DNA of 64,000 bases, taken from IMG/VR virus record IMGVR_UViG_3300022746_000016, positions 102,548 through 166,547 of that record; one strand, written 5' to 3'. This stretch comes from a virus. The notes beneath the pieces were generated by a model. The model ran no database searches. It was not told the DNA's origin and saw only the letters and a list, made by a program, of their open reading frames with translations. Shown here one piece after another: positions 1 through 64,000 of the stretch. Positions within the stretch are counted from its first letter, which is position 1. Every line of letters starts with the position of its first letter. The translations under genes were made by a program, and so were the position numbers.

Positions 1-546
1 ATCATAATCGTCAAGCATGAGAGAAGTAGGCTCAATGTCAATAGCAGCAGTGTGTTTAAGATGCTGCATATAGAACCAAGTAGAATAACGCCCAAACTTG
101 TGAAGGTTTGTCTTAAGTACTCCCCAAAGTACATCAAAGTTTTGCTTAGAGCTACCCACATAGAACGATTCGAGTTTTTCACGTTGTGATCCATTTCCAA
201 TAAATTTCTGATATGATTCGAACATCACAGGTAGATGTCCCTTGTTCCACTTAGTGTCTGTCTGATAACGGAGACGTTTGTAGTTCTTAGAATTCCAGTC
301 AGTGATACGTCCAAGGTCAGCGAGTTCGTAGTCAGGGAATTCATTCTTCAACACCCATGCAGTTGGGAGTTGATACGTGTTTCCATATAGCCATGCAAGC
401 CAGATGCGTTCTTCATCGTTATGCTCATAGCGATCATTGAGATAGTTTGTAGCCCATACAGCTGGGTCACAATCATTATACTGTAATGACCAAGCATACC
501 AACGGATGAACGCTTCACGTCGGTTTTCTTTTAAGCGATAATCCAT
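1..546 (-). CDS. Amino acid:DNA transferase-like protein (AADT / aGPT-PPlase clade 2), 3' end outside window
   Basis: The first 182 residues are present; the C-terminus lies beyond the left edge. Visible blocks fit my recollection of the alpha-glutamyl/putrescinyl-thymine pyrophosphorylase clade 2 family, later called amino acid:DNA transferases: an EAFIRWYAW block near residue 11, WLAWLYGNTYQLPTAW at 49-64, YQTDTKW at 94-100, FGRYSTWFYMQHL at 151-163 and an acidic LMLDDYD at 176-182. Known members attach amino acids or amines to activated 5-hydroxymethyl-pyrimidine in phage DNA. The start ATG overlaps the stop of the GNAT gene (TAATG), so this is the last visible gene of a coupled operon with the dioxygenase. 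I infer that it adds the final side chain to a modified base. Family assignment is fairly confident; the substrate is unknown. Confidence 0.7.
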   Translation of the reverse strand, partial: MDYRLKENRREAFIRWYAWSLQYNDCDPAVWATNYLNDRYEHNDEERIWLAWLYGNTYQLPTAWVLKNEFPDYELADLGRITDWNSKNYKRLRYQTDTKWNKGHLPVMFESYQKFIGNGSQREKLESFYVGSSKQNFDVLWGVLKTNLHKFGRYSTWFYMQHLKHTAAIDIEPTSLMLDDYD

Positions 547-1187
547 TATTTCAAAAAGTCCTCAAGTGATGGTTGATCCATCAGTGCTTCTCTTAACCAA
601 GCCTTACCGACTGTATCAATAGCAGCTTGTGTCTTAGCTTTCTTCTTTTCGCCCCAAGTGTATGACTCTAAACCTTCAGCAAGGAATTGAGCACGAGCCT
701 TAGCTGGTGGTAATGCTTGAAGTGGGTTTACGATTGCGTTGTCTCTGTAGGCAATTTGTTCGGCACGTGTAGCGAATAGTGGCTGGTCTGAGCGGAGTGA
801 ACCAGTCGGGTCAACTGCCCAAAACACCAAACCATTCCGATTGTGCCAGCCGACACTTGAGGGAGTACAAGAGATTTTAAGTCGTTGGACTTTTCGTTCT
901 TCGACTGCGTACTTGATCCACGCGTCCCAGCACTTGGACGCATAGCCTTTACCTTCTTGCCCTTCGAGCGTGACGATTTCGTAGAGGTTGGCATATCCAT
1001 CCCGATTAAATGTAGCAAAGATTAGAGAGACAACTTCACCGTTGACTTCGTAAGCCATTGGCAGAGACTTATCGTAGTTATGGAAACGAGTCCACAATGA
1101 GTGTGCAGCCGATAAGAACTTGGTGTTCTTACCAGCTGGACTCGATCCGATAAGCTGTTGTACTTTGGTTGAGTTTACAAGAATCAT
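546..1187 (-). CDS. GNAT-family N-acetyltransferase in base-modification cassette
   Basis: A 213-residue protein with a GNAT core. The acetyl-CoA pyrophosphate loop is seen as EGQEGKGYAS at residues 75-84 (Q/RxxGxG/A type), followed by an amphipathic helix and a beta strand (VQRLKISCTP). The C-terminal 80 residues are basic and helical and match nothing I recognise. The gene is coupled on both sides: its ATG overlaps the amidotransferase stop (ATGA) and its stop overlaps the next start (TAATG). GNATs are known tailoring enzymes in phage DNA-hypermodification clusters, where they acylate an amino group on the base. This role is inferred from context; acetylation of a protein or small molecule is also possible. 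Confidence 0.75.
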   Translation of the reverse strand: MILVNSTKVQQLIGSSPAGKNTKFLSAAHSLWTRFHNYDKSLPMAYEVNGEVVSLIFATFNRDGYANLYEIVTLEGQEGKGYASKCWDAWIKYAVEERKVQRLKISCTPSSVGWHNRNGLVFWAVDPTGSLRSDQPLFATRAEQIAYRDNAIVNPLQALPPAKARAQFLAEGLESYTWGEKKKAKTQAAIDTVGKAWLREALMDQPSLEDFLK

Positions 1188-1870
1188 AATTGGTAATCTA
1201 CTGCACCTTCGATGTCTACTTTCTCGAGAGTATGAGACAAGTCAGCGTCGATAGTATGGTAGATGTTCATAGACAATGGAACAGTTGTATAGTTTAGGTT
1301 GGCGCGTTTAGCAACGTTAGCCGTAGAAGTAATTATACATCCGTCATCCAAAACTGTCAAATATAATGGTCGCTTACCATTGCGGTATGTGCGCAGTGTT
1401 CTGTCTGTGTGTAATTCACAAACAGCAAGGCTTGCATCTTTCCAGTGCTCTAGTGGGCTGTAGTCAGCGAGTGAACGGAGTAATAGTTCGGTGTCGTTCT
1501 TACCATCGCATGCGTATCCGTGCAAGACTTCCCAATCAGCAGGATCGTGCTGAGTAATAACACCATTATGGACAATTGATGTTGATTCATTTGCTATCGG
1601 TTGGTTATACAATAAATCGCTAGTACTATATCTGCAGTGACCAATAAGGTAAAGAGTACCATCGTCATCAACCATCTCCTCTAAATCATCTAGTTTTCTG
1701 AATTCATCCGCTGGGACTGGTTCTTTAAAAGTATGGATTACCCCACCTTTGAGGTAGGATAATCCAGTCGCATGCAGTCCACGAATACGAGATTCGTGGA
1801 ATACATTTCTAATCATATCAAAGTGGGTTGCTGTGGGTTTTTGAATCACAGCACCGATAACAGCACACAT
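1184..1870 (-). CDS. Class II (Ntn-type) glutamine amidotransferase
   Basis: A 228-residue stand-alone glutaminase domain. The N-terminus MCAVIG puts the nucleophilic Cys at position 2, exposed after Met removal. Other family marks are RG at 30-31, GHCRYST at 77-83 (glutamine binding), HNGV at 101-104 (oxyanion hole) and D116-T-E. Such domains hydrolyse glutamine and pass ammonia to a partner synthase, but no synthase domain is fused here, so the acceptor must be another protein. The gene sits between the TET/JBP dioxygenase and GNAT genes with overlapping junctions (TAATG and ATGA). I infer that it supplies nitrogen for amination of an oxidised DNA base. A general nucleotide-metabolism role cannot be excluded. 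Confidence 0.85.
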   Translation of the reverse strand: MCAVIGAVIQKPTATHFDMIRNVFHESRIRGLHATGLSYLKGGVIHTFKEPVPADEFRKLDDLEEMVDDDGTLYLIGHCRYSTSDLLYNQPIANESTSIVHNGVITQHDPADWEVLHGYACDGKNDTELLLRSLADYSPLEHWKDASLAVCELHTDRTLRTYRNGKRPLYLTVLDDGCIITSTANVAKRANLNYTTVPLSMNIYHTIDADLSHTLEKVDIEGAVDYQL

Positions 1871-3240
1871 TAAAAGAAACTTTCTAAGTCGTTGGACTTG
1901 ATAGACTGTGGATGATACTTGTGCAATTCTTCAGTACCAAGTTTACGTTCTAGGTAATCATACCACTCTTTGTCTTCCCACATACCTTGACTCACACCAT
2001 TCCACAAGTGACGAGCAGAGCCATCTTCATTCTTATGACCTGGATGTTCTTTATCAAGACGACGAGATTCAACATATTCATAACGACAATCTTCGTATGC
2101 CTTAGAACCTAACTCAAGCATCTTCTCACGGAAATAGCATACCAAAGAAATACGCTCGGCAGATTCGTCTTCAAGAACAATCGGAGTATTTCCATGCATA
2201 ACTTCGTGGTTGTTGATCAAGAGTAAGTCACCTGGACGCACGTTCACAGCAACACGATACTCAGGAGCGATCAAATATCCACCAGAGTATTTACCATTGT
2301 TGGAAAGAACCAACAGGTTAGATAAACCAGTCTGCAAGTCACCAGCATCGTAGTGAGCAGCAGTTCTGAATGTCTTGTTCACAGTGATTGTAGTGAATGG
2401 AGTCCCTGGAACTAAGAAGCCTTGATCAATTTTCTTGGCAGCTTCCATCTGGTTGTTGTAACGCCATGGGAGCAAGTCCTTGAAACCTTTAGCAAGAGTC
2501 TGTAGGAATGGGAATGCCATCGCAAACTTTTCTGGTTCACGTTGAGTGTAAGATGTTGCACGACCATAAGGGATTCGTGGATAACGATCGAACCAACCAG
2601 CGATACCAGAGAACACACCATTGGCGTAAGTAGTGGAACACACATACTTCTTAACGATTCGATCTGCTTCTGCTTTCATCTCATCATTTGAGAGTTTCTT
2701 AGTTGCATCAACCCAAGTTTCGAAGTCGAAGCCATCTTTCTTAACTGCTTGGATACCCCAAACGTTGTTACGTGTAGATGGTTGTTCTTTCTTACCTTTG
2801 TGCGATGCACGGATCTCTTCAATTGGATCTTCACCAAACAAGTTGGCAGATGGATTAGAGAAATAGTCGATGACATCGTACTCGTACTCAGTAACCCACT
2901 CACGATTACCTAGCTTCTCGCCACGTGGACCAGCAGCCATACCACGGTTCTGTGTCTCTACTGCAGCTTCACGCAGACCAGCATAAGCTGCGTCTTGTTG
3001 TTCTTTACTGAAGTAGTTCTTACGGAACTTAAATGCGATGCGCAGTTCGTCAGTACCCTTGTCACAAGATGAGCAGTCTCTTCCAGTACCACACTCAGCT
3101 TGAGTTGCAATGTCACAGTTAGCTGGCATATAAACGTCAGCGTCTTCATCAACCAAAATGTCGTAATGTGATTCATCTAGGAATTGACCCTCAAGATGAG
3201 CGCAGTCATATTTTCTTTCTGCTACAATTACTTTAACCAT
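1870..3240 (-). CDS. TET/JBP-family Fe(II)/2-oxoglutarate dioxygenase, DNA base oxidation
   Basis: A 456-residue protein whose C-terminal half has the TET/JBP-type double-stranded beta-helix: HYD at 296-298, a distal HEVMHGN at 335-341 (H339 the likely ligand) and R353 for 2-oxoglutarate, within strands YRVAVNVRPGDLL and RISLVCYFRE close to JBP sequences. JBP hydroxylates thymine in DNA and TET oxidises 5-methylcytosine. No C5-methyltransferase or thymidylate synthase is in the window, so the target base is open. Cysteines 42, 50, 56 and 59 may bind metal. I chose the ATG at 3240 because AAGGAG lies 7 bases upstream; a longer frame would run into gp41. The stop overlaps the amidotransferase start. 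Family assignment is strong. Confidence 0.85.
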   Translation of the reverse strand: MVKVIVAERKYDCAHLEGQFLDESHYDILVDEDADVYMPANCDIATQAECGTGRDCSSCDKGTDELRIAFKFRKNYFSKEQQDAAYAGLREAAVETQNRGMAAGPRGEKLGNREWVTEYEYDVIDYFSNPSANLFGEDPIEEIRASHKGKKEQPSTRNNVWGIQAVKKDGFDFETWVDATKKLSNDEMKAEADRIVKKYVCSTTYANGVFSGIAGWFDRYPRIPYGRATSYTQREPEKFAMAFPFLQTLAKGFKDLLPWRYNNQMEAAKKIDQGFLVPGTPFTTITVNKTFRTAAHYDAGDLQTGLSNLLVLSNNGKYSGGYLIAPEYRVAVNVRPGDLLLINNHEVMHGNTPIVLEDESAERISLVCYFREKMLELGSKAYEDCRYEYVESRRLDKEHPGHKNEDGSARHLWNGVSQGMWEDKEWYDYLERKLGTEELHKYHPQSIKSNDLESFF

Positions 3241-3251
3241 TTCTCTTCTCC

Positions 3252-4646
3252 TTAAAATTTCCAACCGTCAAAACTCTCAGCCTTAGCACGTTGACCAAAA
3301 TCACTCTTATCAAACATCGGAACATCATCCTTCTTATGACCAGCGTCCATCAAACCTTCTTGTGCGGATGCTTCCACATCGTAAAGTTTCATCTTAGCTC
3401 GATCAACTCCGATAACAAATCGTTTGTAAAAACCTGGATCGTTGTAACGATTCTTGAGTTGTTTAACGATAATCTGATTCAACTGCTCTAATTCTTCATT
3501 ACTTACCAACGCAAACATAAAGTCAGCAGTGGCAGGTAGACCGAAAGATTCTGAGGTATCTTCCAGCCCTGGATCGCTGTTTGTATAACCTGAACGAGTA
3601 GTCTGAGTAGCCGATACGATCGGTACGTTATACTCAACTGCAAGACCACGTAACTCTTCAGCAATTGCCTTAATATATGTATAAGAGTTAACTGAGCCAC
3701 CTTGCTTCATTCGTTGAGAAGCACAGATGTTCAAATAGTCAATCATAATGATATCGGGTTTAAACTCACGCTTCAACTTTAACTCTTCCAACAAGGCTCT
3801 GAAGTGTCCAGCATGGGCACCAGCAGTCGGGTATTCTTTGATGATCAACTTACCTTGAGTCTTCTTGGCCAACTTAGCCAGTCGTGATTCGTAGATATCC
3901 TTGTCAATCACTTTCAATTCGTCCATGGTCAGGTTAAGAAGGTTCGCGTCAATACGTTCGGCGATACGTTCTTCAGCCATCTCCATTGTTATGTATAAAA
4001 CATTTTTACCAGCACTTAGAGCACCAGCAGCAACGTGACACATAAACAGAGACTTACCAACACCAGTACCAGCTAGGACGATATTGAGAGTTTTCTTGGA
4101 CAGACCACCCTTGGTAATCTTGTTGAACATCTCAAGGTCGAAAGCAACCTTCTCTTCAACACGATGATAAAACTCATAGCGAGAGTCAGCGTCATCAAGA
4201 TAATCGTGACCAACATGATTATCAAATGAAACGGCAAGAGCATCAGAGAGAATAGATGGGATTGAATCAGTAGTGAACGTCTTGTCCCGACCTTCTTGGA
4301 TTCGGATGGAGGTAAGGATTGCATTATACACCGCCTTGTCTTTACAAAACTTCTCTGTGTTGGTAAGCAACCAGTCTTCATTGATTGGTGCATCAACAAG
4401 CGTATCAATAAACGAACTGACTTCAACAAGTTCTTTTTCGTTGATGTCAGTTCGGTTACTTACCTCGATTGCCAGAATCTCTTTTGTTACTGGCTTGTTA
4501 TACTTCGTGAAGAATTCTGAAATCTCGTTGATAATGATCGACTCTTTTCTGTCGATAAAATACTCACGCTTCAAAAACGGAATTACTTTTCGGCAGTAGT
4601 TCTCATCATAAATCAGTCTGCTCAGAATCTGTTGTTCTAATCTCAT
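3252..4646 (-). CDS. 41: Replicative DNA helicase, T4 gp41 (DnaB-like)
   Basis: A 464-residue RecA-fold hexameric helicase that unwinds the fork 5'-3' and recruits primase. Walker A is GTGVGKS at 193-199, Walker B the PDIIMIDYLN segment, and a Q/R-rich sensor region follows (SATQTTRSG). The N-terminal 150 residues are helical as in gp41. The ATG at 4646 is preceded by a TTG that could also start translation; the upstream signal is only a G-rich AGGCGGGG. The gene overlaps the 110-residue protein upstream by 41 bases and precedes the base-modification cassette by 11 bases. Helicase and DNA-modification enzymes are therefore probably made from one message. Confidence 0.95.
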   Translation of the reverse strand: MRLEQQILSRLIYDENYCRKVIPFLKREYFIDRKESIIINEISEFFTKYNKPVTKEILAIEVSNRTDINEKELVEVSSFIDTLVDAPINEDWLLTNTEKFCKDKAVYNAILTSIRIQEGRDKTFTTDSIPSILSDALAVSFDNHVGHDYLDDADSRYEFYHRVEEKVAFDLEMFNKITKGGLSKKTLNIVLAGTGVGKSLFMCHVAAGALSAGKNVLYITMEMAEERIAERIDANLLNLTMDELKVIDKDIYESRLAKLAKKTQGKLIIKEYPTAGAHAGHFRALLEELKLKREFKPDIIMIDYLNICASQRMKQGGSVNSYTYIKAIAEELRGLAVEYNVPIVSATQTTRSGYTNSDPGLEDTSESFGLPATADFMFALVSNEELEQLNQIIVKQLKNRYNDPGFYKRFVIGVDRAKMKLYDVEASAQEGLMDAGHKKDDVPMFDKSDFGQRAKAESFDGWKF

Positions 4647-4938
4647 CAACCCCGCCTGTGTAGGAAATACTATTCTTTTGTAACTGGTCCATAATTATAA
4701 ATTGGAGCAAGTCACCGAGATAGTGCTCTAGTTCTTCTTTGATATAAGTGACACCTGCATCTTCATGCACCTCATAATCGAAATGCATTTTGCAGGTGTC
4801 ACCGTCTTCATCAAAGCTAACCGCACCGTAAGAGAAGATTATACCTGAGTATTCACCTTCTGTCAACTTGATTCGGTCTTGTTCGCCACTGCGACTCTCC
4901 AAGACTACGAATGGTGGTTTAGCTAGATGGTCACTCAT
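4606..4938 (-). CDS. Small conserved protein between uvsX and 41
   Basis: A 110-residue acidic protein of unknown function. It begins with MSDHLAKPPFVVLESRSG and has alternating hydrophobic strands (IIFSYGAVSF, CKMHFDYEV) followed by a helix (YIKEELEHYLGDLLQFIIMDQL), which suggests a small alpha/beta fold. It overlaps uvsX by 8 bases and gp41 by 41 bases, so translation is coupled to recombination and helicase genes. I recall unnamed proteins of this size at this place in other aquatic T4-like phages, but I cannot assign an activity. The frame is supported by the tight packing and by the lack of any alternative frame. Confidence 0.8.
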   Translation of the reverse strand: MSDHLAKPPFVVLESRSGEQDRIKLTEGEYSGIIFSYGAVSFDEDGDTCKMHFDYEVHEDAGVTYIKEELEHYLGDLLQFIIMDQLQKNSISYTGGVDEIRTTDSEQTDL

Positions 4939-6001
4939 CGAATTCCAATTCCTCTAAGGCTTTGTCTAGATCGTCAGATTGAATCATATCAGATTGACCC
5001 ATAGAGTATTTGTTCTTGATGTAATCATAGAACGACTTCTGAGTCAACAGAGGCATCCAGAACTCTTTGGTATCTGTATCCTTGAGACGATACTTCTTGT
5101 CTTCAACAACACCAGTCTCTTGGTTTACTTGCGAATACCAACCATTGCTAGGCTTGATAACGTGTCCTGATTCGAGTGCAACATCAAGCAGACCAGACCA
5201 CTTGCTAATACCGCCATCGAAAGATACACTGACAGGGATTTTAGATTTTTCTTTAACATAACGACTTTTCTCTACGTTGATAATGAAGTTGTAACCGATA
5301 ACTTCAGTACCTTCTTTTTCTTGCTGACGACCAAGAATGAAGATGTTGTCGGCAGAGTAGTAAGAACCAGTACCACCACCAACGATATCCTTTGGATATA
5401 AACCAATTTCTTTGTAGGTGTGGTTCACTACAACCATCGGGATGTCTTTGATAGACAAGTGAGGTGTGACCATGCGGAATAAAGACTTCATCTGTTTAGC
5501 ACGAGACATATCGGCAACAGACTTGCCATCCAAAGCATCTTCAACTTCTTTCTTAGAAGCCAAGTTACCGATTGAGTCAATAACAATCATCAGACGATCT
5601 CCACGATCTACGTTCTGAAGCTGTTGCATGATGTCGAACTTCAATTGTTCTACGTCAGTAATAGGTGTATGGAGAACACGGTTAGTATCAATACCAAAGG
5701 AATCAAAGTAAGACTGTGGAGTACCGAATTCAGAGTCATAGAACAACAGAGCAGCGTCTGGATATTTGTCAAGGTAAGACTTGGCCATCAGCAAACTGAA
5801 TGCGGTCTTAAAGTGTTTAGATGGACCAGCCCACATTGTAAGCCCTGGAGTTAGACCACCATCAAGACGACCAGATAAGGCAACGTTGATGATTGGAATA
5901 GAAGTAGGAATCATATCCTTCTTAGTGAAGAACTTAGATACGTTAAGGACTGCAGAGTCCTTAATCGTAGTGTTCTTCTTGATTTTATCAAGAATGCTCA
6001 T
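4931..6001 (-). CDS. uvsX: UvsX, RecA-like recombinase
   Basis: A 356-residue RecA/Rad51-type strand-exchange ATPase. Walker A is GPSKHFKT at 59-66, the GPSKxxKT form of T4 UvsX. Walker B lies in RLMIVIDSIGNL, and the glycine-rich IVGGGTGSYYSADN segment matches the DNA-binding L2 region. The acidic C-terminus (QSDDLDKALEELEFDE) is usual. It forms filaments on ssDNA with UvsY and gp32 to start recombination-dependent replication; UvsY is encoded at 35971. The 110-residue protein overlaps its 3' end. The unit is probably read from the promoter at 6663-6691. Confidence 0.96.
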   Translation of the reverse strand: MSILDKIKKNTTIKDSAVLNVSKFFTKKDMIPTSIPIINVALSGRLDGGLTPGLTMWAGPSKHFKTAFSLLMAKSYLDKYPDAALLFYDSEFGTPQSYFDSFGIDTNRVLHTPITDVEQLKFDIMQQLQNVDRGDRLMIVIDSIGNLASKKEVEDALDGKSVADMSRAKQMKSLFRMVTPHLSIKDIPMVVVNHTYKEIGLYPKDIVGGGTGSYYSADNIFILGRQQEKEGTEVIGYNFIINVEKSRYVKEKSKIPVSVSFDGGISKWSGLLDVALESGHVIKPSNGWYSQVNQETGVVEDKKYRLKDTDTKEFWMPLLTQKSFYDYIKNKYSMGQSDMIQSDDLDKALEELEFDE

Positions 6002-6009
6002 TATTATCC

Positions 6010-6369
6010 TTACAGAGATTTATACAAGGCAGATTGTGCCACGAATTGTTGCTTCCAACCCCACTCGTCGAGAACCAACTGATTAAAGATGTGTTCTTCG
6101 ACTTCGATGATTTCTTCAACCGATAACTCAAGCATACGAATCGCTCGGCTGTAGTTGTCAGCGTAATTCTGTGGGCTTTGTGGAAGATTTTTAATCTTAC
6201 GAATCTGTTCTAATTCGCCAGTGTTGGCCAACTTCAGATTCGTTTTAGCAAGTTTCACAACTGCGAGTTTGTAATCTGCTACAGCTTCATCATAATCAGC
6301 CACATGCTTGGTGGCATTTTCTTTCACGATCTTGAGCAACTCAAGACGATTCATCTTTACACTATTCAT
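6010..6369 (-). CDS. Helical protein of unknown function
   Basis: A 119-residue protein made mostly of helix: MNSVKMNRLELLKIVKEN, then a Lys/Ala-rich stretch (YDEAVADYKLAVVKLAKTN) with heptad-like spacing, and a second helical part (AIRMLELSVEEIIEVEEHIFNQL). I put the start at 6369 because AAGGA lies five bases before that ATG; an upstream start would add eight residues with no signal. It sits between thioredoxin and uvsX in the same direction. I do not recognise a family. A structural or partner-binding role is compatible with the coiled-coil character. Confidence 0.75.
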   Translation of the reverse strand: MNSVKMNRLELLKIVKENATKHVADYDEAVADYKLAVVKLAKTNLKLANTGELEQIRKIKNLPQSPQNYADNYSRAIRMLELSVEEIIEVEEHIFNQLVLDEWGWKQQFVAQSALYKSL

Positions 6370-6393
6370 AACATTCCTTAATGGGTCACGCAT

Positions 6394-6642
6394 TTATTTC
6401 AACCATTCCAATAGTTGGGCTTCATTCATCAAACCTACATGGCGTTTGATTTCATTCTCTTGGTCATCAACTAAAATCATAGTTGGTACAGAACGAACTT
6501 TGAACTCTTGAGAAAGCATAATGTTCTCGTCAATGTTCACGTCTTCGATAGGAATTGTAATCTTATCGGCTGCGCCTTTAACAACCATACTGAGTCCTTT
6601 ACATGGACCACACCATTCGGCATAAAATTTAAAAACTTTCAT
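6394..6642 (-). CDS. Thioredoxin
   Basis: An 82-residue minimal thioredoxin with the active site WCGPC at residues 10-14, the cis-Pro segment VPTMILV and a typical beta-alpha end (GLMNEAQLLEWLK). It reduces disulfides in the cytoplasm. In phages it may serve ribonucleotide reductase or act as a polymerase partner, but neither is shown here. It is the first gene after the promoter at 6663-6691 and has AGGAGA just before its ATG. The length is below the 105-110 residues of cellular thioredoxins and close to phage glutaredoxin-like forms. Confidence 0.92.
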   Translation of the reverse strand: MKVFKFYAEWCGPCKGLSMVVKGAADKITIPIEDVNIDENIMLSQEFKVRSVPTMILVDDQENEIKRHVGLMNEAQLLEWLK

Positions 6643-6662
6643 AACTTATCTCCTAAAAATAT

Positions 6663-6691
6663 ATTATACACTATCACCGTATGCAAGGCAA
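6663..6691 (-). promoter_or_regulatory. Sigma70-like promoter for thioredoxin-uvsX-41-modification operon
   Basis: On the minus strand, TTGCCT (6691-6686), a 17-base spacer and a perfect TATAAT (6668-6663) lie just after the sulfotransferase stop. The start codon of thioredoxin is 21 bases below the -10 box. The same TTGCCT -35 and 17-base spacing recur at 14914-14942 and 29126-29154. Confidence 0.75.
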
Positions 6692-7270
6692 TTATAATTC
6701 GTAACCAAACTGTTCAAAATCTTTCTTGTAGTAAAGACGAACCATATCTCTAGTCTCATCATCCCATTCAACCTTTTGTTTCGGATGGGAGTTGACTGTT
6801 TGTAACTTAACACCAAGACGACTTTCCAGAGGCTCCAAGTTTTCATACTTGAATATCTCAATCGGATAATCGCAGTCAATGAACATACTCTGAGTTCGGC
6901 TGATGCTGTCTGTAGAATTCTTAGTTCGATTAAACAGCACGTACTTTAACCATGGCTTGAAATCAAAATTCATATATGCCACGTAGTCTTGGTAGTCAGC
7001 TTTCTTCTGTTGTAAAGAATATGTATCATAGTAATCTTTGTACATAATCCTAGAGTAAGAAAAGATAGACTCGACTCTGTCGTATGGGTTTCTTGCAATA
7101 CAAAAAGAGAAGTCGGGTTTATACTTATGATACTCGCAACGATTAACCAAAGTAGATAAGAAATGGTGATTGTTCATCCACTTCTGATAGTTGATGTCTG
7201 GACTATCAATCATAGCATGGCGGACAGCAGAGCCAGCATTCTTAGGTATATGTAAAAATAGAACGTTCAT
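6692..7270 (-). CDS. Sulfotransferase-family protein, copy 1
   Basis: A 192-residue protein. HIPKNAGS at 7-14 matches the 5'-phosphosulfate loop of PAPS-dependent sulfotransferases, and RNPYDR at 60-65 the 3'-phosphate site. Such enzymes move sulfate from PAPS to a hydroxyl or amine on sugars, tyrosines or small molecules. The ATG overlaps the stop of the 2OG oxygenase upstream (ATGA), so hydroxylation followed by sulfation is a plausible pair. A paralogue at 16330-16920 shares the ends of the fold (DDExRxMVRxYxKxDFExFGYE). The length is short for cellular enzymes. The substrate is unknown. Confidence 0.82.
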   Translation of the reverse strand: MNVLFLHIPKNAGSAVRHAMIDSPDINYQKWMNNHHFLSTLVNRCEYHKYKPDFSFCIARNPYDRVESIFSYSRIMYKDYYDTYSLQQKKADYQDYVAYMNFDFKPWLKYVLFNRTKNSTDSISRTQSMFIDCDYPIEIFKYENLEPLESRLGVKLQTVNSHPKQKVEWDDETRDMVRLYYKKDFEQFGYEL

Positions 7271-7806
7271 TTCTTATGTGGTACGTCAAATACAAAGGTT
7301 ACACGAACACAGTCGCCTATGTTCTTAGTCCCATGGGGTAGTTTATTGTTGAACCATAGCAGGGTTCCAGGTTCTACCGTAACAGATTCATCTCCCACTG
7401 TGTATATGTATCTGCCTTGGATGGACAGATGATAGCGGTCTCTAGTTTGGTAGTAACTTCCAATATCAATGTGCGTTCCAACTTCTCCACCAACTGGCAG
7501 AGATAGGAAACCACATCGACTGACTTTCTTAAAGTGTCGCTTAACGAAGCCAATGACTTCTGTGTGGTGTTGAATAGCTGGAGTTGGAATACAATACTCT
7601 GTGTCTCCAACGTACTGGTCTATATGTTCAACACCACCCATCACAAGCTGCAATACACCAGCTTGAACTTCGGGGAATCCATATGAGAGCATGGACTTAA
7701 CTCCATCTACTCTTTTCTGAACTCCCCAGTCCTCTGGGTATTTTTCTAACTGTGCCAAAATCTTTGACACATTTAAACCAGTCTTAATGATTCTAATGTT
7801 CTTCAT
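7267..7806 (-). CDS. 2OG-Fe(II) oxygenase, Asp/Asn beta-hydroxylase-like
   Basis: A 179-residue cupin-fold oxygenase. The iron site is H112-I-D114 and H158, with R168 for 2-oxoglutarate. The segment RYHLSIQGRYIYTVGDESVTVEPGTLLWFNNKLPHGTKN has the spacing of the aspartyl/asparaginyl beta-hydroxylase family, split here by the short loop between strands. It would hydroxylate a protein side chain or small molecule using Fe(II), O2 and 2-oxoglutarate. Its stop overlaps the start of sulfotransferase copy 1 (ATGA). Its own ribosome site is weak (GGATTACT), and its 5' end faces the divergent GIY-YIG gene at 7842. Confidence 0.8.
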   Translation of the reverse strand: MKNIRIIKTGLNVSKILAQLEKYPEDWGVQKRVDGVKSMLSYGFPEVQAGVLQLVMGGVEHIDQYVGDTEYCIPTPAIQHHTEVIGFVKRHFKKVSRCGFLSLPVGGEVGTHIDIGSYYQTRDRYHLSIQGRYIYTVGDESVTVEPGTLLWFNNKLPHGTKNIGDCVRVTFVFDVPHKK

Positions 7807-7841
7807 AGTAATCCAAAAAGGTTAAATTCCTATATACTTAT

Positions 7842-8426
7842 ATGAAACCATTTACCTACCTTATTAAGTGTATCCCAACTAACCAAGTTTACTATGGTGT
7901 TCGGTACTCATCAAACTGCCACCCAGACCAACTCTGGAACTCATACTTCACATCATCTAAAAGAGTTCATACTCTAATCGAAAAATATGGAGTAGAAAAC
8001 TTCCAAACTCAGATAAGAAGGACATTCTTAACTGCAGAAGAAGCGGTTAGATGGGAGACTAAAGTCTTATCTAAACTTAATGCTGCTAAGTCAGAGGTCT
8101 GGCTAAACTGTCAAAATGGAGACTACAAGTTCAAAAACAAAGGTGGATATAAACTACCAGAGTCTAAGAAAACTAATTTTAGAAAACCTAAAAGCGAGTC
8201 CCATAAACAGTCTATGAAAGATCGTTACAAAGTAAAACATAAACATTATAACGACGGTAAAAAGTCTTATTATCTTCCAGAAGATTCCCCTCTAATAACA
8301 GAGTTAAACCTAAAAGAAGGACAAGTTATAACAAAATGTCCACATTGCAGTAAAGAAGGTAAACTAAACGCAATGCTTAGATGGCACTTCAATAACTGCA
8401 AGACATCACCCGAAAAAACCCTCTAA
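7842..8426 (+). CDS. GIY-YIG-type endonuclease, probable free-standing homing enzyme (downstream of 43)
   Basis: A 194-residue plus-strand protein. The N-terminus FTYLIKCIPTNQVYYGVRYSS resembles a divergent GIY-YIG nuclease (YLI...YYG...R), with a later E in EEAVRWETKVL as the metal ligand. The C-terminus has a CPHC...H...C zinc-finger-like unit (TKCPHCSKEGKLNAMLRWHFNNC). It is a clear paralogue of the protein at 10939-11544; together they flank DNA polymerase. Its 3' end overlaps the end of gene 43 by 21 bases on the opposite strand. Codon use is AT-rich compared with neighbours. Homing next to a replication gene is inferred from T4 seg and mob precedents. Confidence 0.82.
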   Translation: MKPFTYLIKCIPTNQVYYGVRYSSNCHPDQLWNSYFTSSKRVHTLIEKYGVENFQTQIRRTFLTAEEAVRWETKVLSKLNAAKSEVWLNCQNGDYKFKNKGGYKLPESKKTNFRKPKSESHKQSMKDRYKVKHKHYNDGKKSYYLPEDSPLITELNLKEGQVITKCPHCSKEGKLNAMLRWHFNNCKTSPEKTL

Positions 8427-10892
8427 CGAACTTTCCTCTTGCGTCTTCCAACCTAGTGGCTCAATGACAATTTGTAAGGCATCCAAGAATACCTTTTCGA
8501 ATTGTTTGTCATAGTCAATATATGTATTCAATCCAAATTCGGCAGGTAGCTCTTGGCTGAACGCAATCACATCTTCCTGCAGAGGATTCGGAGTACGAAC
8601 ATACACGAACTTGATCTTATCACCATCTCGGATCGCAGCGTACTTCTTATCAAGTCCATGCTTCTTGATGTAGTGGTTATAAAGTAACGCACCACGAACA
8701 TGGATTGGAGTACCCTTCGTATAAATTGGAGAACCAGCATACTGTTTCATACCGTTGACACCACGAGGGAATGCTACGTCAGCTAGAGGCATCTTGTCAA
8801 AGTCCATCTTGAAGTCTGTGACATACTTATGGAGTTTCTTTTCATCACCTTCTAGAATAACACTAATGGAATCCTTTAGCTTGTCGCGGATGACGGCTGG
8901 AGTAGATGACTTGACCATCTCAAGACCCATAACCTTAACCTTAGGCTTAGCGAACTGCACACCTTCGGAGTTATGGACGTTCATAATGTATCGCTTCTTC
9001 GCAGTCCAGATGGCTTTGTCAGCAAGAACTTCTCGCTTCATAACCATCTTCTGAGAATACGCATTCATATATTGAGCCAATTCCTGATAACCAGTATCAA
9101 TGAATGGTTGGAAAATCTCTTCACAGACTTTGTCCATGTACTTGATCTTCTGTTCAGTGGTCTTACCAGCACAAGTATGTTCAACCAGAGTTTCCAGAGT
9201 CAGGTAGATTGAGTCAGTATCGATCGCAATAATGTAATCTTTACCTTCAGTCTTCATCACCTTGTTCATATATGCATTGATCTTGTTAGCCATCCAACGA
9301 ATGGACAACTGACCCGATGTAGTAATACCCTCAGCCATACGAATATCGAAGTATCGGAAATACTGATTACCCATCGCACCGTAAGCAGAGTTCAAAGCAA
9401 TCTTCATCGCCATCTGCAGGTTGTTCAGTCGGCTAATCTCTTTTAGGAGATGAACCTTTGACTTATCGTTCTGATACTCTTGTTCAACACCAAGCATCTG
9501 CTTCTTGAACTTAGAACGGTCTTTGTACATCTTCTCCATCAACTCGGGCATGAACCCTTTGATGTCTTTACGATAACACCAACCATTGGCAGTTACAGTT
9601 AGGTCTCGCTTGTGAGCGTAGCTAGTATCAACTTCTTGGTTGAGTAGCTTCTCAACAGTCACTGGGAGTTTCTCTGAAGTCAGAGTCTCTGGTGAAATGT
9701 TGTATTGCATAATCAAGTGAGGATACAATGAATTCAAGTCGAACGAAGCAACCCACTTGTGTAGACCAATCAATGGATCTTTAACGAACGCACCTTCAAA
9801 CTGAGCATCTTTACCAGAGTAAGACTTGGCTGGAATGACAATACCCTTTGCGCGCAGATGGTTATAGATGATAGAGTCCCACATACGTACCTGTGAGTAG
9901 ACATCTTCCATATTGATCTTGGCTTGGTAAGCCATGGTCAGATGCAATTCAAGCAGACGCATCTTATCGTCCATTCGGTCAACCAACTCTACGTCATGGA
10001 TGTTATACTCGACGAATTGTTGCCAATGGTTCGTGTAGAAGTCTTTGAATGATTCGCCTGGATTTTCTTTCTTGCGATCTCCAAGTTCTTGCTCGGCAAT
10101 GTAGTCAAGACGATATGACTCTTGCTTTTGGTAAGTGTACTTCTTGTAAAGTTCAAGGTAGTCCAGCTGAGCAATACCCACGATGTCATAATGAATCTCT
10201 TCATTACCTTTAATGAAAGTCTTACGCTCGTTGACATAGCCCCATGGACTAATCTTATTAGCAAAAGTCTCACCAAGTTCACGCGCAATTCGACGAACCA
10301 AATATGGCACGTCAAAAAAGTCAGTGTTCCAACCAGTAATGGCATCTGGATAGTTACCCTGCCAGAAAATCATAAACTCTTTAAGGAGTTGATGCTCTGT
10401 GGCACAGTTGATATAAACTAGATCGTCACGATTGTGAACGAACGCACCAACACCGAACGTGATGATACGCTTAGTGAATAGATCTTTAATCGTAATCAGT
10501 GTCACTTCTTCATTGGCAGTTTTGATATCTGGAAATCCAGATTCAGTCTTTGTCTCAATGTCGATAGTGAAGATCTTGAATAGATCCATGTCCCAGTTAA
10601 CAAGGGTGTCGTAAGTGTCGCTGAGATATTGGTAGGCGTAGTTGGTCTGTCCATAGACTGGAAAACCTTCGATACCTTCGTAACGTTTAATGAAGTCACG
10701 AGTCTCTCGAATAGATCCAGGCTTGACTTCATCAACGAATGTGCCCTCCAGTGTTTGCCACTTGGAGGGTTTCTTTGCTGGGACATAGAGAGTTGGGGAG
10801 AAGTCGATCTTACGTTTGTAAGGACGACCATTCTCGTAACCACGCACAAGGATCTTGTCCCCCATTGCGTGGGCTGATGTGTAAAATTCCAT
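8406..10892 (-). CDS. 43: Replicative DNA polymerase gp43, family B
   Basis: An 828-residue polymerase with 3'-5' exonuclease. Exo I is DIE at 111-113, Exo II GWNTDFFD at 187-194 and Exo III YNIHDVELVD at 296-305. Polymerase motif A is DLNSLYP at 385-391, motif B KIALNSAYG at 497-505 and motif C DTDS at 558-561. All catalytic acids are present. The C-terminal tail ESSLEGFFG resembles a sliding-clamp peptide. The start is supported by GGAAAG upstream of the ATG. The length is slightly below T4 gp43 (898) and no intein or split is seen. Plus-strand GIY-YIG genes lie on both sides. Confidence 0.97.
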   Translation of the reverse strand: MEFYTSAHAMGDKILVRGYENGRPYKRKIDFSPTLYVPAKKPSKWQTLEGTFVDEVKPGSIRETRDFIKRYEGIEGFPVYGQTNYAYQYLSDTYDTLVNWDMDLFKIFTIDIETKTESGFPDIKTANEEVTLITIKDLFTKRIITFGVGAFVHNRDDLVYINCATEHQLLKEFMIFWQGNYPDAITGWNTDFFDVPYLVRRIARELGETFANKISPWGYVNERKTFIKGNEEIHYDIVGIAQLDYLELYKKYTYQKQESYRLDYIAEQELGDRKKENPGESFKDFYTNHWQQFVEYNIHDVELVDRMDDKMRLLELHLTMAYQAKINMEDVYSQVRMWDSIIYNHLRAKGIVIPAKSYSGKDAQFEGAFVKDPLIGLHKWVASFDLNSLYPHLIMQYNISPETLTSEKLPVTVEKLLNQEVDTSYAHKRDLTVTANGWCYRKDIKGFMPELMEKMYKDRSKFKKQMLGVEQEYQNDKSKVHLLKEISRLNNLQMAMKIALNSAYGAMGNQYFRYFDIRMAEGITTSGQLSIRWMANKINAYMNKVMKTEGKDYIIAIDTDSIYLTLETLVEHTCAGKTTEQKIKYMDKVCEEIFQPFIDTGYQELAQYMNAYSQKMVMKREVLADKAIWTAKKRYIMNVHNSEGVQFAKPKVKVMGLEMVKSSTPAVIRDKLKDSISVILEGDEKKLHKYVTDFKMDFDKMPLADVAFPRGVNGMKQYAGSPIYTKGTPIHVRGALLYNHYIKKHGLDKKYAAIRDGDKIKFVYVRTPNPLQEDVIAFSQELPAEFGLNTYIDYDKQFEKVFLDALQIVIEPLGWKTQEESSLEGFFG

Positions 10893-10925
10893 TAGTTCTT
10901 TCCGTACATTAGAAACATTAAAAAT

Positions 10926-10933
10926 TATAAATA
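10926..10933 (+). promoter_or_regulatory. T4-type late promoter element TATAAATA for plus-strand endonuclease gene
   Basis: An exact TATAAATA stands five bases before the ATG at 10939, on the plus strand. With a normal late start point the message would begin at or within the first codons, so it would lack a leader. No Shine-Dalgarno sequence is visible. A second exact copy precedes the other isolated plus-strand endonuclease gene. Confidence 0.5.
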
Positions 10934-10938
10934 AAAGT

Positions 10939-11544
10939 ATGAAACCTACTATCCCATTTACCTATCTTATCCACTTCAAAGCGACAGACCAATATTATTA
11001 TGGTTCTCGATATAGAAAAGGATGCAACCCATCTGACTTATGGTCAGTATATTATACATCATCTAAAGTTATAAAACAACTAATCTTAGAACACGGTAAA
11101 GATGCGTTCACGGTATCTGTGAGAAAGATATTTAATACAGCAGAAGAGGCTAGAAAATGGGAATCTAGATTCTTAAATAAAGTCAAAGCAGCACAGTCAG
11201 ATAAATGGCTAAACAGGCATAACGGAGATGAGAAATTCTATGGGAGAGGGCACCATGGAAATTTGGGTAAAAAGTTATCACAATCCCATCGAGAAAATAT
11301 TAGCAAAGGGCAACTAGGAATAAAACGTGGTCCATTTTCTGAAGAACATCTAAGAAAAATATCAGAATATCGTCAGGGTAAGAAACATTCTCCTGAAGTA
11401 AAACAGAAAATGTCAGATTCTAGAAAAGGTATATCCAAGACGCTAAACTTAGTTACATGCCCGCATTGTGGTAAATCTGGCAAAGGTGGTAATATGACTA
11501 GATATCATTTCAACAGGTGTGCTCAGCTAACTGCTTTACCATAA
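10939..11544 (+). CDS. GIY-YIG-type endonuclease, probable free-standing homing enzyme (upstream of 43)
   Basis: A 201-residue paralogue of the protein at 7842. It shares the N-terminal FTYLIHFKATDQYYYGSRYRKG, the AEEARKWESRFLNKVKAAQS helix and a C-terminal CPHC...H...C unit. In the middle it carries NUMOD-like basic repeats (SQSHRENISKGQLG, SEEHLRKISEYRQGKKHS, PEVKQKMSDSRKG), which in homing enzymes wrap DNA. It is divergent from gene 43 and convergent with dexA, overlapping the dexA end by 22 bases. A TATAAATA element lies directly upstream. The intermediate region gives good support for the homing class. Confidence 0.87.
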   Translation: MKPTIPFTYLIHFKATDQYYYGSRYRKGCNPSDLWSVYYTSSKVIKQLILEHGKDAFTVSVRKIFNTAEEARKWESRFLNKVKAAQSDKWLNRHNGDEKFYGRGHHGNLGKKLSQSHRENISKGQLGIKRGPFSEEHLRKISEYRQGKKHSPEVKQKMSDSRKGISKTLNLVTCPHCGKSGKGGNMTRYHFNRCAQLTALP

Positions 11545-12095
11545 AGTAGTTGCATAGCATCATATGCGCAATCATGCACTGGATGGTGTTTGATAACTTG
11601 TGCTCGCTCGAAGTCTGGATGATCAACACCACAGTAACCATTTGTTGTGCCGTACAAGATATCTACTGCAGTGCGTACATCACGCCACTGTGCATATCCT
11701 GTCAACGGCTCCATGCCTAATTTTGTAGCCAATGAATCGATGGCTAACTGGTCAAGGGAACCACGTGCCCACATAGTTTGTTTACGTGAGTCTGGGTACT
11801 TGTTCATATAGTTATGAAGAATCGTCATACCATCTTCGGCTGAAACGTCTTCGCTAGATGGATCAAGGGAAACACGACGAACATACTCGTGTTGATTCTG
11901 CCACCACTCAAGTGTGGACAGAGTTACAGTGCGCCCGATCTTCGCCTGTTCTTTGGCTTTGAATTTCACAAAGCATGCTTCATCCAACATCTGCTGGTAG
12001 GATGGTTTCTTTTCTGGATCGAAATAGACCAATGCTGCAGATAGAACTACAGCATTGGACTCAACACCAAGTGTTTCAACGTCGAACATAAACAT
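11523..12095 (-). CDS. dexA: DexA-like 3'-5' exonuclease
   Basis: A 190-residue DnaQ-fold exonuclease close to T4 DexA. FDVETLG at 4-10 supplies the first acids, STLEWWQNQ and SSEDVSAEDG match DexA blocks, WARGS...D is the second site, and QWRDVRT plus HDCAYDAM complete the DEDD-type centre. It degrades ssDNA ends or damaged host DNA. The start has AGAGG upstream with normal spacing. It is shorter than T4 DexA (227). It is the last gene of the ligase group, and its end overlaps the convergent endonuclease gene. Confidence 0.9.
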   Translation of the reverse strand: MFMFDVETLGVESNAVVLSAALVYFDPEKKPSYQQMLDEACFVKFKAKEQAKIGRTVTLSTLEWWQNQHEYVRRVSLDPSSEDVSAEDGMTILHNYMNKYPDSRKQTMWARGSLDQLAIDSLATKLGMEPLTGYAQWRDVRTAVDILYGTTNGYCGVDHPDFERAQVIKHHPVHDCAYDAMQLLYGKAVS

Positions 12096-12097
12096 AA

Positions 12098-12304
12098 TTA
12101 AACCTCTCGGTTGCTAACGCAACTCTCAAATGTATCCCACAATTTATTAAATTTGATATCATACAAAGTCTTCAAACCGAGCAACAGATTAGCCAGTTGA
12201 TCTGGATCATTACCTTCCATTGACAATTCATATGCTAGCTGGATGTCATCAGTAACTTTCCATGCATCGAGGAGCTGCTGCTCTAAAACAAATCGATCAG
12301 TCAT
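12098..12304 (-). CDS. Small helical protein upstream of dexA
   Basis: A 68-residue protein starting MTDRFVLEQQLLDAWKVTDDIQLAY. It is amphipathic helix throughout, with a conserved-looking core LANLLLGLKTLYDIKFNKLWDTFESCV. I recall proteins with this pattern in many T4-like phages, but no function is known to me. The start at 12304 overlaps the upstream stop by eight bases; the longer reading frame runs antiparallel to nothing useful and is unlikely. Three bases separate it from dexA. Confidence 0.72.
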   Translation of the reverse strand: MTDRFVLEQQLLDAWKVTDDIQLAYELSMEGNDPDQLANLLLGLKTLYDIKFNKLWDTFESCVSNREV

Positions 12305-12704
12305 TGCTATTCTTTCTTGCTTGATATTCTGCTTCGTGTTTATCACACAGAGTGCGAATCCATCCACCACCACGTTGCTTACCAAGTTCACCGCAAGTTT
12401 CACATGTACGATTAGCCCAGTCTTCAGCCATCTGTACTAAACCACGAACGTAGTCATCTCCACCATCATAGTAGAAACGCAGTCCACCGAACTTCTCTTT
12501 AATCTGAGCCACAACTACCTGAGGTACAACTTGATCATTTCGGTTAGCCCAGTCAATGTGTTGTTGGATATTGGCACAAAGCACACTAATGATTGGCCAC
12601 CAACCTTTACCTATGGCAAAGCCACCATAAGCACCAACGAACATAGCAGGATATTCTTCCTCCATCCGTTTAGCAAAGGCGTCATACTCTTTCATATCAT
12701 CCAT
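12297..12704 (-). CDS. Conserved phage protein with a Cys-rich C-terminal unit
   Basis: A 135-residue protein. The middle, KEKFGGLRFYYDGGDDYVRGLVQMAEDWANRTCETCG, leads into a zinc-type unit CETCG...WIRTLCDKH. I have seen this arrangement in unnamed proteins of many phages, always without activity. Start at 12704: GGGGA lies six bases upstream. It overlaps the next gene by eight bases and follows another unknown with little space. A metal-binding or nucleic-acid role is only a guess. Confidence 0.78.
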   Translation of the reverse strand: MDDMKEYDAFAKRMEEEYPAMFVGAYGGFAIGKGWWPIISVLCANIQQHIDWANRNDQVVPQVVVAQIKEKFGGLRFYYDGGDDYVRGLVQMAEDWANRTCETCGELGKQRGGGWIRTLCDKHEAEYQARKNSND

Positions 12705-12706
12705 TA

Positions 12707-13060
12707 TTATCCCCAAGTTCTATGATTTTCAGCGATGTGTTCAATACCATCATACTCTCCGATGTGCCAGTTAATTCCATCTGGGATTTCCACAACAGCT
12801 AACTCTGCGCAATCACCCCATGATGCCTCACCCATCTGCTCGACAACTTTCACGAGGTTTGGATCAGTCCGTTCGATCTCATACTCGCTCCAGTAGTTCT
12901 CATCAGAAATACTATCTCTGTAGTACTCGTAACGCATGATGCTTCGTTCTGGATACTTGTCCACAACGATCATGGTGATACCAGCCAGTGCTGCATACTT
13001 CACAATAGCCTCATGGCTCAAACCAAAGCCACCAAAGCAACGATTGATTACAACTTTCAT
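12707..13060 (-). CDS. Conserved phage protein of unknown function
   Basis: A 117-residue protein beginning MKVVINRCFGGFGLSHEAIVKYA, a start that I recall from widespread but uncharacterised phage proteins. The rest has a mixed alpha/beta pattern and ends with an acidic, aromatic tail (INWHIGEYDGIEHIAENHRTWG). Its ATG overlaps the ligase stop (ATGA), so it is coupled to gene 30. No catalytic motif can be named. Confidence 0.8.
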   Translation of the reverse strand: MKVVINRCFGGFGLSHEAIVKYAALAGITMIVVDKYPERSIMRYEYYRDSISDENYWSEYEIERTDPNLVKVVEQMGEASWGDCAELAVVEIPDGINWHIGEYDGIEHIAENHRTWG

Positions 13061-14352
13061 TTAATGTCCTTAGACGAGTCCGCAACTTCTTTGTCATCAC
13101 GAATCTCGAGAATGATAGGGAGGAACAAAGATTCTTCCCCAGCTTTGTTCTTGATTCTAGTATTATACTTGATCGCTGCGATCTTGTCAATTATTTCTTT
13201 ACCGAGAGTCTTGCGTTGGTCATCAGAGAAGCCAGAGCCAACTCGAACTTTAATTACACCATCGGCAGATTCACAGAGAATTGCACCAAGCATACCTGCA
13301 TACTTACCAGTACCTTCTTCGATACCTACAATCTTCAGATCGCATTCCAACTCACCTTTGAATTTGATCTGAGTCTTGGATCGTTTATCTTCCCAAACAC
13401 CACTGAGGTCTTTCAGGATGATACCTTCTTGACCCATGGACAGATATCGTTCGAAGATTACATTGGCTTCTTCGATATTCTGAACAACAGTCTTTTGGAC
13501 CAAATAAACTTTGTCTGGCTCATGAGTAGCCAGAAGATTAGCCAGAGTTTCGATTCGTTTCGAATATGGTGTACCACAGTATCCAGTTTCGAACATTACA
13601 TAAGGGATGATATCCCAAACAGTGGCACGAACCTTCGCTGCATCGGCTGCAGAGATTGTACCCTTGTTTGCTTTGTTAAGAATACCGTTGCCAGTTTGAC
13701 GATCGAGAATCTTGTCACCTTCCATGACCAGAAGTTCACCATCGAACACGCAGTCTATTGGACCAGCCATATCGATGAAGTCTTGTTCGAGGTTGCCAAG
13801 CAGTTGAATCTCTTTACCATTTCGGCTACGAAATTCGCATTTACCATCACGAACAATAGCGTTGAATCGCATACCATCCATCTTCAGCTGAACCATTGCT
13901 GGGAATTTAATCTTATCCACTAGCTTCTGCTCGAAAGGTGAGCAGAGCATAACAGGATATTCTATAATCAAACCCATCCACACATCATTGGCAGTAGATG
14001 CTTGCACACCACACTTCAGATCTTTCTGGATGATTCTCTCCATAACCTTAGCATCATCAGGCGAGAGGGCTTGTAGGATATTAGTTAAGTGGTCAATGGC
14101 TGCGTTACCAGTAACCAAACGCTCACGCAGATCGTAGAGAGCAGGGAGCATTGATGCTAATGAAGCAGGATGTCCAGTCGTGTTAGGTGTGTACGCTGGA
14201 ATCTTGCGTTGATAGAATTGAGTGAATGGACACAATGCCAGTCGAATCACTTCACGTAGCAACTCATTGTCTTTGTTTGCTTCCAACTGATCACGTTTGA
14301 AGTTGCGAGATGAGTTAGCAGCGAGGGATTCGAGGAATTTGTGGATGTTCAT
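13057..14352 (-). CDS. 30: ATP-dependent DNA ligase, T4 gp30
   Basis: A 431-residue ligase that seals nicks by an AMP-lysine intermediate. The nucleotidyl-transfer motif KMDGMR gives Lys157 as the active residue. Later motifs are FRSRNGKEI (III), VFDGELLV (IIIa/IV), EGIILKDL (IV) and the QIKFKGELECDLKIVG segment (V/VI), all in order. The N-terminal 140 residues match the helical DNA-binding domain of T4 ligase. The start overlaps the upstream gene's stop (ATGA). It processes Okazaki fragments together with gp43, gp41 and gp45 of this window. Confidence 0.96.
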   Translation of the reverse strand: MNIHKFLESLAANSSRNFKRDQLEANKDNELLREVIRLALCPFTQFYQRKIPAYTPNTTGHPASLASMLPALYDLRERLVTGNAAIDHLTNILQALSPDDAKVMERIIQKDLKCGVQASTANDVWMGLIIEYPVMLCSPFEQKLVDKIKFPAMVQLKMDGMRFNAIVRDGKCEFRSRNGKEIQLLGNLEQDFIDMAGPIDCVFDGELLVMEGDKILDRQTGNGILNKANKGTISAADAAKVRATVWDIIPYVMFETGYCGTPYSKRIETLANLLATHEPDKVYLVQKTVVQNIEEANVIFERYLSMGQEGIILKDLSGVWEDKRSKTQIKFKGELECDLKIVGIEEGTGKYAGMLGAILCESADGVIKVRVGSGFSDDQRKTLGKEIIDKIAAIKYNTRIKNKAGEESLFLPIILEIRDDKEVADSSKDIK

Positions 14353-14531
14353 TTTAACTCTTTGAATGTTCTATATTTGGTGTAGAAGGGCAGAGGCTTG
14401 GAAAACTTCTTCGTTGTCTTTGTATCGACATTGTAGAACGCAACCAGCTTGCACTTATCGTCAGTGACATAGTAGATGTGATTAGAAACCTTCTGGCTCC
14501 AATCCTTGGTTGTCTCTTGCAAGACTCTCAT
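14349..14531 (-). CDS. Small protein coupled to ligase
   Basis: A 60-residue protein, MRVLQETTKDWSQKVSNHIYYVTDD, rich in beta-prone residues and Lys. It overlaps ligase by ATGA at its end and the next small gene by ATGA at its start, which decides the ATG at 14531 over one twelve bases upstream. Proteins of this kind are seen beside gene 30 in related phages, but I know no function. Its short strands (HIYYV, CKLVAFYNVD) suggest a small beta fold. Confidence 0.68.
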   Translation of the reverse strand: MRVLQETTKDWSQKVSNHIYYVTDDKCKLVAFYNVDTKTTKKFSKPLPFYTKYRTFKELK

Positions 14532-14671
14532 TTCTTCATCCAAGTACGGGCACCAGATGGAGCCTTCTTTTTGGTTTCGATGACTTGGACTGTGCCACCA
14601 CGTTTGAGAAAAGCCTTCAATTGTTTTTCGGTTTCAGCACGCAACTCAGCTTTGGATTTTACTTGGAACAT
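14528..14671 (-). CDS. Short basic protein
   Basis: A 47-residue, strongly basic protein, MFQVKSKAELRAETEKQLKAFL, followed by a glycine turn and a strand (RGGTVQVIETKKK). AGGG precedes the ATG at 14671. The start and stop junctions are tight, which supports translation. The charge suggests contact with nucleic acid, which is inference only. I do not recognise a family. Confidence 0.6.
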   Translation of the reverse strand: MFQVKSKAELRAETEKQLKAFLKRGGTVQVIETKKKAPSGARTWMKK

Positions 14672-14684
14672 AGTCACCCTTTCA

Positions 14685-14882
14685 TTAAACAAAATCGTAC
14701 GCAGTTTCAGAACCAACTCGAGAGATGATTATACCACACTTCAACTTTTTAAGCAAGGCAGTTTCGAGTTTGACAGCTTCAGGTACTGAACACTCAACGA
14801 ACAGCGAACCGCAAGTAAACGATGCAGGAACATTACCCAAAACACTAGACACTTCAACCAACACGTCTTTTTCGAAACTCAT
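14685..14882 (-). CDS. Small protein, first gene of ligase operon
   Basis: A 65-residue protein, MSFEKDVLVEVSSVLGNVPASF, with strands CGSLFVECSVP and CGIIISRVGSETAYDFV separated by a helix. AAGGA lies eight bases before the ATG, and a sigma70-like promoter is centred about 45 bases upstream. It is therefore the first coding unit of the ligase to dexA group. No family is recognised. Confidence 0.65.
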   Translation of the reverse strand: MSFEKDVLVEVSSVLGNVPASFTCGSLFVECSVPEAVKLETALLKKLKCGIIISRVGSETAYDFV

Positions 14883-14913
14883 TTTCAGATCCTTTTCTCG
14901 ATTCATTAGATAT

Positions 14914-14942
14914 ATTATCGCTCAGAATCAAATAAAAGGCAA
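14914..14942 (-). promoter_or_regulatory. Sigma70-like promoter of ligase operon
   Basis: TTGCCT (14942-14937), 17-base spacer, GATAAT (14919-14914) on the minus strand. It lies between a hairpin that follows the glycosyltransferase-methyltransferase gene and the first small gene of the ligase group. Confidence 0.65.
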
Positions 14943-14961
14943 CAACTAAATGCAATAACCC

Positions 14962-14982
14962 TACAATCCTGAGGGGATTGTA
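14962..14982 (-). terminator. Hairpin after the 15005-17839 group
   Basis: An eight-base perfect stem (14962-14969 with 14975-14982) with a five-base loop lies 22 bases below the stop at 15005. The downstream T-tract is poor, so termination may be partial. A TATAAATC element overlaps the stop-proximal side (14985-14995). Confidence 0.45.
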
Positions 14983-15004
14983 AGTTGTTGATTTATAAGG
15001 GATT

Positions 15005-16333
15005 TTAGAAGGCTTCTAGGACGTGTATAGGGAACACGTCATTCAGGGGCTGGAACCCCCACTCTGGGAGGTCGTAGGAACCTTTAGAGAGGCTTTTAGA
15101 GGGTCTTAGACCGATCTTAGGGTACAGGTCTTCGGTAAGCCACCAAGCATGCGAGATGACGATTTTAGAGCCTTCTTTTAGGTTTGCTCGGACATTCGTA
15201 AAGAACTTCAGGCGATCTTCTGAGGTGCAGTGGTTCAGAACGGAAAAGAGCAGGATGTAGTCGAACTTACCTTCGAACTGAAAATCTTTCACGACATATA
15301 GAGTTGGATTCTTTTCAGAACCTTCGGTTAGCTCTTTTGCAACTTTGATGAAGCTGTCGTTAAAATCAACGCCTGTGTAGTTCGATTCGTTCAAGTAAGA
15401 GATCAGATGTTCACCTGCTCTTAATGGACCACAACCAACATCAACCAGTTTGTGTTCTGGTTTTAATCCATTATCGATAAGAAGTTGAAGTTGGAACTGT
15501 CCTCGTTTATCCCATCGTTCTGCCTTACCACCAATCTGTTGTTTGTATGTTTCAGAATCAATGACTACTTTGCTATAGTCTTTCGGTAAACAGATAAAGG
15601 TATCATCAACGTAGTCATTGTTTGGTCCAGCAAAGTGAACAAGAACAGATCTTGGGTTTAGCTTATCACCAACAATAAGTTCACCACCGACTCTGTCTCG
15701 ATATAAGTCAGCCATCTTATCCATAAATCCTAAAGAAGAATCATACTTAACGATATACTCTTTTGGCCAGAATACTATGTCATGAGTCTTCTGAAGGTTT
15801 TGCCAGATGAATCTCTGCTCACCAAAGAATGGTGGGAACTTCTCTTTATACAAACCACTTTTAGAACCTAGATGATAATGCATCATCCAGTAGCTTGGAC
15901 GTTCTAAGAATTTCTGTAGCACATGGAGGTTGGATCCATCTGCTTTGAACTTTGATACACCAGAGTTAATAGGTGTGCCGATCTGATTCGTCCACCATCT
16001 GAATGCATATAACTGTTCGCCAGTATTGACTGGGTACTTGATAAGTTTCTCTGGATCTCCGATGAACACTTGATCAATATCCATAATGATAACTTCATCA
16101 TCAGAAGAAGCACCAATAAAGTTTGGATCGAAGAAACGAAGTTTGTTCCACTGTCTTTTTAAAAGAGGATCCTCACCAATAGGTATGACTACAATATTTT
16201 CGTCTAATCCAGAAGCATCCTCAGTCATACAAATGAATCGAATATCTGGAATGTGTTTGATGCTATTGTATAAACGATTCACATTCTTTGATGGGTACTT
16301 GGTACCATACTTGAGAGTACAAATGTGTATCAT
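15005..16333 (-). CDS. Two-domain glycosyltransferase-methyltransferase fusion
   Basis: A 442-residue protein. Residues 1-235 look like a nucleotide-sugar glycosyltransferase: LKYGTKYPSKNVNRLY at the start and MDID at 84-87 as the DxD metal site. Residues 265-442 are a class I SAM methyltransferase with DVGCGPLRAG at 298-307, TGVDF in the acidic loop and ILLFSVLNHC after strand 4. The stand-alone protein at 60084-60830 has the same N-terminal family marks. The gene is coupled by ATGA to sulfotransferase copy 2. The likely task is to place and methylate a sugar on a phage or host glycan. The acceptor is unknown. Confidence 0.85.
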   Translation of the reverse strand: MIHICTLKYGTKYPSKNVNRLYNSIKHIPDIRFICMTEDASGLDENIVVIPIGEDPLLKRQWNKLRFFDPNFIGASSDDEVIIMDIDQVFIGDPEKLIKYPVNTGEQLYAFRWWTNQIGTPINSGVSKFKADGSNLHVLQKFLERPSYWMMHYHLGSKSGLYKEKFPPFFGEQRFIWQNLQKTHDIVFWPKEYIVKYDSSLGFMDKMADLYRDRVGGELIVGDKLNPRSVLVHFAGPNNDYVDDTFICLPKDYSKVVIDSETYKQQIGGKAERWDKRGQFQLQLLIDNGLKPEHKLVDVGCGPLRAGEHLISYLNESNYTGVDFNDSFIKVAKELTEGSEKNPTLYVVKDFQFEGKFDYILLFSVLNHCTSEDRLKFFTNVRANLKEGSKIVISHAWWLTEDLYPKIGLRPSKSLSKGSYDLPEWGFQPLNDVFPIHVLEAF

Positions 16334-16920
16334 TGTTCGTATCCAAACATTTCAAAATCTTGTTTAAAATAAGTTCTTACCATCTCTCGGCTTTCATCAT
16401 CATACATTTCTTCAGTTGGTTTTCTATCTGGATTGACACGTTCTTGTGGAACTACAATACCAGTCTCACGTTGGAATGTTTCCATATCTTCCATCTTGAA
16501 AATTCTAATATCAGATTTAGAATCCAAGTAACTGCTCTGAAGAAGAAAGTGGTGTGACACCGTAAGATAGTTGGCTAACTCGAATGTGTTAAAGTGAAAG
16601 AACTTTAACCACTCTTTGAAGTCTAAACTTAGAAATTTCTGATAAAACTCAATAGACTTTCTTCGCATAAAATGCGGTGGCTTGATATGTTTCTGTAAAT
16701 GGAAATATGTACTGACTGCTCTATCGTATGGGTTGCGCACGAACGTGAATGAGTAGTCTGGTGTGAAGTTATGGAACCTACATCTCGCCTCTAACTGTGC
16801 ATGAGTTAGATGAGATACCATCCACTCAATAGGAAAATTGTGATCAGGAGAATCTACAAGTGCCGTACGAATGGATGTCCCAGCTGTTTTTGGGATATGC
16901 AGGAACAGAACATTTTTCAT
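16330..16920 (-). CDS. Sulfotransferase-family protein, copy 2
   Basis: A 196-residue protein with PKTAGT at 10-15 (5'-phosphosulfate loop) and RNPYDR at 62-67 (3'-phosphate site). It is a paralogue of the protein at 6692-7270, with similar length, the same order of blocks and a nearly identical C-terminal helix, but only moderate identity elsewhere. It lies between a radical SAM gene (junction TGATATG) and the glycosyltransferase-methyltransferase gene (ATGA). I infer sulfation of a sugar or peptide made by its partners. PAPS must come from the host. Confidence 0.83.
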   Translation of the reverse strand: MKNVLFLHIPKTAGTSIRTALVDSPDHNFPIEWMVSHLTHAQLEARCRFHNFTPDYSFTFVRNPYDRAVSTYFHLQKHIKPPHFMRRKSIEFYQKFLSLDFKEWLKFFHFNTFELANYLTVSHHFLLQSSYLDSKSDIRIFKMEDMETFQRETGIVVPQERVNPDRKPTEEMYDDESREMVRTYFKQDFEMFGYEQ

Positions 16921-16921
16921 A

Positions 16922-17839
16922 TCAAAGATGTTTAATTGGGATAACTTTCTTTTTAATAGAAATGTCTTGATTCATTGTAATGTACTGTTTTGTCTCAGGA
17001 CAAGATGAACATACATCTTCAGCAGTGTAAACAGTCTGCAAGAATTCTTCTACAGCAGAGTTATCATTAATATCTACACCATCATATTTTAAATATGGAG
17101 CCCACTCTGGATCATCTAGCTGTTCTTTAATAGCTAGCATATCTGAAAGGTACGCTGTATGAGAACACTTATATAATTTACCCTTATACAACTGAGGGCA
17201 ATTAGTCTCGCAGATCTTGAATGCTTTGTCTTTGTCAGAGTTAAATGGATAGACTTTATCACCTTCATACTTGATGATATGCCCCCAGATCTCTTTCTTA
17301 CGTTGCCATTCATTGGAGATCTCAATCCATCCAAAGTCTTGATCTTCATACAAAGTGTTTCTTCGCATGAACTTAATATTTTTGGCTATAGCTTTCTTAT
17401 AAAAATCTAAAACCTTCTCAGCAAGATTGTCTCTACTCTTATCACCTGGACCAACGTGGACTGATATTTTTAAAGTCATTCCACGTTCAACTAAATCAAG
17501 CAACCAATCGTCATGCTTATTAACATAGAAACCATTGGTCAACAACTTAACCTTCTTACCCTTTGAGATAAGATACTCACATACAGCTTTAGTGCCTTTG
17601 GGGTTGAGCAATGGCTCTCCACCAAGAATGTGGAATGTTCTTATCTCAGTTTTTTCTAGAAGGATTTCTAAGTCTTTGATAAGCTGTTCAATGTCTACAG
17701 ATTCGGAGACATCAACAAACTCTGAGTGATGAGAGCAACCAGAGCAAGTTAGGTTACATCCCATATGTGTATGGACATTTAGACGTTCTAAATTTCCACC
17801 ATACTTTTCTAGTATGGATTTTGCAAGATCGCCTTGCAT
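16922..17839 (-). CDS. Radical SAM enzyme with C-terminal Cys-rich (SPASM/Twitch-like) region
   Basis: A 305-residue radical SAM protein. CNLTCSGC gives the CxxxCxxC iron-sulfur site at 28, 32 and 35, and GGEPLL at 73-78 is the SAM-binding GGE motif. Further cysteines near the C-terminus (KICETNCPQLY, KLYKCSH, VCSSCPE) could bind an auxiliary cluster, as in enzymes that modify peptides or sugars. It is the first gene of the three-gene group with sulfotransferase copy 2 and the glycosyltransferase-methyltransferase. The reaction is unknown; peptide maturation, epimerisation and sugar dehydrogenation are all possible. Confidence 0.87.
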   Translation of the reverse strand: MQGDLAKSILEKYGGNLERLNVHTHMGCNLTCSGCSHHSEFVDVSESVDIEQLIKDLEILLEKTEIRTFHILGGEPLLNPKGTKAVCEYLISKGKKVKLLTNGFYVNKHDDWLLDLVERGMTLKISVHVGPGDKSRDNLAEKVLDFYKKAIAKNIKFMRRNTLYEDQDFGWIEISNEWQRKKEIWGHIIKYEGDKVYPFNSDKDKAFKICETNCPQLYKGKLYKCSHTAYLSDMLAIKEQLDDPEWAPYLKYDGVDINDNSAVEEFLQTVYTAEDVCSSCPETKQYITMNQDISIKKKVIPIKHL

Positions 17840-17841
17840 GA

Positions 17842-18123
17842 TTAAGGCATCACGTTAGCGATCTGGATTCCTGTACCGAAACGAGAGCTATACTCATTTC
17901 GCATTTCTACTGCTGGTTCACCTTCTGATGCAATTGCTGACTTATTCAGATAGATTTTACCATCAACGTATGGCATGTATGGTGCCAGTCCTACGCTAAT
18001 GCCAGAGTCTGTTGGTTGTAATACGATATTAGCTGCGTTGTCTAAATGATAACCACTATCAGAAGATGAGGATACATCAGCAATAAGTTCTTCACCATTA
18101 ATCAATTTAAATACTTTAATCAT
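17842..18123 (-). CDS. LSm-like small phage protein
   Basis: A 93-residue protein starting MIKVFKLINGEELIADVSSS. The pattern of a short strand, GEELIADV, GYHLDNAANIVLQP and later hydrophobic strands is like the Sm/LSm-type small proteins of aquatic T4-like phages, including the protein at 34062-34496 in this window. It ends with RFGTGIQIANVMP. Binding of RNA or assembly into rings is a guess from the fold. It follows an unknown 67-residue gene and precedes the radical SAM gene by two bases. Confidence 0.7.
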   Translation of the reverse strand: MIKVFKLINGEELIADVSSSSDSGYHLDNAANIVLQPTDSGISVGLAPYMPYVDGKIYLNKSAIASEGEPAVEMRNEYSSRFGTGIQIANVMP

Positions 18124-18124
18124 T

Positions 18125-18328
18125 TCATTCCTCTATAACAAGTTGTTCAATAAAATCTGCTGCTGCGTTTTGGTCTTGGAAAAACTTTATGTGAGTAGTT
18201 TCCATATCGAAGCAGTGTTGTGCGACTACCATAATCTGTTTGTTCTTATAAACAGATACCTTGAGTATCCAATCGCCACGTCGGACGGTGACGAACGAGA
18301 TAAGGTTGGGTGATAGTCTTGCTTTCAT
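18125..18328 (-). CDS. Small protein of unknown function
   Basis: A 67-residue protein with strands LISFVTVRRGDWILKVSVYKNKQ and MVVAQHCFD, then a helix (QNAAADFIEQLVIEE). The fold looks like a compact beta-alpha domain. It sits one base from the LSm-like gene and nine bases below a GNAT gene. I know no homologue with a function. Neat packing and a normal coding pattern support it. Confidence 0.65.
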   Translation of the reverse strand: MKARLSPNLISFVTVRRGDWILKVSVYKNKQIMVVAQHCFDMETTHIKFFQDQNAAADFIEQLVIEE

Positions 18329-18337
18329 ACCTAATAT

Positions 18338-18898
18338 TTAGGTACGATTACGTCTCCAGTAGAAGTCGAAAGCATTATAATTTGTTTTTATGATCATATC
18401 ATAAACTGCCATTCTATCTAAATATGCGTCTTTCATCACTGTCGCTGTGGTTGCTGGTTGGATGCCGACTGTAGCATCGGACTCACCATACTCACTAACG
18501 ATCGTCATCTCATTCTTGCTGGCGATATGACGCATGGCTTTGTTCTCAGTCAAGCAGTGCATAAACACTTCCTTGATGCCTTGAGTGCGTAACCAAGTTA
18601 CTGCACGATCGAACATCTCTTGAGCTAATCCATTACCACGATATTGTTTATCTACAGAACAACCAAGTTCGGCATCAGAATCTTTAACTGCTGCGTGACA
18701 AGCAGCAATAATATTACCATCAACATCTTCACAACCAAACCACTTTGACTCGTCATTGAATGAAGAGTGGATGTAGTTCTCTATAAAGTTATCAGAAACC
18801 ATCGCACCAAAACGTAGGCGACGATCTTCTCCCTGTAGCGATGTTAAATGCGCAACAAGTTTGTCTTGATCTATTTGAGTTAATTTTCTTGGAATCAT
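18338..18898 (-). CDS. GNAT-family N-acetyltransferase, second copy
   Basis: A 186-residue acetyltransferase. The acetyl-CoA loop is YRGNGLAQEMF (Q/RxxGxG/A), preceded by the strand AELGCSVDKQ and followed by KEVFMHCLTENKAM, the fourth-helix region with a usual Asn. It differs clearly from the GNAT in the modification cassette (546-1187) and has no coupling to it. It may acetylate a host or phage protein, as a small-molecule acetyltransferase may do. The target is unknown. An eight-base hairpin separates it from the 52-residue gene upstream. Confidence 0.85.
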   Translation of the reverse strand: MIPRKLTQIDQDKLVAHLTSLQGEDRRLRFGAMVSDNFIENYIHSSFNDESKWFGCEDVDGNIIAACHAAVKDSDAELGCSVDKQYRGNGLAQEMFDRAVTWLRTQGIKEVFMHCLTENKAMRHIASKNEMTIVSEYGESDATVGIQPATTATVMKDAYLDRMAVYDMIIKTNYNAFDFYWRRNRT

Positions 18899-18906
18899 AA
18901 TTGATG

Positions 18907-18926
18907 ATGGGGACTTGCGTCCCCAT
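18907..18926 (-). terminator. Hairpin terminator-like element
   Basis: A perfect eight-base stem (18907-18914 with 18919-18926), GC-rich with a four-base loop, lies between the 52-residue gene and the second GNAT. The T-rich tail is on the plus-strand side, so it may act in both directions or only as an RNA-stabilising end. Confidence 0.5.
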
Positions 18927-18930
18927 TCTT

Positions 18931-19089
18931 TTAAGCCATTTTGTTTCTTAACGCTCTCGCATAATACTGTCGTTCGAGTTGTTCGACATGCATTGGTGTC
19001 TGAGGGTCATGAGCTAAAATGTATTCTTCTAAAGTTTGGGATCTATCACGGAACACATAAACAAAGAATTGTTTTAGTGCTTGTAACAT
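18931..19089 (-). CDS. Short protein coupled to Hsp20
   Basis: A 52-residue protein, MLQALKQFFVYVFRDRSQTLE, then EYILAHDPQTPMHVEQLERQYYARAL. Its ATG overlaps the Hsp20 stop as TAATG, the same junction used elsewhere in this genome, and the frame is open without rare features. The C-terminal half resembles short phage and bacterial proteins in which a helix with ERQY ends the chain. No function is known to me. Confidence 0.65.
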   Translation of the reverse strand: MLQALKQFFVYVFRDRSQTLEEYILAHDPQTPMHVEQLERQYYARALRNKMA

Positions 19090-19577
19090 TATTCACCTTC
19101 GTTTAGAAGTTGCTTGCCTTTACCAGCCTTAACTGGAACCTTCTTAGCTTTTTGCTCTTCTGGTACCAATTTGTCCAAAGCGATCTTCAAGATGCCATTG
19201 AACAACTCAGCGTCCTTAACTTCATAAGAATCACCGATAGCCCATGCACGAGTGAACGCACGGTTGGCGATACCTTTGAACAAATAGTCAGCAGTCTCAT
19301 CTACATCAGTAGACTGAGTATTGCCTTTAACGATTAGCTTACCACCGTCGATTGTTACGTCGATTTCGTTTGTGGCGAAACCAGCTACAGCAATCTCGAT
19401 TGTGTAAGTGTTACCGTCTTTACGGACATTGAATGGTGGGTAGTTTGGGATGTCTTTAGTCAAGTCATCATGCAATGCTTGCATGCGTTTGAATTGGTCA
19501 TCGAAACCGACAAACACTTTGTCGAAGTCTTTGAAAAGGTCTTGGCTAAAGAATGCAGGTACGAATGATTTCGTCAT
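19089..19577 (-). CDS. Hsp20-family small heat-shock protein
   Basis: A 162-residue small heat-shock chaperone. The alpha-crystallin domain runs from about residue 43 to 135: PPFNVRKDGNTYTIEIAVAGF, then the strand IDVTIDGGKLIVKGN, FTRAWAIGDSYEVKDAELFNGILKIAL. It holds unfolding proteins in oligomers. Start at 19577: AGGAGA lies eight bases upstream, so a 28-residue extension read through upstream sequence is rejected. Hsp20 genes are common in aquatic T4-like phages. The 152-base gap upstream has inverted repeats. Confidence 0.93.
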   Translation of the reverse strand: MTKSFVPAFFSQDLFKDFDKVFVGFDDQFKRMQALHDDLTKDIPNYPPFNVRKDGNTYTIEIAVAGFATNEIDVTIDGGKLIVKGNTQSTDVDETADYLFKGIANRAFTRAWAIGDSYEVKDAELFNGILKIALDKLVPEEQKAKKVPVKAGKGKQLLNEGE

Positions 19578-19729
19578 TTGAGTTTCTCCTATTAAGCGAG
19601 TAAGTGATAAAAATTGTCTCCTCGAAAGCAAGACAGTGCTGGTTACTTTATCCAGCGGCAATTAACGAATGCCAGTGAAATCTCTCGGACGCCTATACCG
19701 TAGACGACAACAGCCCTAAGGTGGGTTCT
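19578..19729 (-). promoter_or_regulatory. Structured leader region upstream of hsp20
   Basis: A 152-base gap with no convincing gene. It holds several short inverted repeats on the minus strand, including GGCA-TTCGTTAAT-TGCC and CTGG-ATAAAGTAA-CCAG, and two purine-rich ribosome-site-like stretches. It could be a structured 5' leader or an intergenic stabiliser. A thermosensor is only a suggestion. Confidence 0.35.
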
Positions 19730-19909
19730 TTACGCTGCTGTTTGGGCAGCTTTTGCAGCAGCTTGTGCTTCTGCTTCTAATGCTTGTGCTTGTGGGTCGC
19801 CCTGTTCTTTAATCTTACCGATCAAAGCTACAACCTCATCGAATGGGTGTTTACCAAGTGTACGAAGAATAGTATTTACTTCTGCAATAGTCAATTCAAG
19901 TTTAATCAT
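19730..19909 (-). CDS. Short Ala/Gln-rich-tailed protein
   Basis: A 59-residue protein, MIKLELTIAEVNTILRTLGK, then HPFDEVVALIGKIKEQ, ending in an Ala/Gln/Glu repeat-like tail (DPQAQALEAEAQAAAKAAQT). AGGAAAG lies eight bases upstream of the ATG. The first 40 residues match the pattern of a short helical protein found in aquatic T4-like phages. It lies between Hsp20 and the plus-strand endonuclease gene. Confidence 0.7.
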   Translation of the reverse strand: MIKLELTIAEVNTILRTLGKHPFDEVVALIGKIKEQGDPQAQALEAEAQAAAKAAQTAA

Positions 19910-19948
19910 TTTGTTTTCTTTCCTATGTTATAGTGAAATTCCCAATGT

Positions 19949-19956
19949 TATAAATA
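19949..19956 (+). promoter_or_regulatory. T4-type late promoter element TATAAATA upstream of GIY-YIG gene
   Basis: An exact TATAAATA on the plus strand, 60 bases before the endonuclease ATG at 20017. All neighbours are on the other strand, so the gene needs its own promoter. The leader contains an imperfect hairpin (GGGT...GAGA...TCTC...ACCC, about 19964-19990). Confidence 0.6.
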
Positions 19957-20016
19957 TTGGTATGGGTCACGAGATTGCCGTCTCTACCCATTCTAGATCT
20001 ACTTAGGAGAACCAGC

Positions 20017-20580
20017 ATGAGTATTTATTCAATCTATACCGCTACCAACAAAATAACAAAGAAAGTTTATGTTGGTTTCGCAACCAACTTCCATCAAAGA
20101 GTACTTCGTCATAAAGCACTCTATCCAAATTCCCCAAAGAAACTATACACAGCTATACGAAAATATGGCTGGGGTGCTTTTCTATGGGAAGAGATTTATG
20201 TTTCTACCGATAAAGAGCACTGTCTTAATGCAATGGAGCAGTTCTTTATAGAGGAATTTGATTCCATCAATTCTGGCTATAATACCACGAAAGGTGGAGC
20301 AGGAGTCCTTGGTGTTAATACCGAAACTGTTTGGATAAATGACGGTAAAAATCACAAAAGAGTTAAATTCAACTCACCGATACCAGAAGGATGGGTTCTT
20401 GGTAGAACCAAAATTTCTCGTAAAGTTAAAATGTCTAATGAATCAAAACAAACTATTAGTCATAAAAACAAAGAGCATGGCGTTTTTGCTAAACTGAATT
20501 GTCAAAAATCTCCATGCCCCCATTGCGGTATCTTTATGAATCTAGGTAATTTAACTAGACACATAAAGGCGAAGCACTAA
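20017..20580 (+). CDS. GIY-YIG endonuclease, probable free-standing homing enzyme
   Basis: A 187-residue plus-strand protein. SIYTATNKITKKVYVGFATN is the nuclease core (SIY...YVG), R in RVLRHK and E in MEQFFIEEF are usual active residues, and the chain ends with a zinc-finger-like CPHC...H...H unit (SPCPHCGIFMNLGNLTRHIKAKH). It is distant from the two copies around gene 43 but has the same C-terminal idea. AGGAGA stands six bases before the ATG; a longer start is rejected. The stop directly abuts the regA end on the opposite strand. Confidence 0.9.
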   Translation: MSIYSIYTATNKITKKVYVGFATNFHQRVLRHKALYPNSPKKLYTAIRKYGWGAFLWEEIYVSTDKEHCLNAMEQFFIEEFDSINSGYNTTKGGAGVLGVNTETVWINDGKNHKRVKFNSPIPEGWVLGRTKISRKVKMSNESKQTISHKNKEHGVFAKLNCQKSPCPHCGIFMNLGNLTRHIKAKH

Positions 20581-21000
20581 TCACTTAGCTTTCTTACCGA
20601 TATTGTACTTGGGTACTAATTCCCACTGGTCTTTTTCTTTATAAGAGACCACCTTAATTTGAGATAGCGAAGCCTTTTGATCAGCTTGCGTAGTATTTAG
20701 GATCTTTAACAGATCCCAGTCCTGTAACAAACTAGCAATTGCGTTACGTCTCTCGATATCACCTGCAGTGATATTCGATTCTTTACCATCGAGCGCAAAC
20801 AATTCCTTGAAGTGCACGATGAAGTACCGACCTTGCTTATGTAAGATATGGCAAGATTGGTATAGCTTTTGTTCTTTTCTTGAGGCAATCCCGATACGGG
20901 TTAGAGTTTCACGAACCTTCAGAAATGCATCTGGTTCAGGCAACGTCACCTCGAGCATGGACTCAGGAGTCCAGTCGTAATAAATCACTTCAACAGTCAT
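20581..21000 (-). CDS. regA: RegA translational repressor
   Basis: A 139-residue homologue of T4 RegA. The blocks FLKVRETLTRIGIASRKEQKLYQSCHILHKQGRY, IVHFKE and QWELVPKYNIG follow T4 in order. RegA binds early mRNA start regions and blocks their translation. Compared with T4 (122 residues) it has a longer N-terminus (MTVEVIYYDWTPESM). The ATG overlaps the gp62 stop (ATGA), giving the classic order 45-44-62-regA. The conserved Lys/Arg residues of the RNA site are present. Confidence 0.95.
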   Translation of the reverse strand: MTVEVIYYDWTPESMLEVTLPEPDAFLKVRETLTRIGIASRKEQKLYQSCHILHKQGRYFIVHFKELFALDGKESNITAGDIERRNAIASLLQDWDLLKILNTTQADQKASLSQIKVVSYKEKDQWELVPKYNIGKKAK

Positions 21001-21386
21001 GATTTTCCACCTTTGTATAATTTTTCTTTTATCATAATCAAGTGTTCATCGGAAAGGACACTCAGTGCCTCTTTCGCCTTTTCGCTTGAATACCCATAGT
21101 ACTCTTTTACGAGTTCTAAAGAAGCAGACTCAGCGTCGGCTTTTGCCCATTTACTGAAACGACGCTTCTTCGAAATAGTATTTAGGAAAAAAGAAAATTG
21201 CCAGTCAGGTGGGCATTGGTGATGTTGGTTCATCGAGTTTGCCTGCATAACTGTATCGGGGAAATATCCCAAGGCTCGGTTCACAATAAACTTCACCTTG
21301 TTATAGTCTTTAACTGCTTCTGGATCTCCTGCTAGTAAATCAACTTTGGTTTCGTTGATGGCTTTCACATAGTCGAATGGGCTCAT
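20997..21386 (-). CDS. 62: Clamp-loader small subunit gp62
   Basis: A 129-residue protein matching gp62 by pattern and by place: SPFDYVKAINETKVDLL at the start, then NKVKFIVNRALGYFPDTVMQANSMN, which carries the family core, and DWQFSFFLNTISKKRRFSKW. It joins gp44 to load gp45 clamps. It lies between a small membrane protein and regA, with ATGA overlaps on both sides. The length is below the 187 residues of T4 gp62, as in other aquatic T4-like phages. Confidence 0.9.
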   Translation of the reverse strand: MSPFDYVKAINETKVDLLAGDPEAVKDYNKVKFIVNRALGYFPDTVMQANSMNQHHQCPPDWQFSFFLNTISKKRRFSKWAKADAESASLELVKEYYGYSSEKAKEALSVLSDEHLIMIKEKLYKGGKS

Positions 21387-21706
21387 TTAGCAAACCCAAC
21401 TTCCTTCAGATTCTCTGGAGTAGCAGCGAATCTTGTATCTGGAAAACGAGATGCCAGAGAGTCTTCTAACTCTTTACGAGTTGGAGCCTGAGCCATAAAC
21501 TCATCGGTCTCTTTATTGAAGACATAGTATTGACCACTATGTTGTTCGATCTTGATATTGATTAGCTCGTCCTCGATTTCTCCAAGGTCTTGGTCGAGTT
21601 GTTTCATTATGTAATCAACTCGACGCTTGGCTAACTCCTCGCGGAGAACCCAACCCAGAATAAAGCCTAATGCGAAAACGCCAAAGATAGACAAAAAATC
21701 TTCCAT
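21383..21706 (-). CDS. Small membrane-anchored protein in clamp-loader operon
   Basis: A 107-residue protein with one N-terminal membrane helix (FLSIFGVFALGFILGWVL, residues 4-21) followed by a positively charged stop (REELAKRR) and a cytoplasmic tail with a helix and strands (HSGQYYVFNKE). The positive-inside rule puts the tail in the cytoplasm. It lies between gp44 and gp62, overlapping gp62 by ATGA. A membrane protein inside the clamp-loader operon is unusual in T4, but small genes are inserted here in relatives. Function unknown. Confidence 0.8.
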   Translation of the reverse strand: MEDFLSIFGVFALGFILGWVLREELAKRRVDYIMKQLDQDLGEIEDELINIKIEQHSGQYYVFNKETDEFMAQAPTRKELEDSLASRFPDTRFAATPENLKEVGFAK

Positions 21707-21713
21707 ATCAACC

Positions 21714-22667
21714 TCACTTGAATTTACATTGCATCATAATCTCAGTCAGCGCAGCCATAATGTTCAACTCATGGTCAGCGACGAATGCAGCTTTGTATTG
21801 ATAGTCAGCTAGGATCAAAACCAATGAAGGAATTGAACCAGCTTCCATCGTCGAAGCAGAAGTATCGTACAATTCGCGGAACAATGAAACTGTATCAGCA
21901 TCTGAGTTCTTAGCAACCCACTTACGGACGTTGGCGTAGTCTTTCTCTTTGAGATTCTTTACCAAGTCTTTATAGGATTCTTCGTTGAGGTTCAGGAGAA
22001 TGCCTGAATCAATCTTACCAGAAACAGAGTAACGTTGAAGTTCATTCAACATACGACGATAATCTGGAAAGTATTTAGTGACCAATTCAGCCACTACCTT
22101 TGGATCGAATTCAACACCCTCTTGTTTCAGAATCTGAGTAGCACGTTTAAAGAATGTACCAGCCAGTTGCTGTTTGTCTTTGTTGTCGATTTTAAAGTCG
22201 ATAACTGCACAACGAGAGTGGAGAGGTTCGATAATCTTGTTCTTGTAGTTACAAGTAAAGATGAAGCGACAGTTGTTACTGTATTCTTCAATGAACGAAC
22301 GTAGCGCAGGTTGAACCGACTGAGCATTCATATAATCAGCTTCGTCGATAATGATAATCTTCTTAGCGTCTGTCAATGAAACAGTCGTAGCAAAACCTTT
22401 GATAGTGGTACGAAGAACGTCGATTGAACGACCTTCCTCGGATCCGTTTACCATAATATACTCAGCACCGATCTCGTTACAGAGAGCCTTTGCTACAGTA
22501 GTCTTACCTACACCAGCAGTACCAGAGAATAAAAAAGTGGGTAGCTCGCCCTGAGCAATGTACTCTTTAAACGTCTTCTTAAGTGCATCTGGCAGGACAC
22601 ACTCATCGATCGTTTGTGGACGGTATTTCTCTACCCACAGAAACTGTTCTTCACGGGAGTCAATCAT
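21714..22667 (-). CDS. 44: Clamp-loader ATPase subunit gp44
   Basis: A 317-residue AAA+ clamp loader. WVEKYRP at 11-17 opens the domain, Walker A is GTAGVGKT at 49-56, Walker B IIIIDEAD at 104-111, sensor 1 IFTCNY and the SRC arginine finger (LHSRC) follow. A C-terminal helical collar region completes it. With gp62 it opens gp45 rings on primer-template DNA. The ATG at 22667 follows a TGA of the upstream gene by two bases; a TTG two codons earlier is possible. Confidence 0.96.
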   Translation of the reverse strand: MIDSREEQFLWVEKYRPQTIDECVLPDALKKTFKEYIAQGELPTFLFSGTAGVGKTTVAKALCNEIGAEYIMVNGSEEGRSIDVLRTTIKGFATTVSLTDAKKIIIIDEADYMNAQSVQPALRSFIEEYSNNCRFIFTCNYKNKIIEPLHSRCAVIDFKIDNKDKQQLAGTFFKRATQILKQEGVEFDPKVVAELVTKYFPDYRRMLNELQRYSVSGKIDSGILLNLNEESYKDLVKNLKEKDYANVRKWVAKNSDADTVSLFRELYDTSASTMEAGSIPSLVLILADYQYKAAFVADHELNIMAALTEIMMQCKFK

Positions 22668-22669
22668 AA

Positions 22670-22960
22670 TCAATCTTTCATAAACAAAAATAATGGCACA
22701 GAGTTATCGTCATCTGGTTTGAAATTTATCTTACCATTAGTCAATTCCCAAGCCTCAATACACATATTACGTAGTTGGTATTTGTGTCTGCTCTTAGAAG
22801 CACTTTCAGCAAAAAACAATCGCGGGTCTTCATACTTTTTATGATGCTTACACCACTTCATTTTAACCTGACGATTACCCCACAAGTCAGTAGTGTAGAT
22901 CTCATCTTTAGGTAAAACTTTTCTGTCGACCCGAGCAATATGATTCTTACGTTTATTCAT
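22670..22960 (-). CDS. Basic protein between 45 and 44
   Basis: A 96-residue, Lys-rich protein starting MNKRKNHIARVDRKVLPKD, with YTTDLWGNRQVKMKWCKHHKKYEDPRLFF in the middle. The C-x-H-H cluster could bind zinc, but a second ligand pair is only loosely present. I recall similar unnamed proteins beside gene 44 in related phages. GGAG lies six bases before the ATG at 22960. It probably binds nucleic acid, by charge; this is inference. Confidence 0.72.
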   Translation of the reverse strand: MNKRKNHIARVDRKVLPKDEIYTTDLWGNRQVKMKWCKHHKKYEDPRLFFAESASKSRHKYQLRNMCIEAWELTNGKINFKPDDDNSVPLFLFMKD

Positions 22961-22978
22961 CACAACTCCATAACAAAT

Positions 22979-22998
22979 AAGAGGGATTACTCCCTCTT
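22979..22998 (-). terminator. Hairpin after gene 45
   Basis: An eight-base perfect stem (22979-22986 with 22991-22998) and four-base loop, four bases below the gp45 stop, followed by ATTTGTT on the minus strand. It may end or attenuate transcription between 45 and the 44-62-regA group. Confidence 0.6.
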
Positions 22999-23001
22999 CA
23001 A

Positions 23002-23658
23002 TCAGAACTCAAATGTAGAGTCAGCTTCAACCGCAACGTAATAGACCAAGTCGCCGTTACCCTTAAAGCGAGAGATCTTCTTGCTTGAGATGCTAACAGT
23101 GTAGTCACCTGGAATCATCTTCAGGTTTTCTACTTTCAAGTTCACTTTGAAAGTCTTGTCAGTTGTACCGACTGGCTCGCTGAAAGAGTTACCAGTGGCA
23201 TTCTTCTTGTCACCAACAACTGCAGTAATTGTTGAACCATCACCGACGATAGAAACGTCAGATGCACGAAGGACAGACGCAGTGCGATGAATCATATTCA
23301 ACATCGCAGCAGTAACTGTGAACTCAATCTCAGCTTCTGGGAATGTGATAGACTTTTGTGGAGCAGTCAATACGCTTGCGTCTGCAGCGAAATACTTGAT
23401 GCTCATATTACCTTGTTTGATGGTAACATACTTCTCGCTAAAGTCCAACTCTGGATCTTCGAACAGAGACATCGCACCCAAGAACTCATTCAAGTCATAG
23501 ATGCCGAAGTCTGGGAAAGTCTCAGACACAGTGGCGTCAGCCATTACGTTCTTCTGTGCAGAGATGGTAGCCAACTTGTTACCTGACTTCAAAAGCAAAT
23601 TGCTATTGATGCTAGCAAAGTTTTTAATCAGGGCAGTTGTTTCTTTAGATAATTTCAT
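23002..23658 (-). CDS. 45: Sliding clamp gp45
   Basis: A 218-residue clamp subunit of the gp45 type. MKLSKETTALIKNFASINSNLL is the characteristic start, YDLNEFLGAMSLFEDPELDF and GDYTVSISSKKISRF match family blocks. Three copies form a ring that keeps gp43 on DNA and, in T4, also activates late transcription with gp55 (encoded here at 33330). The start is preceded by GGAG. It is the first gene after the probable promoter at 23677-23705. Confidence 0.96.
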   Translation of the reverse strand: MKLSKETTALIKNFASINSNLLLKSGNKLATISAQKNVMADATVSETFPDFGIYDLNEFLGAMSLFEDPELDFSEKYVTIKQGNMSIKYFAADASVLTAPQKSITFPEAEIEFTVTAAMLNMIHRTASVLRASDVSIVGDGSTITAVVGDKKNATGNSFSEPVGTTDKTFKVNLKVENLKMIPGDYTVSISSKKISRFKGNGDLVYYVAVEADSTFEF

Positions 23659-23676
23659 ATTTTCTCCAAGTGATAA

Positions 23677-23705
23677 TATACTATGTATAAAAGATTATAC
23701 GTCAA
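23677..23705 (-). promoter_or_regulatory. Possible sigma70-like promoter of gene 45
   Basis: TTGACG (23705-23700) stands upstream of an AT-rich area on the minus strand. With 17-base spacing the -10 would be AGTATA; with 19 bases TATATT. The place, in the gap before gene 45, is right, but the -10 choice is uncertain. Confidence 0.45.
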
Positions 23706-23724
23706 GAGGCTCATTTAGCCAAAT

Positions 23725-24105
23725 TTATTTTGTTTTTTTGTACTCATTGAACTCAGCAACAAGACGCTCGTGTTCTTGATGTGAGCAGTACAGAGTCCAT
23801 TCACGAACAACATCTTTGTATGTGACATTGTCTTCGATAGTTGTTACAGGCTCTGCCATCATATAACCGATAATTGTTTTATGATTCTGAGTACCATCCA
23901 TACATTTGTTGCGCTCGATAGAAAATGCATTCATTGTAGCCCAGTCAAGAGAATAACTAGCAGATGCATACTCACCTTCAAGACGACTCTCGTATGCAGC
24001 TAACTTATTTTCGAGCAGATTAATCTTCTGCTGAAGCGCAACATTTTCAGTAGCCAGTTTATAGGACTGGTCATCCTCTTTCTTTTCCCAAGACCACAGA
24101 CTCAT
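23725..24105 (-). CDS. Coiled-coil protein of unknown function
   Basis: A 126-residue protein. Residues 17-45 (LATENVALQQKINLLENKLAAYESRLEG) have a clear heptad pattern for a coiled coil; the rest is mixed with three Cys/His (CMDG, YCSHQEHE). It lies one base below the DUF5664-type gene and is the last gene before gp45. No family is recognised. It may be an oligomeric small regulator, but nothing in the sequence shows this. Confidence 0.72.
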   Translation of the reverse strand: MSLWSWEKKEDDQSYKLATENVALQQKINLLENKLAAYESRLEGEYASASYSLDWATMNAFSIERNKCMDGTQNHKTIIGYMMAEPVTTIEDNVTYKDVVREWTLYCSHQEHERLVAEFNEYKKTK

Positions 24106-24106
24106 A

Positions 24107-24439
24107 TTATTCCTTTGAGTATTTTACATCGTGTTCGTACAAAAACATCAAGCAACACATTGCGTGTGCTAAGTGGTGGATACCTGATTCGGGATCCATC
24201 TGTTCTCCACTTTTGTATGCCCAGAGATGACGCTGCATCGCATCAAAATAACGACGCTTAGAATCTGGAACTTGCTTCCAATTATCTGGTTCATACTTCT
24301 CGGCTCCGAACGTGAGAACCTTTACAGTCTCAGCCAAAGCGAGTGGAGGTAGTAAACCATATTGAAGTTTACCACCATCAAATTTGCGACCACCAGTTGT
24401 AGCTAACTGGGATGCTTTAACTTCGTCGATAGTTGCCAT
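24107..24439 (-). CDS. DUF5664-type protein, dATP/dGTP diphosphohydrolase-like N-terminal domain
   Basis: A 110-residue protein. KFDGGKLQYGLLPPLALAETVKVLTFGAEKY is the signature opening of the DUF5664 group, followed by NWKQVP, RYFDAMQRHLWAY and HHLAHAMCCLMFLYEH, which supply acids and histidines in a MazG-like helical arrangement. Family annotation as a dNTP diphosphohydrolase is known to me only by name, and the activity of this protein is unproven. It could adjust nucleotide pools during replication or exclude a base from DNA, which is of interest beside a base-modification cassette. Confidence 0.78.
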   Translation of the reverse strand: MATIDEVKASQLATTGGRKFDGGKLQYGLLPPLALAETVKVLTFGAEKYEPDNWKQVPDSKRRYFDAMQRHLWAYKSGEQMDPESGIHHLAHAMCCLMFLYEHDVKYSKE

Positions 24440-24453
24440 TGTCTCTCCAAGAG

Positions 24454-24473
24454 ATGGGGGACGAATCCCCCAT
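24454..24473 (-). terminator. Hairpin after HTH gene
   Basis: An eight-base perfect GC-rich stem (24454-24461 with 24466-24473) with a UUCG-type tetraloop on the minus strand, five bases below the HTH gene's stop. No T-tract follows, so partial termination or message stabilisation is likely. Confidence 0.55.
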
Positions 24474-24478
24474 TTCGA

Positions 24479-24742
24479 TTAGCGTTGTGCTGTAAAAGCA
24501 GTAGCACCCAAGAGTGCATTAGCAGCAGCGATGATACGCTTGCTTGGCTTGCCAATGCGGTACTTAGTAGTTTCTGTACCGTCATGCAACTTAGCACGGT
24601 TGCTATAGATGCAATGACCTTGACTACGCAATTGGTGAATTGCATCGTGTGGATTCTTCAAACCAAATGAGCCAGAGATCTGCTTAGCAGTAACTTCGGC
24701 ACCAGTAGACAAGTAATTCAACAACTTAGCTTGTTTAGACAT
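24479..24742 (-). CDS. Small winged-helix DNA-binding protein
   Basis: An 87-residue protein. MSKQAKLLNYLSTGAEVTAKQISGSFGLKNPHDAIHQLRSQGHCIYSN reads as helix, helix-turn-helix and a beta wing, with the wing continued as LHDGTETTKYRIGKPSKR. This fits a small winged-helix regulator. The start at 24742 has GGAG eight bases upstream, and the longer frame is rejected. A strong terminator lies directly upstream, so it needs its own promoter; a weak one overlaps the terminator stem. It may regulate phage genes, but no target is known. Confidence 0.75.
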   Translation of the reverse strand: MSKQAKLLNYLSTGAEVTAKQISGSFGLKNPHDAIHQLRSQGHCIYSNRAKLHDGTETTKYRIGKPSKRIIAAANALLGATAFTAQR

Positions 24743-24777
24743 ATAATAAACTCCATAATAAACCATCAACGAAAAAA

Positions 24778-24807
24778 GCTGACAAGAGGATGGCATCTCT
24801 TGTCAGC
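24778..24807 (-). terminator. Strong intrinsic terminator
   Basis: A perfect 11-base stem (24778-24788 with 24797-24807), eight-base loop and six T residues on the minus strand (24777-24772). It ends the unit of the 162-residue gene. Confidence 0.88.
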
Positions 24808-24828
24808 GAACACTAAACTTATTTTTAA

Positions 24829-25317
24829 TTAGACTTCGATGCCATTCTCACGTAGGATCTGGTTGAAGTCTTCAGTCTCGTCATCGTAAGCCATAGACTC
24901 ATCGATAACTTTCTGTAGACGATTCAGGTCAGACTTAGTCTCTTTCTCCACAGCTTTTGCAGCTGGAGTGGACTTGACCTTGACGGTCTTAGCCTTAGCA
25001 AGTTTTGCAACTTTGGCTTTAGCCTTAGCGACAGGTGCAGCTTTATCTGCAACTTCCTTGTGGAATGCCTTCAACTCATCTGCAGTTGGGACTGGGAGTT
25101 GGTACACACCACGCTCAACTTTGTTTGCAGCGAACAACCAGTTAGGATAACCGATCTTCTCACCCTTGGAGCCAGTACGTTGGTCACGGAATTCGTAGTA
25201 GATTGCAGCACATTCCTTCAGAGTAATCTGAGGTGACTTCTTATACTGAGGTGCAGCTTCCAAAGTGGCTACAACGAAACGTTTCTGGGCGAGGGACAAA
25301 GCAGCGAATTTCAACAT
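24829..25317 (-). CDS. Protein with Lys/Ala-rich linker, unknown function
   Basis: A 162-residue protein in three parts. The N-terminal 75 residues form a globular helical domain (LKFAALSLAQKRFVVATLEAA, then ITLKECAAIYYEFRDQRTG and IGYPNWLFAANKVERGVYQLP). A flexible linker rich in Lys, Ala and Val follows (residues 90-128), then an acidic helical tail (DLNRLQKVIDESMAYDDETEDF). The basic linker suggests contact with DNA or RNA. AGGAAA lies eight bases before the ATG. It is a single-gene unit between the promoter at 25359-25387 and a strong terminator. Confidence 0.75.
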   Translation of the reverse strand: MLKFAALSLAQKRFVVATLEAAPQYKKSPQITLKECAAIYYEFRDQRTGSKGEKIGYPNWLFAANKVERGVYQLPVPTADELKAFHKEVADKAAPVAKAKAKVAKLAKAKTVKVKSTPAAKAVEKETKSDLNRLQKVIDESMAYDDETEDFNQILRENGIEV

Positions 25318-25358
25318 AATAAATTTCCTTTTACAAAGAGTTTTCAAGATAAGACATT

Positions 25359-25387
25359 AGTATACTACAAAGGGGATTACAAGTCAA
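25359..25387 (-). promoter_or_regulatory. Sigma70-like promoter embedded in a terminator hairpin
   Basis: TTGACT (25387-25382), 17-base spacer, TATACT (25364-25359) on the minus strand. The -35 box sits in the loop and stem edge of the hairpin at 25371-25406, so the end of one unit and the start of the next share DNA. Confidence 0.75.
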
Positions 25388-25406
25388 CAAGTATTTGTAA
25401 TCCCCT
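25371..25406 (-). terminator. Hairpin terminator after AAA+ gene, overlapping a promoter
   Basis: A perfect 12-base stem (25371-25382 with 25395-25406) with a 12-base loop, six bases below the AAA+ gene's stop, followed by TTTG on the minus strand. Confidence 0.75.
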
Positions 25407-25411
25407 ACGGA

Positions 25412-26557
25412 TTAGAAGGGAATCTCGTCCGTTGGGTTTGTAGCTGTGGGTAGAACAGGGGCGACAACCTCTGGAGCAGGGGTTGCAACCTTGTCGTAGA
25501 GGTCGATAAAGGCTGTTTTAGTAGCCGAATCGAAACGATTACAACAGAGTTCTACCGCCTTCTCACGCTTCTTAAAGATAGCGTAAGCACGTACAATGTG
25601 GATCATACGACGAGTCGTAATTGTTTCATCCACACCACCATCGGCAAAGGTGCGACGGATAGCGTCAGCCCACTTCACCAATGTCTCTGCGAATTCCTGG
25701 TCTTCACAACCGTAGGAAACCATCAGATTCTCGATAATCTTCTGCTCGATCTTTGCAGAAGGATAATCCTGTTCGAACGTCACAGCGAATCGCTCTAAGA
25801 ATGCTTCGTTCAACACGTTGGTACCAATGTATCGACCATCGTCTGAGCCTTTACCCTTAGTGTTAGCAGTGGCGAACACGTTGAAACCTTCTTTGGGTAC
25901 GATCATCTCATTCTTCAGTTTGAAGTAGTATGGCTTACCTTCGAGGATGGGTTGTAAGCACAACAGAGTGTTAGCAGAACCAGCATCAATTTCGTCCAAC
26001 AAGAGAGTCGTACCATTGCGCATAGCAATGAGCACTGGACCTTCGACAATGTTCACGTTGCCGTCTTCCAGAGTTTTAGTACCGATGAGTTGTTCTTCGT
26101 CAGTCATCATGTTCAAGTTAACACGGATGAGAGGGCGTTTGTGTTTAGCACAAATTTGCTCGATCATCGTAGACTTACCGTTACCAGTTGGACCACTGAT
26201 GTAGGCAGGATAGAAGATTTTAGACTTGATGATGTTTTCCAAGTCAGTATAGTTGCCGAATGGCACGAAGTTTGCATCTTTTTTCGGGATGAGCGAGTCT
26301 GTATTTGTTAAGTCCACTTGGAATGATTCTTTCACGTCTTCAGTTTTCACTGCGACTGCAGCATTACCATCGATGGCGTACAAGCCACGACCAGCTTTAG
26401 TCTTCATAAGCCAGAGAGGGAACTTCTCTGTTTTTAGTTTAGCCATAACTTCCATTAGCTGGGGACGACTTACAACACCCTTCGTTTGCACGTCAGGATA
26501 CATTGCATGCATCTTAGCCTCAAAAGTCTCACGAAACGCCACATCGGTCTTCGCCAT
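25412..26557 (-). CDS. cobS: MoxR/'CobS'-type AAA+ ATPase
   Basis: A 381-residue AAA+ ATPase. Walker A is GPTGNGKS at 122-129, Walker B TTLLLDEIDA, sensor 1 VFATANT, and LNEAFLERF carries the arginine finger. Phage copies are often called CobS after the cobaltochelatase subunit, but no cobalamin genes are here. With the vWA protein encoded upstream it forms a MoxR-vWA pair, which elsewhere activates or remodels protein complexes. The N-terminal 90 residues are a small helical domain. Start at 26557 by GGAG six bases upstream. Own promoter at 26594-26622. Confidence 0.88.
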   Translation of the reverse strand: MAKTDVAFRETFEAKMHAMYPDVQTKGVVSRPQLMEVMAKLKTEKFPLWLMKTKAGRGLYAIDGNAAVAVKTEDVKESFQVDLTNTDSLIPKKDANFVPFGNYTDLENIIKSKIFYPAYISGPTGNGKSTMIEQICAKHKRPLIRVNLNMMTDEEQLIGTKTLEDGNVNIVEGPVLIAMRNGTTLLLDEIDAGSANTLLCLQPILEGKPYYFKLKNEMIVPKEGFNVFATANTKGKGSDDGRYIGTNVLNEAFLERFAVTFEQDYPSAKIEQKIIENLMVSYGCEDQEFAETLVKWADAIRRTFADGGVDETITTRRMIHIVRAYAIFKKREKAVELCCNRFDSATKTAFIDLYDKVATPAPEVVAPVLPTATNPTDEIPF

Positions 26558-26593
26558 CAAATTCTCCATAATAAACAACCAATCAATAACCTA

Positions 26594-26622
26594 ATTATTA
26601 CTCAATTCAGGATTAATGTCAA
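26594..26622 (-). promoter_or_regulatory. Sigma70-like promoter of the AAA+ gene
   Basis: A perfect TTGACA (26622-26617), 17-base spacer and AATAAT (26599-26594) on the minus strand, about 37 bases before the ATG and below a terminator-like hairpin. Confidence 0.75.
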
Positions 26623-26642
26623 GCAATAACCCCACTAAAAGT

Positions 26643-26659
26643 AGGGGAATAAATCCCCT
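26643..26659 (-). terminator. Hairpin after the vWA gene
   Basis: A six-base GC-rich stem (26643-26648 with 26654-26659) followed on the minus strand by ACTTTT. Upstream bases 26630-26647 can form an alternative stem that shares the GGGG run, so two foldings compete. Confidence 0.55.
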
Positions 26660-26673
26660 GTAAAATCAACAAC

Positions 26674-28821
26674 TTACGCAACGTAGCCGATGAATCGGTT
26701 CAAGAGAACACGACTAGTCTTCTTAACGTTCAGGAATTTGCTGAAGTTTCTTGCAATGGCTTTAGCGTTTGCATCACCAGTGACTGTTAACTCACCCTCT
26801 TCAATCTTGGTAGATTCTTGGGGGATGATAAAAAGTTCATCACGACCAGTGTTCTTTACCGAAGCAAAACCATCAGCCTTGAATTCCTTGCGCCATGTGT
26901 CAACCAACAAGTCTTTGCTGCCAGTAAATTCTGGTAGATTGGAACTGATAACCCATTCCAAATCACGACGAGCATTGCGTGTAACGTAGAAACCAAGCAC
27001 AACGATGTCGTGACGATCTTTGATCATACGCAGCAGAACCTCTGTTTGTTTGCTAGAAGTTCGGTTGATCTCATATGTCTTCTGAGTACGATCGTCGCGG
27101 ATGTAATGCTTCAGCTTGATGCGTTTATATGTCGAGCCAACATATTCATTACGAACTTCATGCAGATTACCAGTCTTATGAGAAGTCATCGCGCCACCCT
27201 CGCCATCAGTAAGAGTAATCAACGTCATCTTTTCGATGTTGTTGTTCTTGATGTAAGTGCCAAGATTATGGTAGATCCAACCGAGTGCTTCGTTCAATGG
27301 AGTGCCACCCATGGAGTAGCCTTTGTTCCAGAAGAACTTAAAGTCTAACACACGTTTACACATAGTGTTGAACTCTGAAGTGGTCATACGATTAGAGAAG
27401 ATCTCCAACATATGCATAGTGTTCGTGGCATTCGACAGATATGACTCATCAGAAGCAGCACGAGCACGATGTACTTCACGTTGTTTCTCATAGTAAGCAT
27501 GATTATAGTCACGCTCATTGTATTGAGAAGTGAATGCCAACACACGATATGGAATCTGAGTGCGGTTACAGAACATTGCCAAGTTGATAACTTGTTTCAA
27601 CGTGTCTTCCATAACGCCAGACATAGAACCTGACCAGTCCAACAAGAAAACCATACCATGGTTTTTACCTTGTGGTAGAACAGTTACACGCTTAAATAGA
27701 TCGTCTTGCAGCTTGTAGGCGTAGACTTTCTTCATGTCCAAAGAACCAGACTTGGAGATCTGAGCGCGTTTGTAGATCTGCGCAGACTTACGCATCTCAA
27801 ATTCTTTGACCAAGTAGTTCACAGCGCGTTGAGAGTCAGTCTTGAACTTCTCGAAGCCCGCATCGATTTTATTTTGTTGTTCGATATAGTCTGGACGTTT
27901 TTCCAAAGTCTCTTTATCATACCAAGCAAGACCAGTCTTCTCAGAAGTTTCTTTTAGAATCTGTTTGAATGGAATGATAGGATCAGAAACATAAGCATCA
28001 TCAATCTTATGGTAGAAGTATTGAGTATCAGTGTCTGCCAAGTCTTGCAACTTGTCTTGGAAAGAACGTTCTGTCTTAGACTCCAAGTCGTCATCAGTTA
28101 CATCTTTCTGTTTGGGAGCAGTACCCTTCTGTTGCTCTTTACCAGCACCACGATCTTCCTGCTCCATATCATCGTCTGAATCTGGATCCCAGTCGTCATC
28201 AGTCTCAGCTTCTTCGTCAGCGTCACCTTCTTCGGCACGTTGCTTTGCAGCCTTCTCAGCTTCTTCTTCAGCCTTAGCTTTTGAGTATGCGTAGATGTCC
28301 TTAGCCAAGTCGATGATTTCATCGATGGTCTCAGTCTTCTCAGCACGATTAACGAATGGCTTTTCATCTGGATCGAATGTTACACCACATTGGAAACCAG
28401 CTTTAAAGTACAAGTTGATTTTGTCGATGAGCAACAACTGGTCAAAATCTTGGACTTGTTTCACACCAAAGAAGTCACGATCGTTCAGTTGTTTGTAGCC
28501 TTCGTTCATGCGTTTACGCAGACCTGGATACTTACGCTTGATCATCTTCTCGATACGCACATCTTCCAGTACGTTGAGATAAGACATCATGCTCTTATTT
28601 TCGTTGATTGGTTTTAGGTACTCTTCGCCTGTATACAAGGCGTGACCCACTTCGTGACCGATGAGCATATCCTCAATCTCTGGAGTCATATCTTTCCAGA
28701 CTGGGATCGTCAGTACACGATTCTTAATGTCGAACGATGCAGTGCGTGCACGAGCACGAACCACGTTCAGGTTTTCTGTAGCCAGCAAACGTGCTGACAA
28801 GTCACTTGCTTGAATTTCCAT
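26674..28821 (-). CDS. vWA protein with N-terminal HExxH motif ('CobT'-like peptidase)
   Basis: A 715-residue protein. HEVGH at 56-60 is a zinc-protease motif, with a glutamate-rich NVLEDVRIEK about 25 residues later as a possible third ligand. Residues 180-260 are a highly acidic, low-complexity linker. A von Willebrand A domain begins near 388, with the metal-ion site DWSGSMS at 395-401 and GGTPLNEAL plus LTDGEGG for the later MIDAS loops. The order matches CobT-like partners of MoxR ATPases. The AAA+ partner is next in the same direction. I infer a protein-remodelling or proteolytic machine; its target is unknown. Confidence 0.87.
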   Translation of the reverse strand: MEIQASDLSARLLATENLNVVRARARTASFDIKNRVLTIPVWKDMTPEIEDMLIGHEVGHALYTGEEYLKPINENKSMMSYLNVLEDVRIEKMIKRKYPGLRKRMNEGYKQLNDRDFFGVKQVQDFDQLLLIDKINLYFKAGFQCGVTFDPDEKPFVNRAEKTETIDEIIDLAKDIYAYSKAKAEEEAEKAAKQRAEEGDADEEAETDDDWDPDSDDDMEQEDRGAGKEQQKGTAPKQKDVTDDDLESKTERSFQDKLQDLADTDTQYFYHKIDDAYVSDPIIPFKQILKETSEKTGLAWYDKETLEKRPDYIEQQNKIDAGFEKFKTDSQRAVNYLVKEFEMRKSAQIYKRAQISKSGSLDMKKVYAYKLQDDLFKRVTVLPQGKNHGMVFLLDWSGSMSGVMEDTLKQVINLAMFCNRTQIPYRVLAFTSQYNERDYNHAYYEKQREVHRARAASDESYLSNATNTMHMLEIFSNRMTTSEFNTMCKRVLDFKFFWNKGYSMGGTPLNEALGWIYHNLGTYIKNNNIEKMTLITLTDGEGGAMTSHKTGNLHEVRNEYVGSTYKRIKLKHYIRDDRTQKTYEINRTSSKQTEVLLRMIKDRHDIVVLGFYVTRNARRDLEWVISSNLPEFTGSKDLLVDTWRKEFKADGFASVKNTGRDELFIIPQESTKIEEGELTVTGDANAKAIARNFSKFLNVKKTSRVLLNRFIGYVA

Positions 28822-28823
28822 TA

Positions 28824-29012
28824 TTAAACCTCAAAGGCTTGCGCCATCTCATAATCAGTTAGGATCTTTTCCAACGACCCACGATCGACCAACCTGAATC
28901 CATCGTTCAGTAGATCAAATTCTACCTCATCTTTGAAACCATAGTCAAATGCTAGTGATGCAAGTTCAAAGTCGTTAAAGTCTTTCCACATAGTGGCGAT
29001 TGTCTGCATCAT
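28824..29012 (-). CDS. Small acidic protein
   Basis: A 62-residue acidic helical protein, MMQTIATMWKDFNDFELASLAF, with DYGFKDEVEFDLLNDGFRLVDRGSLEKIL. AAGGA lies seven bases before the first of two tandem ATG codons. It ends two bases before the vWA gene. The pattern DFELASLAFDYGF recalls short phage proteins of unknown role. It overlaps a possible 49-codon gene by 38 bases. Confidence 0.62.
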   Translation of the reverse strand: MMQTIATMWKDFNDFELASLAFDYGFKDEVEFDLLNDGFRLVDRGSLEKILTDYEMAQAFEV

Positions 29013-29124
29013 ATATCAATTCCTTCACTTCACAACCATTAGCATAAATTTCGGCACATGCCCGAATCCAAAACATCATTATTTTACCCTCTTTTACAAT
29101 CAGGTATCTCGAATTCGTAGACAT
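28975..29124 (-). CDS. Possible short gene
   Basis: An open frame of 49 residues, MSTNSRYLIVKEGKIMMFWI, then RACAEIYANGCEVKELIYDADNRHYVERL. GGAG stands eight bases before the ATG, but the -10 box of the likely promoter touches the same bases, so a message from there would lack this site. The internal ATG at 29079, with GAGGG upstream, gives a 34-residue alternative. The overlap of 38 bases with the next gene lowers confidence. Confidence 0.4.
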   Translation of the reverse strand: MSTNSRYLIVKEGKIMMFWIRACAEIYANGCEVKELIYDADNRHYVERL

Positions 29125-29125
29125 T

Positions 29126-29154
29126 ATTTTACTCCAGTTGGTGATAAAAGGCAA
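29126..29154 (-). promoter_or_regulatory. Sigma70-like promoter for the vWA group
   Basis: TTGCCT (29154-29149), 17-base spacer, TAAAAT (29131-29126) on the minus strand. It follows a hairpin after gene 46 and would serve the small genes and the vWA protein. Confidence 0.65.
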
Positions 29155-29168
29155 GGGATAAATGACAA

Positions 29169-29189
29169 AACCCTACACAGGGTAGGGTT
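29169..29189 (-). terminator. Intrinsic terminator after gene 46
   Basis: An eight-base perfect stem (29169-29176 with 29182-29189), five-base loop, followed on the minus strand by TTGTCATT. It lies 30 bases below the gp46 stop. Confidence 0.65.
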
Positions 29190-29218
29190 ATTATTTATGG
29201 AAACCAAAAGAGTTACTT

Positions 29219-30937
29219 TTAGGGAGCAGCAATCACACTGAAGTCATTGCGTTTCTCAAACTTAATCACACTTCTAAACTTGTCAAACAGTTGATCACCT
29301 TTGTGAGAGATGACAAAGATGTTGGTGTTGTCACCGAAGCCATTCATCAGGTTCAAGAAATAATCAGTACCAGCTGTGTCGAGGGAAGAGTCGAAAATCT
29401 CATCAAGCAACAACAGGTTGGTGTTCACTGAGTTTTTCATCTTAGCAACCTGACGCCATGTGAACAGAATCGCTAAGTCAATACGCATCTTCTCACCTTC
29501 AGAGAATGAAGCATAAGTGAAATCATCACGGTGACGCGACTTAACGATCTCATTGAATGCTTCATCTAGCTCGAAGTGGATGTACGCATCCATCGCAGTC
29601 AGGTACTTATTAATCAACTTATTCATCACGGGAAGATACTCACGGATGATTGCAGTCTTGATACCAGTGTCTTTCAAAAGAACAGCGGCAACTTCTTCGA
29701 TGTTACGTTGCTCTTGGAGTTGAGTCTTAGCATTGATTTTATTCATTGCTTCTTGTGCCAACTCTTTCAACTTACGCTTTTCTTCATCAACATTTGTTGT
29801 GTCAGCCTTTGCTGCTTCAATCTCTTTTTGCATAGAAGCATTGAGTTTATTCAGCATACTGATTTGAGCATTGTATGTAGAGACAGTGATGTTCTTATCA
29901 GTAATTTCTTTTAGGATCTCATTGATGTCATACAGCTGAGTATTCAACTTAGTAAGAACTTTATTCAAGTCTTCTACTCTGGCATTCTCAGCTTCGATCT
30001 TATCATTCAACTCTTTAAGTAACGCTTCTTTATGAGAGTCTGGAATGTCTTGTGAGCAGGACGGGCAAACATCGTTCTCATTGAAGAACTCGGTGTGATG
30101 TGTACAGTGTTCAACTTTGGCAACGACTTTAGATTTAAGCCCCTTCGCTCTTTCAATGTCGTTATCAATCTCACTCTTTTTCTCAGTGCGTGATTGGAGT
30201 GTGGCAATCTCAGCAAGTGCCTGAGCCACCGTAATTTCGCTTCGCTGTATTTCTGAGTTATTACTTTGGATTTTAGAAAGTAAAGATTCAATAGCTTCTG
30301 ACTTGGCATCTGTAAGAGTTTTAATGAGAAGAGATTGTCCATCAACTTTAGTCTTCGCAGTTGTAATCTCCCCCTCAATCCTCTTGATAGTGTCCTTAGT
30401 CTCATTAGCTTTTTCTTTCAAAATCGTATTCATTGTAGAGAAGATACGAATGTCAAGGATGTCTTCGATAACTTCACGTCGTTGCGCAGAAGATAACTGC
30501 ATGAATGGAACAAAAGAAGCAGAACCCAAAATAACTACTTGAGTGAATGTCTTGTAGTTCAATCGTAGAATCTGTTGCTCGAGAACCTTCTGGTAATCAC
30601 GACTGGCAGCGTCTTGGTTAACCATCTCGTTATCACACCAGATCTCAAAGACGTTTGGTTTGATACCACGAATGATTTTATACTCTTTGCTGTTGATAGA
30701 GAATTCAATTTCAACAACACATCCCTTACCATTGATAGAGTTTACAAGCTGACCCTTGTTGATATTACGAAAGGGTTTGCCGAATAGACCAAAGCACAAT
30801 GCATCTAAGATTGTGCTTTTACCTTCACCGTTCTTACCGATGATAAGAGTCGTGCTTGATTTGTTCAGTAATACTTTATTGAACGAGCTTCCAGTGGATA
30901 GAAAGTTTTTCCACTGGACAGACTTAAATAGAATCAT
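29219..30937 (-). CDS. 46: Recombination endonuclease subunit gp46 (Rad50-like)
   Basis: A 572-residue SMC-type ATPase. Walker A is GKNGEGKST at 34-42, the signature and Walker B lie near the C-terminus (FSEGEKMRIDLAI and LLLLDEIFDS). The middle is a long coiled coil with a zinc-hook CPSC (VCPSCSQDI). With gp47 it resects DNA ends and degrades host DNA. It is directly downstream of gp47, whose stop meets its start as TAATG. A terminator follows. Confidence 0.95.
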   Translation of the reverse strand: MILFKSVQWKNFLSTGSSFNKVLLNKSSTTLIIGKNGEGKSTILDALCFGLFGKPFRNINKGQLVNSINGKGCVVEIEFSINSKEYKIIRGIKPNVFEIWCDNEMVNQDAASRDYQKVLEQQILRLNYKTFTQVVILGSASFVPFMQLSSAQRREVIEDILDIRIFSTMNTILKEKANETKDTIKRIEGEITTAKTKVDGQSLLIKTLTDAKSEAIESLLSKIQSNNSEIQRSEITVAQALAEIATLQSRTEKKSEIDNDIERAKGLKSKVVAKVEHCTHHTEFFNENDVCPSCSQDIPDSHKEALLKELNDKIEAENARVEDLNKVLTKLNTQLYDINEILKEITDKNITVSTYNAQISMLNKLNASMQKEIEAAKADTTNVDEEKRKLKELAQEAMNKINAKTQLQEQRNIEEVAAVLLKDTGIKTAIIREYLPVMNKLINKYLTAMDAYIHFELDEAFNEIVKSRHRDDFTYASFSEGEKMRIDLAILFTWRQVAKMKNSVNTNLLLLDEIFDSSLDTAGTDYFLNLMNGFGDNTNIFVISHKGDQLFDKFRSVIKFEKRNDFSVIAAP

Positions 30938-31992
30938 TAAACAACCTCGATGTTAACTGCTTCGGTATATAAACCTTGCATGAATGTCTTAATCTGTTCT
31001 TTGTCGACATCAGTTGTAATAGAGTCGATATAATGAGTAAGAACAGAGACAGTATCTTCTAGAGAAATTTCTTCGCCAATTTCGCCTTCGCTGAATTCAG
31101 ACATATCTTCAACGATCTTAATATCAGCACATCCTTTATTATACAGCTTGGCAATGAATTTGTCAAATTTGTAGAAGTCAGTTTTGTTTAGAACAATTAA
31201 CTTCACATACATATTCTTCAAGTCAATTACGTCGAGGTCAATCGGCTCGACTTCTTTATCGTCGTACTCGATTCTTTCGAACATTCGATAAGGATTTGGT
31301 ATGAACTGGAGTCCTCGAGTGTCTGTATCGAACAGGTGGAATCCTCGGGGATCGTTATAGTCCTGCCAAGTAAGTTCATACGGATTTCCGAGATAATGAA
31401 TATGCTTGTCAGAAGAGCGATGGTGATAATGACCACTGAATACAAGATCAAATTTTTCAAAAATGCTTTTATCAAGTCCATCATGCGATTCCATTCCTCT
31501 ATACATCGAGAAGCCAGCGATCTCGAAATGTCCCATACAAATTTCTGCTTTAGTGTTCTGCATCATATCAAGTGATTCTTGATAGTTTTCAGGACAGATC
31601 CATGGCATCATGCAAATGGATGTACCATCAACAACGATGGTTTCTGGTTCATCAATAACGATAACGTTACTGTATTCTTGTAGAAGTAAGTCTGGAGAGT
31701 TTACCTCATTAGTATTTTTGAAATAAGTGTCATGATTACCAGCCAACATATGAACAGTAATGCCACGCTCTTCAAGTTTGTCGAAAAACATTTTCTTAGC
31801 TCTGTCGAGGGCATAGAAGTTGACGTACTTGCGTCGATCAAAAGTATCACCGAGAATAAGAACGGTGTCAATACCATTATCATCAATAGTAGGAAAGAAT
31901 GTATTGTCATAGAACTTTTGGAAGAAGTCTAAAAAAGCGATACTATCATTACGTGCACCAAAATGCATGTCTGTAATAATGGCTACCTTCAT
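30937..31992 (-). CDS. 47: Recombination endonuclease subunit gp47 (Mre11-like)
   Basis: A 351-residue metallophosphoesterase. The five family motifs are visible: TDMHFG at the start, GDTFDRR, GNHDTY, GHFEIAG and GHYHHRS. Two metal ions are bound by these acids and histidines. It acts as nuclease partner of gp46. A 55-residue gene overlaps its ATG as ATGA. The C-terminal region is acidic and may bind gp46. Confidence 0.95.
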   Translation of the reverse strand: MKVAIITDMHFGARNDSIAFLDFFQKFYDNTFFPTIDDNGIDTVLILGDTFDRRKYVNFYALDRAKKMFFDKLEERGITVHMLAGNHDTYFKNTNEVNSPDLLLQEYSNVIVIDEPETIVVDGTSICMMPWICPENYQESLDMMQNTKAEICMGHFEIAGFSMYRGMESHDGLDKSIFEKFDLVFSGHYHHRSSDKHIHYLGNPYELTWQDYNDPRGFHLFDTDTRGLQFIPNPYRMFERIEYDDKEVEPIDLDVIDLKNMYVKLIVLNKTDFYKFDKFIAKLYNKGCADIKIVEDMSEFSEGEIGEEISLEDTVSVLTHYIDSITTDVDKEQIKTFMQGLYTEAVNIEVV

Positions 31993-32156
31993 GTGCGATC
32001 TTCCTTCTTAACCTCATTGTCTGGATATAGTTTAACTTCAATAACACTTTCTCTAGGACATGTCAGAGAAAACTCAGATGCCTCTTGGAATGTTTTGAAA
32101 GTTTTAGTGACAACGGTATTGCTACCTGTTGCCATGTAATAACTAACTTTATACAT
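31989..32156 (-). CDS. Short protein between 47 and the AAA+ gene
   Basis: A 55-residue protein, MYKVSYYMATGSNTVVTKTF, then KTFQEASEFSLTCPRESVIEVKLYPDNEV. Both ends overlap neighbours in the style of this genome: the ATG meets the upstream stop as TAATG and the TGA meets the gp47 ATG as ATGA. The strand-helix-strand pattern is that of a small beta-alpha-beta domain. Similar short proteins lie beside gene 47 in aquatic T4-like phages. Function unknown. Confidence 0.75.
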   Translation of the reverse strand: MYKVSYYMATGSNTVVTKTFKTFQEASEFSLTCPRESVIEVKLYPDNEVKKEDRT

Positions 32157-33376
32157 TAGATAAAACCCACCTTTCGGTTTGCTGTTGCAGTTGGTTGATT
32201 TTGCTGAACGTGGAACACTTCAGCGATTGAATACTTTTCAGTTTCTTTACCGCGTGGCTTGGCTGGCAGAGAGACATTCAATTTGTCTGCCAATGTTTGT
32301 GCTTGTGGGAGAGTCAAGTTATCGAATGTAACGATATCGAAACAACGACCTGGACGAACCAGTGCAGAGTCAATGTCACGGATAGATGGCAGGTTAGTAG
32401 AGAAGATCATCTTCTTACCTTTGGTAGTCACAAGACCATCACCAACGTTCAAGAAACGATGCATCATTGTGTTGCCGTCAGAACGAGACTTCAAGAATGC
32501 GTCAGAGTCTTCCAACACCATAACACTTGTGTCGTCTTCGATAAAGCGAGCGAACAAATAATCTTTCTCAAGAATAGCTGCATCGTATGTAACCATCGCA
32601 GATGATTCAGTGTGAGACAACAGACCACGAATGAATGTAGTCTTACCAGTTCCAGGTGGACCAATCAAAAGGAGAATGTTTGCAGAAGATTCCATGAAGC
32701 GATCGTAGTAGTCAGTCAACTTTTCGCCATTGAGGAATGGGTACATCTCGTCAACTGGGAGACGATCACGATTGAGTGGAACGTTGACAGAGTTACCATC
32801 GCTGGAGTAGATCCATTCGATGTAAGAAGTTACAATGTCGAACTTACCTGTAACCAAGTCAATGATGTATTCAACAAACACTTCATCACCAAATGCACGT
32901 ACAGTTGTTGAGTTACTATTCACAGAGTATGTGACATAGTTTAAGTCTTCTTCTTCAACGATGAATCCAGAAGACGCAGAACCTTGCACGAAGAGACAAC
33001 CTTCAAATTCTTCTTCAGACCATTCAGCCCAAGCCTTACGGTTGGCAAGAACAGTAGTCTCGCGGTGTAAAGTCTGCTTGTTTGCAGCCACTCGTTTCTG
33101 TAAGATTTCTGTAGTGATCAAGTCACTGAAATCAGAAACACCCATGAAAACTTTATTATCACTGTTACTCATAAACTCTTTCAAATTTGTCATGTCATCA
33201 TAATGATCGAACGTATAACCTTTCAACGTTCGCTTAGAACCAGCAGCTGCTCTTACACGATTGCGTCTTGCAGTTCTTGGTCGCCCACCAGCATAACCAG
33301 ATCGAATCCGATTAAGGAATGAACTTACTTCACTCGGAGTCGCCGCTGGACGGGTTTGTATCGCCTTGGTAGTCAT
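32156..33376 (-). CDS. BCS1-like AAA+ ATPase
   Basis: A 406-residue protein. Residues 20-50 are Arg-rich and probably disordered. The AAA+ domain has Walker A GPPGTGKT at 239-246, Walker B SVMVLEDSD, the arginine-finger pair in IDSALVRPGRCFD and sensor 1 IFSTN. The RPGR and ALVRPGR blocks fit the BCS1/FtsH-like branch of classic AAA proteins, which unfold or move proteins. The first 47 bases overlap the end of gene 55. Similar genes occur next to 55 and 47 in aquatic relatives, but I know no function. Confidence 0.85.
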   Translation of the reverse strand: MTTKAIQTRPAATPSEVSSFLNRIRSGYAGGRPRTARRNRVRAAAGSKRTLKGYTFDHYDDMTNLKEFMSNSDNKVFMGVSDFSDLITTEILQKRVAANKQTLHRETTVLANRKAWAEWSEEEFEGCLFVQGSASSGFIVEEEDLNYVTYSVNSNSTTVRAFGDEVFVEYIIDLVTGKFDIVTSYIEWIYSSDGNSVNVPLNRDRLPVDEMYPFLNGEKLTDYYDRFMESSANILLLIGPPGTGKTTFIRGLLSHTESSAMVTYDAAILEKDYLFARFIEDDTSVMVLEDSDAFLKSRSDGNTMMHRFLNVGDGLVTTKGKKMIFSTNLPSIRDIDSALVRPGRCFDIVTFDNLTLPQAQTLADKLNVSLPAKPRGKETEKYSIAEVFHVQQNQPTATANRKVGFI

Positions 33377-33905
33377 CTACTTCACCTATAAAATCATCTA
33401 GAGAGGTTTGCTTCTTTTTAGCTTTTGCAGCCTTCTTTGTAATAAAGGAATCATCGAATGTATGGTTGTTCTGCATAAAGTCGAGATAAGCATTATGGAA
33501 TTCGCCACCATCGTCTTGGTCTTGCAATTCAAACGCTTCAAACGGCATGTCCTGAATCAGCTTACCCTTAATGTATGATTGCTTCTTCTCTTTAGCAATT
33601 CTACGCAAGAAAGCATAGTAAATGATTTGAGTGAAGTAAGCGAAAGGATTGTTTGATTTAGATGGATCGAAGTTATTGATGTACTGTAGACAGTTCTCGA
33701 TTCCATCTGAAATCATCTCCTCACGATAAGAGTAGTTGATAAAGTTCGGCTTGTACGAAAGGTGATTGGCAATTTTTAGAATACATTCGCCGATGTAGTT
33801 GCTAACTTGGGGTGGTGGTAATCCCTTCTCCTTAGCGTCGAGGACTTTAGTTCGATACTCCGAGATTGCCACCAGAAAGTCAGCGTTATTTACGTAGTGT
33901 GCCAT
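33330..33905 (-). CDS. 55: Late-transcription sigma factor gp55
   Basis: A 191-residue divergent sigma factor. MAHYVNNADFLVAISEY opens it, and the region-2 core follows: EEMISDGIENCLQYINNFDPSKSNNPFAYFTQIIYYAFLRRIAKEKKQ, which binds core polymerase and the TATAAATA element. The tail is Lys- and Asp-rich. Start at 33905: AAGGAA is upstream; a 20-residue extension has no signal. A sigma70-like promoter lies at 33942-33970. It directs RNA polymerase to the late promoters, helped by gp45. Confidence 0.94.
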   Translation of the reverse strand: MAHYVNNADFLVAISEYRTKVLDAKEKGLPPPQVSNYIGECILKIANHLSYKPNFINYSYREEMISDGIENCLQYINNFDPSKSNNPFAYFTQIIYYAFLRRIAKEKKQSYIKGKLIQDMPFEAFELQDQDDGGEFHNAYLDFMQNNHTFDDSFITKKAAKAKKKQTSLDDFIGEVDDYQGDTNPSSGDSE

Positions 33906-33941
33906 ACATGATATTTTCCTTTGATTAACAAAGCAACAGTA

Positions 33942-33970
33942 AGTATACCTCTGTAGCAACTGCAAGACAA
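33942..33970 (-). promoter_or_regulatory. Sigma70-like promoter of gene 55
   Basis: TTGTCT (33970-33965), 17-base spacer, TATACT (33947-33942) on the minus strand, 36 bases before the gp55 ATG. A CTAAATA element lies further upstream at 34000-34006. Confidence 0.7.
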
Positions 33971-34061
33971 CTTTATCTGCATTGCAATTTAGATTTGCTT
34001 ATTTAGTTGACTTAGGGCATAATTCACTGTGTTAGGGTTGATGCTGAATAGAGTAACTTAG

Positions 34062-34496
34062 TTAGTGTCTAGTATCGTTTCCTTCGATATAGATTCCTTC
34101 TCCATCTCCTTCTTCTGGTTCGATCTCGTCATCGAGAGCATCCCCGAATGCTTCAACCAGAGCTGCAATCTTTTGCTTCTCTTCTTTAGAAGGTTCTCTT
34201 AACTCTACATCATTGTGCTCCTGCACGATTCGTATGTAGTGAGGCACGAACGATGAATGCATCGCTTTTATGAATAACACATTCTTCTTATCTATCAAGT
34301 AAGAATCGTCTCTCGAAAACTGGCAGAATGGAGCAGCTGTCACGTGTTCTTTTCCTGTCGCAAAGTTCGGTGTTGTCTTTACAACCATCGGATGCAGCAA
34401 TTCAATATACGTATCGTCTTCCTCTTGCAAGGCAGACATTACCTGTTCACCACTAGTAAATTTGACTACAACGAAAACTTCTTTTCCAGTTAGCAT
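34062..34496 (-). CDS. LSm-like protein with acidic tail
   Basis: A 144-residue protein. VFVVVKFTSGEQVMSALQEEDDTYIELLHPMVVKTTPN has the strand order of an Sm/LSm fold (compare GEELIADV in the protein at 17842-18123), then TAAPFCQFSRDDSYLIDKKNVLFIKAMH. The C-terminal 30 residues are acidic (DALDDEIEPEEGDGEGIYIEGND). It overlaps the uvsW end by seven bases. Proteins of this type stand at the same place in aquatic T4-like phages. RNA binding is a guess from the fold. Confidence 0.75.
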   Translation of the reverse strand: MLTGKEVFVVVKFTSGEQVMSALQEEDDTYIELLHPMVVKTTPNFATGKEHVTAAPFCQFSRDDSYLIDKKNVLFIKAMHSSFVPHYIRIVQEHNDVELREPSKEEKQKIAALVEAFGDALDDEIEPEEGDGEGIYIEGNDTRH

Positions 34497-35971
34497 AGTA
34501 CTACCTCTACGACTTTCAATTTAAATTCTTCTTCTGCATACGTCTTGTAACGTTCTGCAGCATGGTTCAGCGTATGATTTTTCCAAGACTTCCAATGTAA
34601 ATCATCGGCAAGGTCATAGAGATTACAATGCGTCTTGCCACTCTTCAATCGCAAGCCACGACCAATAGATTGTAAGTTACGAATCTTAGACTTAGATGGT
34701 GATGCGAAAATTACGTTCTCGATCGAAGGAATGTTAATACCAGTAGAGAATGTACCGTATGATGCAACAATAATAGCATCTTCTTCGCTTTCGCAAATAT
34801 GACGAATTGCTTCGCGATCTGCAGTATCAGTACCACCATAAACAAAGAAAATCTTTCTCTTATTATGGGCTTTGTCTTTGATTAGATCGTATAGAACTTT
34901 ACCGTGTTTCTCAACATACTGGAATAACACAAGAGTGTTACCACCTGATTTTATAGCCAAGTTACGGATAAAGTTATTACGTTGTTCTTGTCCAACGATA
35001 AAATCCATCTCTTCTTGGTATGTGTTATTCTTTCTTACCTTGCGCACTTCATCATTATACTTCAATAAGATACAAGTGATGTTTAGCGTAGCAAGTTTGT
35101 TAGAATCCATCAATGCTTTAGTAGTGGTAACTCTATGCACTGGACCAAACATACCTTCAAGAACCAGACGGTGAACCTTCTTGTTATCTAGCGTACCAGT
35201 TGTCCCGATACGATAACGAATATTGTCCATCTTTTCCATAACTGTTGTTAAGGATTTTGCTTTGAATTGGTGAGCCTCGTCTCCGAAGATAACATCAAAC
35301 TGAGCGAACCACGACTTTGGTTGTAGGTATACCGACTGCCAAGTAGTAATCAAGACGCTTGATGTAAAGTCTTTACTGAATCCAGCGTATAACTTTTGAC
35401 ACTTACGGTCAACATCCCATCCATTAGCAGAAGAATAATCTTTAAAGTCTGCGTGTAACTGCTCAACAAGAGATGTTGTTGGCACAATAATGATACACTT
35501 ACGTTTATTCGCAACGTGGTATCTCATTGTCGTGTAAATGATAAATGACTTTCCAGAAGCAGTCGGAGATAATAGCAGTGTGCGCTCTTGATCGAGAGCA
35601 GTCTTTACTGCTTCTATCTGATAGTCTCGAATCTCGATAGGTTGGCCACGACCCATAGGGTTTAGTGACTTGGCGTATGCTTCTACCTGTTCTGCTGTAA
35701 TACCGTTACGTGTTAGAACTGGAGTTACATACTCTAATTCATATCCGTTACGTGTAGCGAATTCCTCAACGTATGCCACCAAACCGACATACAATGTCTT
35801 TCTTATTTGGTCATACAAACGCACCTTACCATCCCACAAACGCGCTCTATATTGTGGAGTGAATTTAGCACCTGGATATTCGTAGGTAAAGAAGTCTGCT
35901 AGTTCTTGTTCGATGCTGGCATCAGAAAAGACTCTTACATAAACCTCATCGAGTTTCTCAATCTTAATCAT
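34490..35971 (-). CDS. uvsW: UvsW helicase
   Basis: A 493-residue superfamily 2 helicase. Q-motif area IRDYQIEAV, Walker A SPTASGKS at 135-142, the DEAH-type motif II (GDEAHQFK), motif III GTTGTL and motif VI QSIGRGLR are all present. A substrate-recognition N-terminal domain of about 100 residues precedes them. UvsW unwinds R-loops and branched DNA and shifts T4 from origin- to recombination-dependent replication. The ATG at 35971 overlaps the uvsY stop (TAATG). It acts with UvsX and UvsY. Confidence 0.95.
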   Translation of the reverse strand: MIKIEKLDEVYVRVFSDASIEQELADFFTYEYPGAKFTPQYRARLWDGKVRLYDQIRKTLYVGLVAYVEEFATRNGYELEYVTPVLTRNGITAEQVEAYAKSLNPMGRGQPIEIRDYQIEAVKTALDQERTLLLSPTASGKSFIIYTTMRYHVANKRKCIIIVPTTSLVEQLHADFKDYSSANGWDVDRKCQKLYAGFSKDFTSSVLITTWQSVYLQPKSWFAQFDVIFGDEAHQFKAKSLTTVMEKMDNIRYRIGTTGTLDNKKVHRLVLEGMFGPVHRVTTTKALMDSNKLATLNITCILLKYNDEVRKVRKNNTYQEEMDFIVGQEQRNNFIRNLAIKSGGNTLVLFQYVEKHGKVLYDLIKDKAHNKRKIFFVYGGTDTADREAIRHICESEEDAIIVASYGTFSTGINIPSIENVIFASPSKSKIRNLQSIGRGLRLKSGKTHCNLYDLADDLHWKSWKNHTLNHAAERYKTYAEEEFKLKVVEVVLC

Positions 35972-36408
35972 TACATCCCTGCTAGGAACTTCTTCCATTC
36001 AACGGCAGTCTTAATTTGCCAGTCTCTGGCTTTAATTTGTCCGAGAATTGATTCCAAAAAGTATATCATTGTTTCAAGGTAGTCGATCTTTACTTTCATT
36101 GTGTTAAGATCGCTGTCTCCTGAGAGGAATTCATCCATCTCATTCTTTAGTGGTTTAACACCCTGCCATTGTGGCCAGTCGAGTGCAGTCAACTCTTCAC
36201 GTGAGAGTTCACCACGATAGTATCTGAATTTGTTTTTGCGTAAGATGTTGTAGTCAGAACTGAACTTTGTATGTTTCAGTTTTACATTGACTAAAAGTTT
36301 GACGTACTTAGCGTGTAGCTTTGGTGTAGCGGTGGTAGTCTCACCGAGGTAGTTGTCGTCGATCTCGCAATCAACGTCCCACATTTCTTGTATCTGCTCA
36401 ATATTCAT
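35971..36408 (-). CDS. uvsY: UvsY recombination mediator
   Basis: A 145-residue helical protein whose pattern matches UvsY: a start MNIEQIQEMWDVDCEIDD, then LHAKYVKLLVNVKLKHTKF and a C-terminal helix pair (MKVKIDYLETMIYFLESILGQIKARDWQIKTAVEW). It loads UvsX on gp32-covered ssDNA. The place between the tail and head genes and uvsW is normal for this phage group. The gene above it ends 40 bases upstream. Confidence rests on both pattern and position. Confidence 0.9.
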   Translation of the reverse strand: MNIEQIQEMWDVDCEIDDNYLGETTTATPKLHAKYVKLLVNVKLKHTKFSSDYNILRKNKFRYYRGELSREELTALDWPQWQGVKPLKNEMDEFLSGDSDLNTMKVKIDYLETMIYFLESILGQIKARDWQIKTAVEWKKFLAGM

Positions 36409-36447
36409 AATAACTCCATTTTATAAAGCCTAGTGGCTAAACATCAA

Positions 36448-36966
36448 TTACAATAATTTATACCATCCAAATTTAAATGTTACTGATGCAACAACGTAGC
36501 TGACATCGTCATTTGTAGAAGCGAATCTCATCGAATCGATAGTAGTTGGAAACACATCATAGAACTGTATAGTCTGGATAGCTTGGTTGTTACTATCTAG
36601 GATCTGCAGCGTAGCATCAGAATAGTTCTTTGCTAATTCACCATATGCAGTAGTATCCAATGCATTGTGTGCGATGTATTGATCATAGCTTTCTGGGAAT
36701 CCAAGAGCGACGATCCAGTTATACATTGTTCTGTAATTAGTCATATTCTCATCAACCAAGAATTGTACTGTCAGTGGATCGTACTGTAACGTATCACCTG
36801 GAACTGGTTGCGTTGAGAATGGCGTAGAAAACGCTGGTTCTCCAAGGTTAATCCCTGGAAGAGTTACCTCTTGACAATGGAATGAAATATCAGGTAGCTT
36901 AGTGATACTAAACTGAAACCCATTCGGTGACAGAGGACTTAAATTGGAAGGAATAGATGTAGCCAT
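36448..36966 (-). CDS. Tail-tube-like structural protein (gp19 fold)
   Basis: A 172-residue protein. SPLSPNGFQFSITKLPDISFHCQEVTLPGINLGEP and GDTLQYDPLTVQFLVDENMTNYRTMYNWIVALGFP have the pattern of tail-tube and related baseplate-hub proteins. It is distinct from gp19 at 43080-43667, so this is a second, diverged tube-type subunit. It starts 17 bases after the gp23 terminator, and no Shine-Dalgarno sequence is seen; a CTAAATA element lies at 36972-36978. Its place beside gp23 and uvsY is unusual for T4 but seen in relatives. Confidence 0.75.
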   Translation of the reverse strand: MATSIPSNLSPLSPNGFQFSITKLPDISFHCQEVTLPGINLGEPAFSTPFSTQPVPGDTLQYDPLTVQFLVDENMTNYRTMYNWIVALGFPESYDQYIAHNALDTTAYGELAKNYSDATLQILDSNNQAIQTIQFYDVFPTTIDSMRFASTNDDVSYVVASVTFKFGWYKLL

Positions 36967-36986
36967 ACAATTATTTAGGAATGAAA

Positions 36987-37008
36987 AAAGGCTCCCGAAG
37001 GAGCCTTT
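36987..37008 (-). terminator. Intrinsic terminator after gp23
   Basis: A nine-base perfect stem (36987-36995 with 37000-37008) with a UUCG loop and a run of T on the minus strand (36989-36984). It separates the major capsid gene from the tube-like gene. Confidence 0.92.
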
Positions 37009-37044
37009 AGATTACTACCTATCTTACGATAGGAGTCTAACCGA

Positions 37045-38364
37045 TTACAGCAAGTTAGTAACTTTAACTTTACGGTAGTAGTAGTTTGCGTTCGCAGTCA
37101 AATTGTCTTGACCAGAAGTGCCATCATCCAAGTTAACGAATGGGTTAGCAACTAGACCGTAACGAGTCTTGAAACCAATCTTTGGTTGGAAGCTGTTTGG
37201 ATCAACAGCACGAACCATTTGCAATGGAACGTATGGGCAGTAGAACAAACCAGCGTCGAATGCAGAAGCACCCTTGTAACCAACTACGAAGAATTGGCTG
37301 TTAGAAACGTTAGAAGTGTATGGGTCAACATAAACTTTGTACTTACCGTTTAGAACACCAGCGAAAGTAGTAGAAGTGTCATCTACAGTCAATGCGTTCT
37401 TACCAGTGATACCAGATTGGTAATCAAGAACACCAGCCATCGCCAATGCAGACGCAACGTCAGCAGAAGTGATGATGATGTTACCACGTCCACGACGTGT
37501 TTGTTGACCGATAGCGTTGGCTTCACGTTCGATTTGGAACATTAGACCTTTGAACTTTTCAACAGACCAGCGACCGTTAGAGTCAACGTCCAAGTCGAAA
37601 GTACCTTGAGTAGCAGTACCAACTGCAGCACCAACTTTAGCAGTGTTGTAGATTGTACGGATAACTTCACGGTTGATTTCAGCCAAGATTTCTGTAGACA
37701 AGATGTTAGACAACTCGCCTTCAGCATCCAAACCATGCACAGACTTCAAGTCTTGTGCCAACTCGATAGAGTATTCAGCCTTCAAAGCACGAGTCTTAGC
37801 AACAACAGATGCCTTCTCGATAGAGAATGCCATTTGAGCGAAAGAACCGTCACCAGAACCGCCTTGACCTAAACGCTCAGCAGCTACAGTAGAGATACCA
37901 CGACCAACTGCATCAGAACCGCCTAGAGCAGAACCAGCAGAAGCGTCAGTACCGTCACCAGAGAAACCAGAGTTAACTTCGTTGAACAATGCTTCAGTAC
38001 CGTTTTGAGTAGTGTAGCGAGACTTCATAGCGAAGATCAAGCCAGTTGGTTGAGTCATTGGTTGAACACCAGCAACATCATAAGCGATCAATTGTGGCAT
38101 CGCACGGCGAACCAAAGAGATCAATACTGGATCGAAACCAGCAACACCACCAGTAGCACCGCCACCAACAGTACCGATTTGACCGCCAGTACCGTTTGTA
38201 GGAGAACCTTCAAACAATGCTTCGGCTTGCTTAGCCATTTCGCGTTCTTGGTTTTCCAAAAGAACAGCAGTAACTTCCTTACGGTAGTTATCTTTAATTG
38301 GGGCAGAACCTTCGTGGTTCAGAACTGGTGCCCACTTTTCCATTAATTGTTGACGTGTTGTCAT
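37045..38364 (-). CDS. 23: Major capsid protein gp23
   Basis: A 439-residue T4-type major head protein. The start MTTRQQLMEKWAPVLNHEG and the block PQLIAYDVAGVQPMTQPTGLIFAMKSRY are typical; the gp21 cleavage site is expected near residue 60-65 (the region before GTGGQIG). The tail SFQPKIGFKTRYGLVANPFVN matches the family end. The protein is a little shorter than T4 (521). AAAGGAAAT lies before the ATG and a strong terminator follows the gene, which suits high expression. Confidence 0.97.
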   Translation of the reverse strand: MTTRQQLMEKWAPVLNHEGSAPIKDNYRKEVTAVLLENQEREMAKQAEALFEGSPTNGTGGQIGTVGGGATGGVAGFDPVLISLVRRAMPQLIAYDVAGVQPMTQPTGLIFAMKSRYTTQNGTEALFNEVNSGFSGDGTDASAGSALGGSDAVGRGISTVAAERLGQGGSGDGSFAQMAFSIEKASVVAKTRALKAEYSIELAQDLKSVHGLDAEGELSNILSTEILAEINREVIRTIYNTAKVGAAVGTATQGTFDLDVDSNGRWSVEKFKGLMFQIEREANAIGQQTRRGRGNIIITSADVASALAMAGVLDYQSGITGKNALTVDDTSTTFAGVLNGKYKVYVDPYTSNVSNSQFFVVGYKGASAFDAGLFYCPYVPLQMVRAVDPNSFQPKIGFKTRYGLVANPFVNLDDGTSGQDNLTANANYYYRKVKVTNLL

Positions 38365-38385
38365 TTTATATTTCCTTTAAAATTT

Positions 38386-39396
38386 TTATTTGTTGAGAAC
38401 TGATAGGTATGCAGACATCTTAGGGTCAACTGTTTTCACAGTAGTACCTTCAGCCAACATCTCTACTGGTGCATCAGTAACCACAGATTGCTCTGCGATT
38501 GTTTTTGTTGTGAAGTAATTTTCACGAATAGTCTTCAACTTTTGTTCGAAAGACGCTTCATCTTCGAAAGATAGTTCTTCAACCAAACCTAAGAATTTCT
38601 CTTGTTCAGTATCAGTCAAACCTTCAGAGATAGACTTTACCAACTGAGCTTGCTTAGACTCAGACAGGCTCTTAGAAAGAGCGATGTTAGCTTCTAGTTG
38701 CTCGTTTAGTTTTGCTTCGAGTTCAGCAACTGTGTTTTCCATTTCACCAAGAACGTCGTAACGCTCTTCTGGAATTTCAACATAGTGTTCTTCGAATAGG
38801 TCTTTCATACCAAGGATAAAACTCTCCATGATTTCAGACTTCATACCACGCTCAAGGGCGATTTCATTCTGTGCAATCCACTGCTCGGCAATATAGCCAA
38901 GGTATCCATCAACTTGTTCAACAATTCCCTGTGTATTCTGCTCAACTTGCTCAGCAAGTTGAGCTTCGAATTCTTCTTCGATACGTGCTAGCTCTTCAGC
39001 AACACGTGTAGTGACAGCAGCTTCGAAAATGGTAGTCGCTTTTTCGCGGAACTCTTCAGAGAGTTCTTCACCATTCATAAGTGCGTCGATATCTTCTTTA
39101 ACGCCTTTAACGGCATTACCTTTACGTACTGGAGATTGGTCACCATTCTTTGGATTCGCAGAACCCTCTGGTGCCTTCTCAGCATCTTTTTCATCTTCTA
39201 CGTTATTGCGTGCGCTGTCTGGGTTAGCAGCAGGTGATTGTGCTGGAACAGCATCACCTTGACGAATAACTGATTGATCGCCAGCATGTGCATTACCAGT
39301 AGTAGAATCACTACCACCTTCTTTGCCTGCAAACTTAGCTTCATTTAACTTTTTAGATTCTGCCAAAATTTCGGCAATTTTTTGTTCGATTGACAT
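38386..39396 (-). CDS. 22: Prohead scaffold gp22-like
   Basis: A 336-residue acidic, helical protein. After a low-complexity region of about 100 residues (AHAGDQSVIRQGDAVPAQS) come long coiled coils (EFREKATTIFEAAVTTRVAEELARIEEEFEAQLAEQVEQ) and the short tail PKMSAYLSVLNK. This is the usual gp22 form. It forms the inner core of the prohead and is later cut by gp21. It lies between gp21 and gp23. AGGAG precedes the ATG. Confidence 0.9.
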   Translation of the reverse strand: MSIEQKIAEILAESKKLNEAKFAGKEGGSDSTTGNAHAGDQSVIRQGDAVPAQSPAANPDSARNNVEDEKDAEKAPEGSANPKNGDQSPVRKGNAVKGVKEDIDALMNGEELSEEFREKATTIFEAAVTTRVAEELARIEEEFEAQLAEQVEQNTQGIVEQVDGYLGYIAEQWIAQNEIALERGMKSEIMESFILGMKDLFEEHYVEIPEERYDVLGEMENTVAELEAKLNEQLEANIALSKSLSESKQAQLVKSISEGLTDTEQEKFLGLVEELSFEDEASFEQKLKTIRENYFTTKTIAEQSVVTDAPVEMLAEGTTVKTVDPKMSAYLSVLNK

Positions 39397-39439
39397 CGTT
39401 TTCTCCTGTAACTGGATAGTTCTGTTATTTATTTATTAT

Positions 39440-40093
39440 TTATCTGATTTTACTCAGAAAGTGTTGGAAAGCCTGAATCTTTGCTTCCTCTAGGTTTCTA
39501 GAAGAAGTTCTCTTAACGAAAGATCTTACCTCTTCGATATTTTGTTCCACAAACTTTCCATCAACAAAAATCCACTCTTTGCCCTCCATAATACCACGAA
39601 CGAATGCGTCAGGGGCAGATGGGTCTGCTACAATATCAGCAGCAGTAGATAACATAAAGTCATCTTGAACAACGTTGATTCCCTCATTATTCATTTTGAG
39701 AGAACCCATGGCTCTTGAAGAAACACCAAGATTTGCACCACCGTCTAATAGACCACGAGCAATTTGTCCCATTGGAGTTTCTAAAATCTTTGCTTTACCG
39801 ATCCAGTTAGTACCTTCTTTACGAAGATCAACGATCAGGTGAGACACACGATCCAAATTGATGGATGGAGTATCTGGGTGTCCTAGTTCACCGTATGCAC
39901 GGTTAGATTGAACAGATTCTTTAAGGTAACGACCAACTTCACGATCCATGATACCTTCTTGGTACATGCGCTTGTTGCGGTTAACAATATTTGATTGTAG
40001 AAAAACACCTTCAATAAAGTATTGTTTACCTTTACCTAATTTCTCTTCAACAATAAGTTTAGTCTCTTCGACTGTTTCTCTAATCAGCTTCAT
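39440..40093 (-). CDS. 21: Prohead protease gp21
   Basis: A 217-residue serine protease of the T4 prohead type. FIEGVFLQSNIVNRNKRMY opens it, GELGHP carries the catalytic His, and SSRAMGS the nucleophile Ser; an Asp or Glu completes the set. It processes gp23, gp22 and other core proteins. It is directly upstream of gp22, with an AT-rich gap holding GATAAATA-type sequence. The 154-residue gene precedes it by two bases. Confidence 0.93.
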   Translation of the reverse strand: MKLIRETVEETKLIVEEKLGKGKQYFIEGVFLQSNIVNRNKRMYQEGIMDREVGRYLKESVQSNRAYGELGHPDTPSINLDRVSHLIVDLRKEGTNWIGKAKILETPMGQIARGLLDGGANLGVSSRAMGSLKMNNEGINVVQDDFMLSTAADIVADPSAPDAFVRGIMEGKEWIFVDGKFVEQNIEEVRSFVKRTSSRNLEEAKIQAFQHFLSKIR

Positions 40094-40095
40094 AT

Positions 40096-40560
40096 TTAAA
40101 CCTTATCTGGAGAACCATTTAGTGTGGTAGAAGCACCAACACGGCTTTCGTCGTCGTAAGCACCGTATGTAACAGTCTCAACTTTAGTGTCCCATCCAGC
40201 GACTTTACGTAGAACCAAATAACCAGTGACGGCTTTAGCTACATCATTTGTTACAACAATGTCTGCTGTGTTGTTAGTATTATCAGAAATGCCGATGGAG
40301 TTTAGGTCTAACATTGGAGCGTTTTCTGGAGCACATGCGATAATGTTTTTACCGTCACGAACAATACGGAGACCAGCTCCAAGTTCGCCTGTAGAAACAA
40401 ACTTAACGATATTAACCTTCGGAGTACCACCAACTGTCAACGCTTGAGTAGCAGCACCCAATGTGTTAAGAGCCAACGTACCAGACTCAGCCGCGACTGT
40501 GTCGAAGTGTACGATAACTTCTTGGTTTGTATTTTTAACTGTTGTGAAAATTACAGCCAT
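40096..40560 (-). CDS. Conserved head-cluster protein
   Basis: A 154-residue beta-rich protein. AVIFTTVKNTNQEVIVHFDTVAAESGTLALNTLG, then KVNIVKFVSTGELGAGLRIVRDGKNIIACAPENAP look like strands of an immunoglobulin-like or jelly-roll fold. It lies in the head group between a 177-residue unknown and gp21. A decoration or head-surface protein is a possibility from its place and beta content. No homologue with a named function comes to mind. Confidence 0.75.
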   Translation of the reverse strand: MAVIFTTVKNTNQEVIVHFDTVAAESGTLALNTLGAATQALTVGGTPKVNIVKFVSTGELGAGLRIVRDGKNIIACAPENAPMLDLNSIGISDNTNNTADIVVTNDVAKAVTGYLVLRKVAGWDTKVETVTYGAYDDESRVGASTTLNGSPDKV

Positions 40561-40562
40561 CT

Positions 40563-41096
40563 TTATTCCTCTATTTGTTCAAGCACAGATAGAAAGTTCT
40601 CTTTGGACTCTCTCATGTACTCAATAATCTCTGTTTGATTACCTAATAACTTATTTAGGCGTTCTTGCGTTTGCTCGCTAATTGCTACAATGCTATCATC
40701 AGCAAGCACATAATGCAGTTTACCTTCAACAATTCTATCAAGTTTATTCAGAGCACGAATGTCTTGAACAACTGGGTCAACACTGAACATATTGGAAGAA
40801 GCAAGTTGGATATATGTTTCGATTAACGTATCTGTGACTTTAACATCGTGGTATTCTTTAATGATACTAGCGACTTTAGCGTCTGATATTTCTTCGTATA
40901 GTTCTTTTGAGACTTGTTCTTCTATCTTTTGCGCAGTGTATTCTTGTTTAACGTCGAGCCTTGCTTCTTCCAAAGACTTGAACTTTGTTGGTTCACCATC
41001 AATTGTTACAGTACCGTCAACCATTTCAATTAGGCGACCATATGAGCGGAGAACTTCTCCGCTGTGTAGTTTACTGGTGAACTCGTTGTAATTCAT
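40563..41096 (-). CDS. Helical head-cluster protein
   Basis: A 177-residue helical protein, MNYNEFTSKLHSGEVLRSYGRL, then strands and long helices (SLEEARLDVKQEYTAQKIEEQVSKELYEEI). It ends with LLGNQTEIIEYMRESKENFLSVLEQIEE. It overlaps the gene above by four bases (ATGA) and ends two bases above the 154-residue gene's start. It may take part in the prohead core; this is inferred from place and the helical, acidic character only. Confidence 0.72.
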   Translation of the reverse strand: MNYNEFTSKLHSGEVLRSYGRLIEMVDGTVTIDGEPTKFKSLEEARLDVKQEYTAQKIEEQVSKELYEEISDAKVASIIKEYHDVKVTDTLIETYIQLASSNMFSVDPVVQDIRALNKLDRIVEGKLHYVLADDSIVAISEQTQERLNKLLGNQTEIIEYMRESKENFLSVLEQIEE

Positions 41097-41467
41097 TTTT
41101 TAGATTGTTCTGGGTGTTTAGCGTAGTATGCACCAAGAGCCATCTTGATACGTTCTTTCTTAGACTTACCTTCGAAGCGAGGGTCATCGCTATGAACGAA
41201 GTCTTTGATAACTGCGCTAGTTGGAGTCTTAGCAGTAATAACTTCATCCAACTGTTCTTCAGTCATTGTTTCAACAGACTCAGCAGTGATCATTGGATCT
41301 GATACTTCAGTTGGAACAGATACGAACATATTCTGTGCCACTGTAACACGCATATCGTCTAGCTTAGCAGAAATCTTTTCTGCCATTGCAGCTTGGAATG
41401 CACCCTCTAAAGCAACTGCATCTTTCTGAAGCATTGCTGTTACTAATTGTTGTGTAGTTTCACTCAT
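41093..41467 (-). CDS. Prohead core protein candidate (gp67/gp68-like)
   Basis: A 124-residue protein, MSETTQQLVTAMLQKDAVALE, with AFQAAMAEKISAKLDDMRVTVAQNMF, an acidic middle and a Lys-rich tail (FEGKSKKERIKMALGAYYAKHP). The helical AEKISAKLDDMR pattern and the place between gp20 and gp21 match the T4 core genes 67 and 68. AAGGAA lies seven bases before the ATG at 41467; a frame running 81 residues further into gp20 is rejected. Assignment is by context. Confidence 0.65.
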   Translation of the reverse strand: MSETTQQLVTAMLQKDAVALEGAFQAAMAEKISAKLDDMRVTVAQNMFVSVPTEVSDPMITAESVETMTEEQLDEVITAKTPTSAVIKDFVHSDDPRFEGKSKKERIKMALGAYYAKHPEQSKK

Positions 41468-41468
41468 T

Positions 41469-43061
41469 TCATTTTCCTTTCGGTTTATCTTCTGGTTCAG
41501 GTGGTTGATTATCATCCATCTGTGGAGCATTGTAAGCCATATAATTATCGCTAGCAGCTTGTCCAACAGCAGCCAATGTGCCATCGAACTGAGCATTAGC
41601 CATATGGTAATCTTCTTCAGCGTCCATTTGTTTCTGCATCTCAGCGATGAGTTCTTCATCTTGGAACAGAATGTTTTCTTTGATCCATTGCATAGAGTAG
41701 AACTTACCAATGTATGGTTCTACTTGTTGTAGAGCACCAAGACGAGCCATAAGGATTTCATTATCCTTTAGTTCAGCATAATGGTTATCTTCAACGAAGT
41801 CATAACGGATGTCTTGTTTGATGTCTTCCCATTCATCGGCGCGAATAATATTCTTTGCAATCATCTGAACACGTAATGCATCTGTGAACAGATTAGCAAA
41901 GTGTTTACGTAGACGAGCAACGAACTTATGGAACTTAATCTCATCACGAGAGATTTCAGTTGCACGACCGATTGAGAACCCTTGTTGTTCTTGCATACGA
42001 CCAACAGGTACGTTCAATGCGTGGAACAATTTGTTCTGGAAGTATTCGATGTCTTGAATGTCGCCGAGATTCTGACCACCTGGAAGTGTAGTAATCTCAG
42101 TACCCTTACCACCTTCACGACGTGGCATCCAGAAGTCTTCCATCATTGACATATGCTTACGGTCATCACGAACTTCACCAGTAGTAGCATCGTAAACTAT
42201 CTTATTACGGAACTTGTTCATAATGTCAGTTACATACTGTTCGGCTTTAACCTTAGGTAAGTTACCAACGTCAATGTAGAAAATTCTACGTTCAGGGGCA
42301 CGACTAATACGATAGATGACCATAGAGTCTTCGATCATCTTTAGTTGGTTTACTGGCTTGATTGCTTTGTGTAGGTATGACAACATCATACCAGTGTTAG
42401 CATCTAGGTAACCAGAAGGAGCATAAACTACTGAGTCGAGGGATAACTTAACACCCTGTGTAGTTTGCTCTGTAATTCCTTTGTCATTGAACAGATAGTA
42501 CTCTTCGATCTGCTTAATGATTTCAACACCCTTAGGAGAGCGTTCTTTAATAACGTTCTTGATGCGACGAATCTTGCGTGGATCAATGTAACGTAATTCT
42601 GCGATACCGTTCTTTGGATTCTTTTCATCCAAAAGGATCTGATAGTAGAGGCGACCATCAACGTACCAAGTACGGAATAGATCGTGTCCACGGAAATCTA
42701 GTTTGATAAGTTTCAACACAGTTTCGAACTCATCACGCATCTTCTTCTTGATAGATTCAGATACTTCTACATCGTCTAAATTGATGTTTACAGACTTACC
42801 TTTTTCATCAACGATAATTGCTTCGTTTACGATGTCTTCAATAGCTGAATCACAATCGCTGTACTGAGCAACTTCACGATAACGACGAATGAGGTCATTT
42901 TCATTCTTAATGACCCCATCCAAGTCCATAACCATACCATAGTAACCACCAGCATTAACACCAGTGTTTACTACAGTTGAGCCATCTCCTGCCGAAGGAG
43001 AGACAACGCTCCCGATCGGCAGTTCTTTTTTACGGCTTATTTCAAACCCAAAAAATTGCAT
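41469..43061 (-). CDS. 20: Portal protein gp20
   Basis: A 530-residue portal. MQFFGFEISRKKELPIGSVVSP begins it; RYREVAQYSDCDSAIEDIVNEAIIVDEKGKSVNINLDD and RIKNVIKERSPKGVEIIKQIEEYYLFND are typical gp20 parts, as is the block EDSMVIYRISRAPERRIFYIDVGNLPK. Twelve copies form the portal ring, the site of DNA entry and tail binding. The C-terminus is Gln/Pro-rich (MDDNQPPEPEDKPKGK). Order gp19-gp20-core is as in T4. Confidence 0.97.
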   Translation of the reverse strand: MQFFGFEISRKKELPIGSVVSPSAGDGSTVVNTGVNAGGYYGMVMDLDGVIKNENDLIRRYREVAQYSDCDSAIEDIVNEAIIVDEKGKSVNINLDDVEVSESIKKKMRDEFETVLKLIKLDFRGHDLFRTWYVDGRLYYQILLDEKNPKNGIAELRYIDPRKIRRIKNVIKERSPKGVEIIKQIEEYYLFNDKGITEQTTQGVKLSLDSVVYAPSGYLDANTGMMLSYLHKAIKPVNQLKMIEDSMVIYRISRAPERRIFYIDVGNLPKVKAEQYVTDIMNKFRNKIVYDATTGEVRDDRKHMSMMEDFWMPRREGGKGTEITTLPGGQNLGDIQDIEYFQNKLFHALNVPVGRMQEQQGFSIGRATEISRDEIKFHKFVARLRKHFANLFTDALRVQMIAKNIIRADEWEDIKQDIRYDFVEDNHYAELKDNEILMARLGALQQVEPYIGKFYSMQWIKENILFQDEELIAEMQKQMDAEEDYHMANAQFDGTLAAVGQAASDNYMAYNAPQMDDNQPPEPEDKPKGK

Positions 43062-43079
43062 TATATAACCTTCAGTTTA

Positions 43080-43667
43080 TTATAGAGGGATAGAGCCAAC
43101 TGGAGTATCAACGCTAACGTTAACACCGAATCCAGAAGAAGCACCAGTAGCAGAAGTGAAGAAGTTGTATGTGAATTCCACATCAAACTGTTCAATTGCG
43201 TTTTGTTGCTCGTAGTCTAAACCGATAGCACCGATAGCTGTAGGGAAAGCATCAACGAACTTGTAAGTCTTAATGATGCCACCGTTACGATCTAGTTGGT
43301 GGATTTGCAAGTCAACTTGATAGTCAGAAGGATTAACACGACCGTTAGTAGTGTCATAGTTCTGGATACCAGATTGCCATTGTTCTAATGCGTTACGAAT
43401 ACCAAAAGTAGTATCGTTATAGATTGTTACAGTCCATGGTTGGAATGTACGTTCACCAGCAAAGTTAACTGGGCGTCCCTTAAACAAGACTGGAATAGTC
43501 TCGATAGTTGACGCAGGTAGTTGAGCAGCCTTACACAAGAACTGTGCACGTTGTCCAGCTACCGCACCCAATGTAACGAAGGATGGGAATGTTAGTTCGG
43601 CACGGAATTGGTTAGGGCGAGCGCCCCCGCCAATCATCTGTGACTTAAAATCAGCAATATTTGCCAT
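43080..43667 (-). CDS. 19: Tail tube protein gp19
   Basis: A 195-residue tube subunit. FKSQMIGGGARPNQFRAELTFPSFV and VNFAGERTFQPWTVTIYNDTTFGIRNALEQW are typical of gp19, as is QLDRNGGIIKTYKFVDAFPTAIGAIGLDY. Hexameric rings stack inside the sheath. An AATAAATA element lies just upstream at 43690-43697. It stands between gp18 and gp20 as in T4. Confidence 0.95.
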   Translation of the reverse strand: MANIADFKSQMIGGGARPNQFRAELTFPSFVTLGAVAGQRAQFLCKAAQLPASTIETIPVLFKGRPVNFAGERTFQPWTVTIYNDTTFGIRNALEQWQSGIQNYDTTNGRVNPSDYQVDLQIHQLDRNGGIIKTYKFVDAFPTAIGAIGLDYEQQNAIEQFDVEFTYNFFTSATGASSGFGVNVSVDTPVGSIPL

Positions 43668-43703
43668 TTAAATTCTCCTTATTCTTTCTTATTTATTCTC
43701 TAA

Positions 43704-45881
43704 TTAAGCACCTAATTCGCTGAAGCTAATGCTAGAACGAGCAGCCACGAAGTTTAGAGTAATAAAGTTGATAGAACGGTTTGGCTTAACGAAGATGTCA
43801 GCAACAAAGTTGTTAGAGTCAATTACTTGACCAGTGTTGTTAGACTCATCGCACTTAACAGCGAAATCTGTAATACCACGACGACCTTGAATGTCACGTA
43901 GGAATGGCTCGATCAAGTTCTTGAACTGAGCGCGAGTGAATGGATCGTTGAATTCGAACAATTGATACTTAGCAGCAGTAGCGATAGCTTTTTCCATAAC
44001 AATGAACAAGCGACGAACGTTGATACGATCGAAAGCAGATGGCTTAGCCAACAATGTCTTGTCACCGAATAGAACAGTACCTTCTCCTGGGAATGTAACG
44101 ATTGGGTTTACACCAGCTTTGTACAGGATATCGCGATCTGCTTTAGTTGGATTGTGAGCCAACTTAACAACGTTCTTGATTTGACCACGGTTTAGACCAG
44201 ATGGAGAGAACCATGGGTCGTTAGTGTAATCAGTGCGTGCACATAGACCAGCAGTGTCACCGTTCAATGGGATCCAACGATACTTATCGTTGTAACGGTC
44301 ATATTGGTACTTGAAGCCAGAGTCAAGAACAGCATAAGAAGTGCTTGGTAGAGCATTACGGTATGCAACAATCTTGTCAGTAGCGTTAGAACCTGTACCG
44401 ATGATTGGTTCACCAGTAGAAACGTTTTCTGCAGAAGCAAATACAACGCAGTCCAAACGAACTTCAGCAACGTTACTGATAACGTAGTCAACAACAGCAG
44501 CAGAAGCCTTACCCATTGGAATCAATGATACGTCATATTGAGCATCATCAGCAAACAAAGAGTAAGCAGTCATCAATTGGCCATCAGTAGCAGTAAGGTT
44601 ATCTACACCACCAGATAGTGAACGAGTAACAGCAGAGCCAAGAGTAGCAAAAGTTGTAGACTGAGCAGCAGCACCCCAGTTAGTGCCACCAACAGGGTGA
44701 TCCATCCAGTAGATGTATTCAGAGTTTGTGTTGATAACGTTCTTGTAGTAGTTATTTGTACCGTCAGACTTCTTAGCATCAGATGCCTTAGAAGCAAACG
44801 CAAATTTTTCTAGAACAGTTCCTGGAATACCAGTCCATGCGCCACCTTCGTCAACAACGATAACGTGAACTTCATCATTAGTACCATTAACATTAGCAGC
44901 GTATGTAGATGTGCTTGGAGCAGCATCGAAGTTAGATTTATAAGCAACATTCCATGCAGTCCAAGTAGCTGAGTCAACGATAGAAACTGCAATAGAGTTA
45001 CCTAAAGTTCCTGGGAAACGAGCAGCAAATTCACCAACAACACCTTCACCATTAGAGAAAGATTGTAGGTAAACGTCAGAGTTGTTAATCTTAACACCAC
45101 CGACTGTAATTTCAGCAGTAGCAGTAGCAGTTGTTCCAGAATCTGGATCAGCCACAGTAACTGTTGGAGCAGAAGTGTAACCAGTACCAGATTCGTTGAT
45201 AACGATACCAGTAACAGTAGAAGCAGAGATAGAAACAGATCCTACAGTAGCACCTGCACCAGTAGCAGAAACGATCTGAACTGTTGGAGCAGAAGTGTAA
45301 CCAGAACCAGCTGTATCGATAACGATAGCAGTAATAGCGCCACCAGAGATAGTTGCGTGAGCAGTAGCAGTAGTACCACCAGCAACTTGTGGAGCAGAGA
45401 TGTTTACTGTAGCTGAAGCATAGTTAGCGCCACCACCAGAAACAGCGATACCAGTAACGCCACCACCAGAAAGACGAGCAGTACCAGTAGCTTGAATGCC
45501 ACCAGCAATGTCTGGAGCAGAGAATGCTACTTCTGGAATAGAAGTATAACCAGAACCTTGGTTGCCTACAGAGACACCAGTAACAGTACCAGTTTGAGTT
45601 GCAACAGCGTTACGTTGTGTAGCAGTGTCAGCACGGCTAACTAATAGGCTATTTGTATAAGACAGGAAGTTTGCTGCAGTAAAGAAAGATTGGGCATTGG
45701 CGTCTTGTGGCTTACCGAATAGACGAACTAATTCGTTCTCGGAAGTGACAGATGTAGGAGCCAAAACTGGACCCCAAGCAAACGCACCAGCAAAAGCTCC
45801 ACGTGAGCTAGACACGGCTGGAACGATTGATGAAAAATCTTTTTCTACGACTGCAACGCCTGGAGATAATTGGAAAGGCAT
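43704..45881 (-). CDS. 18: Tail sheath protein gp18 with inserted repeat domain
   Basis: A 725-residue contractile sheath subunit. The N-terminus ([22 protein letters not shown]) and the C-terminal domains ([36 protein letters not shown]) are standard. Residues 99-262 are an insertion of four repeats of about 41 residues, each with a GYTSAPTV-like start and an [15 protein letters not shown]-like end. Related repeat units occur in gp14 here. The insert probably makes an outer domain on the tail surface. AAGGAG precedes the ATG and CTAAATA lies at 45938-45944. Confidence 0.95.
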
Positions 45882-45962
45882 TGTAATTCTCCTTGTTAAT
45901 AAGTTTTTACTTTAGACAGAAAATCGTGTCTACATTTTATTTAGTTTTTACAAGTTTTCAAC

Positions 45963-47540
45963 TCAGAAATTCAATGGCTCGGCATCGCCGTCTCCATTAT
46001 CATAGAATCCGAATGGCGTCAGTTCCTCTTCGATAGCTTGCATTTGTTTCTTATACATAATTTCGCGGAGGTTTACATTATTTAGCTCTTTGAAATATGG
46101 GTTAGTTGTGAGCCAACCAAAGAGAACCAAGGGCATTACCAAGTCATCGTGATAACCTTCGTCTGCTGCATATGACCCCTTAACCTCAATAAACGTGGAG
46201 ATCTCAGAGATTGTATCAGCATCGTTGACAATCAGCTTATTTTCTTCGACCATCGCTTTGAAGTTGTGACATCCAATGCGTTTGACCTTTTTGTCAGTGT
46301 TCACACCCAGTTGAGTTTTACCTCCACCGAAGCCACCACCGATATATTGACCATTTGTTTGACGGTTGACCATTAGAATGTTCTCGTATTCGAGTTCACT
46401 ATAAAGGATGTGAGCAACCTGTTCACTAATGTTCGTTTCAATTAAGATATATGCCTCATTGTATTCCTTACCAATCTTGTATAAAACGTTAGGATACAAT
46501 AGGGGACTAATCTCGTTATTTCTATACTTACCAACAATTCGGTAAGGTACTTCTGTGATGTCGATAATCTGGAAGGCAGAGTGGTCTCCACCAACACCCT
46601 TAGCAACGTCAGCAATAATACAGTATACGTGTCCAGCAGATGGACGAACGTAAATATCTAGACCATCTTTCTGATAGATGATTGGGTCTACAGACATTTT
46701 AGCGATAACATCGGCGTTAACCAGTGTTAAGCTAGAACCCAAGAACTTACATACAACCTCTTGATTGTACTTGAGTTCACCGAGCATAGCCTTTTGTTCA
46801 GCTGCCCACTTCTCATCACGACCTGGAATTTCCCAGTAAGGAATGAATAGTGGTACGAATCCGTTACGTCCATTCTCAGCATCATTCCAGAATTTCCAGA
46901 AGTGATTGTAACCAAGTGGCGTAGAAGATAAAAGAATCTTTGTTGTTTGACCCGCAGAAATAGTAGGGTAAACAGAAGTAAAGAACTGTTCAGCAACAGT
47001 GTTTGGAATAATCGCAGCTTCGTCAACGTACAATAAGTTTACAGACTTACCACGAATACCAGAAGCAGACGTCGCTGCAGTGAATACCTTAGAGCCGTTC
47101 TCTAATTCGATGTCACCTTTGTTCCAAGTTGTAACACCTTGTTGCAACCACATTGGAAGAGCCTCGTACATAGTCTGATAACGATCCAATACTTCACGTG
47201 CAGCAGTGGCTTTGTTAGCCAAAATCGCTACATTTTTGTTTGATTGGAATAGAGTGTACCAGAGAATGTAGGCGGCAGAAGTAGTAGTCTTACCCTGTTG
47301 ACGCCCTTCCATAAGAATAACACGACGGTTATTATGGATGACATTGATTTTGTTTTTCTGACAATCATATAATGCAAACTTAATAAGACCATGGTCAAGA
47401 GAAACGATATAGCAGTAGTTCTCAATAAAGTAGATCGGGTCTTGAGAACACTTGATATACTCTTGAACCTGTTCAGGAGTAAATTGTACCTGAACACCAG
47501 CTGCCTTTAAGTTCGCGTTTGAATTATAATTTTCTGCCAT
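45963..47540 (-). CDS. 17: Terminase large subunit gp17
   Basis: A 525-residue packaging motor. The ATPase has Walker A GRQQGKTT at 79-86 and Walker B LLYVDEAA, followed by the coupling motif SSTP. The nuclease half has an acid in CIIADVAKG and a late DxxxD region (YHDDLVMPL). It cuts and pumps DNA into proheads. The start overlaps the gp15 stop (TAATG). No small terminase subunit (gp16) is seen next to it; it may be elsewhere. Confidence 0.96.
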   Translation of the reverse strand: MAENYNSNANLKAAGVQVQFTPEQVQEYIKCSQDPIYFIENYCYIVSLDHGLIKFALYDCQKNKINVIHNNRRVILMEGRQQGKTTTSAAYILWYTLFQSNKNVAILANKATAAREVLDRYQTMYEALPMWLQQGVTTWNKGDIELENGSKVFTAATSASGIRGKSVNLLYVDEAAIIPNTVAEQFFTSVYPTISAGQTTKILLSSTPLGYNHFWKFWNDAENGRNGFVPLFIPYWEIPGRDEKWAAEQKAMLGELKYNQEVVCKFLGSSLTLVNADVIAKMSVDPIIYQKDGLDIYVRPSAGHVYCIIADVAKGVGGDHSAFQIIDITEVPYRIVGKYRNNEISPLLYPNVLYKIGKEYNEAYILIETNISEQVAHILYSELEYENILMVNRQTNGQYIGGGFGGGKTQLGVNTDKKVKRIGCHNFKAMVEENKLIVNDADTISEISTFIEVKGSYAADEGYHDDLVMPLVLFGWLTTNPYFKELNNVNLREIMYKKQMQAIEEELTPFGFYDNGDGDAEPLNF

Positions 47541-48283
47541 TAGAAATTGTTCATCCAGCTCTCGTTGGATACTGTTACTGTAGTTGCGTCACCCTGTGCG
47601 GTATATACTCTATTCGGAGCATTAAAGTTCTCGTTCTGACCAATGTTAGCATTAACCTGAGTGATGACGTTTTTATCAGAGATTGGACCATATAGGTTCA
47701 TCTTCAATTGGAAATTCAAAGTGTGTATGACAAAACGACGATCTTGAAAAGATCCATCATAGTTATCTTCAACTTGAACGCTCTGTAAAACGATAGGCAC
47801 ATCAGATTGAATGCCCATCTCTGGGATAGAATTGATTGTTAGAGTATACTCAGGTGTGAACGTTGGAAGAATTTGTTCCAAAATCTGTAGACCATCTTCT
47901 TGAGTCTTGGTTAAGATATACAAAGACATATCAAGATTGTAAGGTACTGGAGTATACACAGTCGGTTGAGATGTGCCAGTGCCAGATTTAACTTGCTGCA
48001 TACGATTAGTCTTACGAGAAGGGTCGTAGTTATAGCCAGTAATCTCGAACGACATTCTTGGTAGAGTCGTGTAAGTATTATTCTCTAGGTTCGGATCCCC
48101 ATCTAAACGAACAATCCATTTTTCTTTTGGAGCGTATGCTAATGGAATCTGTAAACGCTGTGCAGTCTGACCAGTAACAGAATCACCTTGTTTGCGATCG
48201 ATATAGATGTCACTGAATAGTCGTCCGAAAGCGACAATGCTTTTACGAATGATGCCGTGATAGTAGATATTTCCGTTAAGCAT
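47540..48283 (-). CDS. 15: Tail sheath stabiliser gp15
   Basis: A 247-residue protein that caps the contractile tail in T4. MLNGNIYYHGIIRKSIVAFGRLFSDIYIDR, PLAYAPKEKWIVRLDGDP, LPRMSFEITGYNYDPSRKTN and YILTKTQEDGLQILEQILPTFTPEYTLTIN all follow T4 gp15. It links the tail to the neck. TAATG overlaps occur at both ends (gp14 before, gp17 after). This is the normal 13-14-15 order, with gp16 absent. Confidence 0.93.
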   Translation of the reverse strand: MLNGNIYYHGIIRKSIVAFGRLFSDIYIDRKQGDSVTGQTAQRLQIPLAYAPKEKWIVRLDGDPNLENNTYTTLPRMSFEITGYNYDPSRKTNRMQQVKSGTGTSQPTVYTPVPYNLDMSLYILTKTQEDGLQILEQILPTFTPEYTLTINSIPEMGIQSDVPIVLQSVQVEDNYDGSFQDRRFVIHTLNFQLKMNLYGPISDKNVITQVNANIGQNENFNAPNRVYTAQGDATTVTVSNESWMNNF

Positions 48284-49182
48284 TATTTAATCTCACCGAA
48301 TGGATTGGTTTCATCGAAGTTTATTACCGAAGCAGCTTCTTCTTTAAAGCTGTTGTTATCTCCATATGAGCTAGGTACATCGATGTTAGCTTGGATAATA
48401 GCAGTAGCTGCTGCTCCAATACCATCACCAACAATGTCTAATACAGGAGGTGTCTGGTAATGATTGCCTACATTCTGAATAGTGATACTTGTTATCTGCC
48501 CATTGCTAATAACTGGTGTTAATACTGCTCCATATCCAGAACTACTTGTTGTATTAACAGTTGCATTGGTATAACCAGACCCATTTGAAGTCATAACAAT
48601 CTGAGTAATCTGACCATTAGGGTTTCTTGTTGTATTTGTGTTGAATGTCTTTAGTGACTCGAACGTGTCAATAGCAGGGATACCAGTATCAATAGCTTCA
48701 GAAGCATACTGGAACAATTCAATTTGTAGCTTGTAAACATACAGCTTACCCAACTGATAGAATGGGTCTTGGTGTTGTACGAATTTGATTTCGAACAAAC
48801 CTTTTGATAGTGGGAAATAGATTAAGTCACCTTCGTTCGGACGAGAAGGTACAGTTGTTACACCGTAGCGACCAACAAATTGTTCCCAACGACGACGAGC
48901 AACAACCAACGTGGCAGACTGTTCGACCATTAAACCAAACTTCTGGATGAATGCACCTTGTCCACCGAAAGAGTCGACGTTCTCGAAATACATCTCAATA
49001 GGGAATGCAGACTTGAATTCTGATAGGCGGTCTTCACCAAGAATCTCGTCTTTTGAAACTAATGTTCTTGGAATGTACATAACCTCGTTGCCGTATATAC
49101 GTAACGATTCAATAATCAGGTCTTCGACTAGAGACTGTTCGCCTCTAGTGCCCTGTGTGAAATAAACATTAGTTGTTGACAT
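48283..49182 (-). CDS. 14: Neck protein gp14 with repeat-like C-terminal insertion
   Basis: A 299-residue neck protein. The first 160 residues (SLVEDLIIESLRIYGNEVMYIPRTLVSKDEILGEDRLSEF, VARRRWEQFVGRYG, EIKFVQHQDPFYQLGKLYVYKLQIELFQYASE) follow gp14. Residues 195-275 carry glycine-rich units (NGSGYTNATVNTTSSSGYGAV, VGNHYQTPPVLDIVGDG) like the sheath repeats. The shared module in two outer tail proteins is notable. gp14 joins head and tail with gp13. The start is one base after the gp13 stop. Confidence 0.92.
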   Translation of the reverse strand: MSTTNVYFTQGTRGEQSLVEDLIIESLRIYGNEVMYIPRTLVSKDEILGEDRLSEFKSAFPIEMYFENVDSFGGQGAFIQKFGLMVEQSATLVVARRRWEQFVGRYGVTTVPSRPNEGDLIYFPLSKGLFEIKFVQHQDPFYQLGKLYVYKLQIELFQYASEAIDTGIPAIDTFESLKTFNTNTTRNPNGQITQIVMTSNGSGYTNATVNTTSSSGYGAVLTPVISNGQITSITIQNVGNHYQTPPVLDIVGDGIGAAATAIIQANIDVPSSYGDNNSFKEEAASVINFDETNPFGEIK

Positions 49183-49183
49183 C

Positions 49184-50140
49184 TTAGCCCATCATAAAGT
49201 TTAATGGCGCAGACTTGTTTTGCAATTCGTCTTCTAGTTGAGCGATCTCAGTTGTAGCTTCAAGATATAGTTTATCGCCATCCAATGTAACACCACCTGG
49301 AAGTTGGATACCAGAAAACTTCTTAATGTTTACAGCCCACTGTTTCTTAATCAAAGCAATAACATAACGCTTTAACCAAGCCTCATTCCAGATCTTAGAC
49401 CATTGGGCGGGATCCATTGCTCGGTAGCATTTGATAATGATGTAATCTCCAAACTGTACATCAGACTGCCAGTTAATATCGAGATACATACGGTCTTGTA
49501 GACGGTTGAATCGGAAATTGTTCTTACCGTTTAGAGTCCAGTCTAGCAAGTCCAAGTGTTGCATAACTGTTGTGTAGTAAATGATAGATGTAGATGTTAA
49601 ATCATACAAGTCATTCAAACGCAACTGGTACTGTAAGTCGAAAATGTTCTTAGAAGATGATGCTTGTCCGATAGAAAGTACATCAGTAATACCATAGACA
49701 TAGTCTGGGATATTGATGTAACGATTATCATATTCACGTGGAGTGATAGAAACTGTAGTTGCAGTCACTGTTGTGCCGTGGATAGCTTCACCTGGAATAA
49801 ATGTACCAACGATGTTCTTAACTAGCAATAGAGTGCCAGCAGACATACGTTGTGATTCGCGAGTTACGGTAGCTTTAGCTCCAGAAGTAGCGCCAGTGAT
49901 ATGTTCTTCTAATTTAAACTGACTTGCGACTGGGTCAGTTAGAACGATCTCAGAAGCACGAATCTGCTGCTTTAGATAAATCTCTTCAACACCTTCGTAA
50001 TGGTACAGACGCCAGTAATCCAGAGCTTCGTCAATACGATCTTCGATCTGGTCATCGTCCACGTTGATTTCGAGAACAGGAGCACCGAGTGCTCTCAAAG
50101 CATACTGCTTTAGTGATTCTCGTGATGTTGGAATTGCCAT
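49184..50140 (-). CDS. 13: Neck protein gp13
   Basis: A 318-residue head-completion protein. SRESLKQYALRALGAPVLEINVDDDQIEDRIDEALDYWRLYHYEGVEEIYLKQQI is the gp13 start; FRFNRLQDRMYLDINWQSDVQFGDYIIIKCYRA and KIWNEAWLKRYVIALIKKQWAVNIKKFSG match the end. It closes the portal vertex before tail joining. It lies below the first S74 fibre gene and above gp14, as expected for this group. Confidence 0.95.
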   Translation of the reverse strand: MAIPTSRESLKQYALRALGAPVLEINVDDDQIEDRIDEALDYWRLYHYEGVEEIYLKQQIRASEIVLTDPVASQFKLEEHITGATSGAKATVTRESQRMSAGTLLLVKNIVGTFIPGEAIHGTTVTATTVSITPREYDNRYINIPDYVYGITDVLSIGQASSSKNIFDLQYQLRLNDLYDLTSTSIIYYTTVMQHLDLLDWTLNGKNNFRFNRLQDRMYLDINWQSDVQFGDYIIIKCYRAMDPAQWSKIWNEAWLKRYVIALIKKQWAVNIKKFSGIQLPGGVTLDGDKLYLEATTEIAQLEDELQNKSAPLNFMMG

Positions 50141-50141
50141 A

Positions 50142-51749
50142 TTAGTTTCCTAGCTTAGCTTTTAATTCTTCGATTTGTTTTTGTTGTTCTTTGATAGCTT
50201 CAATCAACAATGGTACAATACGATCGTACTGAACTGTCATATACTGTGGGTCGATAGGAGCTGGAGCAATAACTTCAGGTAATACTGCTTTAACTTGTTG
50301 CGCTGAAACCCCGACTTGCTGGATAGAAGCATCATATCCTAAAGCAACAGCAGTTTCGTTCGCGTGGTAATGGAAACCATCTAGAGAAAGAACTTTCTCT
50401 AGAGCGTTTTCGATCAAACCAGTACGGGTCTTTAGACGATCATCTGAGAAGTAAGCAGCAATAGTAGTTGTTGCTGTAATGTTACCAGTAACTGTTAGTG
50501 TACCAGTAATAGTTGGAGAAGCAGACAAAACTACGCTACCGCTACCAGTAGATGTAGTTGTACCAGTGCCGCCGTTAGCAACAGGTAATGTACCAGTAAC
50601 ACCAGTAGTTAGTGGAAGACCAGTACAGCTAGTCAACGTACCAGAAGATGGTGTGCCAAGAACAGGAGTTGTGAGTACTGGGCTAGTTAATGTTTTGTTT
50701 GTTAATGTATCAGTGGTAGCTTTACCAACTAATGTATCAGTTGCTGCTGGTAAAGTCAGAGTACCAGAAGCAGCAGCTGTTGCAATCAAACGAGTAGTAC
50801 CAGAAGTAGAACCTGCAAAGTCGATTGGAGTGTTAGTTAATAGACGTGTATAGTTCCAACCACCTTGTTTAGCTGCTGCAGTGCCTGCTGCATTTTCGGC
50901 AAAGAATTCCAATTCGCCGTTAGATGCACCAGCAGATGTTTCTGCACGAATATATGTAAATTTGTCTACAGAAGAAACACCGCCAAGAGAAGACCACGCA
51001 CCTGACGCATAACCTTCAAAACCAACAGTATCAGTATTGTAACGAACCATACCAACAGCTGGAGTCGCTGGGCGCTGAGCAGTAGTACCTACTGGGAGTG
51101 TCCAGTTACTATTGCCAGTTGCAGTTAAAATATCTAGACCACCAATAGAAGTAGCAGTAGCACCAAGTGCGACTGTAGTAGAACCAATAGTAACTGCACC
51201 AGCTGCCCAAGTAGGAGCATAACCAGCACCAGCCGACTTCAAGAATGTGCCAGCAGCACCAGCAGTAATGAACGTAGTTAGGGATGTATCTGATTGAATA
51301 ACTAACTGTCCAGCAGAACCACCAGCAATGTTAGTAGCAGTAGCAGCAAGAGCAGATGTACCAGCAGAGATAGAAGAAGCTGACACCCAAGTTGGAGAGT
51401 TAGTACCACCAGATACTAGAATCTGACCAGAAGTACCAGCTGCAGTTAATGCCAAACCAGAAGCACCAGAGTATGCAACAGCACCAGCTACTGCAGAAAG
51501 AGCAGAACCAGTACCACCGTACCCTAAACCAACAGCAGAACCCTGCCAAACAGAACCTGTACTGAATGTTTTATTCAGTGCTGTTTGCGCAGAGATGTTG
51601 TTAAGCATGGTAGCACCGCCACCAGCTGTAGTACCGTCGTGTAGACGGATGGTTTTAAGATCGGTATCAACAGAAATTTCACCAGCTGCGCCAGTGAACG
51701 CATTGTTCTGTGTTGTTGTACCTCGTCTAAATTGTACTTGTGTTGACAT
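50142..51749 (-). CDS. Tail fibre protein with Peptidase_S74 chaperone end
   Basis: A 535-residue fibre. The first 50 residues (VQFRRGTTTQNNAFTGAAGEI) form a common phage-fibre attachment unit. The middle is a low-complexity, Gly/Ser/Thr/Ala-rich shaft. The C-terminal 103 residues are an intramolecular chaperone and protease: FSDDRLK at 434-440 holds the Ser-Lys dyad, and a coiled coil (IVPLLIEAIKEQQKQIEELKAKLG) ends it. Such ends fold the trimer and cut themselves off. AGAGGAAAA precedes the ATG. It probably contacts the host. Confidence 0.88.
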   Translation of the reverse strand: MSTQVQFRRGTTTQNNAFTGAAGEISVDTDLKTIRLHDGTTAGGGATMLNNISAQTALNKTFSTGSVWQGSAVGLGYGGTGSALSAVAGAVAYSGASGLALTAAGTSGQILVSGGTNSPTWVSASSISAGTSALAATATNIAGGSAGQLVIQSDTSLTTFITAGAAGTFLKSAGAGYAPTWAAGAVTIGSTTVALGATATSIGGLDILTATGNSNWTLPVGTTAQRPATPAVGMVRYNTDTVGFEGYASGAWSSLGGVSSVDKFTYIRAETSAGASNGELEFFAENAAGTAAAKQGGWNYTRLLTNTPIDFAGSTSGTTRLIATAAASGTLTLPAATDTLVGKATTDTLTNKTLTSPVLTTPVLGTPSSGTLTSCTGLPLTTGVTGTLPVANGGTGTTTSTGSGSVVLSASPTITGTLTVTGNITATTTIAAYFSDDRLKTRTGLIENALEKVLSLDGFHYHANETAVALGYDASIQQVGVSAQQVKAVLPEVIAPAPIDPQYMTVQYDRIVPLLIEAIKEQQKQIEELKAKLGN

Positions 51750-51772
51750 AGTTTTCCTCTAATTCGATATAT

Positions 51773-54640
51773 TTAGGCTTGTGCTTCAGACCAGAACAAG
51801 TTTACGTTAACGTTCGAAGCACTACCACTCGAAGCGATGTTCTTAACAACAACAGCTAAAACGTCTGGACCATCTGGATAGTTTGAGTAACCACCGATGG
51901 CAGAGTTTGTTAATTCCTTCAAGTTCTTCAAGTCAATCTCAGCGAAACCAGCTGGCTGACCAAGTGTTGAGAAGTTTTGCTCACCTGGAGTTGCTGCAGT
52001 AGTAGTACTCGTAGAAATCTGAGCAAATGATGGTTGAGAACCAAGTGCTGCTGTGTTAACAGCTTGCCAAGTTAGTGTTGATGCGTCAATGTTACCTGGA
52101 TTCAAGATACCATATACCTGAACAGGCACGTCTGATTGAATCTGTAAGTTTTGTAGCAGTAACTGCGAACGGTTAATTAAGTCACGGTCTCCGAACGCGC
52201 CAGCAATTGAGTTTGATACAGATGGAGCTAAACGCAAGAAGAATGCAGTTTTAGACTGTCCACCAGCAAGTGTAATACCTGTTGCAGCGTAGTTGAAGTA
52301 GTAACCACGATCTGAGTCAAAGTTACCGTCCATAATATAAGAAGAACCCCAGTGGTTAACAACGGGAGAGCAAGTACAGCTGATTAAAGTTACAGCGTTG
52401 TATCCGTTACCAACAGCATGGACTGCAGCAGAACCAGCAGTAAATGTCTTATTAGAACCACCAACGAACATCGTAAATGACGCGCCACGTGTAAGACCTG
52501 TTAGTGTATTGCCAGACTTACCTGTATACGCAATACACTCGTTTTCTACCATAACTACACCACCAGTAGAAGGGAAACGTGTAGCATCTACCAGATCCAT
52601 ACTTGTAGCAGTATTAGTCATTGAGTTAGCTAGACGATCACGAGCAGATTCATTGATAGCTTGGTAACGCACAGCAGAGTTACCTGAACGCATATACGCT
52701 TCATCGTTCACGTTGTTTTGTTTCATACGATGAACAAGAATCATATTACCGTCACCACCACGACACATAAAGTCGATGAAACCAGCACCATACCAAGAGA
52801 ATGAGATACCAAGCATCTGCATCTTGTTTAGGTTAATGTTGTAACCAGAAATACCAGTACCATCAATCTTATCGATGTTAAACTGAGACTGTGGAATACG
52901 TTGGTCTAGAACTTGAGCAATTTTAATACCAGATGCGTTGTTAACACCACGATATTCTGGATTAACTGTCATAGTAGTATCATCAGTGATAGAACCAACG
53001 CGATAAGTCATACCACGAATAACGATAGAATCTCCAACCTTTAGCTGTTGCGTGAATCGTGTAGAAGTACCAGTAATAGCTTGAGAACCAGCAGTTGCAG
53101 TAATAAAGCCAGACAACTGGTATGTTGCAGAACGTTTAACAACAGCAAGTTCTTGTCCGTCGAATTCCCAGAATAATCCGTTTTGATCATCGAATGGACC
53201 GCAACGAGTAGTTGCTCCAATCCAGTTTTTAACAGTTACACGTGGTAAGTTAGTAATAACAGCTGCAGTTCCACCAAGTGTAGTAGTCGCAGCAACAGTA
53301 AATGTAGATTCGTTTGTGATACCAGTAACACCGTATGTACCATTATAACCAGAAGTTACAACACCAGCAATCTGAACAGTAGCACCAACCTGAAGACCAT
53401 GGTCAATTTCAGTAGATACTGTAATAACAGAACCAACAGTTGTACCTGATGCAGAGATCTGGTCTAGGTTTAGAACTGGGTTAAACAAAACACCAGAAGT
53501 CCAGAGAATACCTTTACCAGACTGGTAACGCATATACTTCTTAGTCTGACGAGAGACAGAAGCACCATGTGATGGTAGGAATGTGCCAATGTTAACACCC
53601 CCGTCAAATGGACGATGTTGAACGTAAGCGTCTGAACGAGTATAAGTTTTAGCTACAATAGCAGAGTTAGCGACTGCTCCACCAACTCGAGCAGTAAATG
53701 TAAATGTCGTTGGAGATGGAACAGTTTCGATAAAGAAGTTACCACCCATTAGTGTGTGGTTAGTGCCAACAGATGTTACAACGTTAACGATAGGAGCACC
53801 TGGAACTAAACCATGGGGTGCGGAACAAGTCACTGTAATTTTAGATGGAGAGTTAGCATCAGAAACATATCCAGTAATTGGAAGTTCAGCTCCAGCATAG
53901 AAACCACCACGACGAGCATATGTTGATTGGTTGTAAACAGAAGTGCCGTTTACACCAACGATACCCTTGGCGAAGAATGTAAATGTGACTGTATCTGGAA
54001 CAGTAGCTACAACGAAAGCACCTTCAGCACGAGCAGCATTAGAAACACCAGCAGTACCGAAGATAATAACTGGCTGCGCTACGGCAAGACCATGAGGTTG
54101 TGAACAAGTCACAGTCATAACAGATGGGTTACCACCGTCTGATGTGATGTTAGATACGAACAAGTCAAGACCTGGTTTTTCGTAAATACCTGGAATTCCG
54201 CGGATGTCAGAGTAGTTCTGCCACTTAGTTGGCTGTAGACCATATTCAAAGTCAGCGTCAATCAATGACTGTGGTTGAGCAACGCGCATACGTTCAATAG
54301 CATCGACGCCGAATGCATAAGGACGAATAATGTTACCGACTTGTTTTGGAGCATCAGTATAGATCGCAATCTTATCTGTGCTAAGCATAGTAGAAGTATC
54401 AGCTGCGAATGTTACAGTTGAAACTCCAGGCTGTTCTGAGTAGAACGTAGTGATGTCGCTTGGATCGTATACGATTGAACCATTCTTAGTAGGGTCACCA
54501 ATCGCATAGATGTTTGTTTGTTGTGTCTTGTTCGCAATAATCAATAGTTGAGTCAGATCAACTTTTCCAGGAAACTTGAGTGTACCTTGTCCTGCTGCGT
54601 TAGGGGAGAATATGTATTTTTCAATTAACTGACGTGCCAT
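51773..54640 (-). CDS. Large virion structural protein
   Basis: A 955-residue beta-rich protein. The N-terminus MARQLIEKYIFSPNAAGQGTLKF and the parts FEYGLQPTKWQNYSDIRGIPG and GGVMVENECIAYTGKSGNTLTGLTRGA recall large structural proteins of aquatic T4-like phages. It carries three internal units of one kind (PSVMTVTCSQPHGLAVAQPV, PSKITVTCSAPHGLVPGAPI, and GSVITVSTEIDHGLQVGATV) with HGL in the same place. It probably belongs to the baseplate or fibre base. Exact T4 counterpart not recognised. AAGGATA precedes the ATG. Confidence 0.82.
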   Translation of the reverse strand: MARQLIEKYIFSPNAAGQGTLKFPGKVDLTQLLIIANKTQQTNIYAIGDPTKNGSIVYDPSDITTFYSEQPGVSTVTFAADTSTMLSTDKIAIYTDAPKQVGNIIRPYAFGVDAIERMRVAQPQSLIDADFEYGLQPTKWQNYSDIRGIPGIYEKPGLDLFVSNITSDGGNPSVMTVTCSQPHGLAVAQPVIIFGTAGVSNAARAEGAFVVATVPDTVTFTFFAKGIVGVNGTSVYNQSTYARRGGFYAGAELPITGYVSDANSPSKITVTCSAPHGLVPGAPIVNVVTSVGTNHTLMGGNFFIETVPSPTTFTFTARVGGAVANSAIVAKTYTRSDAYVQHRPFDGGVNIGTFLPSHGASVSRQTKKYMRYQSGKGILWTSGVLFNPVLNLDQISASGTTVGSVITVSTEIDHGLQVGATVQIAGVVTSGYNGTYGVTGITNESTFTVAATTTLGGTAAVITNLPRVTVKNWIGATTRCGPFDDQNGLFWEFDGQELAVVKRSATYQLSGFITATAGSQAITGTSTRFTQQLKVGDSIVIRGMTYRVGSITDDTTMTVNPEYRGVNNASGIKIAQVLDQRIPQSQFNIDKIDGTGISGYNINLNKMQMLGISFSWYGAGFIDFMCRGGDGNMILVHRMKQNNVNDEAYMRSGNSAVRYQAINESARDRLANSMTNTATSMDLVDATRFPSTGGVVMVENECIAYTGKSGNTLTGLTRGASFTMFVGGSNKTFTAGSAAVHAVGNGYNAVTLISCTCSPVVNHWGSSYIMDGNFDSDRGYYFNYAATGITLAGGQSKTAFFLRLAPSVSNSIAGAFGDRDLINRSQLLLQNLQIQSDVPVQVYGILNPGNIDASTLTWQAVNTAALGSQPSFAQISTSTTTAATPGEQNFSTLGQPAGFAEIDLKNLKELTNSAIGGYSNYPDGPDVLAVVVKNIASSGSASNVNVNLFWSEAQA

Positions 54641-54649
54641 GTTATATCC

Positions 54650-55285
54650 TTAGAAACCAAAAATAATAGAATAACCAAGATAGTCTGATTTGACTGATTG
54701 GTCAATGTTGTTTAACGAGATAATACCCGTAAAGCTCAATACACCTAAGTCGTAGATGTTACTAGAAACCTCAGTCAATAAACCAAGATTTTCTGATACT
54801 GTGACGTTTGAATCTGCAACAGAACCCAAGTCTGATTGAGATGTAGCGAAAACAGCAGATGCCACAACAGCATTTGAATCGGCGTTAATCCAATTAGAGC
54901 CAGTGTAAGTTAATACTTGTTGTGGTTGTGGGTTAACCAGAGCGACATCGTCTAGGTTAACAATTGTATTTGATTCCCACTTAACCCCAGTACCTGTAGA
55001 AGTTAAATGTTGGCCAATAGTGCCAGTCGTGGAGTTTGCTGTTAATGTGCCAGTCAACGTTAAGTTGTCGGCAGTAGCACTATTAAGAGAAGGGGATGTG
55101 AGAGTTTTATTAGTTAGAGTCTCAGTAGCTGAAGAAGAACCGAGATAACTTATTTGATTAGAAGAATTCTTGAAATACAGTTTACCATCAGCATAGTTTA
55201 ATGCCAATTCACCGTAAGCCAAATCAGTCGTCAGTGGAACTTTTGCGCCAACTGATGACTTTTTGAGTATGATAGTATTACTCAT
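54650..55285 (-). CDS. Small tail-fibre-like protein
   Basis: A 211-residue protein. The first 50 residues (SVGAKVPLTTDLAYGELALNYADGKLYFKNS) are a fibre N-terminal unit also seen in the next genes. ETLTNKTLTSPSLNSATADNLTLTGTLTA is the typical shaft repeat. The C-terminal part (SSNIYDLGVLSFTGIISLNN) is a small beta region, and no chaperone end is present. AGGAAGATGG precedes the ATG. It lies after a strong hairpin, so it may have its own late start (CTAAATA at 55338-55344). Confidence 0.82.
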   Translation of the reverse strand: MSNTIILKKSSVGAKVPLTTDLAYGELALNYADGKLYFKNSSNQISYLGSSSATETLTNKTLTSPSLNSATADNLTLTGTLTANSTTGTIGQHLTSTGTGVKWESNTIVNLDDVALVNPQPQQVLTYTGSNWINADSNAVVASAVFATSQSDLGSVADSNVTVSENLGLLTEVSSNIYDLGVLSFTGIISLNNIDQSVKSDYLGYSIIFGF

Positions 55286-55307
55286 CCATCTTCCTAAAAA
55301 GGTTAAA

Positions 55308-55327
55308 GCTGGGGTAAAAACCCCAGC
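55308..55327 (-). terminator. Hairpin terminator between fibre genes
   Basis: An eight-base perfect GC-rich stem (55308-55315 with 55320-55327), four-base loop; TTTAACCTTTTT follows on the minus strand. It separates the 665-residue fibre gene from the 211-residue one. Confidence 0.75.
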
Positions 55328-55350
55328 GAACTAATTGTATTTAGTCAGTA

Positions 55351-57348
55351 TTAATAAGTGCCGCCGTCAATGTTGAAACCATCTAGAGTAGATGTTCCAG
55401 CACCAGCACCAGTGATATTACCATAAGCAGTAATAGTACCAGTAGCACTCAATGTTGTAAACGCACCAGAAGAAGCAGTAGAAGCTCCGATTGGAGTGTT
55501 ATTGACAGATCCACCGCTAACAGTAGCGCCAGTGATAGTCTTGTTTGTGAGAGTCTCATCACCAGCAAGTGTAGCTAATGTACCAGTTGTTGGCAATGTA
55601 ACGCTGGTTGCGCCAGTCATTGTCAATGTACTTGCGTAAGCACCAGCAGTAGTAAGGTTACCGCCAAGAGTAATAGTCTTAGTGCCGTTGTTAACACCAG
55701 TACCACCATAAGTTGGAGATACTAAATCACCTTGCCAAGTACCAGTACCGATTGTACCAAGAGTAGTGATAGATGTTTGACCAACATAAGTTGATGCGAT
55801 ATCGATACTATCAGCGTTAACAGTGATTCGGTTAGAAGTTCCAACAACAGCCAACACACCAGATGTTAGTGTTAGACCGTCGCCAGCAACAGTAGACTTT
55901 AACTGTAGATTATCTGCAGAGATCTCTAAACCACCAGTAGAAGCAACGTTTACTTCTAGAGTATAACCGTTCTTAGAAAGACCGTTACCTGCAATCAGAG
56001 TACCAGAGCTAGAGAATAGAGTGAATGCTAAGTCTGTGGTACCAAGAACAATTGGGTCATTAGTAGTTAGAACGAAACCAGTGTCGCTATTTGCAGTACC
56101 TTGTTCAACGAAACAGAACATACCAGAAGTGACTTCACCACCTGGATTGTTATCTGCATCAGCAGAACGAACCCACGCACCAGAAGCGACTACGTAGATA
56201 CCATTCTGAGATGCTGTGTTTTGGTCTTTAACAAGAACACGGTCACCAACAGAAAGAGCTACACCATCAATAGTTTGTGTATTAGAAAGAGTGATGTTAG
56301 CAGTTGTAGCAACTTTAACAGAACCTTTGATATCTAAACCAGAACGAGCAGCGTCAACGTAGTACTTTGTAGCAGCATCAGAGTCTGCTACAGGTTCTGC
56401 TAAGTTAGTGATACGAGAAGAAGAAACATCAACAGTACCTGTGCCATTAGGGTCTAGAACAATGTTACCATTAGTATCAGTAGAAGAAATAGCGTTACCA
56501 GTAACACGAATATTTCCAACATCTACTTGAGTAAGACCTGCAATAGTAGTTGAAGAACCACCAAGAGCAATAGTTGTAGTACCGAATGTTACAGAACTAT
56601 TAACAAGAGAAGAATTTCCGATATTAGTTAGCGTATTAGAAGCACCACTAATAGTCTTGTTTGTTAAAGTCTGAGATCCAGTTAGCGTAGCTACAGTTGA
56701 ATCGATATCGAATGTTACTGTATTTGCTGTGACGCTAGATGTAATACCAGTACCACCAACGAAACCTAGTGTCTCACTTAGAAGAGAGATTCCATCAGAT
56801 CCAGTATCACCAGTAATGTTTAGAGTTGTGGCAATATTTGCTGTAGAGACAGCAGTGATTAGACCCTTACCGTTTACTGTAATAATAGGAATCGCAGTAG
56901 CAGAACCAAATTGACCAGTGTTACTGTTAACAGTCGCTAATGTGATTGCTTGGCTGTAGTTAGCAGAGCCATCGAAAGAACCAGAAGCAGTAGCGTCACC
57001 AGTAAAGGCAATAGTACGGGCAGTTGCTAGCTTAGTTGCAGTATCAGCATTACCTGTCAATGATGCAGTAATTGTACCAGCAGTAAAGTTACCTGAAGCA
57101 TCACGCTTAACTAAAGTAGAAGCTGTGTTTAGGTTGGTCGCAGCAGTAACCATATCGGTGAAGAACTTACCACCGATGACTACGTGACTTGCAGCATTAC
57201 CTGCAGTTTCTGAACCCATACCGATGTATAATCTGTCACCACCGTTGGATCCGTTGTCTGCTAAAGCAGAATAGGCTAATTCACCAGCTCCAAGGGTACT
57301 AGGGTTCCCAGATACTGATGAGCGTTTAATTCTAATAATTGATGCCAT
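55351..57348 (-). CDS. Tail fibre protein
   Basis: A 665-residue fibre. IIRIKRSSVSGNPSTLGAGELAYSALADNG is the attachment unit. The shaft is a chain of short repeats such as ATLTGSQTLTNKTISGASNTL and AGDETLTNKTITGATVSGG. A middle globular block (AATKYYVDAARSGLDIKGSVKVATTANIT, DRVLVKDQNTASQNGIYVVASGAW) is known from many phage fibres. The end STLDGFNIDGGTY is short and has no S74 chaperone. GGAGAAA precedes the ATG. Host contact or a connecting role is inferred. Confidence 0.87.
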   Translation of the reverse strand: MASIIRIKRSSVSGNPSTLGAGELAYSALADNGSNGGDRLYIGMGSETAGNAASHVVIGGKFFTDMVTAATNLNTASTLVKRDASGNFTAGTITASLTGNADTATKLATARTIAFTGDATASGSFDGSANYSQAITLATVNSNTGQFGSATAIPIITVNGKGLITAVSTANIATTLNITGDTGSDGISLLSETLGFVGGTGITSSVTANTVTFDIDSTVATLTGSQTLTNKTISGASNTLTNIGNSSLVNSSVTFGTTTIALGGSSTTIAGLTQVDVGNIRVTGNAISSTDTNGNIVLDPNGTGTVDVSSSRITNLAEPVADSDAATKYYVDAARSGLDIKGSVKVATTANITLSNTQTIDGVALSVGDRVLVKDQNTASQNGIYVVASGAWVRSADADNNPGGEVTSGMFCFVEQGTANSDTGFVLTTNDPIVLGTTDLAFTLFSSSGTLIAGNGLSKNGYTLEVNVASTGGLEISADNLQLKSTVAGDGLTLTSGVLAVVGTSNRITVNADSIDIASTYVGQTSITTLGTIGTGTWQGDLVSPTYGGTGVNNGTKTITLGGNLTTAGAYASTLTMTGATSVTLPTTGTLATLAGDETLTNKTITGATVSGGSVNNTPIGASTASSGAFTTLSATGTITAYGNITGAGAGTSTLDGFNIDGGTY

Positions 57349-57362
57349 CTTTTATTTCTCCA

Positions 57363-57608
57363 TTAAAATTCTCCACCTTCCATGTTCTGAGCATCGAGGG
57401 TGGTTGTGGATGTCCACTTGTTTGTTGTTGTTTTGTATACCAAAATAGACCCATTAACCTTAATTGTGGCATCAACGTCTGCGATATCAGACATTGATTC
57501 AACAACAGCAGGGTTAGCCACATTTGATGAAGAAAGTGTAAGAACACCCTCAGAGACTGCTACCTGAAGTGCTTCATCGGGTTGTACAATAGCGATTGTA
57601 TCTGACAT
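57363..57608 (-). CDS. Small fibre-associated protein
   Basis: An 81-residue protein, MSDTIAIVQPDEALQVAVSEG, with a second part IADVDATIKVNGSILVYKTTTNKWTSTTTL that resembles fibre N-terminal units. It ends 14 bases above the 665-residue gene. No clear ribosome site is seen before the ATG. It belongs by place and composition to the fibre group. It may be a connector, which is a guess. Confidence 0.7.
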   Translation of the reverse strand: MSDTIAIVQPDEALQVAVSEGVLTLSSSNVANPAVVESMSDIADVDATIKVNGSILVYKTTTNKWTSTTTLDAQNMEGGEF

Positions 57609-57614
57609 TATGTT

Positions 57615-57950
57615 TTAAATCTGTGTAATTTGCTGAGAGACTGTCACGATTCCTTCTACGACTCTAGTTTTAAAACCAGAAGGAGAAGTGATTTCTACGT
57701 CATATAACCATCGTCCAGCTGGAATGGTAGACGATTGAGTTGAGTCAAGCTGTAGGCGTACTTTGCCATTTACAGCATCGTAGATAGAAGCTGTGAAATT
57801 ATAAGCAGTTGAGGATGTGTATGACTTTCTCATCTGAGAAGCCACTGTATATCCTGTTAAATTTAGAGCCTGTCCGTTAGTTGCAGCCACAGTGATGATA
57901 TTACTGTAGTTTGCTCCAGCGTCCACGAAAAGGTTACTGATTGTCGCCAT
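57615..57950 (-). CDS. Small beta-rich structural protein
   Basis: A 111-residue protein. YSNIITVAATNGQALNLTGYTVASQMRKSYTSSTAYNFTASIYDAVNGKVRLQLDSTQSSTIPAGRWLYDVEITSPSG forms an immunoglobulin-like set of strands, like the N-terminal domain of some baseplate upper proteins. AGGA precedes the ATG and an exact TATAAATA is 31 bases upstream. It probably is the first gene of a late fibre unit. Confidence 0.78.
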   Translation of the reverse strand: MATISNLFVDAGANYSNIITVAATNGQALNLTGYTVASQMRKSYTSSTAYNFTASIYDAVNGKVRLQLDSTQSSTIPAGRWLYDVEITSPSGFKTRVVEGIVTVSQQITQI

Positions 57951-57980
57951 GTCTTAATCCTAAAACGATTCTTATCTTCT

Positions 57981-57988
57981 TATTTATA
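57981..57988 (-). promoter_or_regulatory. Exact T4-type late promoter element TATAAATA
   Basis: On the minus strand, between the hairpin at 58007-58022 and the gene starting at 57950. It is the only exact copy on the main coding strand found in a gap; shorter CTAAATA or GATAAATA forms occur elsewhere. Confidence 0.7.
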
Positions 57989-58006
57989 ATCTTGGAGAAT
58001 GCAAAA

Positions 58007-58022
58007 AGCGCCCGAAGGCGCT
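58007..58022 (-). terminator. Intrinsic terminator after 2OG oxygenase gene
   Basis: A six-base GC-rich stem (58007-58012 with 58017-58022) with UUCG loop and T5 on the minus strand, directly below the stop at 58025. It ends the AT-rich enzyme block. Confidence 0.85.
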
Positions 58023-58024
58023 GA

Positions 58025-58675
58025 TTATTTGTAGTAGTTTTCCAGTTTACCCCTGAATTCATCGTCTACTGTATTACCAGTTCTCATATAATTGTGCAGT
58101 CTAATATCAGGAGACTCTAAAAGGAGGTTAATATATCTTCTTGGATACTTAGAAGGTTTTCTTGGTGTAACTGCGTGCCAAGAAGAAGTTAAGTTTGGGA
58201 ATATGATAAAACTATTCGCTTCGTATTTAATTACTGTAGTTTTTTTAGTAGTAGGGTTCATGAGAAGCAGATCACCACCAGAATTTTCTTCCTCATCTTG
58301 GTGTTTGAAGTACCATAATCCTACTAAAAATTTATCACCAGTATCTAAATGCCATCCTCTAATTTTATACGGTAACTCTGAAGCCTTGTTCTCAGAGTAT
58401 AAAATTCTTGGTTTAAGTTTAAACTGTTTATCTGCTAATTTAGGATATTCTACAATAAAGTCATTTGCGAACACTTCATAACATTGCATCATAATAGATG
58501 AGATTTTAGAAAAAAGTTCTAAGTTTTCTAAGGGAATGTTAGATCGATTGCCAGTTGCAACATTATATTCTTTATGTGTGATATTATCCCATTCCTTTAT
58601 AACATCTTCATATAAATCTTGATCTATGCTACCTTTTATATGTGGGAATGGATCGTTAGAGTAAGATAAGTTCAT
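58025..58675 (-). CDS. 2OG-Fe(II) oxygenase in fibre cluster
   Basis: A 216-residue oxygenase. WHLDTGD gives H109 and D111, SWHAVTPR gives H167, and R180 in PRRYINLL would bind 2-oxoglutarate. The strands KFLVGLWYFKHQ and NSGGDLLLMNP are in the right places for the prolyl-hydroxylase-like group. It overlaps the gene above by 20 bases and is the last of a four-enzyme block. I infer hydroxylation of a fibre or sugar. Codon use is AT-rich compared with the fibre genes. Confidence 0.85.
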   Translation of the reverse strand: MNLSYSNDPFPHIKGSIDQDLYEDVIKEWDNITHKEYNVATGNRSNIPLENLELFSKISSIMMQCYEVFANDFIVEYPKLADKQFKLKPRILYSENKASELPYKIRGWHLDTGDKFLVGLWYFKHQDEEENSGGDLLLMNPTTKKTTVIKYEANSFIIFPNLTSSWHAVTPRKPSKYPRRYINLLLESPDIRLHNYMRTGNTVDDEFRGKLENYYK

Positions 58676-59582
58676 CTAGGGGTAACCTTTGTTCAAAATG
58701 AGAAATTGCTCGTGTTCTAATTCTATCCACGGCATCACTTGCATATATGTTTATACAATAGTGTCTAACGTAATAAGTTAACCACTGTTCTAAATCTACT
58801 GGAATAGTAGTATTTATAGCCTGTTCTGGAGAATCACAAACAACTGCCATTTCCATATATTCAGTCTCGCCGAATACTGCAACTGGTTTATTACATATTA
58901 GTGCTTCAATTCCAGACATGCTTGAAGCTGTCCACATCATATCACAATGTTTAATTAGGTGGTAGAGTGGTGTAGTATAATCAATAGAGGCATACAAACT
59001 ATGTTCATTTAATTCTGAAAACCATCTAACTGGATTGTGATGATCAATGCATCCAGAGTGCCATTTAAATATAACATGTCTTTTAGATTCTCTTGACCAT
59101 GATATAATTTCTTTAGCTAGTTTACTAAAATCTTTTCTATACCAAACAGTAGAACCTGTATTCTGCATAGAAACTAAAATAAAGTTTTCTGGAAGATATA
59201 CTTGCGTAAGTGGCGGTTGTGTATATCTTGTGAATTTTCCAGAATTATATAAGTCTAATAGTTTTTTCTGTATTCCTATTTCTACCTTACACTTTTTATA
59301 AATGTCATTTGGTTGAAAGTTTAAAAATCCATAACCTTGTGGCAGAAGTTTACCTAACCATGGAGCTGGAGAACCATAGTTATAATACAAAAATGGTTGA
59401 TCTATATTTTCTTTTTTATCACCATTTTTGTATCGAATAATACCATCTACATCTAATCCTTCAATAGCAGATTCTATTACGCTATTAAACTGTTCAATAT
59501 AAGATACATTTCTATGTTTGAATATTTGATCGAGACGTTCTGCTTTATAGGTTTGTCCGTCGACTTTATCAAACTGTATCAT
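58656..59582 (-). CDS. KpsS/KpsC-like capsule-type glycosyltransferase
   Basis: A 308-residue protein. FKWHSGC (KxH-type), then MMWTASSMSGIEALICNKPVAVFGETEY, is the signature of Kdo-type capsule transferases (SS-SG-EAL--KPV--FG). The N-terminal half lacks known motifs. It would add an acidic sugar to a lipid or glycan. It is coupled by overlap to the oxygenase genes on both sides (ATGA above). Alternatively it may use a different sugar. The block has low GC by eye. Confidence 0.7.
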   Translation of the reverse strand: MIQFDKVDGQTYKAERLDQIFKHRNVSYIEQFNSVIESAIEGLDVDGIIRYKNGDKKENIDQPFLYYNYGSPAPWLGKLLPQGYGFLNFQPNDIYKKCKVEIGIQKKLLDLYNSGKFTRYTQPPLTQVYLPENFILVSMQNTGSTVWYRKDFSKLAKEIISWSRESKRHVIFKWHSGCIDHHNPVRWFSELNEHSLYASIDYTTPLYHLIKHCDMMWTASSMSGIEALICNKPVAVFGETEYMEMAVVCDSPEQAINTTIPVDLEQWLTYYVRHYCINIYASDAVDRIRTRAISHFEQRLPLDELILL

Positions 59583-60091
59583 CTATTAAAACCGTATGCA
59601 AATCTTGGTGAAGGTGAATGTACGCAATGCCAAAGTAAATTATTTTTATCTACTTTGAATTCTCTCTGAGTCCATCCAATATAATCCATATCGTCAACAA
59701 TAGTACCTGTAAATGGATCTTTATATCTGAAAATCCCAGGTTTATTGGTAAAAATAATGTAGACTCTAGTTCCAACATTATCTGAGTTTGTGTGCCAATC
59801 TATGCAACTATTTTGAGTATAATACATTGTGTTAGTGCAAGATTTAGCTCCAAGAATATCGATAACTTCTTTTACGAAAGGTTGATCTTTTCTTTGCATA
59901 TCAAATGCACCAAAATTCATAGATGCTTTAGTATTATCTTGCGTCTTTGGAATAGCAGTTATAAAATTATCGAATGCTAATTTACTGACATTACCAATAG
60001 GCTTACCTTTAGCAAATTCTAATCCAAAGTTTTTAATTTCTTCTGTCAGAATTTTAATGATATTTTCTGATGGAATAGATTTCTTAATCAT
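59579..60091 (-). CDS. Probable 2OG oxygenase-like protein with HxN site
   Basis: A 170-residue protein. SCIDWHTNSDNVGTRVYIIF has H100 followed by N102 where HxD is normal; D104 may replace it. LLWHCVHSPSPRFAYGF has H155 or H158 and R163 in the places of the distal His and the 2-oxoglutarate Arg. The middle FRYKDPFTGTIVDDMDYIGW is conserved-looking. Either it is an active variant or a degenerate binding protein. It overlaps the glycosyltransferase above by eight bases and the KpsS-like gene below by ATGA. Confidence 0.6.
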   Translation of the reverse strand: MIKKSIPSENIIKILTEEIKNFGLEFAKGKPIGNVSKLAFDNFITAIPKTQDNTKASMNFGAFDMQRKDQPFVKEVIDILGAKSCTNTMYYTQNSCIDWHTNSDNVGTRVYIIFTNKPGIFRYKDPFTGTIVDDMDYIGWTQREFKVDKNNLLWHCVHSPSPRFAYGFNR

Positions 60092-60830
60092 TATTTCTCC
60101 AATTATCTGATATCCACTTCACAGCTTGTTTATCTATGTATTCTAATTCTAAAACTTGATGCTGACTTGGAAACCCATGGAAAGAACAAATCATACCGTT
60201 TTCTGGTGGTTTATATCCTCTATAAATGTTTTGGTTATATACATTTATATCATCTCGTTTATGTCCGAACCTAAAAGACCAAATCCACTCATTTGGTAAA
60301 ATTTTAATATCTTTTTGGTTTCTACTTAAGTGGTATAATGCAATAAGAGGTTGTTCATTACCTCTAATAAGTTTATACCCACTAGCTACTTTTTTCTTAA
60401 AGAAATCAAAAAAGTCGTACCAATATTTTGGATTAAATACCATTACTGCGCCATGATATGTTGTAATATCTCTCTTTAAAAAATCAAGAGACATACACCA
60501 CTTTTCTTCAGGGAATATAAACAGAGGATCTAAAGATGAGACAATAACTACATCTAAGTCTAAGTATAATGTTTTTCGTTCAGGTAGTGTCCCCTTAACA
60601 AACATAGACTCTTTATACCATTGATTCTCATGAGAACCAACATCATGCAACCAATCTATCGGACATGGCTTACAAATCACTTCTTGTCTAATATTAGAAG
60701 GGTCATCTGTTATACAGTAAAAGTCAAACTCCATGGTAAGATTCCTCTTGACCATGGAGTATAGATTGTTTACATAATCACTTGTGTAAAGGGTTCCCCA
60801 CTTTACACATACCACGTTAACTTTTGACAT
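60084..60830 (-). CDS. Glycosyltransferase
   Basis: A 248-residue nucleotide-sugar transferase. VNVVCVKWGTLYTSDYVNNLYSMVKR at the start and LYLDLDVVIVSSLDPLF with DLD as the metal site are the family marks; GAVMVFNPKYW and GNEQPLIALYHL follow. It shares this plan with the first domain of the fusion at 15005-16333. It is the first of four enzyme genes in the fibre cluster, and its ATG overlaps the stop of the gene above (TAATG). I infer sugar transfer to a virion or host-surface target. Confidence 0.87.
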   Translation of the reverse strand: MSKVNVVCVKWGTLYTSDYVNNLYSMVKRNLTMEFDFYCITDDPSNIRQEVICKPCPIDWLHDVGSHENQWYKESMFVKGTLPERKTLYLDLDVVIVSSLDPLFIFPEEKWCMSLDFLKRDITTYHGAVMVFNPKYWYDFFDFFKKKVASGYKLIRGNEQPLIALYHLSRNQKDIKILPNEWIWSFRFGHKRDDINVYNQNIYRGYKPPENGMICSFHGFPSQHQVLELEYIDKQAVKWISDNWRNND

Positions 60831-61237
60831 TACTTAGCGTTAAGCATATTCTCAATTTGTTGTAACTCATCTTGTGTAACAACACCATCAGAAAGAATTT
60901 CTTTAATCTTAGGGTCATTTGGAAATAATGAAGCTAAATGTGTAACAAGATCTTGATATTTCTTTGTTTCAGCTTGAGTTATAGCCTGTTGAATTTGTTT
61001 CTGTTGTTCGATATATTCAATAACTTCTTTTGTTTCCATTTTAATTAGACCCAACTTATTTGGAATCATTGTGTCTGTAGATGGATCATAAAATAAATCA
61101 TGCCAATCTGTATCATCTGGAAACTGATCTACTGATTTTTCAATAGCTGTAGTTCCAGTGTGATTCATAAAAGATGGTATTGGTTCATTAGACCAAGCAT
61201 TAACGCTGTTATCTGAATCGTTAATCAAAAAATACAT
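60830..61237 (-). CDS. Small fibre-cluster protein
   Basis: A 135-residue protein, MYFLINDSDNSVNAWSNEPI, followed by a helical second half with heptad pattern (EVIEYIEQQKQIQQAITQAETKKYQDLVTHLASLF) and an acidic tail. The N-terminal part resembles small fibre-assembly proteins. AAGGAG lies nine bases before the ATG at 61237 and overlaps a GATAAATA element. A longer start is rejected. It may chaperone fibre folding, by context only. Confidence 0.7.
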   Translation of the reverse strand: MYFLINDSDNSVNAWSNEPIPSFMNHTGTTAIEKSVDQFPDDTDWHDLFYDPSTDTMIPNKLGLIKMETKEVIEYIEQQKQIQQAITQAETKKYQDLVTHLASLFPNDPKIKEILSDGVVTQDELQQIENMLNAK

Positions 61238-61250
61238 TTTATTTATCTCC

Positions 61251-61580
61251 TTAAGCTGAACCGATTGTTCTATAGTAAACACGAACTTGAATAGTACCAG
61301 CGTCAACCGTACTATCACCAGTAGTATCTACGTTGGCAGAACGATACCAACCAAATCCACCCAGTACCATAGTTGATGGACTTAAACCGAAGTTAAGAGT
61401 AGGACCAATCCAACTTGTTGGCACAGCATATGTAACTTCAGAAGCACTATAGTTTACTGTGCCTCTTATGTTTTGGCCAAGATATCCAGTAGCTTGAGAT
61501 CCACCAAGTAACGTTGGTCTTGTTGATTGTACTGTACCATCACCAAAAGTGATGTTACCGTTTCCTAATGTAACTGCCAT
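61251..61580 (-). CDS. Small fibre protein
   Basis: A 109-residue protein, MAVTLGNGNITFGDGTVQST, a start of a kind common at the ends or bases of aquatic phage fibres, followed by beta strands (GYLGQNIRGTVNYSASEVTYAVP) and VDAGTIQVRVYYRTIGSA. It lies six bases after the S74 fibre gene's stop side and in the same direction. It likely attaches to a fibre or baseplate; no exact role is visible. Confidence 0.75.
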   Translation of the reverse strand: MAVTLGNGNITFGDGTVQSTRPTLLGGSQATGYLGQNIRGTVNYSASEVTYAVPTSWIGPTLNFGLSPSTMVLGGFGWYRSANVDTTGDSTVDAGTIQVRVYYRTIGSA

Positions 61581-61586
61581 GAGTTA

Positions 61587-62864
61587 TTACCCCTTATTCT
61601 TTAGAAGTTCTACTTCTTTATTTAGTTCTTTAATCGCTGCGAATGCTAGAGCGCACAGCTTCTGATAATCTACTGCTAGAGTACCATCTTCACGATGACG
61701 AACAGCAATAGGGAATACTTCTTCTACGTCTTGGGCGACTACACCAAAGTCTGCTTTCTGAACAAAATAACCATCTTCACCACCATGGGCGGAGATATAT
61801 TCATCAGTCCAATCATACAACTTACCACCGATATGATTTACTTTAGAAAGTGCGTCTGGAATATCAGTGATATTTTCCTTTAGATTTTTATCTGAAGAAT
61901 AATATGCAACGATCTGGTTAGTTGCGCGAATTTCACCAGCAGTACCAGAACCAGCAGTACCGACACCTAGTGAGTTAAATTGTACGTTAGAAGTTGTAGC
62001 AACTGCTTGTCCGATAGAAACTGTCTTACCGACAACTGTAACGCCAGTACCAGCTACTGGACGAGCATCAGTATTGATAGTAATATCACCAGAAACGCCG
62101 TCAGCATTTGTGATTTGAATATCAGTACCAGCAACTAAAGTACGAGTAGATGCAGTACCAGCACCAGTACGAACGATAATACCAGTTGTTGTTAAACCAG
62201 CTACGGCAACCAAGTCTGCATCATATGCTTGAACGTCTGTACCGATGGCCAAACCTAAGTTCGTACGAGCAACCGCCATAGTAGAAGAACCAACAATAGT
62301 TCGACCAGTAGCAGTGAAGTCTGTAACAGAAGCAGTAGAAGCTGCAGTAAAGTATGGAATTTTATCTGCAGCAGATGTAACACCAGCCAGTGCAGCTAGG
62401 TCAGCATCGTATGCTTGAACGTCTGTACCAATAGCTAGCCCCAGAGAAGTTCTTGCTCCAGCAGCAGTTGTAGCGCCAGTACCACCGTTAGGGATAGACA
62501 GTGCTGTAGTAAGAGAGCTAATTGCGCCGCTAGTAATAGCAGCTTCACCAGAAAACTTACCAGAGAAGTTAGTAGCTGTGATTGTAGCACCAGAGAAGTT
62601 ACCTGTAGAGTCACGTGTGACTACAGAACTTTTATCTACTGCAACGGGCATACCAGAAGAGGTATTTAGACCGTCTAAGACGTCAGCGTCTAGACCAGAT
62701 CCAGTGCCATCTACAGTTAGCAATTTACTCAGAACATCGGCAGCAGTATAGCTAGTTGCTAATAGACGAGTACCAATGTCTGTATTGAGGCTACTAAAGT
62801 TATTGTCGACTTCCGTGTTGGTAAGTGGACTACCTTTAGTCGCTCTTAATGTAATTGTTGCCAT
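61587..62864 (-). CDS. Tail fibre protein with Peptidase_S74 chaperone end, second copy
   Basis: A 425-residue fibre. MATITLRATKGSPLTNTEVDNNFSSLNTDI is the attachment unit. The shaft has two near-identical units (LGLAIGTDVQAYDADLAALAG and LGLAIGTDVQAYDADLVAVAG). The C-terminal 105 residues are the self-cutting chaperone: SSDKNLKENI at 323-332 holds Ser and Lys, DFGVVAQDVEEVFP is the second family block, and a coiled coil ends it. It shares this end type with the fibre at 50142-51749 but not its shaft. AAAGGAAA precedes the ATG. Confidence 0.9.
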   Translation of the reverse strand: MATITLRATKGSPLTNTEVDNNFSSLNTDIGTRLLATSYTAADVLSKLLTVDGTGSGLDADVLDGLNTSSGMPVAVDKSSVVTRDSTGNFSGATITATNFSGKFSGEAAITSGAISSLTTALSIPNGGTGATTAAGARTSLGLAIGTDVQAYDADLAALAGVTSAADKIPYFTAASTASVTDFTATGRTIVGSSTMAVARTNLGLAIGTDVQAYDADLVAVAGLTTTGIIVRTGAGTASTRTLVAGTDIQITNADGVSGDITINTDARPVAGTGVTVVGKTVSIGQAVATTSNVQFNSLGVGTAGSGTAGEIRATNQIVAYYSSDKNLKENITDIPDALSKVNHIGGKLYDWTDEYISAHGGEDGYFVQKADFGVVAQDVEEVFPIAVRHREDGTLAVDYQKLCALAFAAIKELNKEVELLKNKG

Positions 62865-62883
62865 TTAAGGATTTCCTTTTGGT

Positions 62884-63117
62884 TCATTCTTTTATTTTTT
62901 TATCTAAAAGCTGTTGAAGCATTGATTTAATATCTTGCATCTCAGTCTTCAAATTTGTTATCTCTTGTGAGTTCTGTATGATTAAATTCTCACGATCCTC
63001 AGCCTTTTGGCGTCGGGTCATATATTCTTCATATTCTGTTCTGCTAGTATTTATAATGGCTCCGTTAGTTGTATCTCTAACTAAGCCATCATTACCAAGT
63101 ACCTTTAAGTAGTCCAT
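62884..63117 (-). CDS. Small coiled-coil protein
   Basis: A 77-residue protein. MDYLKVLGNDGLVRDTTNGAI is followed by a long helix with heptads (RENLIIQNSQEITNLKTEMQDIKSMLQQLLDKKI). I recall the same N-terminal GNDGLVRDTTNGAI block in small proteins of aquatic T4-like phages next to structural genes. The ATG overlaps the stop of the gene above (TAATG). It may be a trimeric connector; function unknown. Confidence 0.78.
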   Translation of the reverse strand: MDYLKVLGNDGLVRDTTNGAIINTSRTEYEEYMTRRQKAEDRENLIIQNSQEITNLKTEMQDIKSMLQQLLDKKIKE

Positions 63118-64000
63118 TATGGGCAGGCAATAATTCTCAAGTCTCTAATTACTGGAACTGCACAGCTATTTGTAGACTGCATAACGATCTTAATTACAAT
63201 ACCATCAAATGGTGTCATACCACTTAAAGAGTAGTCTGCATCATAGAATGCATCGTTACCGTTTTCTACCTTAGTGATTGTAGAATCTGGTGTGATCAGA
63301 GTATATTTAGTAGAAGCCAGTTGTGCGCTATCACCCAGAGAAGTCTTGTAGTAAACCTTAATATCAGCTTCGTTAGGGATATTAGCAGCGAACTTGATTC
63401 TCATATATGTAGAGCTAAAGTTAAACTTAACTGGAGTAGTTACATACTTGCTTGTAGTTGAGCTACCAGATGGAGCGATCTCGTCAAAGAACAATTCGCG
63501 TAGAGCAACGCTAACACCAGAAGTAGTAACAGATTCAACTGTACCAGTGAAACCACCAAGAGTGATAGTTGCAGTAGTACCGTTATCACTAAAGTTAGTA
63601 ACTAGGTATGTACCATTGTTACCAGAGTTAGAAGAACCAGCAAGAGTTACATAGCGTCCGATACCGATACTTGCCATCAAACCACGAACTGTAGAGTTTG
63701 TAGATGTAAAGCCAGTAGCAGTGAACGCATAAGCACCAGTAGAACCAGTGAAGATTGTCTTAGTGTCCAAAGCAGCTACGTTGGTATTAGCCTCAGTAGG
63801 AGAATTGATAGAGTTAGAGATAGCAACTAAACTCGCGCGAGCAGTATCAATCACTGGAGAAACTGCATCGTTAGTTGTAGAGATAAGAGCAGTAAATGTG
63901 ACTGACTTAGCGCCACCAAGAGCAGAGTTGACTTCGTTAATCTCAGAAGCGATAACACGTGGAGTATAGAAGTAAGTATCTTCCTTAACTAAGCAAGGAG
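63117..64000 (-). CDS. Large structural protein, 5' end outside window
   Basis: The C-terminal 293 residues of an open frame that continues past the right edge; no start is present. KEDTYFYTPRVIASEINEVNSALGG and SVTFTALISTTNDAVSPVIDTARASLVAISNSIN are followed by a beta-rich part (YVTTPVKFNFSSTYMRIKFAANIP, TPFDGIVIKIVMQSTNSCAVPVIRDLRIIACP). This looks like a baseplate or fibre-base protein of aquatic T4-like phages. An apparent start near 63854 is only an internal GTG. Exact T4 match not recognised. Confidence 0.8.
   Translation of the reverse strand, partial: PCLVKEDTYFYTPRVIASEINEVNSALGGAKSVTFTALISTTNDAVSPVIDTARASLVAISNSINSPTEANTNVAALDTKTIFTGSTGAYAFTATGFTSTNSTVRGLMASIGIGRYVTLAGSSNSGNNGTYLVTNFSDNGTTATITLGGFTGTVESVTTSGVSVALRELFFDEIAPSGSSTTSKYVTTPVKFNFSSTYMRIKFAANIPNEADIKVYYKTSLGDSAQLASTKYTLITPDSTITKVENGNDAFYDADYSLSGMTPFDGIVIKIVMQSTNSCAVPVIRDLRIIACP

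Follow-up and report, generated by a model that had tools for sequence, protein, structure and literature searches.

Four overlapping genes at the start of the window (the whole 64,000-nucleotide stretch of viral DNA that we analyzed) of an uncultured T4-like phage raise the question of which base of the phage's DNA is modified, and where the added nitrogen comes from. According to the initial annotation, they form a coupled pathway for base hypermodification in which ammonia comes from the glutaminase. Our analysis supports this idea, with the product and the role of the glutaminase remaining proposals: we give about even chances that thymine in the phage's DNA is hypermodified by this cassette, by means of a TET/JBP dioxygenase, a kinase, an amino acid:DNA transferase (AADT) together with ammonia from the glutaminase (GAT), and a GNAT.

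The gene run and its conservation

The four ORFs lie on the minus strand in positions 1-3240, directly after a gp41-like helicase, and all of them are where the initial annotation placed them. Stops and starts overlap at the TET/GAT, GAT/GNAT, and GNAT/AADT junctions (TAATG, ATGA, and TAATG, respectively). The features are:

3252..4649, minus strand: gp41-like replicative (DnaB) helicase (PHROG 19, 434.8 bits)
1870..3240, minus strand: TET/JBP dioxygenase, 456 aa (Pfam Tet_JBP)
1184..1870, minus strand: GAT, a stand-alone class II (Ntn) glutaminase, 228 aa (Pfam GATase_6)
546..1187, minus strand: GNAT acyltransferase in the tailoring slot, 213 aa (Pfam Acetyltransf_1)
1..546, minus strand: 5' part of AADT, first 182 of 339 aa (Pfam ADDT)
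L002:17074-18093: complete AADT gene, 339 aa, running past the window edge
L002:16613-17077: 154-aa protein of unknown function, outside the window, between AADT and the kinase
L002:16011-16616: predicted P-loop base kinase, 201 aa (Ploopntkinase3), lying about 0.93-1.54 kb outside the window

The helicase ORF ends 12 bases upstream of the TET start. A gp41-like helicase is the constant upstream neighbor, before TET, in related loci, and it is not part of the cassette's chemistry.

The initial annotation noted that no base kinase lies in the window. Because the gene run continues to the left, with the rest of AADT, the 154-aa protein, and the P-loop kinase, the missing kinase is an edge effect. 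The kinase matches Ploopntkinase3 (PF18751) with 32.0 bits (cutoff 27); PF18748 (HMUDK) was not among the matches listed. TET, GAT, AADT, and the kinase are found together, in that order, in 99/99 distinct related loci, so the core of the five-enzyme cassette is conserved far beyond chance.

Enzyme families and functional residues

Profile searches agreed with all four family assignments. The TET protein scores 92.7 bits against Tet_JBP (cutoff 34.9), and its best PDB match by sequence is TET2. Its Fe(II)/2-oxoglutarate residues (the HxD...H motif and the 2-oxoglutarate arginine) are H296, D298, H349, and R363, encoded on the minus strand at 2355-2353, 2349-2347, 2196-2194, and 2154-2152; they are invariant in 21 homologs. 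The GNAT matches Acetyltransf_1 with 27.1 bits (cutoff 20.7), and an alignment shows a conserved acyl-CoA loop, EGxEGxGYAS.

A direct hmmscan of GAT gave 37.7 bits for GATase_6 (cutoff 27). GAT has the Cys2 (the nucleophile; codon 1867-1865, minus strand), Arg, Asn-Gly, Asp, and Ntn fold of a class II glutamine amidotransferase: Cys2, R80, N102-G103, and D126 are invariant in 28 homologs, and the active site is also intact by alignment to GlmS. The structural model (pLDDT 91) matches the GlmS glutaminase, PurF, and EgtC in the PDB, with EgtC, a gamma-glutamyl amidase, nearly as good a match as GlmS. EgtC, like the GlmS and PurF glutaminase domains, has its fold and catalytic residues in common with GAT. 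We rejected the possibility that GAT is itself a GlmS, PurF, or asparagine synthetase: its 228 aa include no synthase domain, and it scores 19-31 bits against equivalog cutoffs of 267-418. GAT does not belong to any named NCBIfam equivalog, with every score far below the cutoff.

AADT's profile match, conserved core, and fold all place it in its family. The full-length protein scores 74.7 bits against ADDT (PF18724; cutoff 26.2) and retains 42 positions that are conserved in canonical AADTs. The sole confident PDB match of its model (pLDDT 78) is 8z2m (E 0.085, TM 0.54-0.62), which is the 5-phosphomethyl-dU (5-PmdU) glycinyltransferase of phage PaMx11 and belongs to the same Pfam family. The E-value, TM, and pLDDT of this match count against our proposal.

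The starting base and the proposed pathway

ThyX is encoded in 9/9 records that we checked (the phage and relatives). A cytosine-C5 methyltransferase (PF00145) was found in 0/16 distinct records, although the same search gave a match in 10 of the 14 control genomes, and a PF00303 thymidylate synthase/hydroxymethylase was not found in G000 or in the environmental relatives searched. Because ThyX is encoded and the other two enzymes are absent from the records checked, the chemistry most likely begins on thymine in DNA and proceeds from T to 5hmU, 5-phosphomethyl-U, and an amine. TET is predicted to be a thymine (5-methylpyrimidine) hydroxylase that acts on DNA. The initial annotation left the start on T or C open; the ThyX genes and AADT's structural match to a 5-phosphomethyl-deoxyuridine enzyme favor T with fair confidence, and the missing C5-methyltransferase speaks against C. 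Overall, thymine hypermodification via 5hmU and 5-phosphomethyl-U is very probable.

We propose that the modification is set after replication, on thymines of the phage's own DNA. TET/JBP would hydroxylate thymine to 5hmU, a substrate that we assign less firmly than the enzyme's family, and would stand in for the enzyme that hydroxymethylates dUMP in PhiW-14, PaMx11, and similar phages. The P-loop kinase, recognized by its family, would phosphorylate 5hmU to 5-phosphomethyl-dU. AADT, as its family and fold suggest, would displace the phosphate with a nitrogen nucleophile; this may be ammonia that the glutaminase releases from glutamine and passes on, giving 5-aminomethyl-dU in DNA. Finally, the GNAT might acylate the primary amine (for instance, to 5-acetamidomethyl-dU), and in sister phages an amidoligase would carry out the equivalent reaction. 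The phage would probably gain protection from host restriction. The proposed product belongs to a known class, restriction-resistant DNA; the route is new if true.

The case for glutamine as the nitrogen source includes the gene neighborhood and the intact active site of GAT. The interval between GAT and AADT holds one of three mutually exclusive modules: a GNAT, an amidoligase with a GNAT, or an amidoligase with a phosphatase. In the published account of PaMx11 (2024), the phage is reported to encode a glycinyltransferase (gp46), an FAD oxidoreductase (gp47), an acetyltransferase (gp48), a kinase (gp49), and a TS-like protein (gp51), and the FAD oxidase to form 5-aminomethyl-dU. Directly after the FAD oxidase is the acetyltransferase in PaMx11, or an amidoligase and a phosphatase in phage Simon. 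Since the slot beside GAT holds these same alternatives, GAT appears to take the place of the FAD oxidase as the amine source, with the GNAT then acylating the amine. GNATs and the amidoligase-phosphatase pair both act on amines. We put glutamine-derived ammonia as the nitrogen source just short of an even call. More tentatively, the glutaminase and AADT may form a two-part DNA-directed amidotransferase that makes 5-aminomethyl-dU in one step at TET-oxidized thymines, followed by interchangeable decoration by a GNAT or an amidoligase.

We also considered whether a PP-loop gene (L002:6739-7497) could be an AsnB- or QueC-like synthetase partner for the glutaminase. Searches against Pfam, PHROG, NCBIfam, and PADLOC gave no match for it, and no relative turned up in the other loci, most of which stop short of that position, so the gene stays unplaced.

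Alternative explanations

With the same front end (T, 5hmU, 5-phosphomethyl-U), AADT could instead attach a whole amino acid (Gln, Glu, or Gly), with the glutaminase working beside or after it as an EgtC-like gamma-glutamyl or amide hydrolase, or else providing glutamate, and with the GNAT acylating the adduct. Characterized relatives of AADT do transfer amino acids, to judge by the title of PDB entry 8z2m, and AADT keeps the 42 canonical positions; a comparison of GAT-linked to canonical AADTs found no clear loss of anion-binding residues and so did not point to ammonia rather than an amino acid. Also, EgtC, which matches GAT in fold and size, is a stand-alone gamma-glutamyl amidase, and GAT's closest annotated relatives, from phages tf and BA6, sit among amidoligase/ATP-grasp genes, joined in tf by an AIG2-like gene. 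However, 72 of the 121 GAT-AADT intervals lack an amidoligase and the glutaminase is just as constant there, and N-alkylated amino acids are worse acceptors for GNATs than a primary amine is. We view amino acid attachment as possible but rather unlikely. It is improbable that TET instead acts on 5-methylcytosine or cytosine and that cytosine is the base hypermodified by the cassette, a role suggested for other phage TETs. The phage TETs characterized so far act on 5mC, as Burke et al. reportedly described in 2021, and TET's Asp301 aligns with the N1387 position of TET2, a feature that favors cytosine in NgTet1. On the other hand, the C5-methyltransferase is missing from the 16 distinct records despite the matches in control genomes, the environmental records searched lack the PF00303 hydroxymethylase, and AADT's fold match works on a deoxyuridine substrate.

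It is very improbable that the glutaminase, and perhaps the GNAT too, is a passenger that is co-transcribed with the other genes but has its role in nitrogen supply or host takeover and not in base modification. GAT does diverge faster than its neighbors (median identity of 60% versus 74-75% for TET, AADT, and the kinase), and in Caulobacter phage Cr30, which has TET, AADT, and kinase relatives, we did not detect a glutaminase with PF13522. Because that search missed the window's own glutaminase, its whole-genome negatives, including Cr30's, are weak. Against a passenger, GAT is always accompanied by AADT, the kinase, and TET; it is absent where a glycosyltransferase module replaces the AADT/kinase set (one sister clade has TET with a glycosyltransferase); the neighboring slot has been swapped repeatedly while GAT stayed unchanged; and the genes are coupled stop to start.

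Comparison to known systems

PaMx11-type cassettes resemble this one in having a PF18724 transferase with a matching fold, a P-loop kinase, and an acyltransferase in the tailoring slot; in the related cassette of phage Simon, the slot holds an amidoligase and a phosphatase, as in the window's sister phages. In contrast, the PaMx11 type has a TS-like enzyme (PF00303) that acts on the free nucleotide instead of a TET acting on DNA, an FAD oxidase where the glutaminase stands here, and a kinase from another Pfam family. Direct comparison of AADT to gp46 found no significant sequence similarity (family and fold alone are in common), and no specific similarity of the GNAT to gp48 was detectable. 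The gp47-type FAD oxidase had no match in 9 records, in a search that lacked a positive control, and none in the core run; among viral contigs, relatives of Simon's amidoligase or the PaMx11 FAD oxidase were not found beyond PaMx11 itself.

In the known thymidine route, 5hmdU is acted on by a 5hmdU DNA kinase and then by an alkylamine transferase (PMC6449724). Kuttervirus (ViI/CBA120-type) phages have this 5hmdU intermediate in common with our proposal (PMC6449724), as well as an AADT homolog (27.5% identity) and a nearby gene annotated as a kinase, but they lack TET and the glutaminase and make 5hmdU before replication. Cr30 has relatives of TET (48%), AADT (32%), and the kinase (38%) in one region, but these genes are non-adjacent, and it has a PF00303 enzyme; a GNAT of the window's type was not detected in Cr30. 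In base J synthesis, the first step is hydroxylation of thymine in DNA by JBP, a TET/JBP enzyme (PMC6449724), and a glucosyltransferase comes next, which recalls the sister clade with TET and a glycosyltransferase; the hydroxyl is glycosylated there, whereas here it would be phosphorylated and aminated.

As for cytosine systems, a glutamine-hydrolyzing domain in one CmoY cluster has been suggested as the source of ammonia for modifying a base in phage DNA (PMC12783734). In the CmoX/CmoY system, that domain forms one protein with an asparagine-synthetase-like ligase, whose target is a cytosine carboxylate (PMC12783734), while the window phage's glutaminase stands alone beside AADT. Systems that pair TET with a C5-methyltransferase differ by co-encoding PF00145.

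Relative to known thymidine hypermodification, what would be new is the TET-first entry and the glutaminase. If our proposal is correct, oxidation of thymine in finished DNA, and not only synthesis of a modified nucleotide, can lead phages into the 5-phosphomethyl-uracil pathway, and glutamine nitrogen can go directly onto a DNA base. It would also offer enzymes that can be reconstituted as a set to place amines, acyl groups, or amino acids on thymines, and it would allow one to test directly if thymine is the substrate of phage TETs that lack an accompanying C5-methyltransferase. The cassette is common among environmental viruses: scans of environmental viral contigs found at least 577 relatives of the glutaminase and at least 478 of AADT.

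The proposed hypermodification cassette extends into a kinase gene

The initial annotation described four open reading frames joined by stop/start overlaps at the left end of the window, and both the reading frames and the junctions are present as described. The viral record has a total length of 166547 bases, of which the window spans 102548-166547. Because the record extends left of the window, the truncation of the amino acid:DNA transferase (AADT) reflects the window edge, not the end of the genome. To the left, in L002 (the same viral record; window position = L002 position minus 17547), we found the full AADT of 339 amino acids, followed by a 154-amino-acid protein of unknown function and then a P-loop kinase, with stop-start overlaps at all joins. 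It may be the base kinase that the initial annotation proposed to look for there, and it belongs to the same run. The assignments of the dioxygenase to TET/JBP and of the first protein to the AADT family also held up.

Cassette genes and their Pfam matches (all above the curated cut-off)
3240-1870, minus strand: TET/JBP dioxygenase (TET); Tet_JBP, 92.7 bits
1870-1184, minus strand: stand-alone class II glutaminase; GATase_6, 37.7 bits
1187-546, minus strand: GNAT; Acetyltransf_1, 27.1 bits
546-1, minus strand, continuing to the left: AADT; ADDT, 74.7 bits
left of the window: P-loop kinase; Ploopntkinase3, 32.0 bits

In alignments, H296, D298, H349, and R363 of TET do not vary across 21 homologs, and its top PDB sequence match is TET2. 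Cys2, R80, N102-G103, and D126 of the glutaminase are likewise invariant across 28 homologs and line up with the glutamine site of GlmS, and the GNAT retains the EGxEGxGYAS loop.

The gene set is conserved around an exchangeable slot

We scanned environmental viral contigs with TET, the glutaminase, and AADT as seeds and kept the best 80 matches per scan. Among the matches listed, all three scans recover the same gene set. Glutaminase-seeded loci with enough flanking DNA have TET upstream (41/41), AADT downstream (45/45), and the kinase (29/29); AADT-seeded loci have the glutaminase (40/40), TET (29/29), and the kinase (55/55). Once identical spans were removed, the order TET, glutaminase, AADT, kinase was found in all 99 listed loci with all four genes. 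These loci are not independent events, because they come from best-80 scans of related phages and contigs recur between scans. Identity to the window's proteins falls as low as about 45-67% among these relatives.

The slot between the glutaminase and AADT holds one of three modules in 121 distinct intervals: a GNAT (72/121), an amidoligase with a second GNAT family (31/121), or an amidoligase with a low-molecular-weight phosphatase (18/121). For the amidoligase family call, two proteins were scored, at 17.4 and 26.1 bits (cut-off 22). On quick trees, modules are switched a minimum of 16 times for AADT and 10 times for TET; if strongly supported branches alone are counted, a given label must still have changed about 3 to 6 times. 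Extra genes in the relatives are variable: some encode 2OG oxygenases, others radical-SAM enzymes, one of which weakly matches a B12-binding domain, and there is a further insert. Radical-SAM enzymes at L013:12319-13842 and 14316-15803, and in records L021 and L032, adjoin AADT and the kinase and might possibly tailor the base further.

In one TET clade, a cytidylyltransferase and a glycosyltransferase replace the entire glutaminase/GNAT/AADT/kinase block. Among the listed matches (126 distinct TETs with 1.5 kb downstream), TETs without the glutaminase are found solely in this clade. Both blocks would be expected if the hydroxymethyl base were a common intermediate.

Loci with TET, then a cytidylyltransferase and a GT4-like glycosyltransferase (possibly a glycosylated 5hmU system)
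L051:11350-13100
L083:8025-9792
L077:8995-10765

Which base would be modified

In known relatives, the pathway runs through 5hmdU, a 5hmdU DNA kinase, and an alkylamine transferase, and JBP oxidizes thymine in DNA (PMC6449724). We searched 16 distinct records, among them the complete Cr30, DLP6, and C48C1, and found no C5-methyltransferase in any, while control genomes were positive. A PF00303 enzyme (TS or hydroxymethylase) is present in 1 of 12 records searched, Cr30. ThyX, whose product is ordinary dTMP, is encoded in 9/9 records checked. The initial annotation suggested that the chemistry may start on T or C directly; the results for ThyX and C5-methyltransferase favor T, and the simplest reading of the sequences is that TET would act on thymine in DNA, as JBP does. 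Asp301 of TET counts against thymine: it aligns with N1387 of TET2, a position at which NgTet1 has a cytosine-contacting residue.

Role of the glutaminase

PDB matches to the AlphaFold model of the window's glutaminase (pLDDT 91) are the glutaminase of GlmS (E 1.6e-11), PurF, and EgtC, an amidase that also stands alone; the window's protein lacks a synthase domain. The AADT model is of moderate quality (pLDDT 78), and its single confident PDB match is 8z2m (prob 1.00, TM 0.54/0.62, E 0.085). This is gp46 of Pseudomonas phage PaMx11, a 5-phosphomethyl-2'-deoxyuridine glycinyltransferase, which is itself in family PF18724 (97.1 bits).

In PaMx11, the gene row begins with the glycinyltransferase, FAD oxidoreductase, and acetyltransferase; then come a gene resembling a kinase, gp50, and one resembling TS. 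Wen et al. reportedly found that the PaMx11 oxidase yields a primary amine; glycine transfer and oxidation together provide the nitrogen of 5-aminomethyl-dU. Phage Simon has a counterpart of this cluster (40-51% identity), but with an amidoligase and then a low-molecular-weight phosphatase where PaMx11 has the acetyltransferase; this amidoligase shares 42% identity with its counterpart in relatives of the window's phage. From these two layouts, two of the slot alternatives found beside the glutaminase also occur after an amine-generating oxidase. In Sonora and RHph_TM26, no gene for a tailoring enzyme separates the oxidase from the next pathway gene. By analogy, we infer that the glutaminase may supply the nitrogen of 5-aminomethyl-dU, replacing the glycine transfer and oxidation of PaMx11. 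The main rival is that the glutaminase is a gamma-glutamyl hydrolase: its closest annotated relatives, in phages tf and BA6, have amidoligase and ATP-grasp genes as neighbors, and the tf locus also has an AIG2-like gene.

Thymidine hypermodification via 5-phosphomethyl-dU is already known. TET, AADT, and the kinase are also visible in Cr30, and Iyer et al. (2013) are said to have predicted comparable TET-linked systems. As far as we checked, the constant stand-alone glutaminase, the three exchangeable tailoring modules, and the module set in common with the PaMx11 type are new.

Other genes and records

The Simon cluster (L254:4852-12531; PQ683277) is unannotated and PaMx11-like, and is a candidate source of a new base. 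Vibrio phage 2.275.O (L255:7890-13098) encodes an amidoligase relative (28%) whose neighbors are genes annotated to the 7-deazaguanine pathway and one for a "nucleophile aminohydrolase." About 10 kb left of the window edge, L002:6739-7497 (minus strand) encodes a PP-loop-like protein of 252 amino acids with an SGTDSAL motif; searches of Pfam, PHROGs, NCBIfam, and PADLOC gave no match, and the protein could be a QueC/AsnB-like ATPase. TET/JBP homologs in Cr30, DLP6, S-CBWM1, and HTVC112P (L008, L009, L243, L244) carry the label "SNF2 DNA repair protein," apparently an annotation error that is spreading. One contig assigned by binning to an Actinomycetota MAG (L260:50-3600) encodes the glutaminase, the amidoligase, the second GNAT, and the start of AADT; it is probably a phage fragment, and its binning is perhaps a hint of the host.

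Other genes in the window, as judged by eye
6692-7270, minus strand: sulfotransferase-like, neighbor of the next gene
7267-7806, minus strand: 2OG-dependent aspartyl/asparaginyl-hydroxylase-like
7842-8426 and 10939-11544, plus strand: similar GIY-YIG homing-endonuclease-like ORFs, on either side of the DNA polymerase gene, which is on the opposite strand

Follow-up and report, generated by a model that had tools for sequence, protein, structure and literature searches.

A radical SAM enzyme, a sulfotransferase, and a glycosyltransferase-methyltransferase fusion as a probable glycan-tailoring module of a marine T4-like phage

Introduction

Three adjacent genes of a T4-like virus encode a radical SAM protein, a sulfotransferase, and a fusion of a glycosyltransferase with a methyltransferase (GT-MT), which raises the question of whether they serve one pathway and what reaction the radical SAM protein contributes to it. 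The stretch of DNA analyzed here, hereafter the window, is 64,000 nt long and forms part of a 166,547-base virus record (G000). We conclude that the three genes probably serve the synthesis and modification of an unusual sugar.

Results

Genomic Context of the Gene Trio

The three ORFs are real and intact and lie consecutively on the minus strand: the radical SAM gene (17839-16922) comes first, then the sulfotransferase gene (16920-16330), and last the GT-MT gene (16333-15005). Their tight joining, noted in a preliminary description of this DNA, was confirmed as a 1-nt gap between the first two genes and a 4-nt overlap between the last two. The same description named loss of catalytic residues in alignments as a sign against its proposal; the catalytic motifs are intact in all three proteins. 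Other genes in the window are spaced as tightly as the trio.

The term "island", used for the trio in the preliminary description, does not fit its 5' side, where a phrog_527 gene (93 aa) precedes the radical SAM gene by 2 nt. Six consecutive minus-strand ORFs, the trio among them, extend from 18898 to 15005 with intergenic distances of -4 to 9 nt. The hairpin said to bound the trio at its other end is present at approximately 14962-14982 (no strand assigned), 22 nt beyond the stop of the fusion gene, but the terminator scan reports it on the plus strand only. On the gene strand the hairpin is followed by GGGTTATTGC rather than by a T run, and an intrinsic terminator was rejected on this ground. 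A foreign low-GC island was rejected as well, since the G+C content of the trio lies within 1.1 SD of that of the window ORFs longer than 140 aa. The location of the trio among replication genes is only a hint of early expression, and the T4 late-promoter motif (five sites vs. 2.9 expected, with as many in 24 of 100 shuffles) gives too few sites to be of use.

When the first 25 kb were compared at the nucleotide level with 50,697 phage records, 12 of these showed short matches, located in core genes. A separate IMG/VR contig of 4,801 bases is contained unchanged within the window, so the GT-MT fusion does not stem from a mistake in a single assembly.

Glycosyltransferase-Methyltransferase Fusion and Sulfotransferase

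The preliminary identification of the three enzymes is supported by profiles, motifs, and fold. The 442-aa fusion protein begins with a GT8-like (GT-A) domain (approximately aa 1-245; 15599-16333, minus strand), which has no Pfam match at E 0.001, including the GT8 family PF01501. Its assignment comes from a match to phrog_1962 (2.1e-9) and from the GT-A/GT8-type fold of its predicted model, for which LgtC leads at 7.2e-8. LARGE1, GlyE, and glycogenin reach Z scores of 15.3-15.5, with GT6-type enzymes tying within about 1 Z, in a ranking that covers the families on the Foldseek list, which VIA-align re-ranks. The DxD residues D85 and D87 are invariant in 20 GT sequences. The complete C-terminal motif of GT8 enzymes is HxxGxxKPW, of which the phage domain has HFAG and lacks KPW; given this absence and that of a GT8 profile match, the domain is named GT8-like. 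A solved-structure search with the GT alignment gave nothing credible. A second phrog_1962 glycosyltransferase, approximately 25% identical, is encoded at 60084-60830 (minus strand) in another glycan island.

The C-terminal part of the fusion (15005-15598, minus strand) contains a class I SAM-dependent methyltransferase, recognized by a Pfam Methyltransf_12 match at aa 297-389 (48.3 bits vs. a cut-off of 30) and by the glycine-rich motif I VDVGCGPLRAG. The predicted model of this half is largely below pLDDT 50 and hence unreliable, and was left unused. The methyltransferase half had no match at E 0.01 in the 50,697 phage records or at E 1 among 2,942 collected ORFs, and a short-pattern scan of IMG/VR found it in this virus only, among the matches listed.

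The sulfotransferase (196 aa; 16330-16920, minus strand) matches Sulfotransfer_2 in Pfam with 44.9 bits (cut-off 22) and keeps both PAPS motifs, HIPKTAG and RNPYDRAVS (general form RNPYDRxxS); a sequence search of solved structures gave nothing credible. A second sulfotransferase is encoded at 6692-7270 (minus strand) by a gene overlapping that of an Asp/Asn beta-hydroxylase-like (2OG) protein (7267-7806, minus strand). The two sulfotransferases are paralogs, as originally proposed: they share 41-42% identity, group at 96/91, and are mutually nearest among the sampled relatives, in a tree that has many long end branches and leaves out sequences without a called BLAST-matching ORF (e.g., L274). 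The tree shows paralogy, not two substrates, and two sulfated products are possible.

The Trio and Its Parts in Other Genomes

Short-pattern scans of IMG/VR and of genomes found the trio in this virus only, among the matches listed. The loci of its parts were compared by BLASTP (E 1e-3) within the fetched flanks, with this virus's own contigs set aside. Neither the radical SAM family nor the sulfotransferase was found at the loci carrying the GT family (0/79), and the sulfotransferase was likewise absent from the loci fetched for the radical SAM protein (0/82). A cluster of other radical SAM proteins stands beside the GT in 73 of the 79 loci. Independent occurrence of the three genes, which the preliminary description had regarded as evidence against their unity, is therefore what the examined loci display. 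Since the parts occur separately, the trio is not an obligate three-enzyme unit but one combination of parts that move on their own.

These observations agree with the view that the three genes are independent morons, each acting in a different process, so that their adjacency is meaningless. The confinement of the trio to this virus among the matches listed, the finding of each family on its own at the examined loci, and four loci (L019, L021, L028, and L036) with the radical SAM gene immediately flanked on both sides by T4-type genes (PD-(D/E)XK-like and gp59-like) all speak for it. However, the 1-nt gap and the 4-nt overlap suggest co-translation, though equally tight genes occur elsewhere in the window; another phage, L177, has a phrog_1962 GT adjoining this radical SAM family; and an annotated run of phage Mosig holds a MoaA-like radical SAM protein, a carbamoyltransferase, a methyltransferase, and a GT of this family. 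We consider independent morons unlikely.

The window radical SAM protein falls into a 15-row clade supported at 97/96, within which its placement is weak (80/14) and its branch long (1.6). Thirteen of the 14 other rows, namely L177 and 12 more (including the near-copies L007 and L039), have a carbamoyltransferase in the fetched flank. Among the four loci with the radical SAM gene between T4-type genes, three have a carbamoyltransferase further off. The T4-like contig L177 carries a run of six genes, encoding a carbamoyltransferase, a SPASM/radical SAM protein, a phrog_1962 GT, a radical SAM protein, an epimerase, and a DegT aminotransferase. Relatives of four of these are present in G000: the carbamoyltransferase (46%), the epimerase (51%), the radical SAM protein (31%), and the GT, whose match (31% over 114 aa) is to the 60084 copy and not to the fusion GT (18% identity only). 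They are scattered rather than in one run, and the carbamoyltransferase and epimerase, approximately 51 and 32 kb from the trio, may serve something else. A DegT aminotransferase is found beside some relatives and was absent from this record (0/1).

Near cellular homologs, Glycos_transf_2 was found in 25 of 114 neighboring ORFs vs. 3 of 109 ORFs further away; two sulfotransferase families other than that of the window, Sulfotransfer_1 (6/114 vs. 3/109) and Sulfotransfer_3 (5/114 vs. 3/109), are hardly enriched. Many of these loci belong to related Planctomycetes and so are not independent cases. The sugar-enzyme neighbors of relatives, together with the structure of the radical SAM protein, bear out the earlier suggestion of a role in unusual sugars.

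Reaction of the Radical SAM Protein

The radical SAM protein (305 aa; 16922-17839, minus strand) is of the twitch type and matches the Pfam family Radical_SAM with 53.6 bits, above the gathering cut-off. It contains CX3CX2C (C28, C32, and C35) and GGEP; these cysteines and G73-E75, the GGE SAM-binding motif, are invariant in an alignment of 43 sequences, as are C210, C225, C277, and C280, and no other cysteine of the alignment is. We infer that the latter four ligate one auxiliary cluster. As described in a part of PMC9012708, two-electron oxidation by BtrN is associated with an auxiliary cluster of four cysteines, and MoaA with an open three-cysteine one.

The predicted model (pLDDT 86.5, pTM 0.85) is best matched by SpeY, an enzyme of the spectinomycin pathway (Z 21.6, 2.6 A, 239 of 305 residues aligned, approximately 20% identity), with BtrN second among proteins by Z (13.9). 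SpeY also leads in Foldseek (3.7e-11; next protein EpeE, 1.6e-6) and in the profile search (E 2e-18; next 3.6e-12). The preliminary description proposed a structural comparison with SPASM enzymes; structural comparison ranked SpeY, a twitch enzyme, first. PF13186 has no match in the protein, and the four extra invariant cysteines of the 43 sequences form a single-cluster twitch pattern, too few for the two auxiliary clusters of the SPASM type. The best matches are sugar or cyclitol dehydrogenases, and oxidation of a sugar or cyclitol hydroxyl within a glycan-tailoring module is the best reading, which we hold to be probable by a modest measure. Because no aminocyclitol or aminosugar pathway genes are nearby (no DegT in the record), the claim is that the phage enzyme works like SpeY and BtrN, not that it is an aminocyclitol dehydrogenase.

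The same glycan module could instead contain a sugar or cyclitol epimerase of the NeoN/AviX12 type, in which the radical is quenched by a cysteine hydrogen and not oxidized. The radical SAM epimerase EpeE is among the Foldseek matches (1.6e-6, Z 12.1), and the fold alone does not fix the fate of the radical. Yet the top two proteins by Z, SpeY and BtrN, are both dehydrogenases, and in the 43 sequences all seven invariant cysteines are accounted for by the two clusters; we regard an epimerase as distinctly unlikely.

The preliminary description also mentioned peptides, and the radical SAM protein might act on a short peptide (RiPP) that receives sugar, methyl, and sulfate groups from the other enzymes. 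SuiB (a thioether-forming maturase), SkfB, and anSME are indeed lower structural matches (Z 10.7-12.6), and there are weak profile matches to AlbA, PapB, and YydG. The former are far below SpeY, however, and the latter far below their cut-offs; the adjoining 93-aa ORF, the one short ORF considered as a precursor peptide, is a phrog_527 member instead, and relatives adjoin sugar enzymes. With no invariant cysteines for a second auxiliary cluster, a RiPP pathway was rejected as very improbable.

Least credible of all is a viperin-like antiviral enzyme making ddhNTPs against competing phages, for which there are weak matches (NF038283, 40 bits; pVip, 2.3e-11) and viperin-type structures at Z 11.3-12.7, but SpeY is better by approximately 9 Z units, the four additional invariant cysteines point to an auxiliary cluster, which viperins are not known to have, and a prokaryotic viperin was rejected at 40 bits against the curated NF038283 cut-off of 180.

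Discussion

Proposed Glycan-Tailoring Module

We favor, with somewhat more confidence than doubt, the view that this marine T4-like phage carries a module for glycan tailoring with a SpeY/BtrN-like radical SAM enzyme. SAM would be cleaved at the CX3CX2C cluster, and the resulting 5'-deoxyadenosyl radical would take a hydrogen from the carbinol carbon of a sugar or cyclitol; judging from fold and cysteines, the four-cysteine auxiliary cluster would then accept the second electron to give a ketone. As no DegT aminotransferase is present in the record, this ketone would need another fate. On the evidence of families and motifs, the GT8-like domain would transfer an activated sugar to an acceptor, the fused methyltransferase would cap it, and the sulfotransferase would add sulfate from PAPS. 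The carbamoyltransferase and the NDP-sugar epimerase/dehydratase encoded elsewhere in the genome may supply precursors for, or further modify, a glycan of this kind. A host surface glycan altered during infection would be the most likely target, as others have proposed for pelagiphage sugar genes, with a glycan on the virion as the main alternative.

A more far-reaching version is offered tentatively, as possible but doubtful: a pathway encoded by marine T4-like phages and following the chemical logic of aminocyclitol antibiotics, in which the keto or amino sugar produced by a SpeY-type dehydrogenase is carbamoylated, methylated, sulfated, and attached by a GT8-like enzyme. Infected cells or virions would thereby bear a glycan unlike those of the host; in the window the pathway genes would be scattered and two of them fused.

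To our knowledge, the recurrent radical SAM and sugar genes of marine T4-like phages mostly have no assigned reaction. One T4-like environmental genome has 12 radical SAM genes, according to a part of PMC5332604. Linking one phage branch to SpeY, a dehydrogenase of known structure, and to a partnering carbamoyltransferase provides a concrete, testable reaction; if true, it would point to chemically new glycans in marine phage infection, which could affect which phages attach to a cell.

Comparison With Known Systems

SpeY (PDB 7wzv/7wzx/7x0b), described here in part from PDB titles, is the best match in fold and in sequence, the latter spanning the first two of the four further cysteines; it differs in its low identity, and the phage protein lies outside any aminocyclitol antibiotic cluster. 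The 2-deoxy-scyllo-inosamine dehydrogenase BtrN of butirosin synthesis (PDB 4m7t) shares the twitch architecture and four cysteines for a single auxiliary cluster, although its Z score is much lower, and it is shorter and has different neighbors. Like the GT8 enzymes LgtC, glycogenin, GlyE, and LARGE1, the phage glycosyltransferase has a GT-A fold, DxD, and HxxG; unlike them, it lacks a Pfam GT8 match and KPW and is fused to a methyltransferase.

Among phages, Synechococcus phage S-SCSM2R (PQ898602) has a radical SAM relative (24%) among glycosyltransferases, in a cluster also annotated with 3-amino-5-hydroxybenzoic acid synthase and inosamine amidinotransferase, whereas the annotation of the stretch viewed includes neither a sulfotransferase nor a GT-MT fusion. 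Pelagibacter phage Mosig EXVC030M (MT647606) has the same kinds of enzymes adjoining, in the annotated order aminotransferase, MoaA-like radical SAM protein, carbamoyltransferase, methyltransferase, GT8-like protein, and phrog_1962-type GT, the last being the one GT relative that named phage records yielded (29.7%). In Mosig, however, methyltransferase and GT are encoded separately; Pfam does not recognize the annotated methyltransferase, and the GT8 match falls slightly short of its cut-off. The radical SAM protein of Mosig is 19% identical to that of the window, and its sulfotransferase lies elsewhere. The LPS-type sugar clusters of cyanomyophages and pelagimyophages likewise place glycosyltransferases, carbamoyltransferases, or radical SAM cassettes in marine T4-like phages (parts of PMC3037559 and PMC7029224), although the trio is not described in these parts and neither main text contains the word "sulfotransferase". 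The enzyme types of the trio have precedents in marine T4-like phages, but their arrangement is uncommon.

Virus and layout of the trio

The virus record, of which bases 102,548-166,547 form the window, is 166,547 bases long. The major capsid protein shares 60-62% identity with its counterparts in the 15 best phage records among the matches listed, all cyanomyophages or Pelagibacter phage HTVC008M, which marks the virus as a T4-like marine myovirus. The trio at 15,005-17,839 (minus strand) consists of three intact genes, whose products are a 305-aa radical SAM protein, a 196-aa sulfotransferase, and a 442-aa glycosyltransferase (GT)-methyltransferase fusion. The Pfam matches exceeding their cut-offs are Radical_SAM, Sulfotransfer_2, and one to a class I methyltransferase. 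IMG/VR pattern scans, one per trio protein, recovered 100% identical copies in the same two contigs and none beyond them; one of the two contigs has the fusion truncated at residue 418.

The preliminary description had treated the trio as a tightly joined island bounded at one end by a hairpin. The tight spacing was confirmed, but the upstream genes are spaced as tightly, so that the trio lacks a clear-cut 5' boundary. The hairpin exists as described, but on the strand of the genes it is not a terminator. When independent occurrence was checked in the collected loci, members were found apart, and thus the three genes do not form an obligate unit.

Three plus-strand ORFs in this otherwise minus-strand region (7842-8426, 10939-11544, and 19957-20580) resemble GIY-YIG-type homing endonucleases by eye, and the latter two begin 13 and 8 nt, respectively, after a TATAAATA site. 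Outside the window, at 56141-58532 of the whole record, lies a pair resembling, by eye, NAD-salvage genes (nicotinamide phosphoribosyltransferase and adenylyltransferase).

Radical SAM protein

Homologs of the radical SAM protein were collected by one IMG/VR profile scan, from which the best 80 of at least 237 confirmed loci were taken. The ORF was clear by BLAST in 80 of the 83 loci examined, and 79 of these 80 carry CX3CX2C; the one that lacks it is truncated by the end of its contig. Seven cysteines are invariant in the non-redundant alignment of 43 sequences, namely the three of the radical SAM cluster and C210, C225, C277, and C280.

AlphaFold2 gave a good model (pLDDT 86.5, pTM 0.85), whose top match among solved structures is SpeY (Foldseek 3.7e-11, Z 21.6), titled "a Twitch Radical SAM Dehydrogenase", followed by BtrN (Z 13.9). 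SpeY was again first in a profile search of PDB sequences, in a match that extends through C210 and C225. According to PMC9012708, the auxiliary cluster of BtrN has four cysteine ligands, whereas that of MoaA has three and an open site, and BtrN removes two electrons from an aminocyclitol alcohol, oxidizing it; the phage protein has four further invariant cysteines. Judged by these structural matches and by the four-cysteine chemistry of BtrN, the phage protein looks like a sugar or cyclitol alcohol dehydrogenase.

Carbamoyltransferase and other neighbors

In a 73-row tree, the radical SAM protein falls within a 15-row clade (support 97/96), although its own branch is long and its position inside the clade weak (80/14). 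A carbamoyltransferase gene was found in the fetched flank of 12 of the 14 other clade rows (two of the 12 being near-copies), with locus L177 as the thirteenth; L019, a contig of 4.8 kb, is a clade row without one in its fetched flank. Among all 80 radical SAM loci, 32 have a carbamoyltransferase in the fetched flank. The 109 ORFs adjacent to the gene in 42 non-redundant loci include Pfam matches to Carbam_trans_N (9), Carbam_trans_C (8), DegT, 2OG-FeII_Oxy_3, and Radical_SAM (5 each), and epimerase (3), as well as T4-type genes, among them PhoH (5) and gp59 (4). In 19 of 81 loci the vicinity of the radical SAM gene includes a cluster resembling amidinotransferases by eye, and in Synechococcus phage S-SCSM2R the radical SAM relative is found amid genes with the annotations 3-amino-5-hydroxybenzoic acid synthase and inosamine amidinotransferase.

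L177, a T4-like phage contig, contains a six-gene sugar run (L177:2709-8802) in the order carbamoyltransferase, SPASM/radical SAM protein (SPASM over the cut-off, Radical_SAM under), phrog_1962 GT, radical SAM protein, epimerase, and DegT aminotransferase. It is filed as a Rhodospirillaceae MAG, likely a binning error, and has PhoH and a PD-(D/E)XK-like gene, like the T4-like phages here. The present virus holds relatives of four of the six run genes: a carbamoyltransferase (record 65,526-66,998; 46% identity), an epimerase (record 84,366-85,328; 51%), the radical SAM protein (31%), and a GT, matched by the copy at window 60,084 (31% over 114 aa); the GT of the fusion is 18% identical to that of L177. 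The DegT gene was undetected in the record (0/1) by a search that was positive in all 14 control genomes. The record has another radical SAM gene, different from that of the trio, outside the window at 60333-61329 (about 60.3-61.1 kb); its cysteine-bearing N-terminal piece is in another frame, and therefore this gene may be split or frameshifted.

Near cellular radical SAM homologs, many of them from Planctomycetes, Glycos_transf_2 was found in 25 of 114 scanned neighbors, compared with 3 of 109 ORFs located at a distance of more than 3.5 kb. The 114 were those that came first among 152 selected same-strand ORFs, and the 109 lay on either strand. Of the other sulfotransferase families, Sulfotransfer_1 (6/114 versus 3/109) and Sulfotransfer_3 (5/114 versus 3/109) were hardly enriched.

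Fusion protein

The N-terminal half of the fusion matches the glycosyltransferase family phrog_1962 and has no Pfam match. In the structure model the GT half is good, but the methyltransferase half is not. LgtC, LARGE1, GlyE, and glycogenin head the Foldseek and VIA-align matches of the GT half, and GT6-type enzymes are tied with them to within about 1 Z. Across 20 sequences, D85 and D87 are conserved without exception.

An IMG/VR scan with a three-sequence GT alignment gave 212 confirmed loci, of which 80 were kept, two being the present virus. The GT domain was matched by 124 called ORFs in 79 collected loci, and none of the 124 also matched the methyltransferase (BLASTP E 1e-3). Of the 79 loci, which probably derive from few phage lineages, 73 share a BLAST cluster, and 70 contain a small protein whose spermine-synthase-type match is marginal and falls short of the Pfam cut-off. 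The cluster is represented by a single 776-aa ORF (L116:90-2420) in which a radical SAM domain is fused to an entire carbamoyltransferase.

A second, weaker GT copy is located at window 60,084-60,830. It belongs to another glycan island, which comprises five genes at 58025-61318 and has a clearly low G+C content of 0.30-0.32, more than 2 SD below the window-ORF mean. Besides this phrog_1962-family GT, the island encodes a 2OG-oxygenase, a Capsule_synth protein, and two further proteins, of which one resembles a hydroxylase by eye; also by eye, it adjoins tail-fibre-like genes.

Sulfotransferase and its paralog

The sulfotransferase retains both HIPKTAG and RNPYDRxxS. It groups with its paralog at 6692-7270 (minus strand) with support 96/91 in a 21-row tree of 18 distinct sequences, in which other forks are mostly weak and many branches long. 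Setting aside the contig with this paralog, the next relatives in IMG/VR and phages have at most 28% full-length identity. Of 299 genomes sampled from a single phylum, 9 had a match at 1e-5 (28-33% full-length identity). The grouping supports a duplication or joint acquisition of the two genes; the two products suggested in the preliminary description are possible, but the grouping does not support them.

Comparison with known systems

The common thread is glycan chemistry, comprising sugar activation, oxidation, transfer, methylation, carbamoylation, and sulfation, and one assembly of such parts is the best reading of the trio. Most likely, it would act on a host surface glycan during infection, by analogy with an argument originally made for pelagimyophages (PMC7029224). 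Among the papers listed, judged mostly from titles and abstract openings, none was found to describe this trio arrangement. Large sugar clusters and carbamoyltransferases are already published for cyanomyophages (PMC3037559), and glycosyltransferases and radical SAM cassettes for pelagimyophages (PMC7029224). A single T4-like genome from the environment has been described with many radical SAM genes (PMC5332604), and marine phages with sulfotransferases whose role is unclear (PMC10580990). The trio thus belongs to a known kind of system, and the sharper point is the SpeY-type radical SAM branch together with its carbamoyltransferase partner.
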